Assembly (NCBI GenBank): GCA_037042915.1
Contig: CM073193.1
Location: forward strand, 1 to 64,000
Direction: 5' to 3'
DNA length: 64,000 nt
Source: Auricularia sp. M13
Lineage: Eukaryota; Basidiomycota; Agaricomycetes; Auriculariales; Auriculariaceae
In this document: positions 1 through 64,000 of the stretch, in pieces
Position numbering within the stretch: the stretch's first letter is position 1
How the letters are laid out: each line of letters opens with the position of its first letter
Program-made: the position numbers and the translations under genes
Notes under the pieces: model-generated
Databases searched by the model: none
Told to the model about the DNA's origin: nothing
The model's input: the letters and a program-made list of their open reading frames with translations, nothing else

Positions 1-42
1 GGCGGCGAACGCGGCGACGAAGACGTTGTAGAGCACGCCCAT
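1..42 (-). CDS. 5' end of a leftward gene, cut by the window edge
   Basis: An ATG on the minus strand (42-40) opens a frame that stays open to position 1 and leaves the window. The 14 visible residues (MGVLYNVFVAAFAA) are hydrophobic, which would suit a signal peptide or first membrane segment. A minus-strand ATAAAA element lies about 80 bp upstream, near 120-127. The product cannot be named from 14 residues. Confidence 0.45.
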   Translation of the reverse strand, partial: MGVLYNVFVAAFAA

Positions 43-3000
43 GGCTGCGACGTGCGGGGACGCGGAGGAGCAACGGACGAAGCGAAGCGGGGGAGGGAAG
101 CCCCACTGTTTCCCCGCGCGGTTTTATGATGCGGGCGCAACCTCGGCGAAACCGCACCGCGTGGACCCGTCAAGACAAACAGCGGGAAGCGCGCGCAACG
201 TGACCGTTGTGCTGATCTCTGCAGCGGACGCGCCCGGGCATGTGATGCGAGGGGATTGGGAGGCCTGACGCACGGGCCCGACATGACAGCGCACGGTTCA
301 TATCCGTGCGCGCCCGTGCCCTCTGTCAGCCCCGCACGACGATCTTGAGGGTCTCCCTGGCCAGTACGCGAGCTGTCGCCGCCCATTGTTGACGCGACAC
401 GTCGCGTTGCAGTCACGAGCTGACTGCAATACCAGGTGCTATCGCAGTCTAGAAGCGCGAATCAATCTGCCATCCGCGAATTACCAGGTTGCCAGTGTCA
501 GATCGGGTGTGTCCGCAGCATAGAAGCACAAGCTCGTGTTTCCGTACCGCCAAGGAGTTTGCGGGGTGAAGGTGCGCAAGATAGACAGGTACAAGGTACC
601 GTACGGCTTTGGCCCTAACATAGCAGGGTCAGACGCGCGCCCTATTCCGGGACCAGGACCAAACATGCCAGCTGGCATGCAAGGGAGCAGAATGCCAACC
701 GAAGCCTATCTCAGCATGCATCAGATATCGATGCAAGGTGTCAGCGAAGTGGGAACTCGTACTTTATGCCGTAAGCAGGGTGGGTGTGGGAATCGTGACC
801 TGTGAGTCCGCGGGTGGAATCCCAGTGGCGGTTGTAGATGCAGTGGAGAGATATATCGATGCGCACATGGTCGATAGGCGCGCAGTACAGCGCGGCGGCT
901 CCACACATGGGTCTAGACGGCGAACCGAAGACAGATTCAATATGTGGCCGCGCAGAACGTTCGAATGATATCCTACTCGGTGGCAAGTCCGCAAACCAGA
1001 CGAGCGCGTGCGCAGAACTTCAGACAGTCGTGTCATACACCAGGAGTGAATTACTGAGAGAGAGAGCAAGCAAGCGTCTCTGCAAGAAATCCCAGCAGGA
1101 AGCATCGCGCATTTTGCGGGTCGCATGCCAGAGACATGGGCGCGCCTGGTAGTGAAACATCTGCTCTGCGCTCGAGTCCGAGTCACAGCAGCATGTAATC
1201 CAAGGTCAAGCACCACCGGAGTCTGTTGAGAGTATTTTGGGGCCAGCGCGCTTGACAGGCGAGACGCGAGGCATGGGTCCGCACAACCGGGAGTAACGCA
1301 GTCCGAAGGCGACGATTCGGTGCTAGTTGAGCCGTAGTACCAGGCCTCGGTTGCTCGTGCCGATTGGAGAGCGCATGCGGGAAACTGGAGTCATAATCGG
1401 GACGGAACAGTGATTAGGGCGTTCAATCTTCCACGAGCAGCCAAACCCGAGACATCCCGTGATGACATGCCACAAGCACTCCAGGCTACGCACTATTTCC
1501 GTCTGGACTGATTCCTTTCTCGGTTTTCGGTGGACTGAACGAACGCCAGAACCAACAGTAACGAGAAATGGGTGTCCAGGTCTGCGATAAGCGCCAGTAT
1601 GCCGACTCCAAGCGTAAGAGCATTGCATTCGCCCGGGTACGCAGACAACACGGGGCGTTATGGAGACCAGGAGCAAGCAACCCAAGCGACGAAGCAAAAA
1701 TCTAAGCAGGCCGCACAGCCGATTGGTTCGTGGGACGAGCTGTTGATTGCGCACAGTCCTCTTGGCAGTATCTGTGGATCTATAGCGAGTCAGAGTCAAT
1801 AATATCCCTCCGAAATCGAGTTTTAAATTCCAGAAACAGCGCAAACTGTCGGATCTGGTTATAGAACGGGACGAAAAGCTCGAGCGCCAGGCGAACCGGC
1901 AAAGCGCCATGATACAGCCGTTACAGCCACACGCGCGCATTGCGCACACGTGCTCGCAAGCCGCGTGTGTGCGCGTGTAGCAGTACCCAAGTCAGGAATC
2001 TGTTGGCGGCGCCAGCCGCAGGGACGCGTGGAAGAGAAAGGAAGCAATAAACGCGTCATCTGAACTCCGCCACCTATCTTTTCCGCCCACTGCTATCGTA
2101 TTCCGCCGCTTCTGACTTCCGCTCACACGCTGGGGAGCTCATCTGGACTTTGATCTTTGCGCGCTGTTTTCAGGTGCGCTCGCGCTGCAGCGTTGCCCGA
2201 CTCCCGAGTTTTCGCAGCGGCCGTGCGCTCTTCGCGCAACTGTCTGCCGCGGTACCGGCGCGTCAAATGCTATCAATCAGGTTACCAGCTTGGACGTTAT
2301 CGACGGGTATTTCGTATGCAGTGGCGTGCCGGCTGTAGTGGGGTGCACTGGAAGGTGAAAGCCATCGTAGTTGATTTGTCCGTTTTTCCGGCGCACAACA
2401 GGAAATTCTCCTCGTCTGACTTGCATCATGCTCTGATTTCCTGTCTTGTACTGACATCCGACTTTGGATCCAAAACCGGAAACATCACGCAGGATTCCCA
2501 CGAGTTGATATAGCCGCCGCCGACGCGACCCTGGGTGCAATCGCAATCGAGGGATCCCGAGTCCCGCACTCTTCATTAGGTATCTGGTGCTTTTATAGAT
2601 TCGGTCGTCTACCGTATCTCAAATGCTGTCCCGCCATCGTAGCAGTTGCTCGTAATCAAGCCATTTGGACTGATTCGTCATACGGTATGTTCTACATTTA
2701 CTCGCGCGCCAGCCTCTGATTTATGTTCTGACCGGTGAATATAGATGCAATACATTTTGCGGGTTCCAGGTCGGGTTTTCTGCAAGTGCGGGTGAGCTTC
2801 AGGACTCGACCGAATGCGCCCGGAACTGATGACTGATTGGCTCAGTACCTCACAATTTCCTAACGCCGTGTCCCACCCCCGATGAATGGCTGTCAACGCG
2901 CCCATATACCCGACTCGGACTGCGGTTTCACACGGCCAGGTGACCGAAAACGGATGCTGTTTAACGGTTTGTCATCCGGTATTATCTCGATGAGCGTGTA

Positions 3001-3090
3001 GTCAGCCGAGTGATTGGCGATTTGTGTAGTTGCACCGGGCGCCCTTGACCTCCTTCCACCATCTGCTGGCCCATACACGCTGCCGCATCC
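43..3090. other. Intergenic, no supported gene
   Basis: Only short open frames on both strands with no recognisable domain, no consistent splice pattern and no paired repeats. The sequence looks like old, diverged DNA. I see nothing here that I can name apart from the minus-strand TATA-like element near 120-127. Confidence 0.5.
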
Positions 3091-4223
3091 ATGTCTTCGC
3101 TTCGCGCGCTCCCCGCGGAGGTCCTGCTCGACATCTTCGCCTTCCTCGAGCAGCACGACAATCTCCAGGTCGCGCTCGCCTGCCGCGCCTTCCACGGCCT
3201 CGCTCTGCGCGTGCTCTACCGCCGAATCGTCATAACTGGCAACCGCTCGACCTGCCTGCCCCTGCGCAACCTCTTCTTCCTCCTGGCAACGCAAGCGTAC
3301 CCCGCGCGCTATGTGCACACGCTCCATATCGATTTCTTCGCGCGCACGGGCTGCGTGGTCAAGCTGACGTGCGACATGCCGCCGTTACTCAGCGCGGCGT
3401 TCGCGGGGATGTCGAACCTCACCGTGCTGTGCCTGGGCGAGTGCTTCGACCCGCTGCTCGTGCCCGCCGTCCAGAATGCGTACTTTCCCAGCCTGCAGAG
3501 GCTCGCGCTGCACAGCTACAGCCGCATGGAGGGCTTCGTCGCGCGGCACGCGGCGGGCCTCACGCACTTCCAGTGCATCATGCCGCTGCCCATCCACACG
3601 CCGCACTTCGCCCGTCTGATGTACTACGAGGGCTGCCTGCACAACGTCGCTGTGGCCTGCCGCGCGCCGAGCCCTTTGCGCGAGCTGACGGCGCGGCATT
3701 TCAACGGGAAACCCGACTTTCCGTGGTACATGCACTGCGACGTCGCCTTTGAGTACATCGCACGCAACGCGCCCCATCTGGAACGGCTGCGGCTCTACCA
3801 CTTCGGCTCGTCGGACTCGCTGCGCGCGCACATGGAAAAGGTGCCGCAGCCCGTGCGCTCCATCCGCGAGCTCGAGGTCCAATTTGCTTCTCCCTCGCTC
3901 GTCGTGGTACGCCTGCCCCTCCCGCCCCCTCCCCGGGTCCATCTCCCACTAAAGCACTCGCGCAGACGGAGCTGATCGACGCGATGCCCTCTATCCTGCG
4001 CGCCTTCCCCGCCGTGCGGCACCTGCGCCTCTCGCCGCTCTTCCAGCTCTCGCCCGCGTCGCAGTGCCCGGTGCGCTTCTGCCGCGCGCTCAACGGCGCC
4101 GCGCCCGACCTCGAGCTGCTCGTCTGGGCGGACAAGGCCATGCGCCGCGCGCGCTGCGGGACCTGGCGCCCCGCCGAGCTGCCCGTCGAGCCGGCGCCCT
4201 GGACGCCGCTCGTCGCTGGCTAA
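3091..4223 (+). CDS. F-box protein, two exons, 357 aa
   Basis: Exons 3091-3906 and 3966-4223; the 59-nt intron (GTACGC...CGCAG, CTAA branch site) is in phase 0 and lets the frame run on to a TAA. The N-terminus carries an F-box (about residues 5-50), with LPAEVLLDIFAFLEQ followed by the VALACRAFHGLA helix. The rest has loosely leucine-rich segments (NLTVLCLGE, SLQRLALHSY, LERLRLYHF). F-box proteins normally tether substrates to SCF ubiquitin ligases through Skp1, and mushroom genomes have very large families of unknown targets. The start was chosen because the F-box follows at once, as is usual in the family. Without splicing the frame ends in a proline-rich tail read from the intron. The F-box call is firm; the substrate is unknown. 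Confidence 0.8.
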
Positions 4224-4794
4224 TTTAATCTGCGCAGCCTGTACTCTGAATTGCGCTGTCCCTACGACTTGCTGTGTGTATTGCTAATCCATTCTAATCT
4301 TACTCAGCTCGGCGAGTCGGAGATCGGGTCGGACAAAGAGTTGCCATCCTGATCCTGGCGCTTAGGCTGATCGTACTTTATACTCTCAGTCATCCTGTAC
4401 CACAGAGCATTCGTGCTGCTGATTCAAATGCGCCGACTCCTCGGAATTCCGTTGCCTGATCACTGGCGGTTCGTTAGCCAGCGCAAAATGCGTCCGTGCT
4501 GCATTATGTACCATCGCGAGTCCGTCGTCCCACTCGATTTACCTTTAGGCTGGCGTTTCCATTTTCTCTAACCGACTGGGAAGGTACACACTTTTCGCGG
4601 AAAAAGGTGTTTGCGCAAAGATGTTGAGTTAGCTGCCGCTCGGGCTGATGTCGGCGGCACCACAGCCTGTGGACCGTGGTGGTCGTGGTGGTCGATGAGA
4701 GTCGTAGCGATCCCAACCACCTTCGATTCAATGCTCAGCGTATATGAACACCCCTTCTCACCACACCTCACTTCATTGCGCTCCAACTCCCACA
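4224..4794. other. Intergenic between F-box and coiled-coil genes
   Basis: Holds the 3' flank of the F-box gene and the presumed promoter (TATATG near 4736) of the small gene at 4795. Nothing else is supported. Confidence 0.5.
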
Positions 4795-5172
4795 ATGCCA
4801 GCCCCACCGCGCAAACGCCGCACAAAAAGCCGCTTCCCCGTCCCCACCGTCCCGCAAATCTCGGAGAACGCGCGCTCGACAATGGCCGAGCGCATCGAGC
4901 GCCGTCTGCGCGCCGGGGGGCACATTCTCGATGTGGAGCACGTCATGCAGCAGGGCGCGGAGATGCGGCGGATGCTTATGGTGTTCGAAGCGTTCTGCGT
5001 CGATTTGTGCCGGCTGCGCTGCCTGCTTGAGGAACGGCAGTGGCAACTTGAAGCGTCTGCTGAGGAAGAGCGTACACGGCTTAGAGATGAACATCAATGT
5101 CAGCACCAGCCCGAGAAGCCAGAAGGTGACTGCATCGTAGTGTCTGTCTTCTTTCCGGTTTTACTGAGGTGA
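4795..5172 (+). CDS. Small basic coiled-coil protein, 125 aa, function unknown
   Basis: A single open frame with a good ATG context (CACAATGCC). A TATATG element lies about 55 bp upstream (4736-4741), so I prefer this start to the in-frame ATG at 4744. The N-terminus is basic and proline-rich (PPRKRRTKSRF), compatible with a nuclear localisation signal. The middle (about residues 30-100) is helical, with heptad-like leucines and many charged residues (LLEERQWQLEASAEEE). The last ~25 residues may be read from an intron, since GTGACT at about 5126 could act as a donor. No known family is recognised. GC-rich codon use resembles the F-box gene upstream, and the two share orientation. Confidence 0.5.
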   Translation: MPAPPRKRRTKSRFPVPTVPQISENARSTMAERIERRLRAGGHILDVEHVMQQGAEMRRMLMVFEAFCVDLCRLRCLLEERQWQLEASAEEERTRLRDEHQCQHQPEKPEGDCIVVSVFFPVLLR

Positions 5173-8100
5173 GAGCCGCAGGTGGGGGAGGATAGCACTG
5201 AGCGCTGCACACCACCGACAGATCCTCCGATGGCAGCTGGATATCCGGCCCGTATTATCATGATGCCGCCTTTATATCTACCAATGTAAATGCACCTTTG
5301 AAGTTTCAGATACAAACAGCCCCGACCGGCGCACGGCGTCATGTGCTGTAGTCAAGATGCCCCATCATCAGGAGCACATAGAGTAGACGAGCTACATTGT
5401 CATGCCACCCAACGCGCTGTTCTCCCGCTGCTCAACTGAGCGAGCGTGACCCCGCCGCGCGGAAATAGCGATTCAGCGAGCGTTCAGGCGTGCGGAGCGC
5501 TCGTTGGAAAGCTGCGCCACCGTGATTCGCGTGCAGGTAATGCTGCTCTGGTCGTGAGTTCGGCGGGACCAATTGGCAGTCGCGGGCTAGTACGGACACG
5601 CCACTGCTCTCGATCGCGAGGGACAGACCCTAAGTACTGCAGCGAGCGACATGTACGGCAAGAGGCTCTCGCGGAACAAACTCTGGGAGCGCATTGTCAG
5701 CTGCTAAAGCGGAAATATGTGAGCCGCTCGCACCAACTTATATTATCGGTTCCAGGTGCAATACGCCGCGCCGTTTGGTCAGAGCCTTCACATTTGCGCA
5801 CCTGGAGCTGCGGGCCTAATTCGGAGCAGGCCACGGCAGACGCGCTTCCTGCGAGTTGCGCGAAGGGTCATCAATAGTTGGTCACCCGTCGAAGGTTCGA
5901 CATCGCGCTGCGGACCAGTCACCTGCATGCGGATGCGATGCGTGCTGGCAGTCAGCATGCGGTCTGAGCAGAATCTGGCATAAAGGCCAATGGAATCAGA
6001 AGGCGAAGAGATGAGATAATTGGATGCGCACCTGCGCAAGTCTCGCGATCGAGTGAGGGGGTGTCCGGGTAGAGCGTTGACAGCGCCGCGCGCGACCGTT
6101 TGAGTTGAGAGCGCCGCTTGCGGAGGCCCACGGGCATGCGCATCCAGAAGAAGACCACGACGCGGCTTTCCAGGTCACGGAGGTCGGTGAACGCATGAGT
6201 CGACTATAAACGCGGATGGCTGGCGTCGATTGTCAACAGGTGCGCGGCTTTGCGCAGGCAATGGTGACACCCGAAGTGGCGCACATCGCGCGTCCGTATT
6301 TAGGGCCTGCTGGCGGGGCCGTTGCTTCAAGACGAGATCGGCGGGCCGCAAATGGCGGCGGCGAAGTCGTCAAGCATAGGGCGGCGCAGAACTTCCAGCC
6401 GAGCTGCCACAGATCTCGAATGACATTACAGCGCTCATTTATCGACAATACTGCCGCCTCGCGTGGGTACGGCCTGAGCTGATGTCAGTATTGAAAATAT
6501 GCACAAAGCGCGCAAGCATAACCTACGCATAAAGCGCCTGACATATCAAGGCTTCGTACTGGGTTTGCGCGCGCGAGTATGTATCGTGTTCAAGACGTCG
6601 TGGGGTGCGCGCGATGGCAACCTTGCAGCTGTCGGCGCCGGGCGCAGTGGGTAAGCTGGTTCGCGTTGCGCGCCACGCAGGCTCTGCGCACACGTGCTAG
6701 GCCTCGAAAGCCAGGGTTAAAACGGACCGGCCAGGCGGGCAGTTGGCTAGAAACGACAGATGAGCGCACAGTATACAGCTGGTCGGACACAACAGCTTTG
6801 CACTTCGACCGTACGAACACCCGGGCAGCAGATTGCTCACAAACAAGACACACATTGACGTGCTCGCTCCTGCACAACACTTGCGGAGACACTCTCGCGC
6901 CACCGGCACACGCGTTTTCGAGCTTTACGGCGGTGAGAAACGCAAACGCCCCGCTCGCGGCGCAAGGCTTCGATGACAGTCAATGTTGACGAGAGCAGTG
7001 CCACGTGCTACCCGAGACTGTACCAGCGCGTTCCATTTCGGAGGCGCGACGAGCGTAGTTGAGACTGGAAGTAGGTTATCGAGGAGAGCTAGAAGGACCA
7101 CATAGACGGGAGAAGCCCCTCGCGCGCAGCGATGAAGACGCTTGGTCCAGTCAACGCGGTCAACAGGACAACCAGTTTCGGCTGACAGGAAACCGTCAGG
7201 GTGTCAAGGACGCAGTCAAATACCGCCAAAGAGCAGAGCACAATCCGGGAAAATAGAGGTATGGCATAGCGTGGCCATCACGTCGTAGAAGTGTGCGAAG
7301 GCAAAAGCGCGCCCGAGACACAGGCAGAGTCAGACCGCGCGAGACCGTGTACAAGACCGCAGGCATAGCAGATTTGACAAGTGAACCAGCGGCAGCAGCG
7401 TGCACCAAGACCAGAATAGGCAGGCAGTCGTCAGGTATAGCGGCAACCCATGCTTCCAGGCGGTACAGATGTGTTCGGTAGACACGACTCGAGGCGGACT
7501 CAGAAGCGCGCAGAGGCAAGTTGCATTGCGCAAAGCACGCGCAGTAGGGCCTGCAACATTACACGCGAGTACAGGGCGCACTGAGCGTTTCTTTAACCTG
7601 CTGTCGGCGCATGGTGGTGACGTTGTCAGGAAGAGAACGAACTGTCGGAGTCCAACTTGAGTCCAACGTTGGCGCGGCAAACGGACCGGAGTCCGATCCG
7701 ATCCGACGCTCTGCTTTTGACCAAATCTCACATGCGCGCGCCGCGCTCGACCGTCTGCCAGCTCGCGCCCACTCGCTCTTCTTCAAGGACTGGACTTGTC
7801 GATTGAAACAGGGCCAATATTCTATCTGGCCTCGTCTGAAAACTGCAGGCATTGCGAGGCAGAGCGCGCACGGCCTCCAGTACTCCATTCACCCGCAACG
7901 CAAGCTCTACAGAATGGCCAGGCACTTCCAGGGCTCAAATGCGTGGAAATAAAACTCGTTTCATCCGTATCAGTGATCACCCTGTTTCCCTGGGTCTGGA
8001 TGCGCGAGAATTCGTCTGTCTTCATCTCGCCCGCCACGCACAGCCATGACCGCTCCTCGTCGCGCAGAGGAGTTCGTTCTCCCGGCACTGTCTACGTGCG

Positions 8101-8920
8101 CTGCTCCAGAAGCCATCTATTGCGGAACTGCTCGATCATCGGAGATATGTGGAACCCTGGGCTCTCTGCATTCGATTCGTCTGACCGAACGCTCAGCGCG
8201 CTCGGTGTCCCTACTGCTGACGGATGGTTGTCATATATCCCGGGCGGATTGACTCTGCAGATCTTCCTCTGCGCGATTCCGCGCCCAATTTCCGATCTGC
8301 TCGCACGCCGCGACACGACCATGCGATCGCTGTCTTTTCCGCGCATTCTTCGGCAGCACTGGTAGACTGGTGCATCAGGATCTCGTACGCAGGACTTCAA
8401 TTCCCTAGCGCTGGAAAATTCTTCGCCGGGTCCTCGCTTGAGTCTCTCGCTCGCATACGCGCGCGCGACGACTCGGAGCGCCATTCCTCTCCCTAGCGCG
8501 AGCGCGTGCGCTTGCTCGGACCTCTAATTTCCTCCCGCGCGACCTGTACGCCCCGTCCCCGCAGACGTTCGCGTGTTCAGCACGCATCTACTCTATCATC
8601 CATTCGAGCGCGCATCGCGCGCGCAAACTCTGCTCGCCTTGACTCCATTCATCTGCGCGTCAGGGATAGGCAGGGCAAACAGACGACGCTCCGAGCCCGC
8701 TCGCTTTTCCACAAGCCTGCCGGTAGATTGGCGCCGCGAGACGTGTGCACCGTGAACCGCACAGGCGCATGCTTCCTTCCATTTGTCCGAGTGTGCTACC
8801 CAGAATAATCCGTGTCAGACACAGACACACATCAGCGTTGTTACGGCGGGTCTTGCTAGTCTCCAGCAGGCATGGCCTTCAGTACTGCATTCCCTTCAAG
8901 AGTGTGTAATCGGATACTTA
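5173..8920. other. Gene-poor, decayed DNA
   Basis: Many overlapping short frames on both strands, none with a recognisable domain or a coherent exon chain. No long repeats were found. It may contain old pseudogenes too diverged to name. Confidence 0.45.
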
Positions 8921-8996
8921 GCAGACGATGAGAGCGGCGCAGGCAGCTGGGAGGACATTGTCTTGGACTATCCGGTGAGACGTGGTACTTATATAG
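8921..8996 (-). promoter_or_regulatory. TATA plus CTCATC(A/G)TCTGCTA module, copy 1
   Basis: Minus strand: TATATAAG at about 8996-8989, then GCTCTCATCGTCTGCTAAG ending near 8918. The layout, a TATA box followed some 50-75 bp later by this motif, recurs many times in the window. No intact gene is seen downstream. Confidence 0.4.
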
Positions 8997-9217
8997 CTTC
9001 GTCCGGACCGGATAGTGGTTCAGTCCTGGTATTATAAAACCAAACCATCTATATTAGCACTGTGTCAGGTTCACTACTCACACGGGAACTGTCCATCAAG
9101 ATGGCAGCCAGCAGGCAGCGTTCCCTTCGGGCCTCTTCATGGACACTTCAAACGGCTGCCTCATGCCATCCGCATTACCCAGCTCGGCCCCGACACAGCA
9201 AGTGCAACGGCGTACAC

Positions 9218-9300
9218 TATAAAGAGCACCATCCTCAGCAGCTCAAGATAGTATACCCACCTGATCTCACCATCCAGTACCGCACTCATCATCTGCTACA
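9218..9300 (+). promoter_or_regulatory. TATA plus CTCATCATCTGCTA module, copy 2
   Basis: TATAAA at 9218-9223 and CTCATCATCTGCTA at about 9285-9298, followed by ATG at 9302. The whole block is clearly homologous to the one at 12251-12330, so a promoter plus leader was duplicated. The ATG opens a frame of only about 38 codons (MQTPSGPSRYASPSRD...), so the gene behind it is probably truncated. Confidence 0.5.
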
Positions 9301-9472
9301 CCATGCAAACACCGTCCGGCCCTTCGCGCTATGCCTCGCCGTCTAGGGACATTCGGGCTCTGCGCACGCCGAGCATCACACGCACGGACATTTTGCATAC
9401 CGACTCGATTTTCATGTAGACCAGGGCCGTCTTCAGCATGAAACGGAGCACGCAGGGTTCCGTGGCGGGACG

Positions 9473-10099
9473 ATTCTATTGAGAAACCCCCTTTCCGGGG
9501 TTTCTACGGGGTTTTCGGCGGTGATATGACTGGATCACGGACTTTGAGATCCGGATTGCCGAATGCGAGGGAGTGCAAATTGCAGCCACCGTGTTAGTAG
9601 TGGATAGATAGAGTCAGAAAAAAACATTCTGCAATGATCATGTCCGCCACAGCTATCTCCATACAGAGCGGAAGGTATCTGGCAGGTGATTCTAGGCAGC
9701 TGGAGAAGTAGATGTTGCCCGTCCTGCGCCGTCAGCAGGCCTGAGGGTAGAAAAAACAGCACTAAATCAACCAGTTCTAACCCGAGAAAGGTTCTAACGG
9801 AATATGCGACTTTCCTGTGGGTTGACAGCGACAGCCACTGTTCTGCTGCCTTTATTCCGACCAGGATGCTCACCCCACTTTGAATTCCCTCATGCGGCAG
9901 TTGAATATGTTGTCAGGTAGAATATCAAGTCAAATGACCTCTATTTCAATCCTGGACATCCTATAACCACAGCAGGAATGGCGCGAAGTCGTACAGTACG
10001 GTCGAACCGACTTTCCGGTTCATCTGATCGGATCATCTTGTCGGGTTTCCGCCTGTTATCTGCGCAGAAACCCCAGAAACAGGGGTTTCTCAATAGAAT
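9473..10099. mobile_element. Short inverted-repeat DNA element (MITE-like), about 627 bp
   Basis: The left end ATTCTATTGAGAAACCCC (9473-9490) is matched by its reverse complement GGGGTTTCTCAATAGAAT at 10082-10099. Each end also has an internal small hairpin (GAAACCCC...GGGGTTTC). The inside has no transposase-like frame. A TA next to TTGAGAAACC at both ends would fit a TA target site (Tc1/mariner style), but the inverted repeat runs 4 nt beyond it, so the exact boundary and superfamily are open. Confidence 0.55.
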
Positions 10100-11132
10100 T
10101 TTCCTCCGTGGCGACACGATCCGGTGTTCGGGGATCGCGGTACACGCTCAAAGCTGGCGGACAAAGCTGGTGTACCACTGTGAGGCAGACTCGCGCACAG
10201 ACGAATCCGCATCAGTGGCCGAGTGCGCGTTTCGGCGAGACCATCAGCTTCCCCGGGAGCGTCGTGTACAGTGGAAATCGCGTGTACCGGTGAAATCCCA
10301 AAGCTGTGGGGAGCAGAGCATCGAATCTGGGACCAAGAATAGAATCGTATTTTGGACAGCAAGTTGAGGTCGTATATAGCGAGGGTAGGCAAAGGGTGGT
10401 ACACACACCTAGCGGCTCCACTCGACTAAATGAAAGATGTAGGATGCCCACGAAGACAGCTTGGGCGCAAAGTGGCGCTCGCGACTCGCGCGCCGCGCTC
10501 GAGGGCGTGTGTGTCCGTGTAGAGCGCTGAGTGACGCCATTCGTTCACGGCGGTAGGAGCGACCGCTGGAATTGCAGGCGTACGGGCTTGCGCGGCCTGC
10601 GCGATTGCAGACTTGGGCGCGCAAGTCCACTTTGGGCGCGGACGGCTGGCAACGATGGCGCAAGTGATCATGAGCGAACCTGGCCGGCTGTACAGTGTGC
10701 TGTGCGCGGGCGGCGCGAGTCGCACCCCCTTTGCAACGAAATTGGTGGGCCGCGCAGATATTCTCTCCGCTGACGACATCGAAATCGTCCGTAAGTCTGC
10801 GCCGGGTTTGACTACGAATCGCCACTTCTAATGCTCACCGCTTGAGAGGCTTGAATCGACCATTCCGACGCGTCCAGGGCGGCTTCGTTTCCTATGCTGC
10901 GCACAATTCAGCGCAACAACAACTCGTTGCTCTGCGCACAGCGACGGCGTGTGCGAGCGACGGACCGTAGTCTAAACGGATGGCCGAACGTCGTGTGCGT
11001 CATTCCACTTCCAATGCCTCAGTTTTGGCGCCGAGCGTATGCTCATTCACGGTGCACACCACGAGCGCCGTTTCTACAATCGCGGCGCGTTGAATGACGG
11101 GGTAAACGCGGTCCAACGAGGCTGGCAGCCAG
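10100..11132. other. Intergenic, no supported gene
   Basis: Short frames only. Nothing recognisable between the inverted-repeat element and the LINE fragment. Confidence 0.45.
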
Positions 11133-11815
11133 ATATTAGCCTGGGATTTTGATTGATTGATTTGATCATATATTGCCCGTGAGGCCGTGCCTATGTGGGC
11201 ATTTACAGTCTGGGATACATGCTGATGGAAGCGACACAATAACATGATAGTCTTTCAGGGCGTCCCCATTATAATCGGCCGTCCATGCTGCGAGGCATGC
11301 CTCAGATGCCACACGCGGTGCCGTGCTATTGTGGCCGACGGGCGGGCGATTGGCTTTCTGCGGTTTGCGTTCTTTTGTCATATGCGACAGCTCCTGTGAA
11401 AAGATGTGAATCTGGTCAGCTATTAGAGGAAATCATACCGTGTGTAACCTTAAAGCGGCCTGTCTTTGCAATAAAACGCAACAAGTGACGTATACCCTCC
11501 TTCGAATAAAGCAGGCTCGATAGCTTGTCTCCCCCGCGTCCAACGCGGGATTTCATCTCCCACCGCTCGTATCCATAGGTAGGGCATTCGAGCACAAAGT
11601 GCCGAACGGTTTCGTTCTGATGGCCGCAGTTAGTGCAGCTGCTGCTTTCGGAACGTCCAATGCGCTTTAGATGCTTGTGCAAGGGTGCATGTCCGGTTCT
11701 GAGCTGCGTGATGATGCTCATATGACTTCGTGGCAGTGTGAGGAGCAGGCGGCGGCTCTTTGTTGGTGTCAGGTGCGACTCGAGATGCGAGTAGCGGCGG
11801 TATATTAGCCTGGGA
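11133..11815 (-). mobile_element. 5'-truncated LINE (non-LTR retrotransposon) with 14-bp target duplication
   Basis: The direct repeat ATATTAGCCTGGGA occurs at 11133-11146 and 11802-11815, flanking a 655-bp body. Read leftward, the body ends in a short repetitive tail (minus strand, TCAA-rich) that abuts the left copy, as expected for a LINE 3' end copied by target-primed reverse transcription. The right side is the 5' truncation point. The body encodes the last part of a LINE ORF2 (see the pseudogene entry). Intact target duplications point to a fairly recent insertion. Confidence 0.7.
11416..11801 (-). pseudogene. C-terminal fragment of LINE ORF2 (reverse transcriptase protein)
   Basis: An open frame on the minus strand holds the typical ORF2 tail: a QLRTGHAPLHKHLKRI segment, then a zinc-knuckle-like C-X2-C-X8-H-X4-C (SCTNCG...VRHFVLECP), then HLLRFIAKTGRF before the stop. 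This is the pattern that follows the RT and RNase H domains in fungal Tad/I-like LINEs. The RT itself is absent because the copy is truncated at its 5' side at about 11801; the frame then runs by chance into the target duplication. Non-functional. Confidence 0.65.
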
Positions 11816-11890
11816 GGCACACGACAGGCCAGTAAACTTACTCAAAACACTACGCGCACGCTCTATACACCAATTTCCAGGTATCCGTGC

Positions 11891-12286
11891 CTAACGCGTC
11901 GCGGGTGCGCGAGCAGCAGTGTTCGATTGTGCCAATGGAAAGACGAAAAGCGAAGCAAGCGGAGTTTGCATGAGAAGGCGCCCGGGCCCGTGTTCTCCAT
12001 CGGACACAATCTCCGGCCAGTTCCAGGCCGTCAGGCACCGTGCAAAGTAGACGGCATCGGATGACAAGAAAAAAGGTGACTTCCCGTCAAGGACCAGCCG
12101 GTACGCGTCCCAGTCCGCTCGAATGTTATAGCTGAATTGCCGCACTACTAGCATGACTGAATAGGAGAATGCCATCTCGCAGAAAGACGGAATCCCTGAG
12201 CCTGGCATCTGTATCATCCATCTCGGCCCCAATTCAGTAACGGCGTGCACTATAAATTGCCCCGTCCTCAGCAGCAAATAGTACAC
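11891..12286 (-). pseudogene. Possible relic of a membrane-protein gene
   Basis: An open frame of 131 codons whose middle (about residues 44-105) reads like coding sequence (FSYSVMLVVRQFSYNIRADW, then YRLVLDGKSPFFLSSDA). It vaguely recalls the N-terminal loop of fungal multi-span membrane families, but I cannot name it. Its start overlaps the plus-strand promoter module at 12251-12330, so any original promoter has been replaced. Low confidence. Confidence 0.2.
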
Positions 12287-12330
12287 TCACCTGATCTCAC
12301 CACCCAGGACCGCGCTCATCATCTGCTACA
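12251..12330 (+). promoter_or_regulatory. TATA plus CTCATCATCTGCTA module, copy 3
   Basis: TATAAA at 12251-12256 and CTCATCATCTGCTA at about 12315-12328. It matches copy 2 (9218-9300) along its length, including upstream sequence (CTCGGCCCC...GGCGT.CACTATAAA), so the two are segmental duplicates. Downstream frames are short. Confidence 0.5.
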
Positions 12331-13217
12331 CCACTCGAACACGAAGCGGGATAGAATGGGGTTACACGTGGGCCACTCGGGCTCCCCAGGCGTACGTAAC
12401 TGCCTCCAACCGAGCTTGTGTGGATATTCCTGCACACGATTACCGCTGCAAAGGTAACCAGTAGCAGTCCTGACAGAGTTTACTCGACCAGCGCGACGCT
12501 GTACACTGCTACATATGCCCAGGTCTCACAGCGGAACCAAAGTCCTGCTCTATAGATCTGCAGCGTTCCATGCGTGAAGCCTGTTTGCAGAAGCCTCATG
12601 CAGGCTGAGTCGCTTGATGTTCTGTGTCTAGATCTCCGCGTTTGCATACCGACGCCTCAGGATCCTGAGATTTTCCAGGAACGTAACATATGCAGAAGAA
12701 GAATCTGATGCGCTAGCAACAAAGAATCGAGGACCGGGGTACTTGGCAAATGGGACAGCGGATTTAGACAAGGGATGTGGGATTGTAAGCATATGCACTT
12801 GGAGCAGGCGAGTTGCGCAATGGCCAATTGCGTCGATCAGGCTGACGGAATACGAGCGAGCAGATGCCGACCAGACAAGGCAAAATCGAACTGAGAAGTG
12901 GGAAAGCCGCATTTACTCGGACGACGCGGACTAGCAGTGCTGCTGTTCCCACCGCCGAAGAGGTCTCTGGGTTTCGCCGACCGCTGAGTTCTGGATCGCG
13001 CGAATGCGCTTTCAAGAAAGCGTAGCGACGGACAGCTAGTCGACGGCTAGCCGCCCGGTGCTGTACGCGCGTCATGGGTGGAAGGGAGTACGGATTGCGC
13101 GGGAACGGGATCGGGGCTTGGGAGGAATCGTGGCGTATATGGGGAAAGGCCTGAATCGTCTGAGCAAGAGGAATACCAAGCGCCGTGAGCTCAGGCGACC
13201 ACGAGCTGCTGGCGAAT

Positions 13218-13430
13218 TCAACGGCATCGAGTCAGCACGAGCATTTCCCGATATTCGACACGCGCACGAGGGGCGGGAAGCATCTCGAGCTGGAGCACGA
13301 TGCGTGCGGCAGACGCGACGGTCGACGTCCGACGATGCAGCATAAATGGCGCGCGTGCGCTTCCGCTCGATTCCACGGCCACGGTTTGAGGGTATAGCAG
13401 GCTCCAGGTCGCGCGCCTGTCTTCAGCAGC
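13218..13430 (-). pseudogene. Decayed DUF6593-type gene fragment
   Basis: Minus-strand translation includes APFMLHRRTSTVASAA, close to TPFALHRRTSTVASAA of the intact DUF6593 gene at 50106-50726. The DNA around the shared GGTCGACGT is also alike. Frames shift around the match and the DUF6593 C-terminus is not recognisable, so this is a relic. Confidence 0.45.
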
Positions 13431-15944
13431 ATGTCCCGCTCGATGCACCGCGACGTGTCCGACATCGATATAATCGAGACAGTGGTCGCGGCGGCTAGAC
13501 GGGTACGAGGAGGAGTTGCGGACATGGATTGTGCCCATCGAGTACTGCTCGTGGCGCGCTGGAGCGTCTTGCGCGCCTCAAGTATCGGGATCCAGCACAC
13601 AGTCGTTGGCTGTTCAGGGGCGCCGTCTCCGGAGGTACCAGAGCTGTCGCTGGGACCGCGCATGCCAGTACAGAGCCCGCGGGATAGGGGGTAAGCAGTT
13701 GGTCGCGCCTCGAGCAGACGACTTTGATTTATCTCGCTGCACGCGCGGTCAGCACCACAAAGCGACAGGGCTAGATGCGTACCTACCGTTTCCTATGGGC
13801 GCGCACGGTTCCCGCATCAGTGGGCTAGCATGAGTTCGAACTGCACGAGCGTTAGCGCCTGCACGCGCGACGAATCGAGTTGCGCGTACCGTACTGCCTC
13901 TGCCGACAGAGAAGGCAGATCCAGGACGCACAGTGGCGAGCGAGCATCAGCGCCGCGCCGCGCTGCAGTCCAAGCCAGAGAACCAGAGGCGCGCGCCGTG
14001 AGAGAGATGTCGCAAGACGCGTTGACGCAGCTGCATCGGCATGCGCGCCATGAATTAGTTCACTAGACGACAGCGGATGCGTCAGAATAACCATGACGAC
14101 TGATGACGGCGGCAGCACGCACCACGGATGCGGCGGCGGCGACGAAAAATGGGACTCAAAAGCATCGCACGGCGTGGCGTGGAGAGCTGCAGGGCCGCCA
14201 AAGGTCGGCTGATCGCCGGTTACACAGACTCAAGCGAGCGCAATGTAGCTAAGTGCGCGGCGCTGCTCGACGAGGGTCCGCGGCAGCTGTAGCTGCCAAC
14301 CGCTCGACGCACGCGCAGACGGCTGACGAGGAGCGTGAGCAGACAGAATCAACACAGAGGCCGTAAGACAGAGCGCACCTGGAAACAGCCGCCACGAAGG
14401 CTGTCGCGTCCGCATGCGTCCGTCGCGCGCGGGGCCATCGCTTGGACCTCGCGCTTTGGACGATCATGACGCGCGCCAATGTCGTGCTGATATTTGAATG
14501 CAGACGCACGCACGCGCACACGGACATTCGCTGCGGTATACAACGCTCGTCGACGCTACGCGCAATTCGCGGTATGTCGTGCATCCTGAGCAGACATTAA
14601 TAACCATGTCAAGCAGCCAGAATCCAGCGCACGAGTCCACGCACAGGAAAGGGGCCTGAGCGAGCAGTAGTCGTTGTTTGGCGCGTTCCGGGAGCGGTGG
14701 CGGCGAGCACGAAAGACGGCGGCAGGTCATGGCGCGATCTGGCGGAAGACGAGCTCATCCTGGCAGACTGCGGACGCTATTCCGCGCTTCAGACGCGCCA
14801 CTTGCAGGCGTAAGAGCATGAGTCCTTGCGGGGAGCCTGCGCGTGGCTGGTGTGGGTGTACGAAACGGACAATGCCCTGTTTACGGCACAAGTTAACGAC
14901 ATCTTCAACAACACCGACGAGCGCACCCTCTACGTTGCGCGGCTATAAGATTGTTTCGCGCGAGCCATTCTATAGCGTGATGTGGATCCAGAGCGCGGGC
15001 GGCGCGATTCAGCCAATGCAGCGAAGTGGACAGAGGAGAGATGCGTAACGGAGTTTACACGCCTGGCTCCGACGCTCACGCGCCTCTACTCATATTCCTT
15101 GCTGCCGCCAATACATTCCCCGCCGGATATACCATGCTAAGGTGCGAGAAATACGATCATATTCTTGGTTTCGCGCAATCCCCGTCATCCTAAATCGTAA
15201 GTATGCGCTCGAACCCCCGGAATCCCGGCGCGAACTCGGTCGGGACAGGGATCGTCCGCAAGCGCGAAGTGATGTTTCCCGAATTCACTTCGCGCAAACG
15301 GTGATAGCAGGCGGTTGCGCAATAGTCCAGCTCCCCCGCTAGGGGGTTGATCCCAGGTGAAATGTGCCTCATCCGCTATTGCTCCTTGAGCGCTAGCTCT
15401 CGTATCCAGCGGCTAAAAGTGTGCGGGAGAGCGGAGATTGGACAGCGCGGAGAGGATGGAAGGATCAAGTCTCATGGCAATGTCTAAGCCTTGCCAGTGT
15501 GTCCGGAAAGCAGATGGAGAGAGGAGAGCCTGAGAGTGGAGTACGGAACGCTGTAGTTTTTTGTCCAGGGCATTTATACCCGACGCAGACTGAGGATCCG
15601 TATTTCTGGAAGTACTGGAACCGTCCCGAACACTGGGAGCGCGCCATCCGGAAGAAGGCACTCGGACAATGACAGGGAATGTAGCCAGCCAGGGCGCAGG
15701 CTCCATCCGACTGGCGCATAGCATCTGTAAAAATTGTCCGCTCGGGAGCCACCGTTGCGCACTCAGGAGCGTCCGAACACTCCGGAGCCTCCTGAGCGTT
15801 GGAAGCTGGAAAGCATCGGGAGCAGGACGCGTCGGAATGCCACGACTTTCATGTGCCGGATCCGTGTTCCGAACCCGCTCCGGAGTCTCCTGAGCAGACC
15901 TCGCGCTCCGACAGCGCTGTACCACACCTGCTCAAAGCGCTGTT
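13431..15944. other. Gene-poor stretch ending in subterminal repeats
   Basis: No supported gene. Between about 15600 and 15900 there are repeated short motifs (CCGAACACT at 15616 and 15769; CTCCGGAG-type boxes near 15777 and 15877). Inverted counterparts occur near 23130-23340 (AGTGTTCGG, CTCCGGAG). These may be subterminal transposase-binding sites of the Plavaka element between them; the true element ends were not resolved. Confidence 0.35.
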
Positions 15945-18900
15945 CTAATAGATAGTACGATATGCCGGCTTATCTACAAAGTTATTAATCCAGAAGTCTT
16001 GCCAACGTTCCAACAAATTATGGACATTCAAGTGCAAGGGTATGCTGGGTTTGAACCCAGTCAGCTTCGTCATCAGGTGGCACGACCTTCGCAGGTCGAC
16101 AGCTTCAACAATGCCGGCCTGTCGTACTTGGTTCTGGGTCCCGCTCTTGTAGCTGCGCTTCACGCTGTACATCCCGGTGATGTCGTCGACTCGGCCCAGC
16201 TTGGAGAACCACTCGACATAGGCCAACTTGCCGGGCCGCGGCAGCTTGAGCCTGTCGAAGATCGACCTTTGCATGTGCTCCGGGAGCTCGAATAGAACGC
16301 GCAGCTGCGCAACACGGATGCCTGCCTTGCATATGAGCACTCTATGCCGGGTACAAGCGATGAAGGTACGCACCTTTCATACCGCCTTCACCAGCAACAC
16401 CGTCCTGATTCATCTCTACCATGACAGGGTCAAAACGCGCAGGCAGCCGCTTGATACGCTTTGATTTCCTGGCGCGCGCTGGAGCGGCCTGTGCAACGTC
16501 GACCGTAGCTGGTGCGGCAACCGTTTGCACGTCCGGTGTATTGAACCTGACGCGATGCCAGACATCGAAGCCGAGGCAGCTGACCGCCGGGATCTCGTAG
16601 TCGGGCAACGGTACGCCAGGTGTCTTCTTTTTCCATTCTGCCTTAACGTATGTTTTAATGAAGCTGATAACTTGGTCTGCGAACTGGTCGGCACCGTGAG
16701 CGCGCGCTATCTGGTCCGCTGTGCGCGCTTGCTGATTTGGCGCCGCTGCGAAGTCGATTGCTGGCCGCTCGCGTTCGTGCTTGGCAGGTGGACGCTTGAG
16801 GCCGCGAAAGGTGCTGCCGTCACGATGGGCGAGGTACGACGCGAAGCGGAACATCTTCTCGCGACGTGCCAGCCAGGTGCACATGAACGGCAGAATATCT
16901 TCCTCGCGATGGCTCGAGACCTCGTACGCCTGCTTCGCATAGTCGATGTGCAGGCGCTCAGTCTGCTCAGTGTTGTAACCGTCGGTCGTGCCGAAGAGAC
17001 GGATGGAGGGCGTATAATGGACAAGGCTGTGGAGCTTGGGTAAATCAAGCGCTACGAGGGCAGCTGTGAGTACCGCGCCATGCCAACAGCTGAATTACTC
17101 ACACTCTCCAGCTCCGGTATTCAAAAAGACTGCCTTGTACTTGTGGAAGTCGGCCAGCGCGTCGTCCATCATCTTCATCGTCTCGTCGGAATGACACGAA
17201 TACTGTGCCATGTATGTGAAATCGAGCAGCGCTCGCGCAGCTCGGACCGCGTCCTTCTCTGGGATCCCCGCCAAACAAGCGAGGAGCTGCTTCGCGATGG
17301 CCTTGTGCTCCAGGCCAGAGACACGCTGCAGACTGCTGATGCCGTTGGCGAAGTGCCGAAGACCATGAGCGAGTGATGCCCGCTTGAAGCGGGCGTCCAA
17401 CTCATCGTCACCCACGACACTGCGAGCCCAGAGCGTCAAGTGCTTGATCATGCCTTGGTAAAGCTGGTGCAGAATGTCGGGCGTGATGGCTTGGTGGATG
17501 TTGGCGTGCGGCCAGTCGGCCCAGAACGGCTCCGGTATGAAGTTGAGGCCGTCGTCGCGCAGGTCGTCGTTGATTGCGGAGAGGCTGCGATTAGCCTCGC
17601 CCGCCGCGCGGATCGTCTCGAGGGTCTCGTCAGGGTCTCGCGCCTCGCATGGTTCGCCTGAGCTGAAGTCGGTCTTGCTGGCCTTGCACTTCGGGCAGCG
17701 TGACCCGTAGCGCGTGCAAGCAACCAGCGATTGCTCAGGGTAGTCGGCGGCGTAGACTGCCAGCAGCAGGAAGCAGTTGCGCACCGCTCCATTGCTGCTT
17801 TTGAGGTGGATGCCCGTGCTCGCGGCCTCACGGAGAGGTTCAAGGATCATGCGGACGGCAGCGTGGAAGATCTGAGCACGTGCATTGCGGACGGCAAGGT
17901 CGGAGAGGTCCCCCTTGTCGATGGCTGTAGTGGGCAGATAGCCGATGAGTATCTGCGCATGCCGCGACGACTGGCGGCGGATGTGCCCGTAAATGTTGCC
18001 GATGGTCATATAGATAGGGTAGGCAGTAGCATCGCCCGAGAACTGACTGAGCTGCGTCTTGTCCGAGCTAATGATGATGGGCACGACGGTCGATCCAATC
18101 TGCAGCTTTCCCTTTGACATGTGAGTAATATTGTTGTAGCTGAGCATCCGAAGCAAGCACACCTGCATTTCCCACCAGAAGTCGCCGGTATTCATATCCG
18201 TGTACAGACGGTTCTTCTTGCTGGCATCTGAGTACCGCTTCTCCGGCTCGAAAGACATGTGCCCTTTGAACGCTGGGTCTGCCCAAAGTGCCCGAAGACA
18301 GTCAATTGGATTGCGGTAAAATAACTCGTGCGTCGTTTCCGAGCCGTCGACGGAAATCAGAGTATATTTCCATCCACCGTAGCCGGGCAGCTGGTCAATT
18401 TTCTGGTTCAGTTGACGTGCATTACGAATCGTTGTTTCCGTGTTCTAGTGAGACAACATCAATTGACAAGAATAGAATGAAGGCAAGACGACGTACCGAG
18501 GGTATTTTGAAATACCTGTCCACAGCTGCATCAGAGATGCCTTCGTCCTTGAGCCATTGCGAAAGTTCCCACTCTGAACGGCAGGAGAACGGATGGTACT
18601 CATTCTTGCCGTCTCCGTGGAAGTGGCCGAAGTCGCGGTCTGCTGGCGGCGTGCCCTTTCGCAAAACCATTCCAGCCTTGTGCTCCGCAGGATAGTGCTC
18701 GACGACCGTCGGATTGTCACCTTCGTCCACAGCATCCTCTACCCTAGCGCGGCGATCGATCGGAGGCGCTGGCACATCCGGCTCATCGACTATATAGGTC
18801 TCCTCAACCACCACTTCGGGCGGGGGCGGAGGCGGGTCCACATTGGTGTCCTCGTCAGGCGGAGTAAATGTGAGCTTTACGTAGCCTTTTTTGCTGGACG

Positions 18901-19078
18901 TGCTGAATGGACGACGGGTTTTATCGGCCTTCAACGAGTCCTTCCGCTTCTTTGCCTTGCACCGTTTAGACTGGCTGCGGTGGTTCTTATAGTCTTGTAG
19001 ACGGAAAAAGAACTTCTTGCAGCCCTTGCAGATATATGCGGGGTTGGATGACGTTGCAGTACGGATAGTGGGAGGCAT
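15945..19078 (-). CDS. Plavaka-type transposase, four exons, 992 aa
   Basis: Minus-strand exons 19078-18497, 18444-17103, 17051-16374 and 16321-15945 are joined by 51-52-nt introns; the sum is exactly 993 codons with no internal stop. The N-terminus has a C2HC zinc-finger-like motif (C17, C20, H33, C40). It is followed by the family block LFYRNPIDCLRALW and by VPIIISSDKTQLSQFSGDA with YPIYMTIGNI, the signature of Plavaka transposases (CACTA-related DDE enzymes of basidiomycetes). LPKLHSLVHY and a conserved C-terminal region follow. Such enzymes cut at terminal inverted repeats and paste the element elsewhere. All exons are open, so the copy may be active. The start was chosen just upstream of the zinc finger. 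Family call by eye, high confidence. Confidence 0.85.
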
Positions 19079-19385
19079 GGCGGGACTGAGCAGAGGAGCG
19101 GAGCGTAACCAGGGGAAATGCGCTAGTTCCCGCCGCCAAGTTCCCGCCGGTTCATATTAAATGCCAGTAGTCTCGCATATGAGTGTATATTGCCTTACTG
19201 CCCCAGATTCAGTTACGTGTCGCGCATGTCAATTACAGCTGCGCCCCGAGCTAGGTACCCTCTCAGCGGCAGGTGCAACCATGAGCACGGCCTATATGAG
19301 TCATCAGAATCATGATTGTGCCCTGAAATATAAGTCAGAGGGCTCTGCGGACTTTGCAACGTTGCGCGCTCAGCTACCTCCCATC
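19079..19385. promoter_or_regulatory. Shared divergent promoter of the Plavaka transposase and DUF6532-like gene
   Basis: A 307-bp gap separates the two divergent start codons. It has a TATA-like AATATAAG at about 19326 for the rightward gene and an AT-rich TTTAATAT for the leftward gene near 19150-19158. Two direct GTTCCCGCC boxes (19126-19134 and 19140-19148) match the E2F/DP-type consensus. Confidence 0.5.
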
Positions 19386-21375
19386 ATGGTAAAAACACCC
19401 ACTGCGGCCGAGGCCTCTGGCTTCGACATATCCAAGTTATCGAAAAAGGATCGCGAGAAGATGCTTGCGTTGCTCAAGAAGGACGAGAAAAAGCGTGAGA
19501 AAGACAGTACGTTGTACAGTTGGGAAAAAAATTCTTGGACTGCGCTGACAATCTTACACCAGGCAAGAAGGTCAAGAAAGACAGGGTCAAGGCAGCCGAG
19601 GATAAGGCCGAGCAGGACTACCAGAAAGCAGCGAATAAACGCTCGCAGGCGAAGGTGTCGACAACGAGCGATAAGGCGTCTCCAGTGGCATCTATAGTTC
19701 CAGCCAAGCGCGGGAAGAAAAGCAAAGTTGTCCAGCGAACCAACGAGGAAGATAGTGAGGATGCGGACAGCGGGGAGGACAACCAGGAGACGAAGAGCGT
19801 CGACGGATACGAGAGCGGCAATGACACAGGCATTCCCATTGGCAAGTGCGAGGCAGAACAAATCACAGCCAGCTGACGATGAATAGACCCAGAGCTCCTG
19901 AAGCAGGCTCACGCGACCGCAATTACGAGCGACGAGGAGCAGCGTCCAGCAAGAAAGAAGGCTCGGGCCGTTAGCGGCAAAGCTGTCAAGACGGCACCAG
20001 CAGCAGCAACGAAGACCAGTGTTAAAGGACTCGTCAATGTGAGTCTCCTTTGACTTTGGGCCAGCATAGACTCACGTAATATTAGGTGAACGTTGCGTCG
20101 CCAATGGCTCTCGTTCGAACACCAGTTCGCGGCGCTAGAAAGCCATTCGAAATTTCATCGTCCTCGTCATCTGACAGCAGCTCATCGGATAGTTCTGAAA
20201 CGTCCGATTCAGACGTTGCGAAGCGCGCACCGGGACCCCACACACCGTACAAAGCCCCAGTGCTTGGGCGCGGCAAGAGTGCACCGGCGCTGCGGGATCT
20301 CAGCCCAACGACACGCGCCATCGCAGAAGACCTACGTACAAAATATTCCGTTTACCTCGCGACGGTAGACGCGTTTCCAAACGAAAGGGACGCGCGCAAG
20401 ACGGCACGCAAGCTCTTCATAGCTGAGGTCGACGGAGCGGTGTATCAGGATCAACTTGATGACGACGAGGATGCGGACAAGCGCCAGCGTCGCGGGGAGC
20501 GCGCTAAGGCTGACAGGACCTACAGTGAGCATGTTAAAAGCATGGTGAGTTTCTCCTTCTCTCAGAATTATTATGTACACTTACCGGTCTCCCAGATCAC
20601 CAACGTTGATTCGTCTTTCCGCGGTCATGTCGTTGACGATGCGGCACCTCTCGTAGAGAGCGAGTATGGTCTTCTCGATGCCGACCTCGATGATAAAAAA
20701 ATTGCGGATACGGTCGGCCGTCTTTTGGAGGACGGGTCGTTCACGTTCAAGAACTGGAAACAGGTAAGTCCAGAGTCCGCTCCTCGCCTTTTATCTCCCG
20801 CGTCCAACACCAAATGCTTACCATGCCGAGCAGCGCGACGGCGCTTTCCAATGCCCCATCGTGCCCAAGCTGCTTCGCAAGGCGTTTCTGACAAAGCAAG
20901 TCAAGAAGGGCCATGCGTTGGGACTCGGGCCAAACTTCCAAGTCTTCTCGGAGGTCACACCATCGCTGCTAGCCTTTCTCCTCACGGCAGTACGTTGTAC
21001 CTGCTTGCACGCACTTCTAAGTTGACATGCCTGCATAGATTGAGTGTGTCTTGACGCGCTGGCAGACCGGCAAGTACGAGAAGAGCCAGTTCACCATGGC
21101 CAAGTACGAACCGATCTACACGAAACACCTGAAGGCGCTGCACCATACCGAGGTCTCAAACCCGGGTAGCCTTTCGGGCATTCGTAAAGGCATCTGGGAA
21201 CTTGCATGGTACGTTCAAACCGCCTTTTTGTGTGATACAAATTGTGAACTGCCTTTCCAGTAAAAGCGCTGGCATCGAGCCGCCCACCAAGGTCCGCGAC
21301 CTGGATCACAGCGGCGGCTACATGCGCGCCGAGGACTTCGCAAAGATGCGTGCTCAAGAGCAGGCGTCTGCTTAA
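19386..21375 (+). CDS. DUF6532-like protein, eight exons, 539 aa, probable accessory gene of the Plavaka element
   Basis: Exons: 19386-19506, 19563-19841, 19887-20038, 20086-20544, 20596-20763, 20834-20989, 21039-21208, 21261-21375; total 540 codons in frame. Intron 2 (19842-19886) starts GCAAGT, a GC-AG intron, with CTGAC as branch site. The N-terminal half is lysine-, acid- and serine-rich low-complexity sequence, probably disordered and nuclear. The C-terminal half resembles the basidiomycete DUF6532 domain: a DAFPNERDARKTARKLF helix, DGAFQCPIVPKLLRKAF, LAFLLTAIECVLTRWQTGKY, and YTKHLKALHH. It is divergent from, and 307 bp away from, the transposase gene, which suggests both travel in one element; its role is unknown. 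I preferred this start over ATGs at 19161 and 19281 because a TATA-like box lies at about 19326. Confidence 0.75.
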
Positions 21376-22065
21376 GGATTCGGTCGCGACAGGTGTTGCA
21401 CGTCGCCATGCATTGCGTTCAACACGCATCAGTCAGGAGTCTTCAGCAGACCCAAATACCCCAGCATTCAACATGCTTTCGATGTTCACCTGCCAGATTG
21501 TCCCGTTCTCCATGCCAGCTTCGTCAGCACCATCTCTTATGTGACTTCAACAGTCGTTGCTTCATTTTCCCCTCCCCCACCAAAATCAAATCCCAATCTT
21601 ATCTATCCGGGCTTAGCATACATGGAATACATGCAGCCTATCTCGTTTTTAGTATTTTTGGTGGAAAGACCAGCAAGACACTGTCGTTGTCGATGCGCCG
21701 ACGAGCTTGGATCGGAAGCAAGCGGACATAAGTCGGCAGCAAATTGAACATTTTCAAACTTAGCGGGGCCGACTTAACTAAGCTAAGCTATGCGCTCAAG
21801 AAGCCTCTGATATTCCAACCCCATCTTCAGGGAAGTTTTCCTGACGAGCGGGGTCTTTCAGAATATCTTGTGCATTTTTGTTTCGGGCGGCGGAGCTGGA
21901 GTCAACAAGTACCGGTGGTTGGGTCGGACCTTGAAAGGTCTCGGTCTTCCTGTCTTTCGTCTTGCCGCGTGCAAAAGTACGTCTTGGACGATTTGACAAC
22001 AATACGGCCACGCTAATGCTTTGCTCGTCCCAGACTTGACATACACGCTCAGGGCGCAGCACAGG
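21376..22065. other. Downstream of the DUF6532-like gene, no supported gene
   Basis: Short AT-richer frames with no recognisable product. Likely untranslated or internal transposon sequence. Confidence 0.35.
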
Positions 22066-22857
22066 TGCCTGCAACATGATGTTGTCACCAACTACGCTGT
22101 TGCCCTCCGACGGCGTAACGGGCTATGACGGCGCAACGGACCGTCCTGCAAAGTGAGTAACCGGCATATCGTGCTCAGCCAGGCATCTGACCGTTCCCAG
22201 CAGGTCTGCAAGTGCGGCCTGCTACCCAACATGAAGGTGTGTCAGTTCATCCCGCCACTGCCAGCCTTACGACGTTCTCGCTGACGCATGCAGACCCGGC
22301 ACACTCAGCTTCTACCTCTGGACCACCTCGCCGGCGCTTGCGCCTGAACCACCTGGACCAATTCGCGCTGCAGCGCGTTCGCGACAGCGGACTCGCCTCG
22401 GGCCTCTATGCCCACCACCGCATCTACACCACGCCATCCGGCCATGTTGCACTGCCAGTCCATTTCCCCCGAAGGGTCTGGCCATCGGTGAGCTTTCCCA
22501 GCAGCTGTCTTGCCCACATCCCGTCGCTGATACCTGCCGCAGGACGGAGGACAACGGACTAGCATGCGTTGCCATCTAGCCGTCGCCTCCTACCGCGCCT
22601 GCAGCATCCACCGTCAACCACGTAGGGGCTGACGACATGCGAACCGCGACAGCGGACGTGCGGTATGTGCTTAACCTTGCTTCTGTATCCGCGTAGCACT
22701 TATTGACAGTGCTGTCTTATTCTTGCTTTAGGTACGGCGCTGGTAGCTCCACGGACGTCGCGCGCATCCACCCCGAAGCCTACCCGAGGGTCTGCTTGAA
22801 CACCAACTGCCGGTCGAACGGCTTCGATGTGACCGCCGGGCATTGGTTCAGCGCAAA
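22066..22857 (+). pseudogene. Exon-like segments of an unrecognised gene, possibly a third transposon ORF
   Basis: Several segments have coding character with splice-like borders: about 22280-22490 (HLDQFALQRVRDSGLASGL, then YAHHRIYTTPSGHVALP) and about 22733-22857 (STDVARIHPEAYPRVC and later NCRSNGFDVTAGHWF). No single chain keeps the frame across all of them, so the gene is either broken or has an exon I did not place. It lies between the DUF6532-like gene and the right-hand motif cluster, so it may belong to the same transposon. Confidence 0.25.
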
Positions 22858-23942
22858 GTCTTTTCAGCACAGAAGACTTTGCCACGCTGCTACTCGGTGT
22901 GTGATTTATATTTCACTCACTGCAGTGCCTAACAACAATTCGGGGTCCAGCAGCATAAATGCCGAGGCTGTAGCCGCTCGTGTCGCCTGGTATGTCTACA
23001 GCAAGTGCACCGCACCGGACCCGTAACTAAACTTAGTGTATGCATGAGCATGTTCATTCTGCACTGTCCTATCTGCATTAGTAATAGCAATAATGAATTA
23101 ATTGTTCCAAATCCCGCTATAATTGATTCAGTCAGAAAGTGTTCGGATGAGCGGGAGTGACAGGAGCATGAGCATTGCATTGAAATAAACGAGTCCTTCT
23201 GAGCAGGCAGCTTCTCCGGAGCTGCTCTGGAGCGCTGCGGAGTGCTGACAAGCACCACGGCGGACTCCACACAGTCCGGAGATGGGGGGGTCGATTTGAA
23301 GCTCCCGTCGCTCGGTAGCGTCCGCAGCGCTCCAGAGCGACGGAATTTTCCACCGATGTATTTCTCCACGTCGCGTCACCACTGGTTTCCCTGGGCCACA
23401 CGCCGCACCTTCCAGGCGGCGAGGGAACAGGCAGCAAACAATTCGTCACTACTGTAAGCTGCAGTAGCGCGATGAGTGCACGAAGCCAGCGTGACGGCGT
23501 CAGGAATGGAACTACGAATGGAAAGCCGCGCAGCAGACTGCCCTTATCTCAGCACACACCAGTGACCAGCGGCACGCGGAGAGTCGATGCTGGCCGCATG
23601 CCCGATTCATCTTGCTCCATTTCACAAGCCGGCGACGTTCCGAGACATTCGGAGTCGCAATGGAATGGCCAGAATCCCCCGTCGCACTGCGGCACGGTTT
23701 TTCTCCCCATCCGAGTCCCACCCAACATCTCTCACAGCCACCGAAACCCGCACCGAATGTGGATAGGAAATGATGGAATGTTGTGTAAAGCCGCAAGCGT
23801 TAAACGTGCTCATGTACGGAATGCTCCGTTCTGTGAAATGCCATCACCGCTCAGAGCAGGGGAAGGTCTAAGCGCGCCGCTCTTCCTTGGGCATGATGAC
23901 GCATATGCTGAAGAGGTTCCGTGAAGTGTGTGCGATGCAAGC
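22858..23942. other. Motif-rich flank, no supported gene
   Basis: Contains boxes such as AGTGTTCGG (near 23135), CTCCGGAGC (near 23214) and CGCTCCAGAGCGACGG (near 23328) that echo, in inverse, motifs at 15.6-15.9 kb. No gene is supported. Confidence 0.35.
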
Positions 23943-24013
23943 AGCAGATGATGAGAGCGACGAATTGAAGGGCTGGAATGGGATTGCACGAGACGTTCTA
24001 CTTGGCATTTTAT
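23943..24013 (-). promoter_or_regulatory. TATA plus CTCATCATCTGCT module, copy 4
   Basis: Minus strand: GGTATAAAAT at about 24017-24008 and GCTCTCATCATCTGCTGC ending near 23942. Same spacing and order as the other copies. No intact gene follows on that strand. Confidence 0.4.
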
Positions 24014-25331
24014 ACCGTGAGCTTGGATGGCGAGGCACCGTATAATCATACAGTCGAGCATCCCATCTACCATCTCACTTGGACTGACGTCGTACCATCC
24101 GTCGTTGGCGCAAGGTATTTCCACAACGCACAGATGCACGCCATCGGGTCGCGCGCGAGAATGCCGCTCAGCCACAAGGGGCTATCGTCACGTCGCGGGG
24201 TAGTGCTCAGAACGCGTCAAAGAGCTGGGTCAGACAGTGCAAGAAAGGCGATTGACGGAAAATGACGCTCTCCGGGCATTCGTGAGCTCTGACCAGGGAC
24301 CAAATCGTACAACGCAAGCCGAGAAGACGGTGATAGTTGCAAAGTCGAAGCACGAACGTTAAAGCATTTAGGGACCGAAAGACACGAGCGAGGCGACGTC
24401 GGTGTCGTCTCACGGTCCGTCCGCAATCCGCAGATATGACGCCGCCGGAGGTGGTGGATACGGACGGGGAGATATACGGAAAGCAGGGCGCAGAGCCGCG
24501 TTTCAAGAGTAGCGACCGCTCCGGCGCCAGGCGAGGCAAGCGACGAATTGCAGAGTCGCATAATGAAGGATGCGCGAGGCGGCTGAGGTCGACGAGCAGA
24601 GGAAACACGACCTCGCCGAGGCTTTCTGCCACGAATAGATGAACGCAGCGCCAGGTCAGGTACAGCATAGGATAAAAGCCCAGACACCGGCTCGAGGGAC
24701 AAGGCCCTGCACAAGATCGCGACATCAGCTCGCGCCGCTGGGTGCCGGACGATATACAGTCCTCTGCTCGGGCGGGAGATGTGAACCAGTCGGAGTCAAG
24801 CGCGCGAGACACGAGGATGCTGAGTCCAGTAGTGCAGAGATGCGCCTTTGGATTTACTGAACGGGCGCGGGCGCGACCTTCAAGTGCGAGGGCGTAAGCA
24901 CGGCTGGAAAAGCCAACGCCAAACGGATGTCCAGCCAGAACGGCAGTAGCTGGCGGTACATATAGTCAAGAGCAGCGCGCCTACGGTGTAGCGCCTGCCC
25001 ATGGCTGGCCGCTGCCGTTCGCGCGCGTGTCACTGCTTGAGCGCTGCCGACACCACCGCGGGTCGCGCGCACAGATTCCAAAGACTGCGCCGCTGCCTTT
25101 GCGCATTACAGCGGTATGCTGGAGTACCAGACGTGCTCAGACCGCGCGTGTCGAACTAGGCTTCGCGCCGCGGTAAAGAACCCTCGCAGCCTCAATTGCC
25201 GAGCACGGGCGGGCGGCGCGCCGAGAGCAGATGAAGCGTCACATACTCCAAAGAGCGGATAGCAGCCTGCGGTACGCGCGGCTGGTCTGCGCGCACACTG
25301 GGCTCGTCGTGGCGGAAAGGAAAGGAGCACG
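24014..25331. other. Gene-poor, decayed
   Basis: Short frames on both strands. A stretch near 24220-24360 (plus) reads like a fragment of an acidic/basic helical protein, but it is too short and frame-shifted to call. Confidence 0.35.
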
Positions 25332-25395
25332 TAGGCTCGTGACCAGCCGCTTTAGAACTCCGCTGCGCTGCGATGTAAAGCGGCTGGGAACAACG
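25332..25395. repeat. Isolated end similar to the foldback element's terminal repeat
   Basis: TAGGCTCGTGACCAGCCGCT at 25333-25352 differs by one base from the left terminus of the element at 42655-44280. A partial inverted copy (AAAGCGGCTGG) follows about 25 bp later. It looks like a tiny internally deleted relative or a lone end. Confidence 0.4.
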
Positions 25396-25420
25396 GACGT
25401 CACAAACATATGTCACACTT

Positions 25421-25905
25421 TTTGATACTGAGCGTGACACGGGACTTAGCCAAATCGCGCGCCCGCACCTCATGCTACTACCGTCACAAACTTATTTTTT
25501 CGTCATAATCCAAAAGTTACCATTTATCCCTTCTGAATCGATTTATATAGGGTAATATTTATGAGTTTTGGAAGTATAAAATAGCAACTGGGCACCAAGG
25601 AAGTCCAGGAATGACCCTCATTCGGTAGGGATGGGTCGTAAAGTGATTATCCTATACTTTGGTGAGTCCAGAACGCTCACGGCCGTGCGCTATAGTGGTA
25701 GCGGCACCAGGCAGGGAGCAGACCAGACCCAGGCCAATTCACAGCGATAGAGCAATCACCTTGCTCAAATTATTGCACCATATGGCATATTAGTACCCAG
25801 AACTAGGATATATTGACTCAAATGGACGGGACAGAACACAAGGATGTTGGGTGCTTGGGGGGAAGAGGCGAAATCTGGCTAAGTCCCGCGTCACGTCAGT
25901 ATCAG
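25421..25905. mobile_element. Inverted-repeat element (MITE-like), about 485 bp
   Basis: The left end TGATACTGAGCGTGAC followed by CGGGACTTAGCCAA is matched, inverted, at the right end (TTGGCTAAGTCCCG-like, then GTCACGTCAGTATCA) with a few mismatches, giving terminal repeats of about 40 bp. The inside is AT-rich with no protein frame. No clear target duplication was found, so the superfamily is undetermined. Confidence 0.5.
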
Positions 25906-28900
25906 CGCCATCACTCGGTTATGATTGGCCAGTCCAAACCGAAGGGACCGGGAGTTCCCGATCCCCATTGTAGACAACCCTCCGGAACAGTGAATCGTGG
26001 ATTGCGCCACCAGTTCCCAGCCAAACGCTCCCATTTCTACGTCAAACTGCTTCCTTTATTTTTCGGATTCAGAATATGAAGAAATTCTACAGTCTGTAAA
26101 CCCAACCTCTAAGCCTTTGCCCGTCCGGATGAGAGCTGAGGATGGCATTCTGAGGCTCGAAACTGATAGGAAAGACACATGTACATGTCATATCATATTG
26201 GGAGTGCTTATCTTGACGAAATTGCGCCTTTCGAGAGTTTTGGTGCGTGGGTGAGAGTTGGCCGGCAGACTTGATTCGGCCATAGAATTCCGAGGACGTG
26301 TCGGGGTGAGGTTTTGGGACCTAGAATAGATGATCCATGCAGATACAAGCAATTCTAGGTATATATGAGGACGGAAACTCAAGTGTGGGACTTATTATAA
26401 GATGCGGGAGACCCGTCTGCAGGAAGTTGCCGAAACCGTTTACATCCGATTGAATGGCGTTTGGAGTGGCCATTATGATGCTGTCCAATGTTCCCAGACG
26501 CTTCGCATCGGCCCGTCCCAATTTCAAAGTCCGATGCGTCGCGTCTGGTTACGAGACTAAGGAGCACGGAAAGTTGCGGCTCCGGAGTCCCATTTCCGGA
26601 TGTCACTCAGTCAGTCTTTGCCATGGCCAGAGTAATTGTACAAAGGGAATAGGAAAGACTTTCTTGTTGGTAGTGGTAGCTATATATTTTATTGTAATCT
26701 CCACGGTTAACACATGAAAATTGTTCGGCCCATGAATTCTGGGCCTAGTCCAATACAGTATGTTCGTCGGCTTGGCCGGATGTTACAGATGCACACTGAG
26801 TGTGTGTTGTCGTTCAGAATACGGAATTCAACAAATATGGTGGGGTGTGACAATTTCCGGGACGTCCCTATTCATGTCGGCATCGAGTCCGCCGTCCCCG
26901 TATGTTACCAGATCCACAGGGTTATCGACAAATACCCATGGTTCATGAAAAATCATGAATCGGCAATGCTTCCGGGCCTGCAAGTCCAGGATACAATCAG
27001 AACAACTCAAAGGGAGGGGGTATCCTGCAAGTACTTGCCTTGCGGAGGTCATGCAGCATACGCACCAGCCGCGGGAAGCGTTGGACGGTACTTGAACAAT
27101 GAGGGGCAGATGCGGCGCAAGCGTTGTGTCTGGGAGATGACGAGAGCCCGAGAGCACGCGGAACTGGGCTGGTGCGGTAGATCGGCGCCGATCGACGTGG
27201 ATGAAGCGCGGCGAGCGACGTCGGCGGGGAGGGATGCTTCAACGGGATTAGCATTCATTGTCGATTCCGCAGGATATGAGATTGGACGCACATCATGGGC
27301 TCAGACTCCGGTGGCAGCACTCGCAGGATATGGAATCGAGGTGCGGTGAGGGCTGGAGGCAGGTAGGAAGGAAACACATTTGCCGCAATGTCCCGCAGCT
27401 ATCTAAGCGTCTTCTCAGGCTTCGATCCGGCACCGACTGCCGGGCTGTTGATCAGCTGAAGGTAGCCCGCTACTACAGTGCGCTATCTCACGAACACAAT
27501 GGGAAATTCGGTGCACATGATAGGGTCAGACTCTCCGAGCCAACAGTGGGCCGTTTGAACAACATCGAACCGCCGCGCAAGGCATGAAGGCTATTTTGAT
27601 ATCTACCCCATCTTTGTATGCACCCAATAAAAAAGTAAAAATAAAAAACTGAAGTCTATAAATGTGCATAGCTCGCAAGGCCCAAGTCCCAAATCCACAT
27701 CCACGTCCACACTGCGCTTTCGTCATCTGCTTCGCATGAGCGGTCACGCACATCGGAGAAATCTGATGGTGGACGGAATGACCCAGGCCGTGTCCAGCTC
27801 CGATGTGACTTTCTAACAGCCGTGCACGCTCACGATGCAGCAACTTGCCCAACGGGCTCACATTATTTCCACAAGACATTCTTTCTACAGGGCCGACGCG
27901 GGAGAATGTTCGTCGAAGAGCGCGCCGCAAAGGGGCAGCCGGAGTCGCGCTGCACGTAGTGGCACAGAGTGAACCAGCGACTCAGGTGGGATGCAAAGCA
28001 GCGCAGAACATCTTGCTCGCAGCGATATCGGAAGCGGCGAGTCAGATGTTGCCGCACAGCTCAGCTCAATCTTTGAAGCCGTACGCGTGCACGGACAGCG
28101 GGGCACGCTCGATGCACAACTCGGATTACTCATGTTGTAGGAGCGGGAAGCGGGCCATGAGCTGCCGGTCGTATCCTGAGAATACAGCAAGAAAGAGCGG
28201 ATCGACATGCGCCAGAGCGTCGGCTCGGCGCGCGCAGAGGTTCACATTTGAGGAGACTGTGCTATCAAGGTAATCATACCGCGTTCAGGAGCTCATGCCT
28301 CGTCGGCGTGCCAATTGACATCAGAATCTTGGCGCGTCCTTTTTAAGCCTGAGCGCTCAGCGCTTGCCGTCGTCGATGTGCGCGACGGGCCAGAGGCGCT
28401 GGTGAAGAATCAACGCGCGAGCTGCTAACATTCCAGCGACGTGAATGGAACGCAACCAATCAAAACCCAGCCTTTGAGGGTCACGATCGTGCCCGTGTGA
28501 ATGGGTCACAGGCGGCGCAACGTCTCGGGAATTGAGGCGCAATCGATGGTCAATGGGATGAAGGCGTGATTGATGGGCTTCGAAACAGCGCAGGCACTCC
28601 CAGAGAACAGAAAGAGCTGAATTAGCGCCAGAGACAGAGCCAACAGGGCCGAAACCGCGAAGCACACGCAATGCGTAGTATGTTTCCAAGACTTCGACTC
28701 TGCGACGCGCGCGCCCAATCTGACCGTTGTACGGCTGGCCTAGCGTGCATTTCAGCGCGATGCCCCAGTCCAACGGGATATCAGAAGCGTCGATAGCCAA
28801 GAGTCAACAGCAAAAGCACACGCGTTCGCGCTCGCCCGCAAAAGATGCGTTGGTTGGCCTCTCGGAGCAGGCTGCTCGTCGCAAACGACAATGGTAGCGC

Positions 28901-29752
28901 ACAAAGACGGGCGCGCGAGCAGCGCAGGCATGTCGAGGCGGTGCTCGAGCGGACGCGGAGGCGCTGTCGTCGGTACTGGCGTTGTGGTCAAAAGCAAAGC
29001 GTCGGAGCTCGAGCGCGAGTCGGCCCGTTGCAGCGGAATCAAACGAACGCCAAGTCGAACTCCTTGATCTCGATTCTCTGCACGCGCAAGAGAGGCAGAT
29101 AAGCATAATATGTCAATGCTCTCAAGGCCCTGGAAGAGGTTTCCTTTCGATCTCCTTGTTCGATTGTTATGTAATGTACTCTCTAGACCTCGTGGCAATC
29201 CGCCGCGCAACAGCCCGCCCGAAGTCAACAGCAGCCCAGAAGAACGGTATTTCTCCATTTTTACTGCTGTTTCATGCGAATACTACCTCGGCGCCGGTTC
29301 TATTCCTCGTCGCTCGCGCTCGCTCGCCGGCTTATACTGCAATGAGTCAAATAGACTATGAAAGATGTATGAGCGTCCCCTGTGTCCGCCGTCATTGCCT
29401 CGATAGGCTATCAGCGTTGGTTTCGGGTACAAAGGCACGATGCGTCAATCGGACAAAAAGGACGTCAGCGGCTCGGTGCGCGTTTACGAAAGGCGCGGGC
29501 AGACAGTCGACGTCCTTGACCGTGTCAAGAGCATATGATGAGAGCAAGAGTCGAAGGGAAGCGAACTGCTTGGGGATGGCTGCATGGATTCGCCCGCGGT
29601 TTCATTTATACACTGACAGTAATACACGGCTGCACTCGGGCCGTGATGCTCTCACTGCAATGCCTGATTGTCAACTCATCACAGCCCTCTTCCAAGTAAC
29701 ACACGTCGAGAACTGAGATGGATGATGATCAGCGAACTGCGCGGGCGATAAG
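25906..29752. other. Long gene-poor stretch, AT-richer than flanks
   Basis: The longest frame (26714-27349, plus) shows no domain, and its composition suggests chance. Fragments around 27845-28270 and 28750-29260 look like shuffled remains of coding DNA, but I cannot assign them to a family. Confidence 0.35.
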
Positions 29753-29830
29753 TATAAAGCAGCGTTTGAGTCCCACTAACGGCGAACACTGACCAACCCT
29801 GATGCATCGCGCTCATCATCTGCTATCTCG
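29753..29830 (+). promoter_or_regulatory. TATA plus CTCATCATCTGCTA module, copy 5
   Basis: TATAAAG at 29753-29759 and GCTCATCATCTGCTA at about 29811-29825. No long frame follows. Confidence 0.45.
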
Positions 29831-30648
29831 CACCCACACAAGCCACCCAACTTCCGCACTCCCAGCGGTAGCCAGGCCTGAGAGATGTGGACCAGCTTCT
29901 CGAGTGACAGTTGGTTGAAATTCGCTTGAATAGCTGAATCCACTGTCGCGCGATCACTGCGCTCATCAGCCGAGTTCACACACGCAAATCGCGGTCATAG
30001 CGTCTAGGGCGCGTAGGATCGTCTACTTGCAGGTACTACAGTACAAGTGATGTACGCAAGTCGATATGTACAGCTGAAACAGGTTCCCGAAATCGAACGC
30101 TGGTCTTCGTCCCGAATTGCATCTGCATCCACGCCGCGCCTGCAGCATTCTTACATGAAGCCGGTTCGCATGCAAAGTGGGCCGTGATTCAAACCGTAGG
30201 CGACGCAAAGAAGCCTAGACTCATCGGCGGTTCTCAGGTCCTCCTGTACTGCAGTCACGAAGTCATTCGCACTGTGCTCCCCAGTCCATACTGAGAAAAG
30301 GAAAGACACTGCTTGAGATTTCGGAGCATCGGGGTCTGCGCATGGCATCAGAGCTGCCCGCAGAGGCTGATATCGCGTTTGAGCGACTCGGACAGAACGT
30401 CAGCGGATTATGGGAGTTCTGCACGGTCGGGACGGGAATTGCCCATGCCGATTGCTCGTTTGCTTGTGTGTCATGCCTACAGAAGATGGGAGTGAATGGA
30501 GATATGTATGGATTGGGTCGTTGTCTTGTTTTGATTTATACTTCGCATGTAGCTGATCTTGGGCTGTGCGTTCATCACCCGCAATCCGCATTCCACCTCA
30601 GTAGCTCCGGAACCGGGATGATGCTCGGCGGACGGTGCGGCCATGCAG

Positions 30649-30711
30649 TATAAAGTCCCCAACAGACGGAGAATAACACATCCTCAGCCAAATTTCGCCC
30701 TCATCATCTGC
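30649..30711 (+). promoter_or_regulatory. TATA plus CTCATCATCTGCT module, copy 6
   Basis: TATAAA at 30649-30654 and CCTCATCATCTGCTT at about 30698-30712, followed about 30 bp later by ATG. The frame closes after about 10 codons, so the gene is absent or broken. Confidence 0.45.
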
Positions 30712-32540
30712 TTCGTCTGTCATATATCCCAACAGGCGCTATGTCTCCCGATACAACGTCTACGTACCCGTAGACCACCAACGCTCTTGGCAGGAACAAA
30801 ACTCCAGAATGCACACTATAAGCTGCTGATCAAATCGGTGTTGCACCGAGGTCCGACGAAAAATTCACAGCTGCAAAAGCATCCGGAAACCCACCGCCCC
30901 GAACGTAGTTCACAGCGTCAGAGGAATATCACATCGTCGCTGGACTTTGGAGGAGCTCACGAAATTCGAAAGGCCAGGAATGTGTGAACGACATGACGGT
31001 CGGAATAAAGCGCCGAAAAGCCGAAACGCGTTTCCAGACTCCGCACTCTGGCTCTTCCTCAACCGCGTTCAAGCGCGCAGTCAAAGCCGCGCTCGGAACG
31101 CACCGCACCCGCCAACATACGCAAAGGCCTTGTGCTCTCAGCGGGCCATGTTTACATCACCGTCCGTACGCCCGCCCGTGCAGCTGGAATGAGAGTCCAG
31201 ATTAACTGACTAGTCAACCAGGTGATGCGGCTTAACTAGCGGGCAGATAGATGTGCGCGCGCGAGGCGTATGTGTGCGCATCCCCTTTACATCTCGCAGC
31301 TCGATGCTAACTGCCGTTTTCTTCGATTTGCAGGCAGGTCCGCCTAACCTCCGGGCGTGTGCTCGCCCGCCTACACGGATGCTTGGTGGCGAAACTCAGC
31401 GCTTGGTATCTCGGTACGTATCTTCACGGAAGCCTTTGCGCGTCCAGTCAGCTGACGCTCGACGCGTAGACAATTCTTGGACCGCGTCAGTATCTCTGCT
31501 CATCAACTCCTGCTCGAGCGATGCCCGCACTTCAACAGCGCGGATAGGCCAAATCAGGACGCAGCGGTCCGTTACCATAGACATTTCTCTCGTTTATTAG
31601 CATTGTGCGCCTCTAAATGCTGCGAATTCCTCGTGTTGCTGACGTCGATGCCATCGCCAGATTGACCTTGCGACCATCGTCGCGCCCTGGCTCTCGAACC
31701 TCGGATCGGCGCCGAAACTGCCCTACGCCGACGCACGTCTATGGAAGATGGCCCCACATGCACCAATCTTGTACTTCCGCGCACCAGACGGCCGTTCTCG
31801 AGTGCGACGTCCAGCTCCGAGGCAACGTCGCAGTTCCGCGCCAGGCTCTGCGCTCAAGCCAAATGGTACGCTCCTCGCACTCTGGCTATCCAGCGTGCGC
31901 CCATGTTCATCACCTTCATAGCTAGATGCACCATTCTGACTGCGGCCCTACCGTCCACTCACCGTCACCGGCGCGACCTCGCTCGGCGCGGGTCATCCTG
32001 CCCGACGGAACGACAGACAACGGTGCGTCCCTCATATGTTCTCTCACTCACCTGTTATCCTGATGGGCTTTTAATACCGTCGCCCGTGCAGCGCGCAGCC
32101 GTATGAAGAGCGGAACCGTTGGTCGCCTCGCGCGTCGCGGCGTCGAGCCGTCTCGAGCGCCACGAGTCATCACCATGAACACACACCATCCCGCGCGTCC
32201 CTTGCACACTACGACCTGTCCATCCCACTCCGTCTCCAAGTATTGGGTGCGACTTCATTACTGCCCGGAACGCGTCGGCGGAGGGGCTCCGGGAACACTT
32301 ACATGGAACTGACACGGATTGGGAAGGCTTCGCGCTTCGTCACCTCGCCGAAGCTACTCCGCGTGGCCCTCGGAGGGCAGTCTCGACGAGGCGGGTCATC
32401 GCGCTTCCATTACATCTGCTTCGCGCCCGCTGGATTCAAGGTATGTACGTCCCACATATGTGTTCAATTGACCTGATCTAAGGAACAGTGTATTATGCTA
32501 CCAGGTCAAGCGGGCGTATCACAAGTCTGGGTAATCAGTA
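30712..32540. other. Gene-poor, possible old coding fragments
   Basis: A plus-strand frame near 31650-31900 has coding-like composition (IVAPWLSNLGSAPKLPYADA), but it does not continue through acceptable introns and I do not recognise it. No feature is called. Confidence 0.3.
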
Positions 32541-33168
32541 CTAAATCATGAGGTTCGTCGGCGTCAATACTGCGAACTTTCGATGGAATATTGTAGCTTG
32601 ACCGCGAATTTTCCACCACACCCTATCGACACCTGGGAATCGAGCAAGGGGCCGTTGAGCGGCAAACTTCGTTCTATCGGGCTCGCCCGAGACCAACACG
32701 CCTTTGCAGACCCCGAGCGTGATCCTCTGCGGTACCGCAACAGACCCCGTGTCAAGCAAGGACTCGACGTCCCTTACCTTTAGGCGCTCAACCCCATGGA
32801 TGGTCGCGATGTCGAGGCGCGAGAGCGCGGGGCAGTCGATTGTCACGGCGGGTTCAAGGCAAGTGGGACTGTCGCCAGTCGTGTTGTCCAATATGACGCC
32901 TACGCGGCGCGCATTGGGCAGACGCGGGAGCCACTGCGCGAGGTGCGGGTGGGACCATATGCTCAGCGCGACAGTCACGTCGGCGACCTGATCCCACCAG
33001 CCGGAGCGTCCACGCACAAATAATTGGCGGAGCCTCTCGCACCCGCGGCGCATTTCGTCGAAGCAGATGATTCAATCGGTTTCAACGCTGCGAATGTCGA
33101 TGAAGAATGCATAGCGCACGCGTCACGGCGTCTCCATCGTCCGCTATGATTTCAATCGCTACGGTGAG
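32541..33168 (-). pseudogene. C-terminal part of an F-box/LRR gene split by the LTR element
   Basis: A minus-strand frame with leucine-rich, F-box-protein-like character (VTVALSIWSHPHLAQWLPRL, then NARRVGVIL, and PALSRLDIATIHGVERL). At its upstream side, after one copy of the 5-bp target duplication, the sequence continues in the same frame as the F-box fragment at 38463-38860 (LTGRL joined to TVAIEII). An intron or a frame break lies near 33060-33080. The gene was therefore interrupted by the retrotransposon and is probably non-functional. Confidence 0.6.
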
Positions 33169-33539
33169 TGTAACAGAACGGTGCTCAAGGAAGATGACTA
33201 AGCACCGGCTCGCCCGATGGAACGGGGACCGATGAGAGCTTACGAGAATATTCGAGAATAGTGTAGTCTCCCGAAATCATTCATGTATTTACCATACCTT
33301 TCTAGGTACTTCCAGCTCTAGCTTACCTAGAGTATAAAAGGAAGTCCTTTGCTGAATGAGAAGGACGTCTTTGGTCGGCTTACAGCTGCCCGAGAATTAT
33401 TTGAGGAAATATTTGACTTTGCCGGACTACGTCCAGCATCGTCGTGTGATTAGATTAGATTAGAATTTAAGAGGCGTTCGAGGTCGCTCAGAGAGCCTGC
33501 CCCGAAAGAATCCGAACTCAAGAGTCCGTTATTCTTACA
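33169..33539 (+). repeat. 5' LTR, 371 bp
   Basis: Begins TGTAACAG and ends TTATTCTTACA. It has a TATA box (GAGTATAAAAGG, near 33332) that would start the genomic transcript rightward. By my reading it is base-for-base identical to the 3' LTR. Confidence 0.9.
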
Positions 33540-33540
33540 T

Positions 33541-33555
33541 TTGGTGACCACCTTG
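33541..33555 (+). other. Primer-binding-site-like sequence
   Basis: TTGGTGACCACCTTGG lies 1-2 nt after the 5' LTR. A TGG start matches the complement of a tRNA CCA end, the usual layout for minus-strand priming. The matching tRNA was not determined. Confidence 0.6.
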
Positions 33556-33580
33556 GTTCTGAGTTAACCTTGAGTAATCA

Positions 33581-33877
33581 TTGAAAATGCCTCCAAGGAA
33601 GCGTGGTTCGCGTGCAGTAAAGCAGCAGCCAGCTTCGTCATCTGCCGATACGAACGGAGACGAAGGACGTGTGCACGAGATAGCCATGTCCGGGCCGTCG
33701 GAGCCGCGAATGGCCGACGCCCCTGTTGCTTCGACCACCACGTCGAGACGCAACCAGTCAGCGCAGGATGCGCCGACCGACGACGTAGTGCCAGAGGCAC
33801 CGCCGTCTTTACCGTTCACCTCAAGACGCCAGGCGATAACGCCGACTGAGGATAGGACGGTGGTACCGAGGACCCCT
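33581..33877 (+). pseudogene. gag N-terminal remnant of the LTR element
   Basis: An ATG shortly after the primer-binding site opens about 99 codons (MPPRKRGSRAVKQQP...), basic then Ser/Thr/Pro/acid-rich, like the N-terminus of mushroom Ty3/gypsy Gag proteins. It breaks off where the nested inverted-repeat element begins (33878), and a stop follows about 30 codons into the insert. The zinc knuckle and capsid parts are missing. Confidence 0.6.
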
Positions 33878-33883
33878 AGAAAA

Positions 33884-34153
33884 CCGTGCGCAGGGTCCGT
33901 GCGCATCCGTGCGCAAGAATATCCGTGCGCAGAACTTCCGTGCGCAGGGTTAGAACTCTCGTGCGCATGAGTTTAACTTTCGTGCGCAGGGTCAAAATGT
34001 CCGTGCGCACTTTTCAAAATCCGTGCGCAGGGTCCTGGTCATCCGTGCGCATGAAATGTGCTTTCGTGCGCAATTTTCACAATCCGTGCGCAGGCTCCTA
34101 ATATCTGTGCGCAGTTTTCACAATCCGTGCGCAAAGTACAAAATCCGTGCGCA
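33884..34153 (+). repeat. Left array of about 15 CCGTGCGCA motifs
   Basis: Roughly 15 copies of (T/C)CGTGCGCA, all in the same orientation. Many are spaced 20-21 bp apart start to start, and the spacers are A/T-rich (for example GTTTTCACAA). Confidence 0.8.
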
Positions 34154-34479
34154 GTGTGAAAAACATCAAAAATCTTTTGAAGATGTATATCATAGATGTA
34201 TTTATGGCACTGTGTGCATTGATAGAGGTGCACATCTCTAGTGTCAACTATTTTAGATAAACTGCTGTGCTACATGATTTGTTCGAAATTTCACTTCCAC
34301 GTTAGTACAGAATCAGAAATATTCAGCCAGCATGTCGGTTTGTGTTCTAAGCTGATTTCCTGAAGAGGCTCTAAGTAGGTACTCATAACTCAAAAGATAT
34401 TACCCTCATACAGTTATGTTATGTTAGGTTGGATTAAGCTTGCTAAGGTTAGAACATATGTTATTTTGGTTCATGAATT

Positions 34480-35110
34480 TGTAAGGGTCCGACCCCCGCA
34501 CCTGATCTTCTGCGCTGACACCGACTTGATCAGATAATACCGGCTTGGGATGATCGGATAGGACACCGTATTCCCCCTTATGCCATGTATGCACTATGAA
34601 TGTGAAAGGTTTATTACGCAGACATTACTCCGTGATTTCTGCTGAGTCAGCATTTCTGGAACAAGCGTTGGACATTAGTCAGAAGTAAGACGCTCTTCAC
34701 CGCGCCGTTGCGAGCGGCTGACTAATGCGTGTCGTCGCCAACGACGTGGTCTCATTGGCAGGATGGCGTTTCTGCTGAGGAATCTTGAACATTGAATCGG
34801 TAATCAACCCAGAAGGACTCTGGGGATCATTACTAAGCAGCTATCCTGTGAGGTATAAAAGGAGAAAGGTTGTTGTACTTAGGACTCCAGTTTTCTTAAC
34901 ACGGAACAAAGTCTCATTCAACCTTGAGTGCAGCAAACCAAGTCCGTTAAAAGAAACTCTAGCAATCAGTAAAAGTGATCTAAAGCATCGGTGAGCAGTG
35001 AGATTCATGGAATGAATTATGTACATTATGTACGGCGCTGTGCGCCGATGCCACGGACCTTATAGAATTCAGGAGTAATATCCTTTGCAGCCTGAATAAC
35101 CATGATTCAC
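34480..35110 (+). repeat. LTR-like sequence (possible solo LTR)
   Basis: Starts TGTAAGGGTCCGACCCCC and has a TATA box (GAGGTATAAAAGGAG near 34852) followed by a leader-like region, resembling a fungal LTR. A CA end with a matching GAATT target duplication could not be fixed, so the right border is approximate. Confidence 0.35.
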
Positions 35111-35427
35111 TCATCTACTAATAGATTCTAAGCCCTGATCCCAGTTTGGTCAAAAAATCTCAAATGAATTGTCTGGGTCAAGGAGAGACGAGACACGTGT
35201 TTTGGGCTGTGGGGTGGACCTGGAACAAGCCAAAGTTTGCTGTGTCTGCTCCACCACCTCTGTACCACAGAGGTGCTCACTCTCCTGCATCACACCACCA
35301 TCCCGTCCCTTCAGATCTTCTTGTTGATTAGATGGGTTCCAACCTCATCCTCACCATGCCATCTCACAGAGGGACTTGCACGCCCACACCATATTATACT
35401 CAAGTTACCAGGATGTATTTTCTGTAG

Positions 35428-35503
35428 TTTGGACTAGTGGTTAATATGTACATGTTCTTAATGGATTCGAAACACCCTCAGTTCAAATCCAGTCATAGAC
35501 ATC
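35428..35503 (+). ncRNA. tRNA-like or SINE-like segment
   Basis: An A-box-like GGACTAGTGGTTAA is followed about 45 bp later by a B-box-like AGTTCAAATCC, the internal promoter spacing of tRNA-derived genes. The acceptor and T stems pair poorly, so this is not a functional tRNA. It could be a SINE head. Confidence 0.3.
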
Positions 35504-35690
35504 CATTTTGTGGCACTTCTACCTGTGTTTACTACATTCTGTAGTGTATTAACAAACTGTACTTGAGCAGTCAATTGCAACAAGACTTATGGAAATTGTT
35601 GGTGTTTGTTAATGAACTTCAATGAGTTCAATCAAGTCGCCTAGATGTGCCAAAGTGAAAAAAATAATGGAGTTGTGCTTTATACAGAAT

Positions 35691-35916
35691 CCGTGCGCAA
35701 CACACAAAATCCGTGCACAGTGTCAGCATGTCCGTGCGCATGTCTACCATGTCCGTGCGCATGATTCTAACATCCGTGCGCAGGGTCCAAAATGTTGTGC
35801 GCACAAAATCACAATCCGTGCGCAGTCCTCCTTCATCCGTGCGCATGATTTCAACTTTCGTGCGCAGTGTGAAAAATCCGTGCGCAGTCCGTGCGCATCC
35901 GTGCGCAACGTGCGCA
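35691..35916 (+). repeat. Right array of about 12 CCGTGCGCA motifs
   Basis: About 12 motif copies in the same orientation as the left array, again mostly 20-21 bp apart, ending in a tight run of four at 35889-35916. A few are degenerate (CCGTGCACA, TTGTGCGCA). Confidence 0.8.
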
Positions 35917-36120
35917 ACATGCGCGCGGAACTTGAAACCAGTAATTTGACAATATCTTGGCCAGTTTTTAAGGTTTGATAGGTTTGTGCACACAGACATG
36001 TGCGGGTAGGTGTAAGCTACTGGAATGCTCAACAATCATTCTAGGATGTCTGAACAGTCTTCTAGGGCAGGATTACTGCTGCGCACGGACCCCGCGCACG
36101 TGCGCACGGTTTTCTCGTGA

Positions 36121-36459
36121 CCCATCAATGACAATGCCTATAGACTGGAGATCCCAGCAGATATGCAGATCCATCCCGTGCTCAACTCGGAATATCTCAA
36201 GCCATACGTCAAGAGTCCTGTGGAGTTCTCGGCTCGTGACCCAGAGAATGAGGAGCCCATCTACGTCAGAGATGGTGTGGAACACTTCTGGGGTGAGAAG
36301 ATACTCCAACGGCGTCGCCGCGGCGCAGGGTGGCAAGTCCTTGTAAAATTCAAAGGCAGACCCGCCAACCAAGCCGTATGGATATCTCAGAACAAGGTCA
36401 ACAAGCAAGATCCTGACCTTTTGCACGCTTTTCTCACAGAGAAAGGACTGGAACTCTGA
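36121..36459 (+). pseudogene. Integrase C-terminus and chromodomain-like tail of Ty3/gypsy Pol
   Basis: The frame reads PINDNAYRLEIPADMQIHPV then LNSEYLKPYV, the standard join between integrase and its C-terminal domain. A chromodomain-like stretch follows (EKILQRRRRGAGWQVLVKFKG...), then a stop. In complete elements this is the last ~110 residues of Pol and helps target integration to chromatin. Everything upstream in pol is missing. Confidence 0.75.
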
Positions 36460-36653
36460 GTCACGAGGAGGACTCGGTCCGAACTCTTGCAACGAGGCAG
36501 GCTTCTATCGCCCCATGTACTCGCCATCGGATATATCGATGCCAAGATGCTGGGGTGATAACGGGCCTAGAAACGACGTCATGGACTATACGAAAGGCTA
36601 TAAAGACTCATGCTCGCGCGACGAGCATCCTCATCTAAGAATTGTTTTAAGAA

Positions 36654-37930
36654 ATGTTGAACTCGTATTCCAACTCCCCCGTCTCGTCCTACGCTACGCT
36701 GCCGTCGCACTTTACGCCGTCGCCGTCGCAGTCGCTGTCCCAGTATCCTGGCGACTCGACGATGACCTGCGAATGGTCCACGGCGCGGGACGACCAAAAG
36801 GAACATATGTTCCATACTTCATTCGGTGAGCCGTCACCTCCGCTGCTGTCACTGTCGTCACGTAGCACGATCCTGACGCATACTGTTGTAGACGACGCGG
36901 GTGACGACTCCGCGGCGAAGTGGCCACCGCCTCCTTCGTCCGACGTCAATAGCCTGCCGTCCCTTGTTACAGCTTCTTCGGAAGGCGGATCCGCTTTCAC
37001 TTTCACTTCTTCCCCGCCGCCTTCACCTATGGACTACCAACACTCCCAGGGACTGCCGCCCGCAAACGGCTTGCCATCGCATCCGCACCAGAGCAACGTC
37101 GCAGACTCTTGCTCTATGCCACCTCCGATTGCACCCCGTGCGTACTATCGCTGCAGATCTGATCGTGGACTGACGCGCACCTGCTCCAGCCGGCTTGATT
37201 CGTACGAAGAGCTTCGTGCAGCATCAGCGTTTCCAACCGCCCCCTCCTACGCGGCCGCCAACACCGATGCCTGCTCGTGACCCCCGTTTGAACCTCGGGC
37301 TGGGTACCACTGAGCCTGTGCGCATTTTCTACGGCCCAGACGAGAACGGCGCATTTACTACTTCACCTCCCTTTCCAACATCGCAGGCTCCTCCCGCTCC
37401 ATCGCCGCCCCTCACACCGACGATGGGTTCGATGGAGAACAATGAGTTCCTTGCCTGTAAGCACTTCGCTACGATGCCAAGCGCGGATTCTGACACATGC
37501 TCCATCAGGGTCATACGCTGAATGGATGTACAACGTCTCCATGTCACCATCCGAGATTCGCTACAGGCTACGGCAACTCACACCCGAAGTTAAAGAGCTC
37601 GTTGGCCGCGTCTTGATCGGCTTACGACCTCGCAACTCTGTTGTTCCAACGCGCATTCGCATCACCCGCGTGCTCGATCACGCAATCCGCGACTGCGGCA
37701 TCGACTACCAGTGTCGCCTCGCCGACGGATCGATCGAATACGTGCGTGACCTCGATTTGCGCTTCTTTATTGGCGGACAACGTCGCATCCGGGCCTACTG
37801 GAGCTCGACGGACCACCGCCTATCGATGGACGAGATCGATAGGCTGCTGACCTTCCCGCAGTACGCTTGCGGCGAGGGAAAGTTTCTGCGCCTGATGCGC
37901 CGCCATCGTATCTATGGCGCTCGACTGTAG
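36654..37930 (+). CDS. Intron-containing cargo gene inside the LTR element, 390 aa, function unknown
   Basis: Exons 36654-37137, 37190-37456 and 37509-37930 with two 52-nt GT-AG introns (GTGCGT...CTCCAG and GTAAGC...CATCAG); 391 codons with no internal stop. A TATA box (TATAAA, 36599-36604) lies about 50 bp upstream, so the gene may have its own promoter. The N-terminal ~240 residues are Ser/Pro-rich and look disordered. The C-terminal ~140 residues look folded (MSPSEIRYRLRQLTPEVKEL, then RNSVVPTRIRITRVLDHAI and a basic end FLRLMRRHRIYGARL). I recognise no family. It is in the sense orientation of the LTR element, between pol and the polypurine tract. Confidence 0.65.
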
Positions 37931-38076
37931 ACCCGTCCTGCGTCGTTTCATTCACCCCCTGTATTCTGGCATCTTTTGTTTTGATACTTCGTGAACAATT
38001 TGCTGTATAGATACTACAGACTACGGCAACACGAATTTTATTGCCAGAACTTCAGCGAATGGGACTTCGCTCCCAG

Positions 38077-38091
38077 CGGAGGGGGGAGTGA
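38077..38091 (+). other. Polypurine tract of the LTR element
   Basis: GCGGAGGGGGGAGTGA directly precedes the TG of the 3' LTR, the position and composition of a plus-strand primer. Confidence 0.8.
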
Positions 38092-38462
38092 TGTAACAGA
38101 ACGGTGCTCAAGGAAGATGACTAAGCACCGGCTCGCCCGATGGAACGGGGACCGATGAGAGCTTACGAGAATATTCGAGAATAGTGTAGTCTCCCGAAAT
38201 CATTCATGTATTTACCATACCTTTCTAGGTACTTCCAGCTCTAGCTTACCTAGAGTATAAAAGGAAGTCCTTTGCTGAATGAGAAGGACGTCTTTGGTCG
38301 GCTTACAGCTGCCCGAGAATTATTTGAGGAAATATTTGACTTTGCCGGACTACGTCCAGCATCGTCGTGTGATTAGATTAGATTAGAATTTAAGAGGCGT
38401 TCGAGGTCGCTCAGAGAGCCTGCCCCGAAAGAATCCGAACTCAAGAGTCCGTTATTCTTACA
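38092..38462 (+). repeat. 3' LTR, 371 bp
   Basis: Same length and, by my reading, same sequence as the 5' LTR; followed by the GTGAG target duplication. Confidence 0.9.
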
Positions 38463-38860
38463 GTGAGCCTGCCTGTGAGCTGAGCGTTCATCTGCGCTGT
38501 GAAGCGGGCCAATGCGCGATCCGCCCTCGAATTGAGGAAGACTTCGCTGGTGAATCGGGAGCGGCCGTAGATGACCTCGCGCCAATACCGGCACACATGG
38601 GAGGAGATGACTAGCTCTGTGGTCGACATATAGTCAAAGTAGAGCAGAAGGAGGTCTGCAGCGAAGTGTGGTGCCACAATGCTCGTAGACTCCATGAAGC
38701 AACACTTATGCGCTTGAAGTGGTGCGATTTGGTCGGTGCGATATAGAGCGGGCATTTTTTCTTGAGCGGTGGACGGGGATAGGAGCTGCCTCAACGGCGC
38801 ATTTGAGCAATCGGATGTCTCAGATTGGTCTCGGATGCGAAGTCCGCATGAGCTATGCAT
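38463..38860 (-). pseudogene. N-terminal part of an F-box gene split by the LTR element
   Basis: The minus-strand frame contains a clear F-box: FAADLLLLYFDYMSTTEL, then SSHVCRYWREVIYGRSRF, then SEVFLNSRADRALARF, as in many mushroom F-box proteins. The frame runs into the target duplication (CTCAC on this strand) and continues across to 33168 once the 5.3-kb element is ignored. The gene was thus intact at the insertion point and is now cut about 130 codons in. The first ATG at 38860 may be upstream of the true start. Confidence 0.7.
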
Positions 38861-38996
38861 CCGCGCTGTGGTGCTCCAGCCTCACACAGTACCGTTGCGA
38901 TTGACGCGGTGTCGCTCAGTCTCACCGCGACTGCTCTCTGCAAGGTTCCTCAAGCAAATGCTACCAGGTTGGCAGCACAAGAGTTCCAGGAGATTT

Positions 38997-39274
38997 CACT
39001 GGGCCCGGAGGAGAGTGGTGGTTGAGATTTGTTAGAGATTACCGGCATGCTTTTCTGCAAGAAATCAAGAGAAACATTTGAGATTTGTTCCGAACAAATC
39101 TCATTGCCACTATTCAAACAATTCTTTTGTCATAGGGAACTGTTCGAGAGTTGTTGGAGAGTGGCACAGAGAATTGTATTGTGCCACTTTCAAGAGATTT
39201 ACTTCCATTCTTGCAGTAAATCATGCTATGAATATCTATCAAGTCTCAACCACCACTCAAATGTGGGCCCAGTG
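38997..39274. mobile_element. 278-bp MITE with CACTG termini
   Basis: Left CACTGGGCCC...GAGTGGTGGTTGAGA (38997-39027) is matched, inverted, at 39243-39274, giving terminal repeats of about 35 bp with 28 identical. TTT flanks both ends and may be a 3-bp target duplication. CACTG ends with a 2-3-bp duplication fit CACTA-related elements. The inside has further palindromes (GAGATTTGTT...AACAAATCTC) but no frame. Confidence 0.6.
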
Positions 39275-39597
39275 TTTGCCATCTCGACGGCAGCGGAAAC
39301 TCTTTTCCTCCGTATGTGGTTTTCGTGCTTCTATCGAATGTGCATTCTCGGTGATAGCCTGTGTTAGGGACGTTGGTGCGCATCGTCGCTACAGTAATTT
39401 ATCAGAACTGTGCCATTCGAGCACAATCTTGCAACGGCAGTTGCTATGAAATATGAACTACTGGCTTTGATTTTTTTCAGGAAGCTGGCACGGCGCGGAG
39501 AGTCGGAGGTTGGTCGCGCGAACCTTATTTACTTCCTACCCAGCTCGTCAACCAGCTCTTCTCCGACTGCGCCTTCTCTAGACCGAGTCACCGGCCC

Positions 39598-40369
39598 ATG
39601 AGGAGCACTGCCAGGAACAAGAGCCGCGTCAGCAGCGCGTGCACCAACTGTCGCAGCAAGTATGTTCAACTCCTACTCTTTTTCTCCTCGGTTTCGTCAC
39701 GGTGATTGACGATCGAATTAAGGCACATAAAATGCGATGGCGGTGCGCCGGCGAAGTGCACTCCCTGCGCGAGGAAGGGCATCGAGGTACGCCATCCCCC
39801 CATTTTTTCGCATCGAAGGTTGAAGAATCGCATCGCGTCGCTTCGTTCCCAGTGCAGTTGGACGGGAGTCGACCGCCGCACCGCGCGGAAGACAGACGAT
39901 GCAAACCGCGCAGAACTGGATCGACTGAGGGCGGAAAATGCTAGAGTCCAAGCGGACAACGCACGGCTTGCGAGGGAACAGGAGCAATTGCGCGCCGAGC
40001 TGGCAGCGTCTCGGAGTGCTGTTGCAGAAGGAGCAACTGTGATGTTTGAGGTGCGCAGTCATTATGAAAACAGTCCTGATCGCTCACGTGGCCGACTCCC
40101 AGTCAGAGTCACCTCTTCCAGAGCCAGGTGATGCTCTCAACCCTCTCATCTTGTCGCAGGCGCTATTCACGCAGCCTTGGACACAACAACAGTATCTCAT
40201 CTTTGGATACGGCGACTGGATGTACAACTCTCGGACGGACGTGCCTTTGCCACCGCCAGAGGTCGACTACGACGCCAATGGCCAAGGCGGATCGTCTACA
40301 ATTTCTCAAGACCTATTGGTAGCTCGGTTCACAGGAGGCCCGCAACCCGTAGATGAATGGACGGCCTAA
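39598..40369 (+). CDS. Zn(II)2Cys6 coiled-coil transcription regulator, four exons, 196 aa
   Basis: Exons 39598-39659, 39723-39786, 39853-40050 and 40103-40369; 197 codons in frame. The N-terminus is a fungal binuclear zinc cluster with six cysteines at residues 15, 18, 25, 33, 36 and 43 (C-X2-C-X6-C-X7-C-X2-C-X6-C; SACTNCRSKHIKCDGG...). The second intron falls just before Cys43. A strong coiled coil follows (about residues 57-95, LDRLRAENARVQADNARL), as in dimerising zinc-cluster proteins. The C-terminal ~90 residues are acidic and aromatic and could be an activation segment. At 196 aa it lacks the large middle homology region of typical family members. DNA binding as a nuclear dimer is inferred from the family. 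Confidence 0.8.
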
Positions 40370-42645
40370 GGACACCTCAGTCTGATAGTCGCGGATTCTT
40401 TGCTTTCTTGTAGTGCTTGCTTTCTTGCTTATCGCACAGCTGAATCCGTCCAGAACACAGAATTAATAAAATGCATCTCGACGTAGCGTCCTTTCCACAC
40501 GCGCTACGCTCCACATAGGACGTGACTCGGTAGCGGCGCAAAACGCGGGGCCCGTCTCCGCTCGCTGCTCTGTGCGACCGTGAGCTCTCCCCGCGGCGCG
40601 CGCTGCACCAGGTCAGGCCTGCCGTGCACGCCAGCGGCAGCCCGCAGATCTCGGCCCGTCTTCGCGCCTCGCGCGACGCTTAAGTTATTGGGGCTGTGAG
40701 CGCCGTCCGCCCTCTCTGAAATCGACACAAAAGAAGAAAATATCAGTTCCAGAAGCCCGCGCAATATTGGCGCGAAAAGTGACGCACAATTTCGACGGCA
40801 GTGACGCCTGGGCCGGAGTGCAGCACGCTCTCGGAGGAGTGCAGGTTAGATCGGAGGACGACCGTCCGCACTTCGCGAACTACAGGGCGCGCAATCGCAG
40901 CCGTAGCCTTCCGTCCAAGGTGCCGCGCTAGTGCATCCAGCGCGCGTTCATCCGAGGGCGAAGTGTCCTGGCTGCAGGGAGCGGAGCGTTAGGTGCGCGC
41001 AACGCGCCCGAATTTATCGCGCATACCGTGACGGCGAACCCGCATGTTCGGTACTCAGCATGCTGCATCGTTAAATCATCCGCGTCCAGCGTTGAGTGTC
41101 CAGCATCGCCCCAGAGTCCGCGTCGCGAGCTTTACGAACGAAGACTGGCACTGCGCGGGCAACTGCCAGCAGGACCTGTGTAAGAGAAAAATGTCGTCAG
41201 CATTCAGCGTCCACAGAATCCAATACGAAACTCACTCAGAATGGACGAGCGCAGGTTCATGGGATCCCTCTTCGCGCTGGACTGCGCGGCGCGGTCATCA
41301 GGCTGCGCCCAATACTCGAAGCCAACGTCGGTCGCGCCGCCCACCAGCACGCTCTTGACGCCTGGAAGTGCGCGACCAAGCGTGGCTGGGTAGATGCGCC
41401 CGTTCCGTTCGCGGCTGAGCTTTCCAATTTCTCTCGACCACCACTGCCAGGACGGCGGTAGCAAGCGACGCGCGAGAGGCCAAGGTATATTCAATCTAGA
41501 ATCGCAACGTCAGCGGTGAACTAGGAGGAAGCTTGCGCCGCTGGTACAATCGTCGTACAGTACAGTTGCGATACGTCGACGACGCTAACGTGTGCAGTGG
41601 GTGATCACTATCTTCGCGCATAAGACAGGCGGCGGGCGCGCTCCCCGCAGTCTGGAGTAAATGGCCTAAGAGTCAGCAATAGAAGCAAAGAAAGAGCAAA
41701 ACGCGCACCCGGCCAGTTCTTGCCTGGAGCGCTGCCGACTCGAGTTCGAGAACGCGGGTGGCAGTATCAAAGCGTGGCGGCCGTTCGGCTAGGATATACG
41801 GGTTGTCGGCATCGGCGGGTGTGCGCAGAATACACGTTCACCGCGCCGCTGTCTCGAAGGTGGCCTGCACAAGACGGCGAATGCGCAGGGCGAGCTGGAG
41901 CATGAAAACCTTGCGCCAAAGGTGAGCGCCTGTGTAGAATCGTACAAGTGAGCAGGAGCGTCCAAAGCCGGAGTGTAGGACGCGCGCGCGGATGAACGAC
42001 ACGCTGCGGTTGAGTGGTACGCTCCGTAGGCTTGCATCGAAGTCGTTGAGTCGCTGATAGTCGATGCACTCGCACCGACGCCGATATTACAACCACGAGG
42101 CAGCGGGTACTCAAGAAGCGTTTGCGGTCAGACAGGTCGGCCATAAAGACGCTGGTTGCGGCCCACGCTCGTCCTAGTTGCCAGTTCCTAAGCTGGAGTC
42201 AGCGACAAAGCTCGACACGCAGTAGGCAAAGTCTAACTGCGTGGTTTAGGGATAGGACCAGGACGCTACGCGCGATTACCGTAGCCCGCATTCAAGCAGG
42301 TTTCTTCGCGCCGCTGGTTGGGCCATTCAACGTCTGTCGTGTTGGATGGCGACCTCGCCGTTATTTGCGCGACTTCGCTATTGTTCGCGAGGCGCCATTG
42401 GGTAGGTCCAATAACGTCGCGGTCCACAAAGCATCCAAGCCGTGTATCCGCAGCAAGGGTTGCGCGCGCCATTCTGGTAACGCTGGCGACCAGGTCTGGC
42501 AGAAACGTGAGCAAACTGGCGGGGATGAATGCGCTCAGTAGTGCAAGTGAGATCACCTGGAGCCGCGCGCTGTTTTCAGGTCGCGCCGTAACCGTTTCGA
42601 GCTGGAGTGTGGCAGGTGCGGGGGTAGCAATGGTCGATATACCGG
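40370..42645. other. Gene-poor, decayed
   Basis: GC-rich short frames on both strands with no recognisable domain or exon chain. Nothing is supported. Confidence 0.4.
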
Positions 42646-42707
42646 GTTAAGCGGTAGGCTCGTAACCAGCCGCTACTTTCAAACTCCGACAGATGCCTTC
42701 GTCAAGT

Positions 42708-43422
42708 AAGGTAGACGACACGAAAACTCAGCAAACCTACCAAATGCGGCAAGTGACCGCTGTCAGACCGCATTTTGAGGATTTCCCCTCCTTGTAGACC
42801 CACTATGGAAAATTGGCTTCCAACAATCTTTTTGCGCAGTCCGTCGGATTCTGAAAGTGTAATTATCAATGCAGACGGTGCTCGGGCTGTGCTGTTATCT
42901 TTTGTTTTGGTCCTCACCACTGCACTCGGGTGAGAGAACCATTGGAGCACGCCAGAGGTCCCAAAACAGTATATAAATGTTTTCTGTATATCTATGAGTA
43001 CCATTGACTCTTTCTGGCTTGAAATAATCCAGGGCGTGTGTGAAAAGACCTGCCATTTTGTGAGTGTCGGTTTTGAGGAGTGAAAGAACACGACTCTCTG
43101 GATTATTTCGAGCCAGGAAGAGTCAATGGTACTTATAAATGTACATAAGACGTTTATATACTGTTTTGGGACCTCTGGTGTACCCCAATGGTTCTCTCAC
43201 CCGAGTGCAGAGGTGAGGACCAAAACAAAAGATAACAGCACAGCCCGAGCACCGTTTGCATTGATACTTACACTTTCAGAATCCGACGGACTGCGCAAAA
43301 AGATTGTTGGAAGCCGATTTTCCATAGTGGGTCTACAAGGAGGGGAAATCCTCAAAATGCGGTCTGACAGCAGTCACTTGCCGCATTTGGTAGGTTTGCT
43401 GAGTTTCCGTGTCGTCTACCTT
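42708..43422. repeat. Near-perfect inverted repeat, 325-bp arms
   Basis: Arm 42708-43032 and arm 43098-43422 are inverted copies of equal length with few mismatches, separated by a 65-bp spacer. Transcribed RNA would form a long hairpin. Confidence 0.85.
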
Positions 43423-43437
43423 AGCGGCTGGTACGCT

Positions 43438-44210
43438 CCGTCGGTGTTTTGGCTGGATCTTTTTCGCAGATAGGCGTGTGAAAAAAGACTTAGCAGAATC
43501 CGCCTCCCCCACCACTCAAAAAAACATCTCCCGGACCCATAACCAAAAATCGATATTATCGGATTCTGAAGCGAATGAGAATACAAATTTTTGGACCCCA
43601 GGAAAATACCCAGTAATTACTGGAAGCCTTTAGGAAGCCTCTGAACCGCTTCCGACGGGTCTAATGTACTTTAGGACCAGATTGCAAGGTTATGCGGTGC
43701 TATTACATGTGTTTGCAAGCTTCAATCTCTGTCGGTGTTGACAGACACCACGACAGGGTCGTTTTCTCGCGATAGCAAGGGTCTGGAGGGATTTCCTAAG
43801 TACCATAGAGCTCAGTATACCTCATATCATGTATGCTGTGCATGTACAAGCTTGAAAAGGCTCGGGGGGACTCGAGGATGGATGAGGTCACGTCACCAGG
43901 TTGCTGGGGACCCGCATGAACTCCCGAGGCCCTCAGAGGCTCTGAACCTCCAAATTGCAGTGCAGAGATATTTAAGGACCATAATTCGCTTAATGAGAAT
44001 GTTGAAAAAGGTTTCGGATGTCCGCATTAATTACTGGGTATTTTCCTGAGGTCCAAAAATTTGTATTCTCATTCGCTTCAGAATCCGATAATATCGATTT
44101 TTGGTTGCGGGTCTGAGAGGCATTTTTTTGAGTGGTGGGGGCAGGCGGATTCTGCTAAGTCTTTTTTCACACGCCTATCTGCGAAAAAGATCCAGCCAAA
44201 ACCCCGACGG
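43438..44210. repeat. Second inverted repeat pair, about 182-bp arms
   Basis: Arm 43438-43619 is inverted at 44028-44210 with about 5% mismatch by eye, around a 408-bp loop of non-repeated sequence. Confidence 0.8.
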
Positions 44211-44289
44211 TTCCTCCCAGACGTTCGTTGCCGAACGGAGTTTCCAACTCCGACGCAACGAACGGCTGGTTACGAGACTAGTTAAGCGG

Positions 44290-45035
44290 AGAAGAGCGAA
44301 AGCTCGGAGTTTGAAAGCGTGTTGTTCCTTTCCCTCGTCCGTTCTTCGAGCGGAGTAAAAATGGTAAAGCGCCCGTGAAGCTGATTTATCGGTTGTTTTA
44401 TGCAATAGACTACTATGCTGTTGTATTTGAAAGGAAGAGAAGTTCTGTATGATGCCATGCGATCATCGAACTCTCTCTCTAGACTTTTCAACTCACGGTT
44501 TTTGCAATATATGGGAGCTAGATGCCGAAATAATTGTACTAATTAGAGTATTTAACCGCGTGCTCCTGGCTGCCTACGGCTCTCCTCCCGACAGCAAGGT
44601 TGATGAATGCTTGCAGTACTAAGCAACTAATCATCCGCACCATCTCCATGAAAGCGCACAACACTCCTCCTTGTATGCTCTTTTTCGGATATAATATGAG
44701 TTAAAGCATGTCCCGGTTCCGTCTCCTGGCCGCATTGCATCCCATCGCATACATTATGTAGATACATATCCCCCGGCGCACCGTGACATCGGAGGTATCA
44801 CCCCCGCCAATTCATCTCTGCACAACCCCCAATGCATGAAATGCACTATCGATCTTCCCATCCTCACGTCACGGTTTATACACACTACTTGACACACTCA
44901 GCGGCAGGAATTCTAATTCCGAGACCTCGACTGTGCTTTGGACCCGCCATCAGTATGCATCCCCTCCCTCCGGACTCTCGGGCCAGGATGGCCGTGGTCG
45001 AGTATTCTATCTACGTTTTTGTCTGAGACATGAGC
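44290..45035. other. Intergenic, no supported gene
   Basis: Short frames only; nothing recognisable before the promoter-like modules that start at about 45036. Confidence 0.4.
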
Positions 45036-45108
45036 TGGCAGATGATGAGAGCGGTTCTACAGCTGAGTATGAGTACGCCGCCCCAAGCGACTTTCTCCGA
45101 GCTTTATA
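45036..45108 (-). promoter_or_regulatory. TATA plus CTCATCATCTGC module, copy 7
   Basis: Minus strand: AGTATAAAGC at about 45110-45101, then CGCTCTCATCATCTGCCAGC ending near 45034. A weaker copy without a clear TATA lies at about 45338-45355 (CTCATCGTCTGCTG, minus). Confidence 0.45.
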
Positions 45109-45489
45109 CTAACAGCGCAATACGCGGATCCACTGCGGGGTGCCGGATGACGCAGCCGACTGATGCAAATTTCTCGCTTGCAGTTGACCCCCGACGTCGA
45201 CGGGCCCAAATGAGTGAGCTGGCACGTTTCGCGTGCTGATTTCAAGTGGACCCAAGTAGACCTTTCCGTCCCGACCAATTAATCAGGCGTTCGAATTCAG
45301 CTGTGTTGCCTTCTGGGGTTGACTCTATGCGAGGAAGCAGCAGACGATGAGAGCAGTTCTGGTGCGGCGTAGGCAGCCTTTCAAGACATTTTACCGTTCC
45401 GACTAGGATGAGCGCCGAGCGATGATCCTCGTCATCCACATCCCGCCGGTCCTCCATCCCATTCCACGTACGGCGCAGCAGAGTGCACA

Positions 45490-45565
45490 GTATAAAAGAG
45501 CGTTGCCTCCGATCGTTGTTGCGGAATAGTCACGCCGCCATCTCAAACCGCACTCATCATCTGCT
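45490..45565 (+). promoter_or_regulatory. TATA plus CTCATCATCTGCTA module, copy 8
   Basis: TATAAAAG at 45490-45497 and CTCATCATCTGCTA at about 45553-45566, with an ATG about 16 bp on (45582). The frame stops after about 50 codons, but a shifted frame downstream reads on well (RLDDEQMFNERFINLARSF near 45695-45750), so the gene behind this promoter seems frame-shifted. Confidence 0.5.
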
Positions 45566-45581
45566 ATCCTCGCAAACCGCG

Positions 45582-46162
45582 ATGAGCTATACAATCCAGA
45601 GCCATCGAAACGCACGCGATAGACCCTGGATCCCGCCATATCCGCTGCATTCTTTTCCTTCTATCGCCGCTCGCCTGAGGCGAGCACCACCGATAGGCTG
45701 GACGACGAACAGATGTTCAATGAACGATTTATCAACCTAGCGCGGTCCTTCGGCAATCGCGACTCGGGCGACAGCTCACCTCCCAGTCTGGATCCCCATC
45801 ATCGCCGCGGCGAGCGCCCTACAGAACGGGAATCATCATTGCGACAGCGGATGGTGTGTCCAGGAGCCAGCGAAATTCCAACACCCGAAGCGCGCGAATG
45901 GCTAGAATCCAGGATGAGCATCGCGGCATGCTGCGACAGAAAGACCAAGAGCGTACCGTTGCTCGCTCGTATGGCTGACACGACATACAAAGCCACAAGT
46001 TCGGCCGTCCGCCCAGGTCGGTTGTTCATAACTGATGCCGCAAGCATTCTTCGGGCGGGTTGCAGATTGCGCGCCGAAAGCGCGCTCGCGCGCGAGCATC
46101 CACAAGCTTTGGGCACCGAGTCCGGGTCATGCATCGCTTCCGGACTTGACGCTGCTCGCTAG
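45582..46162 (+). pseudogene. Frame-shifted gene behind promoter module copy 8, family unknown
   Basis: The ATG after the module opens MSYTIQSHRNARDRPW and stops at about 45740. From about 45690 another frame (DRLDDEQMFNERFINLARSF...) runs to 46162 with acidic and Ser/Pro-rich composition. Joining the two needs a frameshift or an intron I cannot place. It is the best-preserved coding trace linked to these modules; I do not recognise the product. Confidence 0.25.
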
Positions 46163-46799
46163 CATTAAACGGGTGCATGTTGACTGACGGCCGGCCCTTC
46201 GGGCGCTGCGCGCAAAGGACGAGTTGAATGTGACCGGCTGGATGCGTCGTGGGCGTGCAGCGAGGTACGAAAGAACCGACGGGTAGCGCGCCTGAGTCGC
46301 GACGCAAGCCGGAGCACGTCGTCCGCTCGCGAGGCGCAGCCTCTGAGCGAATACCGCGTGCTGGATTTGCTTCGCGCACTGTCGAGTGCTCAATCCGCGC
46401 GTCTTCAAGTCACGCAGGCAGCGTTTCCGGAACGTAACGGGCGGGGTGCGAAGCCCTATGCCTCTGAGGCTGCGCGCGAGGTCATTAGAAGAGCAACGTA
46501 GAAGCAACGGGAAAAGCGCACCTTGTATACCAGAGAGGGGCAAGATTGGCAAACAGATCCGACGCGCGCGACGGTCGGCCTTGCTCCACGCATTCAGCAT
46601 CCCTTGGGCCGCGCCGTTAAACGCCCGGCTTGCGGTCAAACCGTCCGTTCACAGGCTGCGCGTTGTGACTGCGTAATTTCGTAGAGCGCGTCTTGAATTC
46701 GCTGCAGGTATGGCAGCTAAGGCAGCGCGAGGTTCGCAGTCCGGTCTGGGCGAGTAAGTACGAGCTGACGAAGCAGCACAATGACATAACGCTCACATT

Positions 46800-48600
46800 A
46801 AGCGCATCGCGCAGCCTTTGTTAGCATTCTCTATCCTTGCGTATTGCAGGGTTCGTGAGCGCCAATATCCAGTGTCACGGCGGAAGGAAAGGAGCGCCGC
46901 GGTCGGAGTTTGCACGCTCCCTTCCGCGTGCTGCCACATGAAACGTCCAAAACCTAAGTGATCTCGTGCGGCAGCAGAATGCTTCAACGCACTATTCGAA
47001 TATTTACGCGACTTGTAGGCCAGCGTTCCGGAAAATGCAGGTGCATTGTCCAACCGCCAGTGCGGGATATGCACGCTTGAGGCGTCCAGCATCCGAAAAG
47101 CAGGGCTAAATGGCGCATTGAGCACGGTCGGCGCTGACAATTGGTGCAACACGTAGAGCAGGTAGGTTGTTCAGCGCAGCTAAGTCAAGCTCGCGGCATC
47201 GCGGGTGGAACGTGGCTACCTGCAGATAGAGTGAGACATCGCGGAGACGCACTCGAGACATTGGATGGCAGACGTACAATTCTGCTTGCAATCTCGTCGG
47301 CTCGAGGGATGGCAGCGCATACAGTACAAATCCAAAGGGACGCACTGAAGAGCCGAAGATGCGAACATAACACCTGTAAGCTCGTTCTGTGTTAACTTTT
47401 AAGCGGAGTACCCTTAAAGATCTTGGAAGCAGAACAGGAAGACAGGGTACCGGGAATGCACGTATAGCCCTCGACATAGTGTGGGGCGGACAAGGCAATG
47501 ACCTGTCGAGAGAGTGGACAGATGCATTAAATCCGCCATGCACGGGCACGACGGAGGAGGGGCAAGCAGAATCATCCGATATTTCGAGTGCGGCACTTTC
47601 GACGACGTCCGCACGCTCAGAGCGGAAATGGTAGCTTCGTCGCCACGCCCCATTGCGAGACGCTACCGAAACCTCAACGCCGTCGCTACGAAGAGCAGAC
47701 AGGCGCATATTCAGCAGCGATTTGCCGTCTGCTTTGCGGCCATCAACGAGCTGCGCGCAGTTCTCCGCGTCATACTGGGACCAGCCGATATAATGAAGCT
47801 CTGGAATATATTCGAGCTCCAGCGACAGGCTCGGCACATGATCACGCCAGACAGTGTCGTAGAAAACCAGGGACTGCGCATGCTAAGCCGGCAAGATCGA
47901 GCGGATTGGTGAGGTGTTCCGTGTCGAGCTCGAGTTCCGCGAGGTGTGGAAGATGGTGCTTTGTGCGGAGCGGAGTCGGAGGCTCGCAACATCGGACCCA
48001 AGAGGTGAGAAACGAGTTTGTCAACGCAGATATTCGGCCCTCGGAGCCCGAAGCGCAGTTCAAACACATCACCTCGAGTTCACAGAGGCGCGGAGCGATG
48101 CCGGAGAAGCTATCGACCGCACCGCTGTGGAATTTTTGAAAGGTGCGTCGCCGTCACAGCAGAGAAATAGACTGCGCAGTCGCGGCGCAGGGCAGCGTTC
48201 AGGTCGTCGATAGCTTCCCGAAGCTCGCCGAGACGCAGGGAGACTACAAGCATAGGCAGCGAATCCTTGAGTAATGCGATGGATTCAGTCAGGATATCAG
48301 AATCGTCGCCAAATTTTGTGAAACCCGAAGACCCCCAGTTGAGAGACCGGCTCAGACGCAAGTTCTTGGCCGGAGCGTGCTTTACAACATCTCGGAGCAC
48401 CTGGGGCGACATATCGCCGTTGTGCGCGCAACAGAGTTACACGCGTCCGTAGATATCGAGCCCATAGTGTCAAGCTGGTGCGTAGAACTGGCACGAAACG
48501 GCTGCTGCAGATCGAACGTCGGATAGCAGCGGTAAAAGCTCGAGTATGACCACCAGAAGCTCGTTGGGGAGGGTAATACCGCGCTCAGAGGAGCGTTTCA
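46800..48600 (-). pseudogene. Decayed F-box/LRR-type gene
   Basis: Minus-strand frames hold scattered leucine-rich segments typical of the C-terminal half of mushroom F-box proteins: LRDVSLYLQVATFHPRC with RELDLAALNNLPALRV (about 47120-47230) and LPHLAELELDTEHLTNPLDL (about 47880-47950). They lie in different frames, separated by stops, and no F-box is left. A mutated copy. Confidence 0.4.
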
Positions 48601-50105
48601 TGTGTGGGTACAGGGGTATGTGCAGATCGACGGCGGCGCGACTTGCCCGTCGCGGTCGTGGTGCGGAGCGAAGAGAGGTTCGGAAAATTCCAAGTCCGCA
48701 GATGAGGCTGCAACAAGCTCAAACCTTGATATTTCCGGAATTTTGCAACTCACATAACTACAACACATATCTGTCCTTCCCTTCAGACTGTGTTATAATT
48801 CGCCATCTGACTCGAAAGGTCGTAGCATCATCGCATCTAAAAGCCGACGTCGCGCGCGCGCATCTGAGATCAGTATGTGCACAGTGCATCATCTCATCGG
48901 GACGCGTACCGCTGCAGAGTCCTGAAGACTATATCGGAGTGGCTGCTCACCATTGGCATCTTCACCGACCGCTCTCATCATCTGCTAGACCCTATGCACA
49001 CCGAAAATGCGCTAGAACTATCGATCTCGCGTTCTTTCCCACTCCGGCCGGGTCTGGCAGTGCACCGTAGAGTTCCATTTTCACTTCCTCACTAGTATCC
49101 AATATGGACGATGTTGCAGCGCGAACTTCGAACGACTGGCCGCTGGCCGGCGATCTGCAACTTGCTGTGACCTGCGTCGTAAAAGCGCGGAATGTCCCAA
49201 ACGTTGCACACCAGAAACGAATGATTCAACCCTGCATTCCGCTTCAACAGAGTCACTGAGAATGATCGAACTGCTGTGACTGCCCGGATTCTGGTACAGT
49301 CATGCTGGAATGGGGACTTGCGCATACGCATCGGAGTAATTCTCCCTGTCTCCTTGACCCAACAGCTCCGAGAGCGTTTGCGAATTGAGAAATAAACCAT
49401 CTCACTGTGGGCGATGGAGTGGGCGCTCACCAAAGTCTGCTGCAAGCTCATCTGCGATATTCGAGCATAAAACATCAGTAGTACTTCCGCACTCAGGCTC
49501 TCATTCACACTCACACGCGCGCGCCTTCATCATCCTGCTACGGATGCTCGCATAGAGACGGAGCTTCACGTCAGCACCAACCTCAAGGACGTCGGAAAGT
49601 CTAATCTCGCGCGCGGTATCCCGTCTTCGTATCCCAGGCCGTATTTAGAATACGGTGGACGTCCTGTAATATCGGTGTGGGGAGTCAGCTGGGCCGCCAA
49701 GAGAATCACACCCATTCTTGACAATACAGGCATGTGACCTAAACCACATGCCTGCTCATGTCCGCGGTCTTCAACGCTGCAGCGGGGAACGGGCTGACTG
49801 GGGAACTCGTTGTGCACAATTTCGGGTCCGAAGTAAATGACTCGCGGTGCGCTGCCCAAACAAGGATGCTTATCAGTTATAGTTGGATTCGGGAAGGGGA
49901 GTTGGCGTAGAAATACAAACGAGCGGCGAAGTAGTACAATATGTATACTTAAATGTTACGGTAGAGCCTGGATATCGGTGGCAAGGCTAAGGGAGTTGCT
50001 GATGGAGTCAGCTACGCGCGAGGGCCCTGCGAGTCAAATGCGAGTGCAGAGCAGCATCAGCGCGACGCGAGCAATCAATGGAGCGGGGGAGCCAAGCGAC
50101 GGCAA
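48601..50105. other. Gene-poor stretch with two more promoter-like modules
   Basis: CTCATCATCTGCTA at about 48973-48986 (plus), with only a weak TATA-like TATATCGG about 45 bp upstream. A variant TTCATCATCCTGCTA at about 49526-49540 (plus) lies about 60 bp after CATAAAAC (49466). No intact gene follows either. Confidence 0.35.
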
Positions 50106-50726
50106 TCATATTCTGACGGCGCGCGAGGTGGAGGTGCGCTGGTGGCGCCGCTGGCGGCGCATCTGGAGCATGATGACGGCGGTGACAAAGATGATGTCCA
50201 TGTCGAGCGCGACCAGGCCCTCGGTCGACACGCTCAGCTGCGTCTTGCCGATCGGGTACTGCGTGAGCACGGCGACGGGCAGCTTCTCGCCTTCGGGCAC
50301 GAGCTGCTCAAAGTCAGCAGGGCGCGCGCGCGTCAGCACGGACGACGCACGCGCAGGGGCCGGAACGGCACGTCGAGCCACGTGTACCGGGCGCCGTCGT
50401 GCTCAAAGGAGCGGGAGCTGCGGCGCGGCGGGTGCTGTCAGCGCGCGCGCGTCAGCCGTGCGGGCGGCGAAGACTCACTGCAGCCACCACTTGTCGCGGC
50501 GCAGGAAGGTCGACACGCGGACGCGGCGCGCGCAACCGGGCAGGTGCAGCACGTCGGGGCCAAACGCGCTCCACTCGATGCGCGCAAGCTCGTGGCCCGC
50601 GGCGGACGCGACGGTCGACGTGCGGCGGTGCAGCGCGAACGGCGTGCGCACGACGTACTGCCGCTCGGACAGCTTGGACGCGGCAGTCGTATTGAGCGGG
50701 CAGCGGTTGTCGAGCGTCAGCTCCAT
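50106..50726 (-). CDS. DUF6593 family protein, three exons, 171 aa
   Basis: Exons 50726-50479, 50417-50351 and 50306-50106 (introns 61 and 44 nt); 172 codons in frame. Family features: MELTLDNRCPLNTTAAS at the start, RTPFALHRRTSTVASA, LARIEWSAFG, a TWLDVPFRPLR segment, and a C-terminal hydrophobic stretch LDMDIIFVTAVIMLQ before a basic tail. DUF6593 proteins are small and abundant in agaricomycetes; no activity is established that I can state. A minus-strand TATATAG at about 50817-50826 is roughly 95 bp upstream of the ATG, which supports this start over the in-frame ATG at 50834. A decayed relative lies at 13.2-13.4 kb. Confidence 0.75.
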
Positions 50727-51991
50727 TGGGCGCGGGCGAGCAGGCGAGGCGTGCGGGCGGTTGGCAGAGAGACGGTTGAGCACAGGATACTTACGACGAG
50801 CGGGGCCCCTGACGATACTATATACCAATTCCAAATCCTATGGTGGAGGCTGTGGTGCGCAGAAGAGGTCTCGATCATGGCCACGCTGGAGCAGTGTGCG
50901 TCAGCGTCGGCGTGCCGAGAGCAGCCGGATGCGAGAGATTTGCAGGGCCGTCAATCCGCAGATACCCGCGGAACGCGAGCTTGCAGCGAGTTTTCTATCC
51001 GGGTTTGCAAAGGCTAGCAGTTCGAGTAAGAAACAAGCCTGAGGGATTATAGTTCAATAAAGCGCATGACGGTGCAGTTCCCGGGTCTGTGAGAGAATTT
51101 CTCAAATCCGTCAGCATGTCAGATATTTTATCGGGACTCACCAGCAGGGTGGCCCAGAGCCAGTCCAGAGGACGAAAAGAAGGACCGTCGACGGTCGAGA
51201 ATCGGGCCAGGACAAGCCTGCGCACGGGCGCCGTGCGACATCACAAACCTCCTCCGGCTCGGGCCCCGGCATCAGCGAGCAGTGAAAGCGTAAGCTGCAA
51301 ACGAGAAAGGATACCGTTCAGTAACAGTATCTAGTATGCCGCACCTATTCACAAACTGAGCGTCCGATGCACGAGGGTCTGATTTTGGGGGGAGATCAAG
51401 TAAGCACTCACCTCGGCGGCCGAGTACTCTGACATAGATAAGAACATGTTCCATAGCCATTTTCTGACTCTTTTGCGAAGAAAAATCCCCTCTGCAGTGA
51501 ACTGCGACTTGGCGGAATTCCCATTGACGTCGACCAGAGCAAGAAGCGGAAGCAATTTCAAAGCCCGCAGAACGCGTCTTTCCTCCTTCGTGCTCCAGTC
51601 CAACGCCGTCGCTCAGAATCTCGGCAGCATGCTCGCACACCGTTTCGGCCCTGGTTTCTGTTTCTCGCTAGTTGTATATGATCCAGTCGTCTCTTTTTCT
51701 TCGTTGCGCGGTGCTCGCCCGATCTTTTCCATTTTTCGCGAGTCGTATCAACAGAACTCTTATCTCGGCGGCCACTCGGCGCGCTCTGGTATTGCCTATG
51801 GCTGTCTTGGTTATGGCATATTGTGATGCACTTCTTTCAAACCCTGGTTGCTCGACGGTGACTTGCGTAATCCACTGTTCTCAGGGGCTCCGGCTAGCTC
51901 AAGTGCGCTCTGGTCTGGACAAAACAGACATCTGCTTCAATTACCGCATCTTCATATCTATCCCGACTAGTTCATGCCCCATATATCCCGT
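50727..51991. other. Intergenic, no firm gene
   Basis: A minus-strand frame at 51349-51603 (WSTKEERRVLRALKLLPLLA) faintly recalls the start of major-facilitator permeases, but no membrane domains follow. Nothing is called. Confidence 0.35.
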
Positions 51992-54027
51992 CTACGCGGC
52001 CTCGAACTCCACGATCGCCGTATCACCGCCATCCCAGACCTTGACGAACTTGAGGTCGGCCTGCTCGCTGAGTCCAATCACCAAAACGCCTCTTTATACT
52101 GCTTTATAACGACTCACGCGATGGCTACGAACTCGTCTAGGAAGCGCTCGCGGCTGTTGAGCGTTGATAACATCAAGAGGTCCTGGTTGTATTTCCGCTG
52201 CGCGCCGACGCCGTAGTTGGCGAGCAGCGGAAATGGTGCCTGAAGCGTGTGAATGGTCAGCGCAGTATCACTTCATCGGGGATTCGTGGTGTCTTCACCT
52301 GATTATGGCTTTCGAGTTGCCCCGCCGCCGCGTGCGTCAGGACGATCTCATCTAAAGATACTCTCATTACACCCCATTCCATTCAAATCGCGCTGGCATA
52401 CGCACGTATTAAGACCTTGGTATGCTCCTTCGTCATGGCCTTGCGCACGTTGCGCAGGATTGTGACGCAGTCGTCGTCGGGCCAGTCGTGCCTTCAGATG
52501 GCACAGTCAGTCTGCATCCGCGTGATCGACTTGCAATGCTGAACTCACATAATATGCTTCAGCTGGTGAGTCGTGCGGGGTTTAGTGAGCTTTCCATTAC
52601 CCGCGTATGGGCTGACGTACGTAGTAGAAGTCGCATCCAGCGACTGGCGGCTCCACAAAGAAATCTGTGACGACAAGTTGCACTCGGTTCGCGGTGAGCA
52701 GCTCCGGCGCTTGTTGTTCCCAAAACTGAAGGATCAAATTAGATACCCAACGCCACTGATGATATGTAGGCTAACGACTACGTACGATCTGCGCTTGCGC
52801 GACAACGCTCGGCAAGTCCTGGACGACTGCCTGAATATGCGGCTGCGCCCTAACCAGCGCAAGCATCATGTGGCCTGTGCTGCCTCCGAGGTCGCAGACT
52901 GTTATATCCCGCGGAGTCGCTGCCCACGGGTATACTATTGCCAGATGGTGAGCAGGTTTCAGTTCACAACTGACGCAGGCGACGAACTGACATTCCGTAA
53001 TTATTCGAGAGCCGCCGTTCACTTCTGTCCAGCCTTGCATGGCTATTGGGAATCTCTGGAGCGATACTGAACGGTCTTGCCGATGAAGACGTGATACCAC
53101 TTACCGGGCCTCGGATTGGCTAAGAACCGTCGACTGTGAGTCCATGGTGAATAATGGAAGGCCCTGACTCACGTCGTTCTCGAGAAACTCGAATAGGGGA
53201 GCTCCATGGGCGCGCACGAATGCGCATCTCTCCTTGTCGTTGGACAGCGCCCATTCAGGATCAACCAGCACGTCGGATAGACTTCCAAACCCCATGCACA
53301 ACTCATCCGCGCTGAGGATCGGTCAGCTACATCCGATTTACCGTAACTCTCAGCTTACAGGCTGCCGATTATCCCGCTGATCGTGTCTTCTGGCAGGAGG
53401 CATACGCTGAGCTTGTTATTGGCGTAGACATCTTGGCTAACTGAACCGCTGCTTAGACCGTCCCGGCTGCCTGCCAGGCGACGACATGCGCACCTTCGCG
53501 GAAACAGTGCTTGATGGCGAGGTTGCGCAGCACGCGGCCGAGCTTTGCCGCGTCCATCGCGGCCAACGCAGCGAGCTCCGCTATATGCTTGGGACCGCTA
53601 CGGAGATGCTCAGCGGTGTGTGCGGTCAGCGCAACCCGCAGGCACGCCGGATCGACCATCTGCAAAAGCATGCTCATTCCTCAAATCCATTGTGTATCTT
53701 CGAATGACGGCACGCACCCCGAATGCACGCTGCACAACTCCTCCCCGTAAGCGCGCTTTGCAGGATGAGCGCAACCCGACGTACGTTCACCATAGTATGC
53801 CCAGCCGGCGCGACGCTCGCGCACAGCTGCGCGCACGCGCTCTCGAGGATGCACACCGCGTCGCGGATAGCGCGGCCGTCGAGCGTTTGCGAGGGATCGG
53901 TGCTGTCTAGGCTGGGCACCGAGCGGCCCGCCGCAGTGTACTCCGCAATGATCGTGTGGACACTTTCAGTGATGAGAGCGACGAGGTCGAGCAGGGGTGC
54001 GTGAGCCTGTGGAACGGGGTGAGTCAT
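51992..54027 (-). CDS. COMT-type SAM-dependent O-methyltransferase, copy A, 13 exons, 437 aa
   Basis: Minus-strand exons: 54027-53785, 53659-53494, 53440-53359, 53311-53173, 53119-53105 (15 nt), 53055-52992, 52934-52796, 52735-52621, 52562-52549 (14 nt), 52491-52406, 52351-52299, 52239-52118, 52067-51992; 438 codons, no internal stop. The N-terminal half (ACLRVALTAHTAEHL...LGRVLRNLAIKHCFRE) is the winged-helix dimerisation domain of the plant-COMT-like family. The SAM motif is CDLGGSTGH (near residue 250) and the likely catalytic base is His327 in HDWPDDD. The end DGGDTAIVEFEA is typical. It would transfer a methyl group to a hydroxyl of an aromatic or similar small molecule in the cytosol; substrate unknown. 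It matches copy B exon for exon, except for an extra intron (52736-52795). Confidence 0.85.
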
Positions 54028-54738
54028 CTTTCGGGGATGGTGCTAAATGCAGGACCTACGCGTAGCACAAAATTGTCGGACGACGGCCGCGGCAGTCTCA
54101 GTGCTCCGGCTACATGTGATCATCTTCCTAATGAAGGTGAATGATTGTGTCACTTAACAGTGCGAGCATCTCGCCGATCCAATTGATAATTCAGAGTTGG
54201 GTGCGACTAACGTTGTTGACGCCACAGACCGTTTCGGCGAACATTGTGGACCTGTGGACCAGAGTATTCGCTTCACTTGGACGAAATAGAATACGAAGCT
54301 CACGTGACTCTGTGGCGGTAAGTAATTGCCCGCGGTCCCGCGACGCTTGCTATGCCTACATTCTTCAGGACCCGGAGCCCAGGAAGCTTAAAAGCCCTGA
54401 TGCAGCGAAGCCCAGTCCGTTCCCCCTTGCCCCGTCATGCCAATCGCCTCCTGGCTGGGTCCCGGCAACTGCCTAGTTTTCGTTGTCGCTGGTCTGAGCA
54501 TGTGGTCTCTGATCTGCGCCAACCAGCAGCTTGGGCTTTGCGCCGAGAAGAATAACGCTTCAACCATTATCGGCGCGGTAGCAATCGCAATTGGAGCCGT
54601 GTTCGTGCTGCAAATGGAACCATCCATGGTTTAATTCTGAGACATTCCGCAGGGGCACCGTCTGGGAGAAGAACACCGTCGGGGACCGGTCCTGGGGAAG
54701 TCTTTACGATTCATCGTCAGTGAAAGAGGAAATGCAGG
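54028..54738. other. Region upstream of the membrane-protein gene
   Basis: Contains a frame at 54437-54634 with two hydrophobic segments (CLVFVVAGLSMWSLI and IIGAVAIAIGAVFVL) that could be 5' exons of the next gene, but I found no acceptable intron to join them. A divergent promoter for copy A is also expected here. Confidence 0.35.
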
Positions 54739-55606
54739 ATGTATCCATCTGACGTTGCTCCCAGGTTTAGCGGACTGCAGGGCGCACGGCAGGCTCAACG
54801 AATGGCCTGGGCGAACTCCCGACTTCGAGTCGCATTTGCGATCGTCTCTATCCTGCTGCCGTTACTGCGCTTTGCGCTCCAGTTTATTACGCCCTTCGTC
54901 AGTGCCACGCCGCTTCCATGCTTCTACTTCGCATTCGCATGCTCGGAAGCTAGTACCGTGATACAACAGCGGGATTCCATGCGGAAGGTGCAGTACGAGA
55001 CGGTGTACAGGCGTTCGTTTGCCCAATAACTGATGTGGGTAGCAGTGCCTATTGTTATTATTGCTTATGATCACTGGAATCGAGCTTGCGCTTTATCTTC
55101 AAGTAATTGCGTTAGGCGCAGTCATCTTGGGTGGCATGTTTTCTGTCGGTGCAATTGCAGGATTCGCTATCTCGCTTATTGGCAGCAGAAGAAACAACCC
55201 GTCTCCGCGCGCGCATCCGCCTTTCAAGTCATCCATCGCTGGCTTCGTTGCTATTATACTGCTGCAAAGCATTAATGACGTGCTTCTCGCGCTGTGTTGC
55301 CCCGCTCTATTCGTTCTCATATTTTTCTGGCTCCGCGTCAGCTCGCCGTCAGCTGGGCCCTACGCCATTATCCGCCCTCTCTGCTTCACGACACTTACTG
55401 TTGCGGCAACAGTAGTGATCGTTCTATTCGGAACTTTCGTCGTGATATATGGGATAGATCTTGGAGCCTGTCTCCTGGCATTGATATATTGGTTTCGGAA
55501 CCCACCTTGGAGATGTGAACCTCTGCCTCTCCCGGAGTCTCGTGCGAGTCTTCCCACCCTTACCACAGGTGAGAAAACACATTCCTCCCTCGAGAAACGT
55601 ATCTGA
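54739..55606 (+). CDS. Multi-span membrane protein, family not recognised
   Basis: Two exons are supported, 54739-55002 and 55043-55606, joined by a 40-nt intron (GTGTAC...GGGTAG, CTGAT branch) in phase 0; 275 aa. At least five strongly hydrophobic segments are visible: FAIVSILLPLLRFALQFI, LYLQVIALGAVILGGMF, AIAGFAISLIG, VAIILLQSINDVLLALCC with PALFVLIFFWL, and VVIVLFGTFVVIYGIDLGA. The C-terminus is a hydrophilic tail. More 5' exons are possible (see 54437-54634), so the start is provisional. It lies between methyltransferase A and the subtilase on the opposite strand. No function is assigned. Confidence 0.5.
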
Positions 55607-55959
55607 AACTTGTTCACAAGTCTCTCCCCCGTTAAATTCCATTCAAATGGATACCGTTGCAGCCAGACGACGTGCCACAATTTAGCGAGAATCGCAGCCG
55701 TCTCATCAAGATTGTAGCGAATATCAGCTCGAGGCTGGTCAAGAATGACAGCTCGCGCATAAATACAAAGGTTCGGCATGACGTAGTAATAATGTCCAGT
55801 GCGCGGGCAGAAAGTCGACGTGTTCGTGGTGGAATAAAGATCGTGAGCGAGTCTCAACGCATAAATTAGACCCAAAAGATACCAATAATTCACCGGGAAC
55901 CCAATGTCGATGCGGGCAGGGAGAAAAACCCCCCATTCGGAGGAGGAACCGACCCAGGC

Positions 55960-58703
55960 TCATTTCCCAACGTAGCCAAACGGCGGGCTCAGCCAAACCT
56001 CGTAGTCCGCCTCCTGCGCCGGGTCACCCCCAACCTTTAGCGCGCGCAGCAGCGCACGATACTGGCCATGCGGCACGGGCTTTCCGTCCGCGAAGACGAC
56101 CGGAACGACGGCCTGGTACATGCGCACGTTATTGAGGTCGTTGCGCGAGATATAGTCGTGCTCGAACAGCGTGCCCAGGATCGGCACCTTGCTGAACGAC
56201 TCGCCGCCCGCAACGAGGCTGCTCTTTGCGCCGCTGGGCGAGTCGGGGCGCCACCATGATATCGGAGCAGCAAGGCCGCGGGTGTAGAGAGAGCGCTTGG
56301 GCAGCTTGATGTCCGGCTTGACGAGGTCGACGCGTAGCGCGGCGGTGCCGAACGCAAGCCGCGTCGTGAGCATGGGGAAGTCGCTCCCCTCCCACGTGTA
56401 GTTCCGCGCGCCGGTCTGTACCTGCCCCAGGCCTGCCATCAACACTGGCGTCGGCGCGCCGAGAACATCGGGCGTGGTATCCAGGACATGGATGTCCTTG
56501 AGCGACGTCGCCGCGCCCATGTACGCTACACGGAGCGTCTCCTTGCTGTCGGACGCAACCTCGATGAAGCCAGAGACAATCGGCAGCAGCTTCGCATTGG
56601 CGTTCGTCGGCGGGCTGATGGCGACGGCGACGGGGACCGTCTTGCCCGGTTGGACGGTGATCTTCGTCTGGGCGATATGGACGCTTACAGTGACCTTGTT
56701 GTCCTGCGGCACGGGGTACTGCGCGACCTGCACGGTGCCGGAGATCAGCGTGTTCGCCGTGCCGGCAGGGACGTGCTTGAGCGTGTACGTTCGCGCAGCC
56801 TTGTCGTTGTTCGTGACGAAGACGGTGTGCCACGTCTTCCAGTGCGAGGTGTCGTTAAGCAGCAGCTCGCCGGGCGCTACCACCGTCTTGTAGTTGATCG
56901 CGGCGTAGGCGTTGATTATCCCCGCACCCTGCTGCGTCAGCGTGTGCGGCGGCGAGTTCTTGGCCTTGGTCTGCGGGATCCAAGTAGACGTCGTCTCGAG
57001 CAGGTCGCGCATGCGCCTATAGGCGCCTTTGCCTTTGGCGTTCATGATAAGCGCTGCAACGCCACTAATCATCAACACATTCAGCAAAAAATTGGGCGCA
57101 AAGATGATAAGGGAAGGACGGACGTACGCAACATGCGGAGTAGACATACTAGTCCCCGAGAGCAGCTGATACGCGCCCATCTTGACAGGCCACAGGCTCA
57201 GAATGCCTCCCCCTGGCGCGCTGACGGCGGGCTTGAAGAACATATCGTAGCTGGGACCGTAGCTCGTGAAGTTGGACACCAAGCCGCCCTCCTCGATGTC
57301 AGGGACGTTGACCGAGCCGACAGCGATGACGTTAATCCCGCCGGCCGGGCTCTCCACCGTCCACGCGCCGGTGTCGTCGCCGCCGTTGCCAACGCTGACG
57401 GTCACGACGCGCCCGTGCTCCGCGACGCGGCTCGCAATGACGCTCGTCGTACTCTCGCTCCAGCCGTCCCTGCTGCCAATACTCAGCGTGAGCACGTCGC
57501 AACCGTCGCTGAACGCGCGCAGGAGCGCCGCGACAGTGATGTCGTCGTCCACCCCCGAGTTGCAGCCGAACACGCGGTAGGCGTACAGCGAGGCTTCGTA
57601 GGCGACGCCCACGACGCCGTGGTCGTTGCCTGGGTTCGCGCCAATGATGCCTGCGACGTGCGTGCCATGTCCAGCACACTGGTCGAGGGGGTCGTCGTCC
57701 GGCTGCGGGTCGAGCGGGTAGTCATCGCCGACGAAGTCGTGCCCGCCGGCAACTTTGTGACCGGGTCCGAACTTGCCACCGAGTGCGGGGTGTGTATAAT
57801 CGATGCCTGCCCGCCCAGTAAGCAGGTGAGTACTCAATCGAGTTCACCTCTCGAGAGACGCACCGGTGTCAATACTGTATGGACAGTGAATTGAGAAAAG
57901 GAGAAAAGGATGGATCAGCAAAAGTTGCGCGCGCGCGTCAATCAGGCATGCACGTACATTCCAATCTTGATGCCTTTGCCCTTGTTTCCGGAGGCGTGGA
58001 CCTTGTCAACGCCCTTAACCAAAGATAAGAGCACTGATAAATTTACGAATAATGAAGCAGGCGTACGGTCATCGCGATCGGCGCGTAGGTCTTGGGGTTC
58101 GCCTGCGCGTTCGCCTTTGCCACCGGCGCCTGGGATCGAATCCTAGGACCTTATGAACATCATTATTCGCGCATCCAATAGGCATGGTACGTACCTGGGG
58201 GCCTCGAGGACTCTGACAGGGCGAACGGCCTTGACGCCAGCGATGCTGCGCAGCTTCGCGATATCATCTGTGGACTACAGCCAGAGTCAGTGGACTCAAA
58301 CGCGGGCGACTGCGCCATGCGTACCTTCAGAGTGAGTGAAGCGCCAGTGAAGACTGGCGAGTCGAAGATGCGCTTCTTTGACCAGGCGTCGGACGAGAAG
58401 CGCTTGTCCAGCTCGGCGAAGAAGCGCGCGTGCACCTGGAGACTGTCAGATACCGTAGACCAGAGGAAGGCGCAGAGGAGCGCACATCGTCGCGTTTACC
58501 GAGCAGAGAGGACGTGGAGGTCAGCTCGACGATTACTTTGCCCTCGACGTAGTTGGGAAAATTTGCTTTTCTGGCGCGTTCGGTGAGCAAGGCAACCTTG
58601 CAGAGCAGATGCCAGCGACGTACCGTTCAAATGTGACATTGGATGGTGCAGCAAGCGCTGAGGAAATACCCGCAAGCGCGAGGGCAAAAGAGAAGGCCTT
58701 CAT
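55960..58703 (-). CDS. Secreted subtilisin-like serine protease (S8), nine exons, 760 aa
   Basis: Minus-strand exons: 58703-58624, 58570-58486, 58435-58325, 58274-58195, 58142-58067, 58013-57958, 57874-57864 (11 nt), 57806-57128, 57064-55960; 761 codons in frame. A signal peptide (MKAFSFALALAGISSALA) and an I9-like propeptide (VEGKVIVEL...) precede the catalytic domain. The triad is Asp165 (IIDTGIDYTHP), His213 (GHGTHVAG) and Ser386 (GTSMSTPHVAG), with oxyanion Asn307 (SVGNGG). The Vpr-type relatives usually carry a PA insert near VSNFTSYGP; here the gap is only a few residues, so PA is missing. The C-terminal ~350 residues resemble the Fn3-like domain of this subfamily. Likely an extracellular endopeptidase. 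Intron 8 is 63 nt without a stop, so retention keeps the frame. Confidence 0.85.
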
Positions 58704-59676
58704 AGTGAATAGAAAATATGGAGAACGAACGAGCGGCGTGCACTACGATGAGGCCAAGAAACCCGGAGATGGATTGAGCAGGAAGGATGGAAATAAAATA
58801 AAGCTTGCTGCGCATAGTCAATCCACCGACCTTTATGGGAGCAGGATTGTCCCAGAATAGGCCGTGCATAAGTTCGGTACAGGGCATCGGGAATCATAGC
58901 CATCAGCATTTAATTGACATCCTCCGGACCGGGCGCGCGCAGCAGCTGATTGGCACACGCCAGCGGTCTACCGTATGCCTGACGGTGGGTAATCCGCTGG
59001 GCAAAGGCGTTGTCGTAGTAGCGCGAGAAGTCAAGCCCGCAAAGTCTACAGGTTTTTCGAAAGACGGCGCCAGGACGCTGAGCGCGTATGATTGTAGAAC
59101 TGCATGATTAAGTAGGCGCTGCGCAGCTGCGTTCATTTGATCTGTCCGATGGCGTTGATAGTTCTGAGTGACAGAAGCAACGAGAAGCAAGAGGCGGTGA
59201 TGATTTCCAAGTCCGATTGACTGCGCTTGCCGCACACGCCCCAACTCCGGAGGTCAGGCAACGGCTCAGAAGACACCAAATCGCCCTATCATTTCCAATC
59301 CTCGCTTTGCAGGCGATTGCGCTCAAGATTTTTCTGTGCATCGAGTCCAGAGCGCCGGCAACCTAACTTTTTTCTTTCGGGTCAACACGACGCCGGCACT
59401 GCACATGCAGCGATTCTGTAAGCAGATGACTCGCGCTCTCCGGGGTACTCGCTCATACGAACTTGTAGTTCTGGCTCTGGATATCTCTGTGACTTTGTGC
59501 GAACTCCCACAGTCCATTTCTACTGGTGTCCAACTCTTTGATGCTAGCGCTGTCTACATCTGTCCTCGAGCCTCCGTTGCTTCCTGCTTCTTCGCTTCAC
59601 AATTGCTCTCGGGAACTACCAGGCCTTCGGAAAACTCTTATATGTCTACGCCTGCCCAAATGAGGTTCTGCCCACG

Positions 59677-61647
59677 CTACACTGCTTCAAATTCGACCAT
59701 AGTTGTATCGCCGCCGTCCCATGTCTTGACAAACTGGAGGCCCGCCTCCTTTCTGCAGGTGCCATCCGTCAGACAGGGAAATTGTATTAACAATGCGCTA
59801 CGAACCCAATGGTGATAAACTCGTCCAGCGTTCGCTCTCGCCCGTTGCACGTGGACAGCATGTTTAAATCCTGGTTATACTTGCGCTGCGCACCCACGCC
59901 GAAGTTGGGCAGGAGCGGAAACGGTGCCTATCATGGGATGCTCAGATGACTTGCCCTTGTCAAGGCGATCGCGCACCTGTTTCTGGCCCTCTTGCTGGCC
60001 GTCTGCTGACGCAAGTAGCAGGATGATCTCGTCTGGCCACCGAATCAGAATCGCGACTCCGTGGTGGCGCGAAGATCGCGACGCTTACGAATGAGGACTT
60101 TTGCGTGCGGCTTCGTCATTGCTTTGCGCACATTGCGCAGAATGGTGACGCAGTCTGCGTCCGACCAGTCATGGCTTCGCTGCAGGTGAGTGTTCTGCCA
60201 GCTCATATCCAGACATGAACTCACAGAACATGCTTCAACTAACACGCCGCGGTCAGGTCACACTCTAGCCAAGTTCTGCCGACAACTCACATAGTAAAAG
60301 TCACATCCATCGACGGGCGCTTCTGCCAAAAAGTCGATCGCGACGAGGTCCACGCGTCCCTTCTGCAAAGCCTCCGGTGCGTCCTGTTCCCATACCTTCT
60401 GCGCCTGGCCGATGACGCTCGGCAGGTCCTGCACGACCGCTCTGATGTGCGGATGCGCCTTCGTCAGCGCCATCGCGACGTGCCCGACGCTCCCGCCAAG
60501 ATCGCAGAACGTCGCGTCTTGCGGTACGGTATGCCAAGCATATGCTGATGCAGCGATGGTGAGTCCTCTATTTCTCACACCTGTTATTGGAAGGAAGGAA
60601 GGAATCCTTACATTCTGCGATCACAGACGCCCCTCCGTTGAGCTTCGTCCAACCAGCCATAGCAATCGGGAATCTCTGTCGTCGGCGTTGGTGAAGCGTG
60701 CATAATATACAACGCCCATCGGCTTACCGCGCCGCGAACAGGCTGAAAAATGTGTGTAGTGAGCGCGTCGCAGCGCTGGGACCCATGCCTTACGCACGTC
60801 ATTGGTAGCCATCTCAAACATGGATTGTCCGTGCGCGCGCACGAAGGCGCACTTGTCCTTCTCCGTCGACGATGCCCACTCCGGGTCTGACAGTACGTCT
60901 GACAGACATCCTAGACCGTGATACACCTCATCAACGCTGATCAAAGAGTTTGTAGCTCAGAAACCGAACCATCGTAGTATAGCGCGCAAAACTCACAAGT
61001 GTCCGATGAGCCCGCTCGTCGTATCCTCCGGAAGCAGGCATATGCTGAGTTTGTTGTTGGCGTAGACGTCCTTGCTGACTGGCAGTGCACTGAGTTAGGC
61101 TTTTGCCAAGTGCCGATCTTGGACGCGCACCTTCGCGGAAACAATGCTTCGTCGCGAGATTGCGCAAGACGCGGCCCAGCTTGTCCGCGTCCATACCCGC
61201 CAACGCCGCAAGCTCAGAAACCGACTTTGGGCCGTCGCGCAGGTGTTCCGCAGTACGTGCAGTCAATGCGACGCGGAGACACGCCGGGTTAATCATCTGC
61301 AGAACTGGTCTCTCGAAATCCGTGGCTCAATTTAATCTCGGACGTACATCGAACGCGCGCTACTCGCTGGTCAGCCTCTGCAATCGAATTGCACAACCAT
61401 TGCGTACGTTGGCCATGGTATGCGATGCGGGCGCAACGCTCGCGCACAGCTGCGCGCACGCGCTCTCCAGCACGCACACTGCCTCACGGATTGCGCCATT
61501 GACGAGCGTTGCAGAGGCGTCGGTGCTGTCGAGGCTGGGCACGGGCCGCGCGGCCGCGGCATACTCAGCCAGAACGGTCTCCACGCTCTGTGAGATGAGC
61601 GCGGCGAGGTCGCGCAGGTGCGCGTTGTCCTGCGTTGTCTGCGACAT
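59677..61647 (-). CDS. COMT-type SAM-dependent O-methyltransferase, copy B, 12 exons, 437 aa
   Basis: Minus-strand exons: 61647-61408, 61296-61131, 61078-60997, 60936-60798, 60742-60728 (15 nt), 60675-60612, 60544-60291, 60238-60225 (14 nt), 60174-60089, 60032-59977, 59927-59806, 59752-59677; 438 codons without a stop. The N-terminal dimerisation domain includes ACLRVALTARTAEHL and LGRVLRNLATKHCFRE. The SAM-binding CDLGGSVGH is at residues 249-257; the catalytic His326 lies in HDWSDAD; the C-terminus is WDGGDTTMVEFEAV. It pairs with copy A at 51992-54027, on the same strand about 5.6 kb away, separated by the membrane-protein and protease genes. I chose the ATG at 61647 over 61683 by alignment with copy A. 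Both catalytic motifs are intact, so it is probably active on a small hydroxylated substrate. Confidence 0.87.
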
Positions 61648-62363
61648 GTTTCGGCTTGCAACCTGAACTTGAAGCGTAAGCACCCCGTCGTCGTTTGCAT
61701 CCCCCTTTTGTACATCTATCGTCTATCGCAGTGCTCTCATGTGCCGAGTTCCGGCAACTCCGGCGCATCGATGGCAGATTAAACCTGTTGTGTATATTCC
61801 ACTGAGCGCCGAAGCCTGCAGAACGCCGGTGTTATGGGGTTGTGTAGCGTGGATTGCGCGTTGCGCCCAAGTCTCTCACCAATGGCAGAGCGACGAAGCT
61901 AGATCTGAATCCCCGAGGGCAGTGCTACGCGTGCACGAGAAGACCACCTCCGAGTCAGGTGAGATCTCAGACCCGTGGCCGATCGATAAGTACATGTCAC
62001 TGTACCTCACTTTTCTTCGTTATATATCCTTTCTGTCCCCATGAATAGCCGCATCTTGTCAAGACACCGTAGTATTAGGTAGTCTTTAGGGGACACATAG
62101 ATTCATCATCATCAACTTTCAATCTGCTGCCGTGCCTTCATGCCGACGGCAGAGATAGTCCCCAGAAAATAACAGGGATCAAGAGGTCAAGCACAAGCTC
62201 GAAGCGGTGAACTGACATGCGACCCCATTTTACATGCGGTGCAGGAATCGGCCCTATGGCGACTTGATCCTAGGACCAGAATGCCCCATCACACAAATGC
62301 CTGGCGGATTCCCTTATAACGATGTTCGTAAGCAACATTCAACTGCTACGCAGGTCTGCAGAT
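61648..62363. other. Intergenic, no supported gene
   Basis: Between the divergent methyltransferase B and the DUF6533 copy. TTATAAC at about 62313, some 50 bp before the DUF6533 start, is a possible TATA. Nothing else is seen. Confidence 0.45.
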
Positions 62364-63680
62364 ATGTCGTTTGTCTCCGGCCAAGATCCAGCGGCTATCC
62401 AGGGCTTGATCAAAGCCTGGGAGCATCAGTGAGTATTCACTTCCGAGCTTTTCCCACAACTAACGCGATGAAACAGACAAGGAAACTTCAAATTTCAGAC
62501 GGCTAGCTACGCACTGTATTGCTGGGATCATCGTTAGTCCAGCATCGTCGACGGACAGGCCTTTTTCGCTTATATTCAACGCTGGCAGTGCTAGTTTTTG
62601 ATGATGAAGTCGAGAAGATCTGGCGGCGCAAGTTCACATTCGCGTGACTGCTCTACGTCCTCAATCGATACATTACCCACGTCCAGTTCATCGCAATCCA
62701 GGTCGGCTTCTATGAGACGACCTGGTCCGCGGAGCAGTGCGATGCCTTTGTGAAGTTTCCAGGGGCGGGCACCATCACGGTCTTCGCAAGTAAGTGTATG
62801 TTGTTTGTTCCGCAGACTCCATCTCACGCCATCTCTCGCAGTTGCACAAAGTGCGTCTAATTGATTCTAATGCCCGTATCATATGCATGGATGCTCTAAC
62901 AGTATCTCAGTGACCATGATCTTGCGAATGTACGCTTCATACGGCCGCAATAACTGGGTCCTGTACTTTCTTTGCATCGTCCTCGTGGCCCAGTTAACAA
63001 TCATGAGCATCTGTCTCGGCACCGGTGCTCGTAAGTCTACGTTCCCAATACGTTCCTATCACTCCCTGGAGGCGCTTACTGACTGTTCGGGCGCGTGGTT
63101 TGAATAGGTGTCAAGTTTCCGCCCGGCTTCCCAGGATGTGTTCTAACCGGCACAGTGTCATACTTCGGCAAGCATTCAGCTAAATGTGTACTGAATACTG
63201 ATACAGAGTCTCTAGGGGCATTCTGGATTGCGCCGCTAGTGACGGACTCGTGCATATTTGCCCTCACACTTCCGCACATGGCGATATCGCAAGTCCCGCG
63301 TAAACGTTCCGATTGCCGAGCAGATGTTCCGTGATGGGATACTGTATTTCCTCGTCATATTCTGCGGTAACCTGCTCAATGTAATTTTATACTGGGTATG
63401 GAGGTTCTGGAAGAACTTTGAGAGCGTGCTCACACTGTTTCAGTCTGCACCTCCCGATCTGACGGCGCTGGGCGCCTCCTTCACGCATGTTATGACTTGC
63501 CTCATGGTCGCGCGCCTACACTTGAACCTGCGCAGCGCGATCAATGAAAGCAACGGCGCGTATCACCCATCTCATTCTAGCATCGGAAACGACGTCGGGC
63601 GCAGGCGTCAGGCCTATGCAGGAAATCAATCATTCTTCACGCTAGGAAATCTAGGAGAGGAGATGGAGGTGCGCATCTGA
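62364..63680 (+). pseudogene. DUF6533-type membrane protein gene with a nonsense codon and a frameshift
   Basis: Exons 62364-62428, 62477-62532, 62595-62789, 62842-62850 (9 nt), 62911-63030, 63108-63395 and 63444-63680 rebuild a typical DUF6533 seven-span-like protein: YALYCWDHLFDDEVEKIW, then KFTFA, LLYVLNRYITHV, MTMILRMYASYGRN, and FWIAPLVTDSCIFALTL. Two lesions break it: an in-frame TGA at 62645-62647 (between FTFA and LLYVLN) and a 1-nt frameshift near 63271-63280 (before RTWRYRKSRVNVP). The rest is intact, so decay is recent, or one lesion could be a sequencing error. The family is integral membrane and expanded in mushrooms; function not established. No repaired sequence is implied. Confidence 0.7.
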
Positions 63681-64000
63681 TTTCCCTGGTTTCATCGCGT
63701 GCAGCTCATCTCAGTTCCATAGGCAAGCTCATATAGTTCTGCAAAGTATGGTCTCGGTGGGAAGGGGCGTCCCGTACAACACGATTCCTCTCGGGAGGGA
63801 TTTGACATCCCTTTGCAGACCCTGCAGCCGCGAAGCAGAAGTGAAGCCCTTGTATAGTTCATACGACGCTGTATCATAATCTAAGATTTGTCTGGAAGAT
63901 TTCGCAGCCGACATACTACATGCCTCTCTAGTCTGGCAGGGAAATTTAGGCCCCATAAGCATTATAATCGGATTCGACCTCTGAACAGCTGGCGCGGATG
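63681..64000. other. Window end, no supported gene
   Basis: A minus-strand frame (63729-63962) has no recognisable domain. The region may hold the end of a gene outside the window. Confidence 0.35.

Follow-up and report, generated by a model that had tools for sequence, protein, structure and literature searches.

In the stretch of Auricularia sp. M13 DNA analysed here (64,000 bp, hereafter the window), a nine-base word recurs in two dense blocks that run in the same direction, which raises the question of what these arrays belong to and what they are kept for. The original prediction had counted about 27 copies in two blocks of one orientation, and this layout was borne out: we found 28 units of the form (C/T)CGTGCGCA, 15 in one block and 13 in the other, all on the forward strand. 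Twenty of the 28 are exact copies of CCGTGCGCA and the remaining units differ by one or two changes. The direction of a unit rests on its [C/T]CG prefix, because the 6-bp centre, TGCGCA, is palindromic. The blocks and two further units are as follows.

33884..34153, + strand: left array, 15 units of (C/T)CGTGCGCA
35691..35916, + strand: right array, 13 units, same direction as the left array
36080..36109, - strand: two inverted units at the right end

A spacing of mostly 20-21 bp had been claimed, and 19 of the 26 within-block gaps indeed measure 20-22 bp, but the four outer gaps on the left and the three on the right do not follow the two-turn rule. The left block reads 13, 10, 16 and 15 bp followed by ten gaps of 20-22 bp, and the right block nine gaps of 20-21 bp followed by 11, 10 and 9 bp. 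The outermost gaps are thus shorter in both blocks, so that the packing is mirror-like and the unit direction is not. When the spacing was examined for helical phase, both blocks were phased above random placements, as expected for units facing one side of the DNA. For the right block R is 0.95 at a period of 10.4 bp, and for the inner 11 left units it is 0.985 at 20.75 bp, values that 0 of 2000 random placements attained, while the whole left block was weaker (R = 0.77 at 10.4 bp, matched by 3 of 2000 placements at periods of 10-11 bp and by 12 of 2000 at any period), with the null scanned on a coarser period grid (0.1-0.25 bp) than the data (0.05 bp).

The word is also enriched well beyond its composition. 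With one mismatch allowed, 76 matches to the 9-mer were counted on the two strands of the window, whereas shuffled sequences gave 32.1 +/- 5.5 (largest 45). The genome-wide clustering that the original prediction had asked about was found as well: unit pairs 5-20 bp apart number 327 and unit triples 12-15 bp apart number 471, against 0 for the reversed-pattern control in both cases. The triples listed form at least 16 groups, 14 of which fall in known element copies, with one unresolved and one unrelated. A GTGCGCA triple of a different layout was observed at C3:3878656-3878704, outside every known element copy.

The insert that carries both blocks is a copy of a non-autonomous DNA transposon, as the dispersed copies with 9-bp target duplications described below establish, in agreement with the predicted transposon-like insert. 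Its extent and termini were placed as follows.

33870..36123, + strand: whole family-A non-autonomous copy, 2254 bp, with ends and length taken from aligned ends and no target site duplication (TSD)
33870..33892, + strand: left terminus GGACCCCTAGAAAACCGTGCGCA, made of an outer 8-bp motif, AGAAAA and the first unit
36101..36123, - strand: right terminus TGCGCACGGTTTTCTCGTGACCC, inverted relative to the left and with a different outer 8-bp motif

AGAAAA had been taken for the ends of the element, but the true ends, GGACCCCTAGAAAA... and ...TTTTCTC[G/A]TGACCC, lie 8 bp further out on each side. The linkage of arrays to AGAAAA[C/A]CGTGCGCA termini was nevertheless seen in the copies examined. The units expected in inverted orientation at both extremes are present at the right end, whereas the left terminal unit is simply the first unit of the array.

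Relatives were sought within the element's own genome (52.1 Mb in 14 contigs), where the insert used as query gave at least 76 matching pieces. The end sequence GGACCCCTAGAAAA occurs at 48 exact and 3 one-mismatch sites, against 7 for a reversed-pattern control, and 50 of these 51 sites lie within retrieved element loci, the 51st being C2:4202542. Short copies, chosen by both ends lying 1-2.7 kb apart, number at least 38 and fall into two sister families, A (24 copies, ends AGAAAAC) and B (14 copies, ends AGAAAAA). Median pairwise identity is 98% among 19 aligned A copies and 97% among 11 aligned B copies, with minima of 89%. A perfect 9-bp target duplication flanks 29 of 47 left-right end pairings and a 10-bp duplication two more, lengths that fall within the 8-11 bp by which Mutator-like elements (MULEs) are recognised; the 16 pairings that have none include unlike ends in nested loci as well as the window copy. 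A 3-bp duplication with a 3-bp spacer had been considered, and was replaced by the 9-bp duplication once the ends were re-examined. Rather than CACTA-like termini with 2-3-bp duplications, the copies have GGACCCCT/GGGTCACG ends and duplications of 9 bp.

Unit clusters lie towards both ends in all 38 short copies, although the interiors of A and B differ, and the number of units varies slightly between copies; in one copy (L040) the left cluster is displaced inward. Left and right arrays share one direction in the 38 tabulated copies, apart from 0-4 reverse units in each copy, and in none of them do the repeats sit within terminal inverted repeats (TIRs) as they do in Tm1 and Muta1. They are high-density, same-orientation arrays of a short word in non-coding DNA, the feature that marks VANDAL/VANC arrays. 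Two shorter derivatives were also recovered: a 546-bp one (L018) with a 9-bp TSD, and a 49-bp internal-deletion derivative (L061, C9:780935-780983) that keeps both outer ends and a 9-bp duplication, each of them lacking one or both arrays. Both probably arose by deletion after insertion.

The copy in the window has itself been disturbed by, and lies within, other elements.

34480..35064, no strand assigned: nested LTR-like insert (TG...TA, 585 bp) with GAATT on both sides
33164..33539, + strand: 5' LTR of the enclosing LTR retrotransposon, 99.7% identical over 376 bp to 38088-38462
38088..38462, + strand: 3' LTR of the enclosing LTR retrotransposon

Other matched A copies skip the stretch 34480-35064. 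The separation of about 1.5 kb originally given for the two blocks is correct for the window copy, but is inflated by this 585-bp insert; in uninterrupted A copies, mostly 1.63-1.71 kb long, it is usually 0.93-0.99 kb. Judging by the near-identity of its LTRs, the retrotransposon around the window copy (33164-38462) is young. The left flank of the element reads like the start of gag and the right flank like the end of pol with a chromodomain, which suggests that part of the retrotransposon interior has gone where the element sits. Both this apparent loss and the absence of a TSD could be accounted for by recombination between two copies of the element.

Some longer copies turned out to be hosts of other elements. 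At C1:9057483-9068678 (L009, L010) an A copy contains an 8.66-kb insertion with an rva_4 (PF24764) integrase gene. This gene was considered as the element's own transposase within an 11.2-kb copy and rejected, since the flanking pieces reveal an 8.66-kb insertion into an ordinary A copy. The genome has 14 related hits, and for one of these, an essentially identical gene copy at C4:3749320, no A or B end lies nearby among the matches listed. A 14-kb copy on C4 (C4:2955594-2969603; L011, L012) was likewise rejected as autonomous, because its extra DNA includes two frames that read as tyrosine-recombinase/reverse-transcriptase elements; the A copy there has apparently been invaded by two of them in opposite directions, which we take to be DIRS-like elements. 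An apparent hybrid at C6:1498000, with an A-type left and a B-type right end, resolved into a separate A fragment of about 106 bp beside a B-type copy starting at 1499341.

A first possible account of the arrays is that they are a functionless, degenerate tandem satellite, in which 21-bp units were duplicated once and the words survive by chance or through gene conversion. The regular unit length, the varying unit numbers between copies and a weak tendency shared by the spacers (up to 0.5 bit) would suit this account. Aligned on the word, however, the window units hold 1.6-2.0 bits at the eight core positions CGTGCGCA against 0.03-0.5 at spacers, and spacers compared from unit to unit within the left A array agree at 2.9 of 9 positions, about as much as non-corresponding spacers of A and B (2.7), while the words are near-identical. 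A tandem satellite repeats its whole unit, spacer included, and this is not the case here. The repeat is no satellite as judged from these comparisons, and the one finding named beforehand as fatal to the original prediction, a simple satellite unrelated to element ends, is excluded. We regard the satellite account as the least credible of those considered.

What the spacers do preserve is ancestry. In the left array, spacers at corresponding places in A and B match at 5.1 of 9 positions, against 2.7 at non-corresponding places (11 pairs; 1 in 10000 permutations), from which it follows that A and B inherited one array. The spacing skeleton (16, 29, 39, 55, 70, ...) has been kept in both families while the spacers diverged. 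Core identity between A and B is 96/108 and 102/119 (89% and 86%), against 107/203 and 312/616 elsewhere (53% and 51%), in a comparison where the cores were defined on A only and the aligner may favour cores. Within family A, variable non-CpG columns number 7 of 159 in units, against 35 of 253 in array spacers (Fisher p = 0.002) and 211 of 1115 in the interior (Fisher p = 5e-7); within family B, units (10 of 133) show no contrast to array spacers (14 of 214, p = 0.83) and a weak one to the interior (197 of 1355, p = 0.025), all of these column tests overstating independence because the copies share ancestry.

A further difference between the families concerns a single base. The base preceding CGTGCGCA is C in 448, T in 96 and A in 22 of 566 A units, whereas it is G in 196 and A in 33 of 229 B units, with neither C nor T in any. 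Alignment of one A copy (L042) with one B copy (L031) gave 20 corresponding units, at which the A copy has C 15 times, T four times and A once, and the B copy G 16 times, A three times and a gap once; all 16 units with G in the B copy have C or T in the A copy. Whole-unit gene conversion is unlikely to have caused this change, because the spacers are unique. The simplest reading of these alignments would be that a protein with a changed preference selected the base.

The same observations bear on a purely structural effect, according to which GC-rich words and AT-rich spacers at two-turn spacing bend the DNA or exclude nucleosomes with no specific protein involved. The spacers are 62.5% AT (200 spacer bases) and phased with the words, which would suit this account, but the interior is 60% AT, so the spacers are not special. 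Moreover, bending would require neither the retention of an exact 8-bp word nor the coordinated change of its flanking base between families. A structural effect is therefore very improbable as the reason for the arrays.

A candidate source for a protein that could bind the units was found among longer relatives. The B copies keep a 90-aa exon that matches five further loci, designated family C, at 66%. The family C copies on C4, C5, C7 and C9 are 99-100% identical to the C6 copy over about 3.7 kb, and the first transposase-like exon is free of stops in three of the five (C4, C7 and C9). The C9 copy (3304688-3312481, 7,794 bp) has GCGTCCTCC on both sides. Duplications could be assessed in three of the five copies and measure 8 bp in C5 and C7 and 9 bp in C9; every family C right end is followed by G, so the C9 repeat may be 8 bp plus a fixed G. 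The left end was not found or is missing in C4 and C6. The family C ends, GGGGGGTAGAGAAAGTGACGCGCA... and ...TGCGCGTCACTTTATATAGACC, follow a plan resembling that of A and B. Units are few in family C; they belong to a related yet distinct word (TGCGCGTC/GACGCGCA) and point in both directions, which means that a relative can do without long arrays of one direction.

The family C gene was reconstructed from two copies, C9 for its 5' part and C6 for its 3' part, leaving out C9:3309001-3312299. Read from left to right, it starts with a C-x4-C...H-x-H zinc-finger pattern, followed by a stretch that is also conserved in a paralogue of 38% identity (SDAAHK[FY]F, KGC[EK]YHY, TNNA[QE]ES); next come a USP-like stretch (NSCWLDSS ... 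HYTA ... YYYDS) and a PHD-like finger, and last the shared exon with a basic tail. The zinc-finger pattern was spotted by eye, and for the WRKY-GCM1/FAR1-type finger of MULEs the GCM profile (PF03615) gave only E = 0.72; PHD (E = 0.045) and UCH (E = 0.2) also score weakly. The USP-like signature and PHD-like finger of L066 and L067 (C6, C9) lie below Pfam cut-offs and apparently share one gene with the transposase-like exons of family C.

No significant Pfam match for the transposase-like protein was obtained with the exons scanned. The MULE profile PF10551 did not match up to E = 1 with the first exon of family C, nor up to E = 5 with the second exon and the exons of the 38% paralogue, and the sole match below 0.01 in this second scan was to an unrelated secretion family (E = 0.0075, below its cut-off). 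Comparison by hhalign with four of the genome's MULE proteins revealed no similarity, and as the profiles were thin (two sequences each) this makes MULE membership less likely without excluding it. The first exon had no match in the PDB. Pfam includes a KDZ family, and scans of the exons tested gave no KDZ-named match. Six MULE hits to PF10551 occur in the genome; they were considered as partners and rejected, there being no exact triple near the four loci on C1, C3 and C5 among the matches listed, the other two loci being on C6 and C11. The duplications and composite ends resemble those of Mutator/Foldback elements, but in view of the failed profile test the element is not assigned to the MULEs, nor is it assigned to CACTA, KDZ or VANDAL.

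Gene and arrays meet in a B-type copy at C6:1499341-1512331 (12,991 bp), which has B-type ends and CGTGCGCA arrays in one element with pieces of the family C gene in the same order. In a comparison that left out the second exon, identity to family C is 29-32% for the zinc finger/core, 31-39% for the USP-like part and 50-66% for the C-terminal part. An open piece with the zinc finger lies at C6:1502542-1503087. This copy is broken, has no TSD and is interrupted by an insert of 4.2 kb bearing direct repeats of 481 bp. Among the A copies retrieved, none carries the gene.

Methylation appears to have acted on the units. Of the changes found at unit CpGs, 82 of 86 in A and 39 of 40 in B are C>T or G>A (counts of changed cells, which are not independent events), the bias that deamination of methylated CpG would produce. 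Outside the units, CpGs of the elements undergo the same type of change and decay faster (0.067 per cell against 0.037 in units for A, 0.083 against 0.037 for B), so the arrays are not singled out by this decay. Matches to cytosine methyltransferases lie at five loci of the genome (11 exon hits), and Tet_JBP hits number 19, four of them over the curated cut-off. Six of the Tet_JBP hits have open frames of 202 aa and scores of 29.1-29.4, which suggests a recently multiplied set.

These data are pertinent to the main rival, an anti-silencing role like that of VANDAL/VANC, in which the arrays bind an element protein that strips or blocks DNA methylation and so keeps the elements active. A nine-base word in one orientation in non-coding DNA, altered in concert between sister families, would fit such a role, as would the slower decay of CpG-rich units relative to CpGs elsewhere. 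On the other hand, the arrays sit at the ends and not in introns, the C>T/G>A changes suggest that they are methylated at least part of the time, no VANC-like gene was seen among the genes found here (in a search without a VANC profile), and strict two-turn spacing is absent from the VANDAL description in the available text (PMC5735166, PMC10398659). We consider this role unlikely, although it deserves more weight than any other rival. A host platform is less plausible still and in our view quite unlikely: here a host zinc-finger protein would bind the arrays and repress or compact the elements. Phased, CpG-rich sites would suit a host repressor too, and the genome does contain the methyltransferases and Tet_JBP hits just described, but the sites are concentrated at element ends (14 of 16 groups among the triples listed lie in known copies), and their maintenance and joint alteration by the families would be hard to explain if they were solely harmful to the element. 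A silencer, one of the two bound proteins named in the original prediction, would fall under this same reading, with the same low probability.

We therefore favour, with a probability of roughly two in three, the reading that the arrays are subterminal protein-binding regions of a non-autonomous cut-and-paste transposon with Mutator/Foldback-like composite ends, bound by a protein of its gene-bearing relatives that acts in transposition. It would dock on the units, with the N-terminal zinc finger of the transposase-like product as the most probable contact, and neighbouring molecules would line up along one face of the helix at intervals of two turns. Binding would be nucleated at the tightly packed outer units beside each terminus, near the cleavage sites, and both arrays would help to join the two ends in one transposition complex. 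Methylation of the arrays by the host could switch off binding and mobility, a step we infer from the two CpGs present in every unit and from the predominance of CpG decay among the unit changes. Both arrays could also be kept for a reason other than transposase binding.

A bolder version, which we put forward only tentatively and hold to be possible but short of probable, is that families A and B record a transposon-encoded protein in the course of changing its specificity (16 of 20 sites with unique spacers), that this protein represents an undescribed transposase lineage with a USP-like peptidase and a PHD-like finger, that the arrays would double as methylation-sensitive docking or anti-silencing platforms, and that this would be the first such array system in a fungus. 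We found no earlier fungal element of this kind in the open-licence literature, a scope that leaves out Repbase and subscription papers.

The principle of a subterminal array is not new, as the layouts of VANDAL/VANC, Muta1, Tm1 and CACTA are known outside fungi. The layout originally put down to a cooperatively bound protein is to that extent less singular than it seemed, while the phasing and the conserved sites amid diverged spacers are what the predicted cooperative binding would lead one to expect. Tm1 of root-knot nematodes has 9-bp duplications, asymmetric outer motifs within the duplication, tandem motif arrays and mostly non-autonomous copies with a rare gene-bearing one (PMC3169594). 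The present element shares the 9-bp duplications, the asymmetric short outer motifs, the many motifs inside the ends and the non-autonomous majority, but the Tm1 arrays are described as inverted TIRs of tandem repeats of about 14 bp, whereas here both arrays run in the same direction with units 20-21 bp apart and unrelated spacers, and the relatives' gene product lacks a MULE profile match. Muta1 and its relatives, MULEs of Aedes aegypti, have 8-9-bp duplications, subterminal repeats of 9-15 bp and hundreds of non-autonomous derivatives that keep their ends (PMC5225508). Duplications of this length, subterminal repeats and end-keeping derivatives are common to both systems; the repeats reported for Muta1 are of 12 bp with 3-4-bp spacers in inverted TIRs, in contrast to the long spacers and direct orientation found here.

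The TNPA-type sites of CACTA/EnSpm elements such as Tgmt* comprise several to tens of subterminal motifs required in cis, unequal at the two ends and variable between families, with an effect of methylation proposed (PMC2613891). Motifs in cis, unequal numbers per end and a motif that varies between families recur in our element, from which the CACTA termini and 3-bp duplications of that group are absent. The Kyakuja-Dileera-Zisupton (KDZ) elements and other TET/JBP-linked fungal transposons are linked to methylation, and Zisupton makes 8-bp duplications (PMC12730594), whereas A and B make 9-bp ones and the exons tested gave no KDZ-named family in Pfam scans.

The closest parallel to the word itself is VANDAL21 of Arabidopsis, in which a non-coding nine-base word arrayed in one orientation is bound by VANC21 and differs between families (PMC5735166, PMC10398659). 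A same-orientation, non-coding nine-base word that differs between related families is equally what we describe, but the VANDAL21 arrays are, in the text available, based on tandem repeats and placed upstream of genes and in introns, and no VANC-like gene was found here. Compared with these systems, the phasing, the unique spacers and the corresponding units in two sister families reveal which bases are held by a protein and a base that moves in step, and thereby open the joint evolution of a transposon protein and its binding sites to direct test. They also point to a possible fungal counterpart of plant anti-silencing arrays, in a genome with cytosine methyltransferases and many TET/JBP-type genes.
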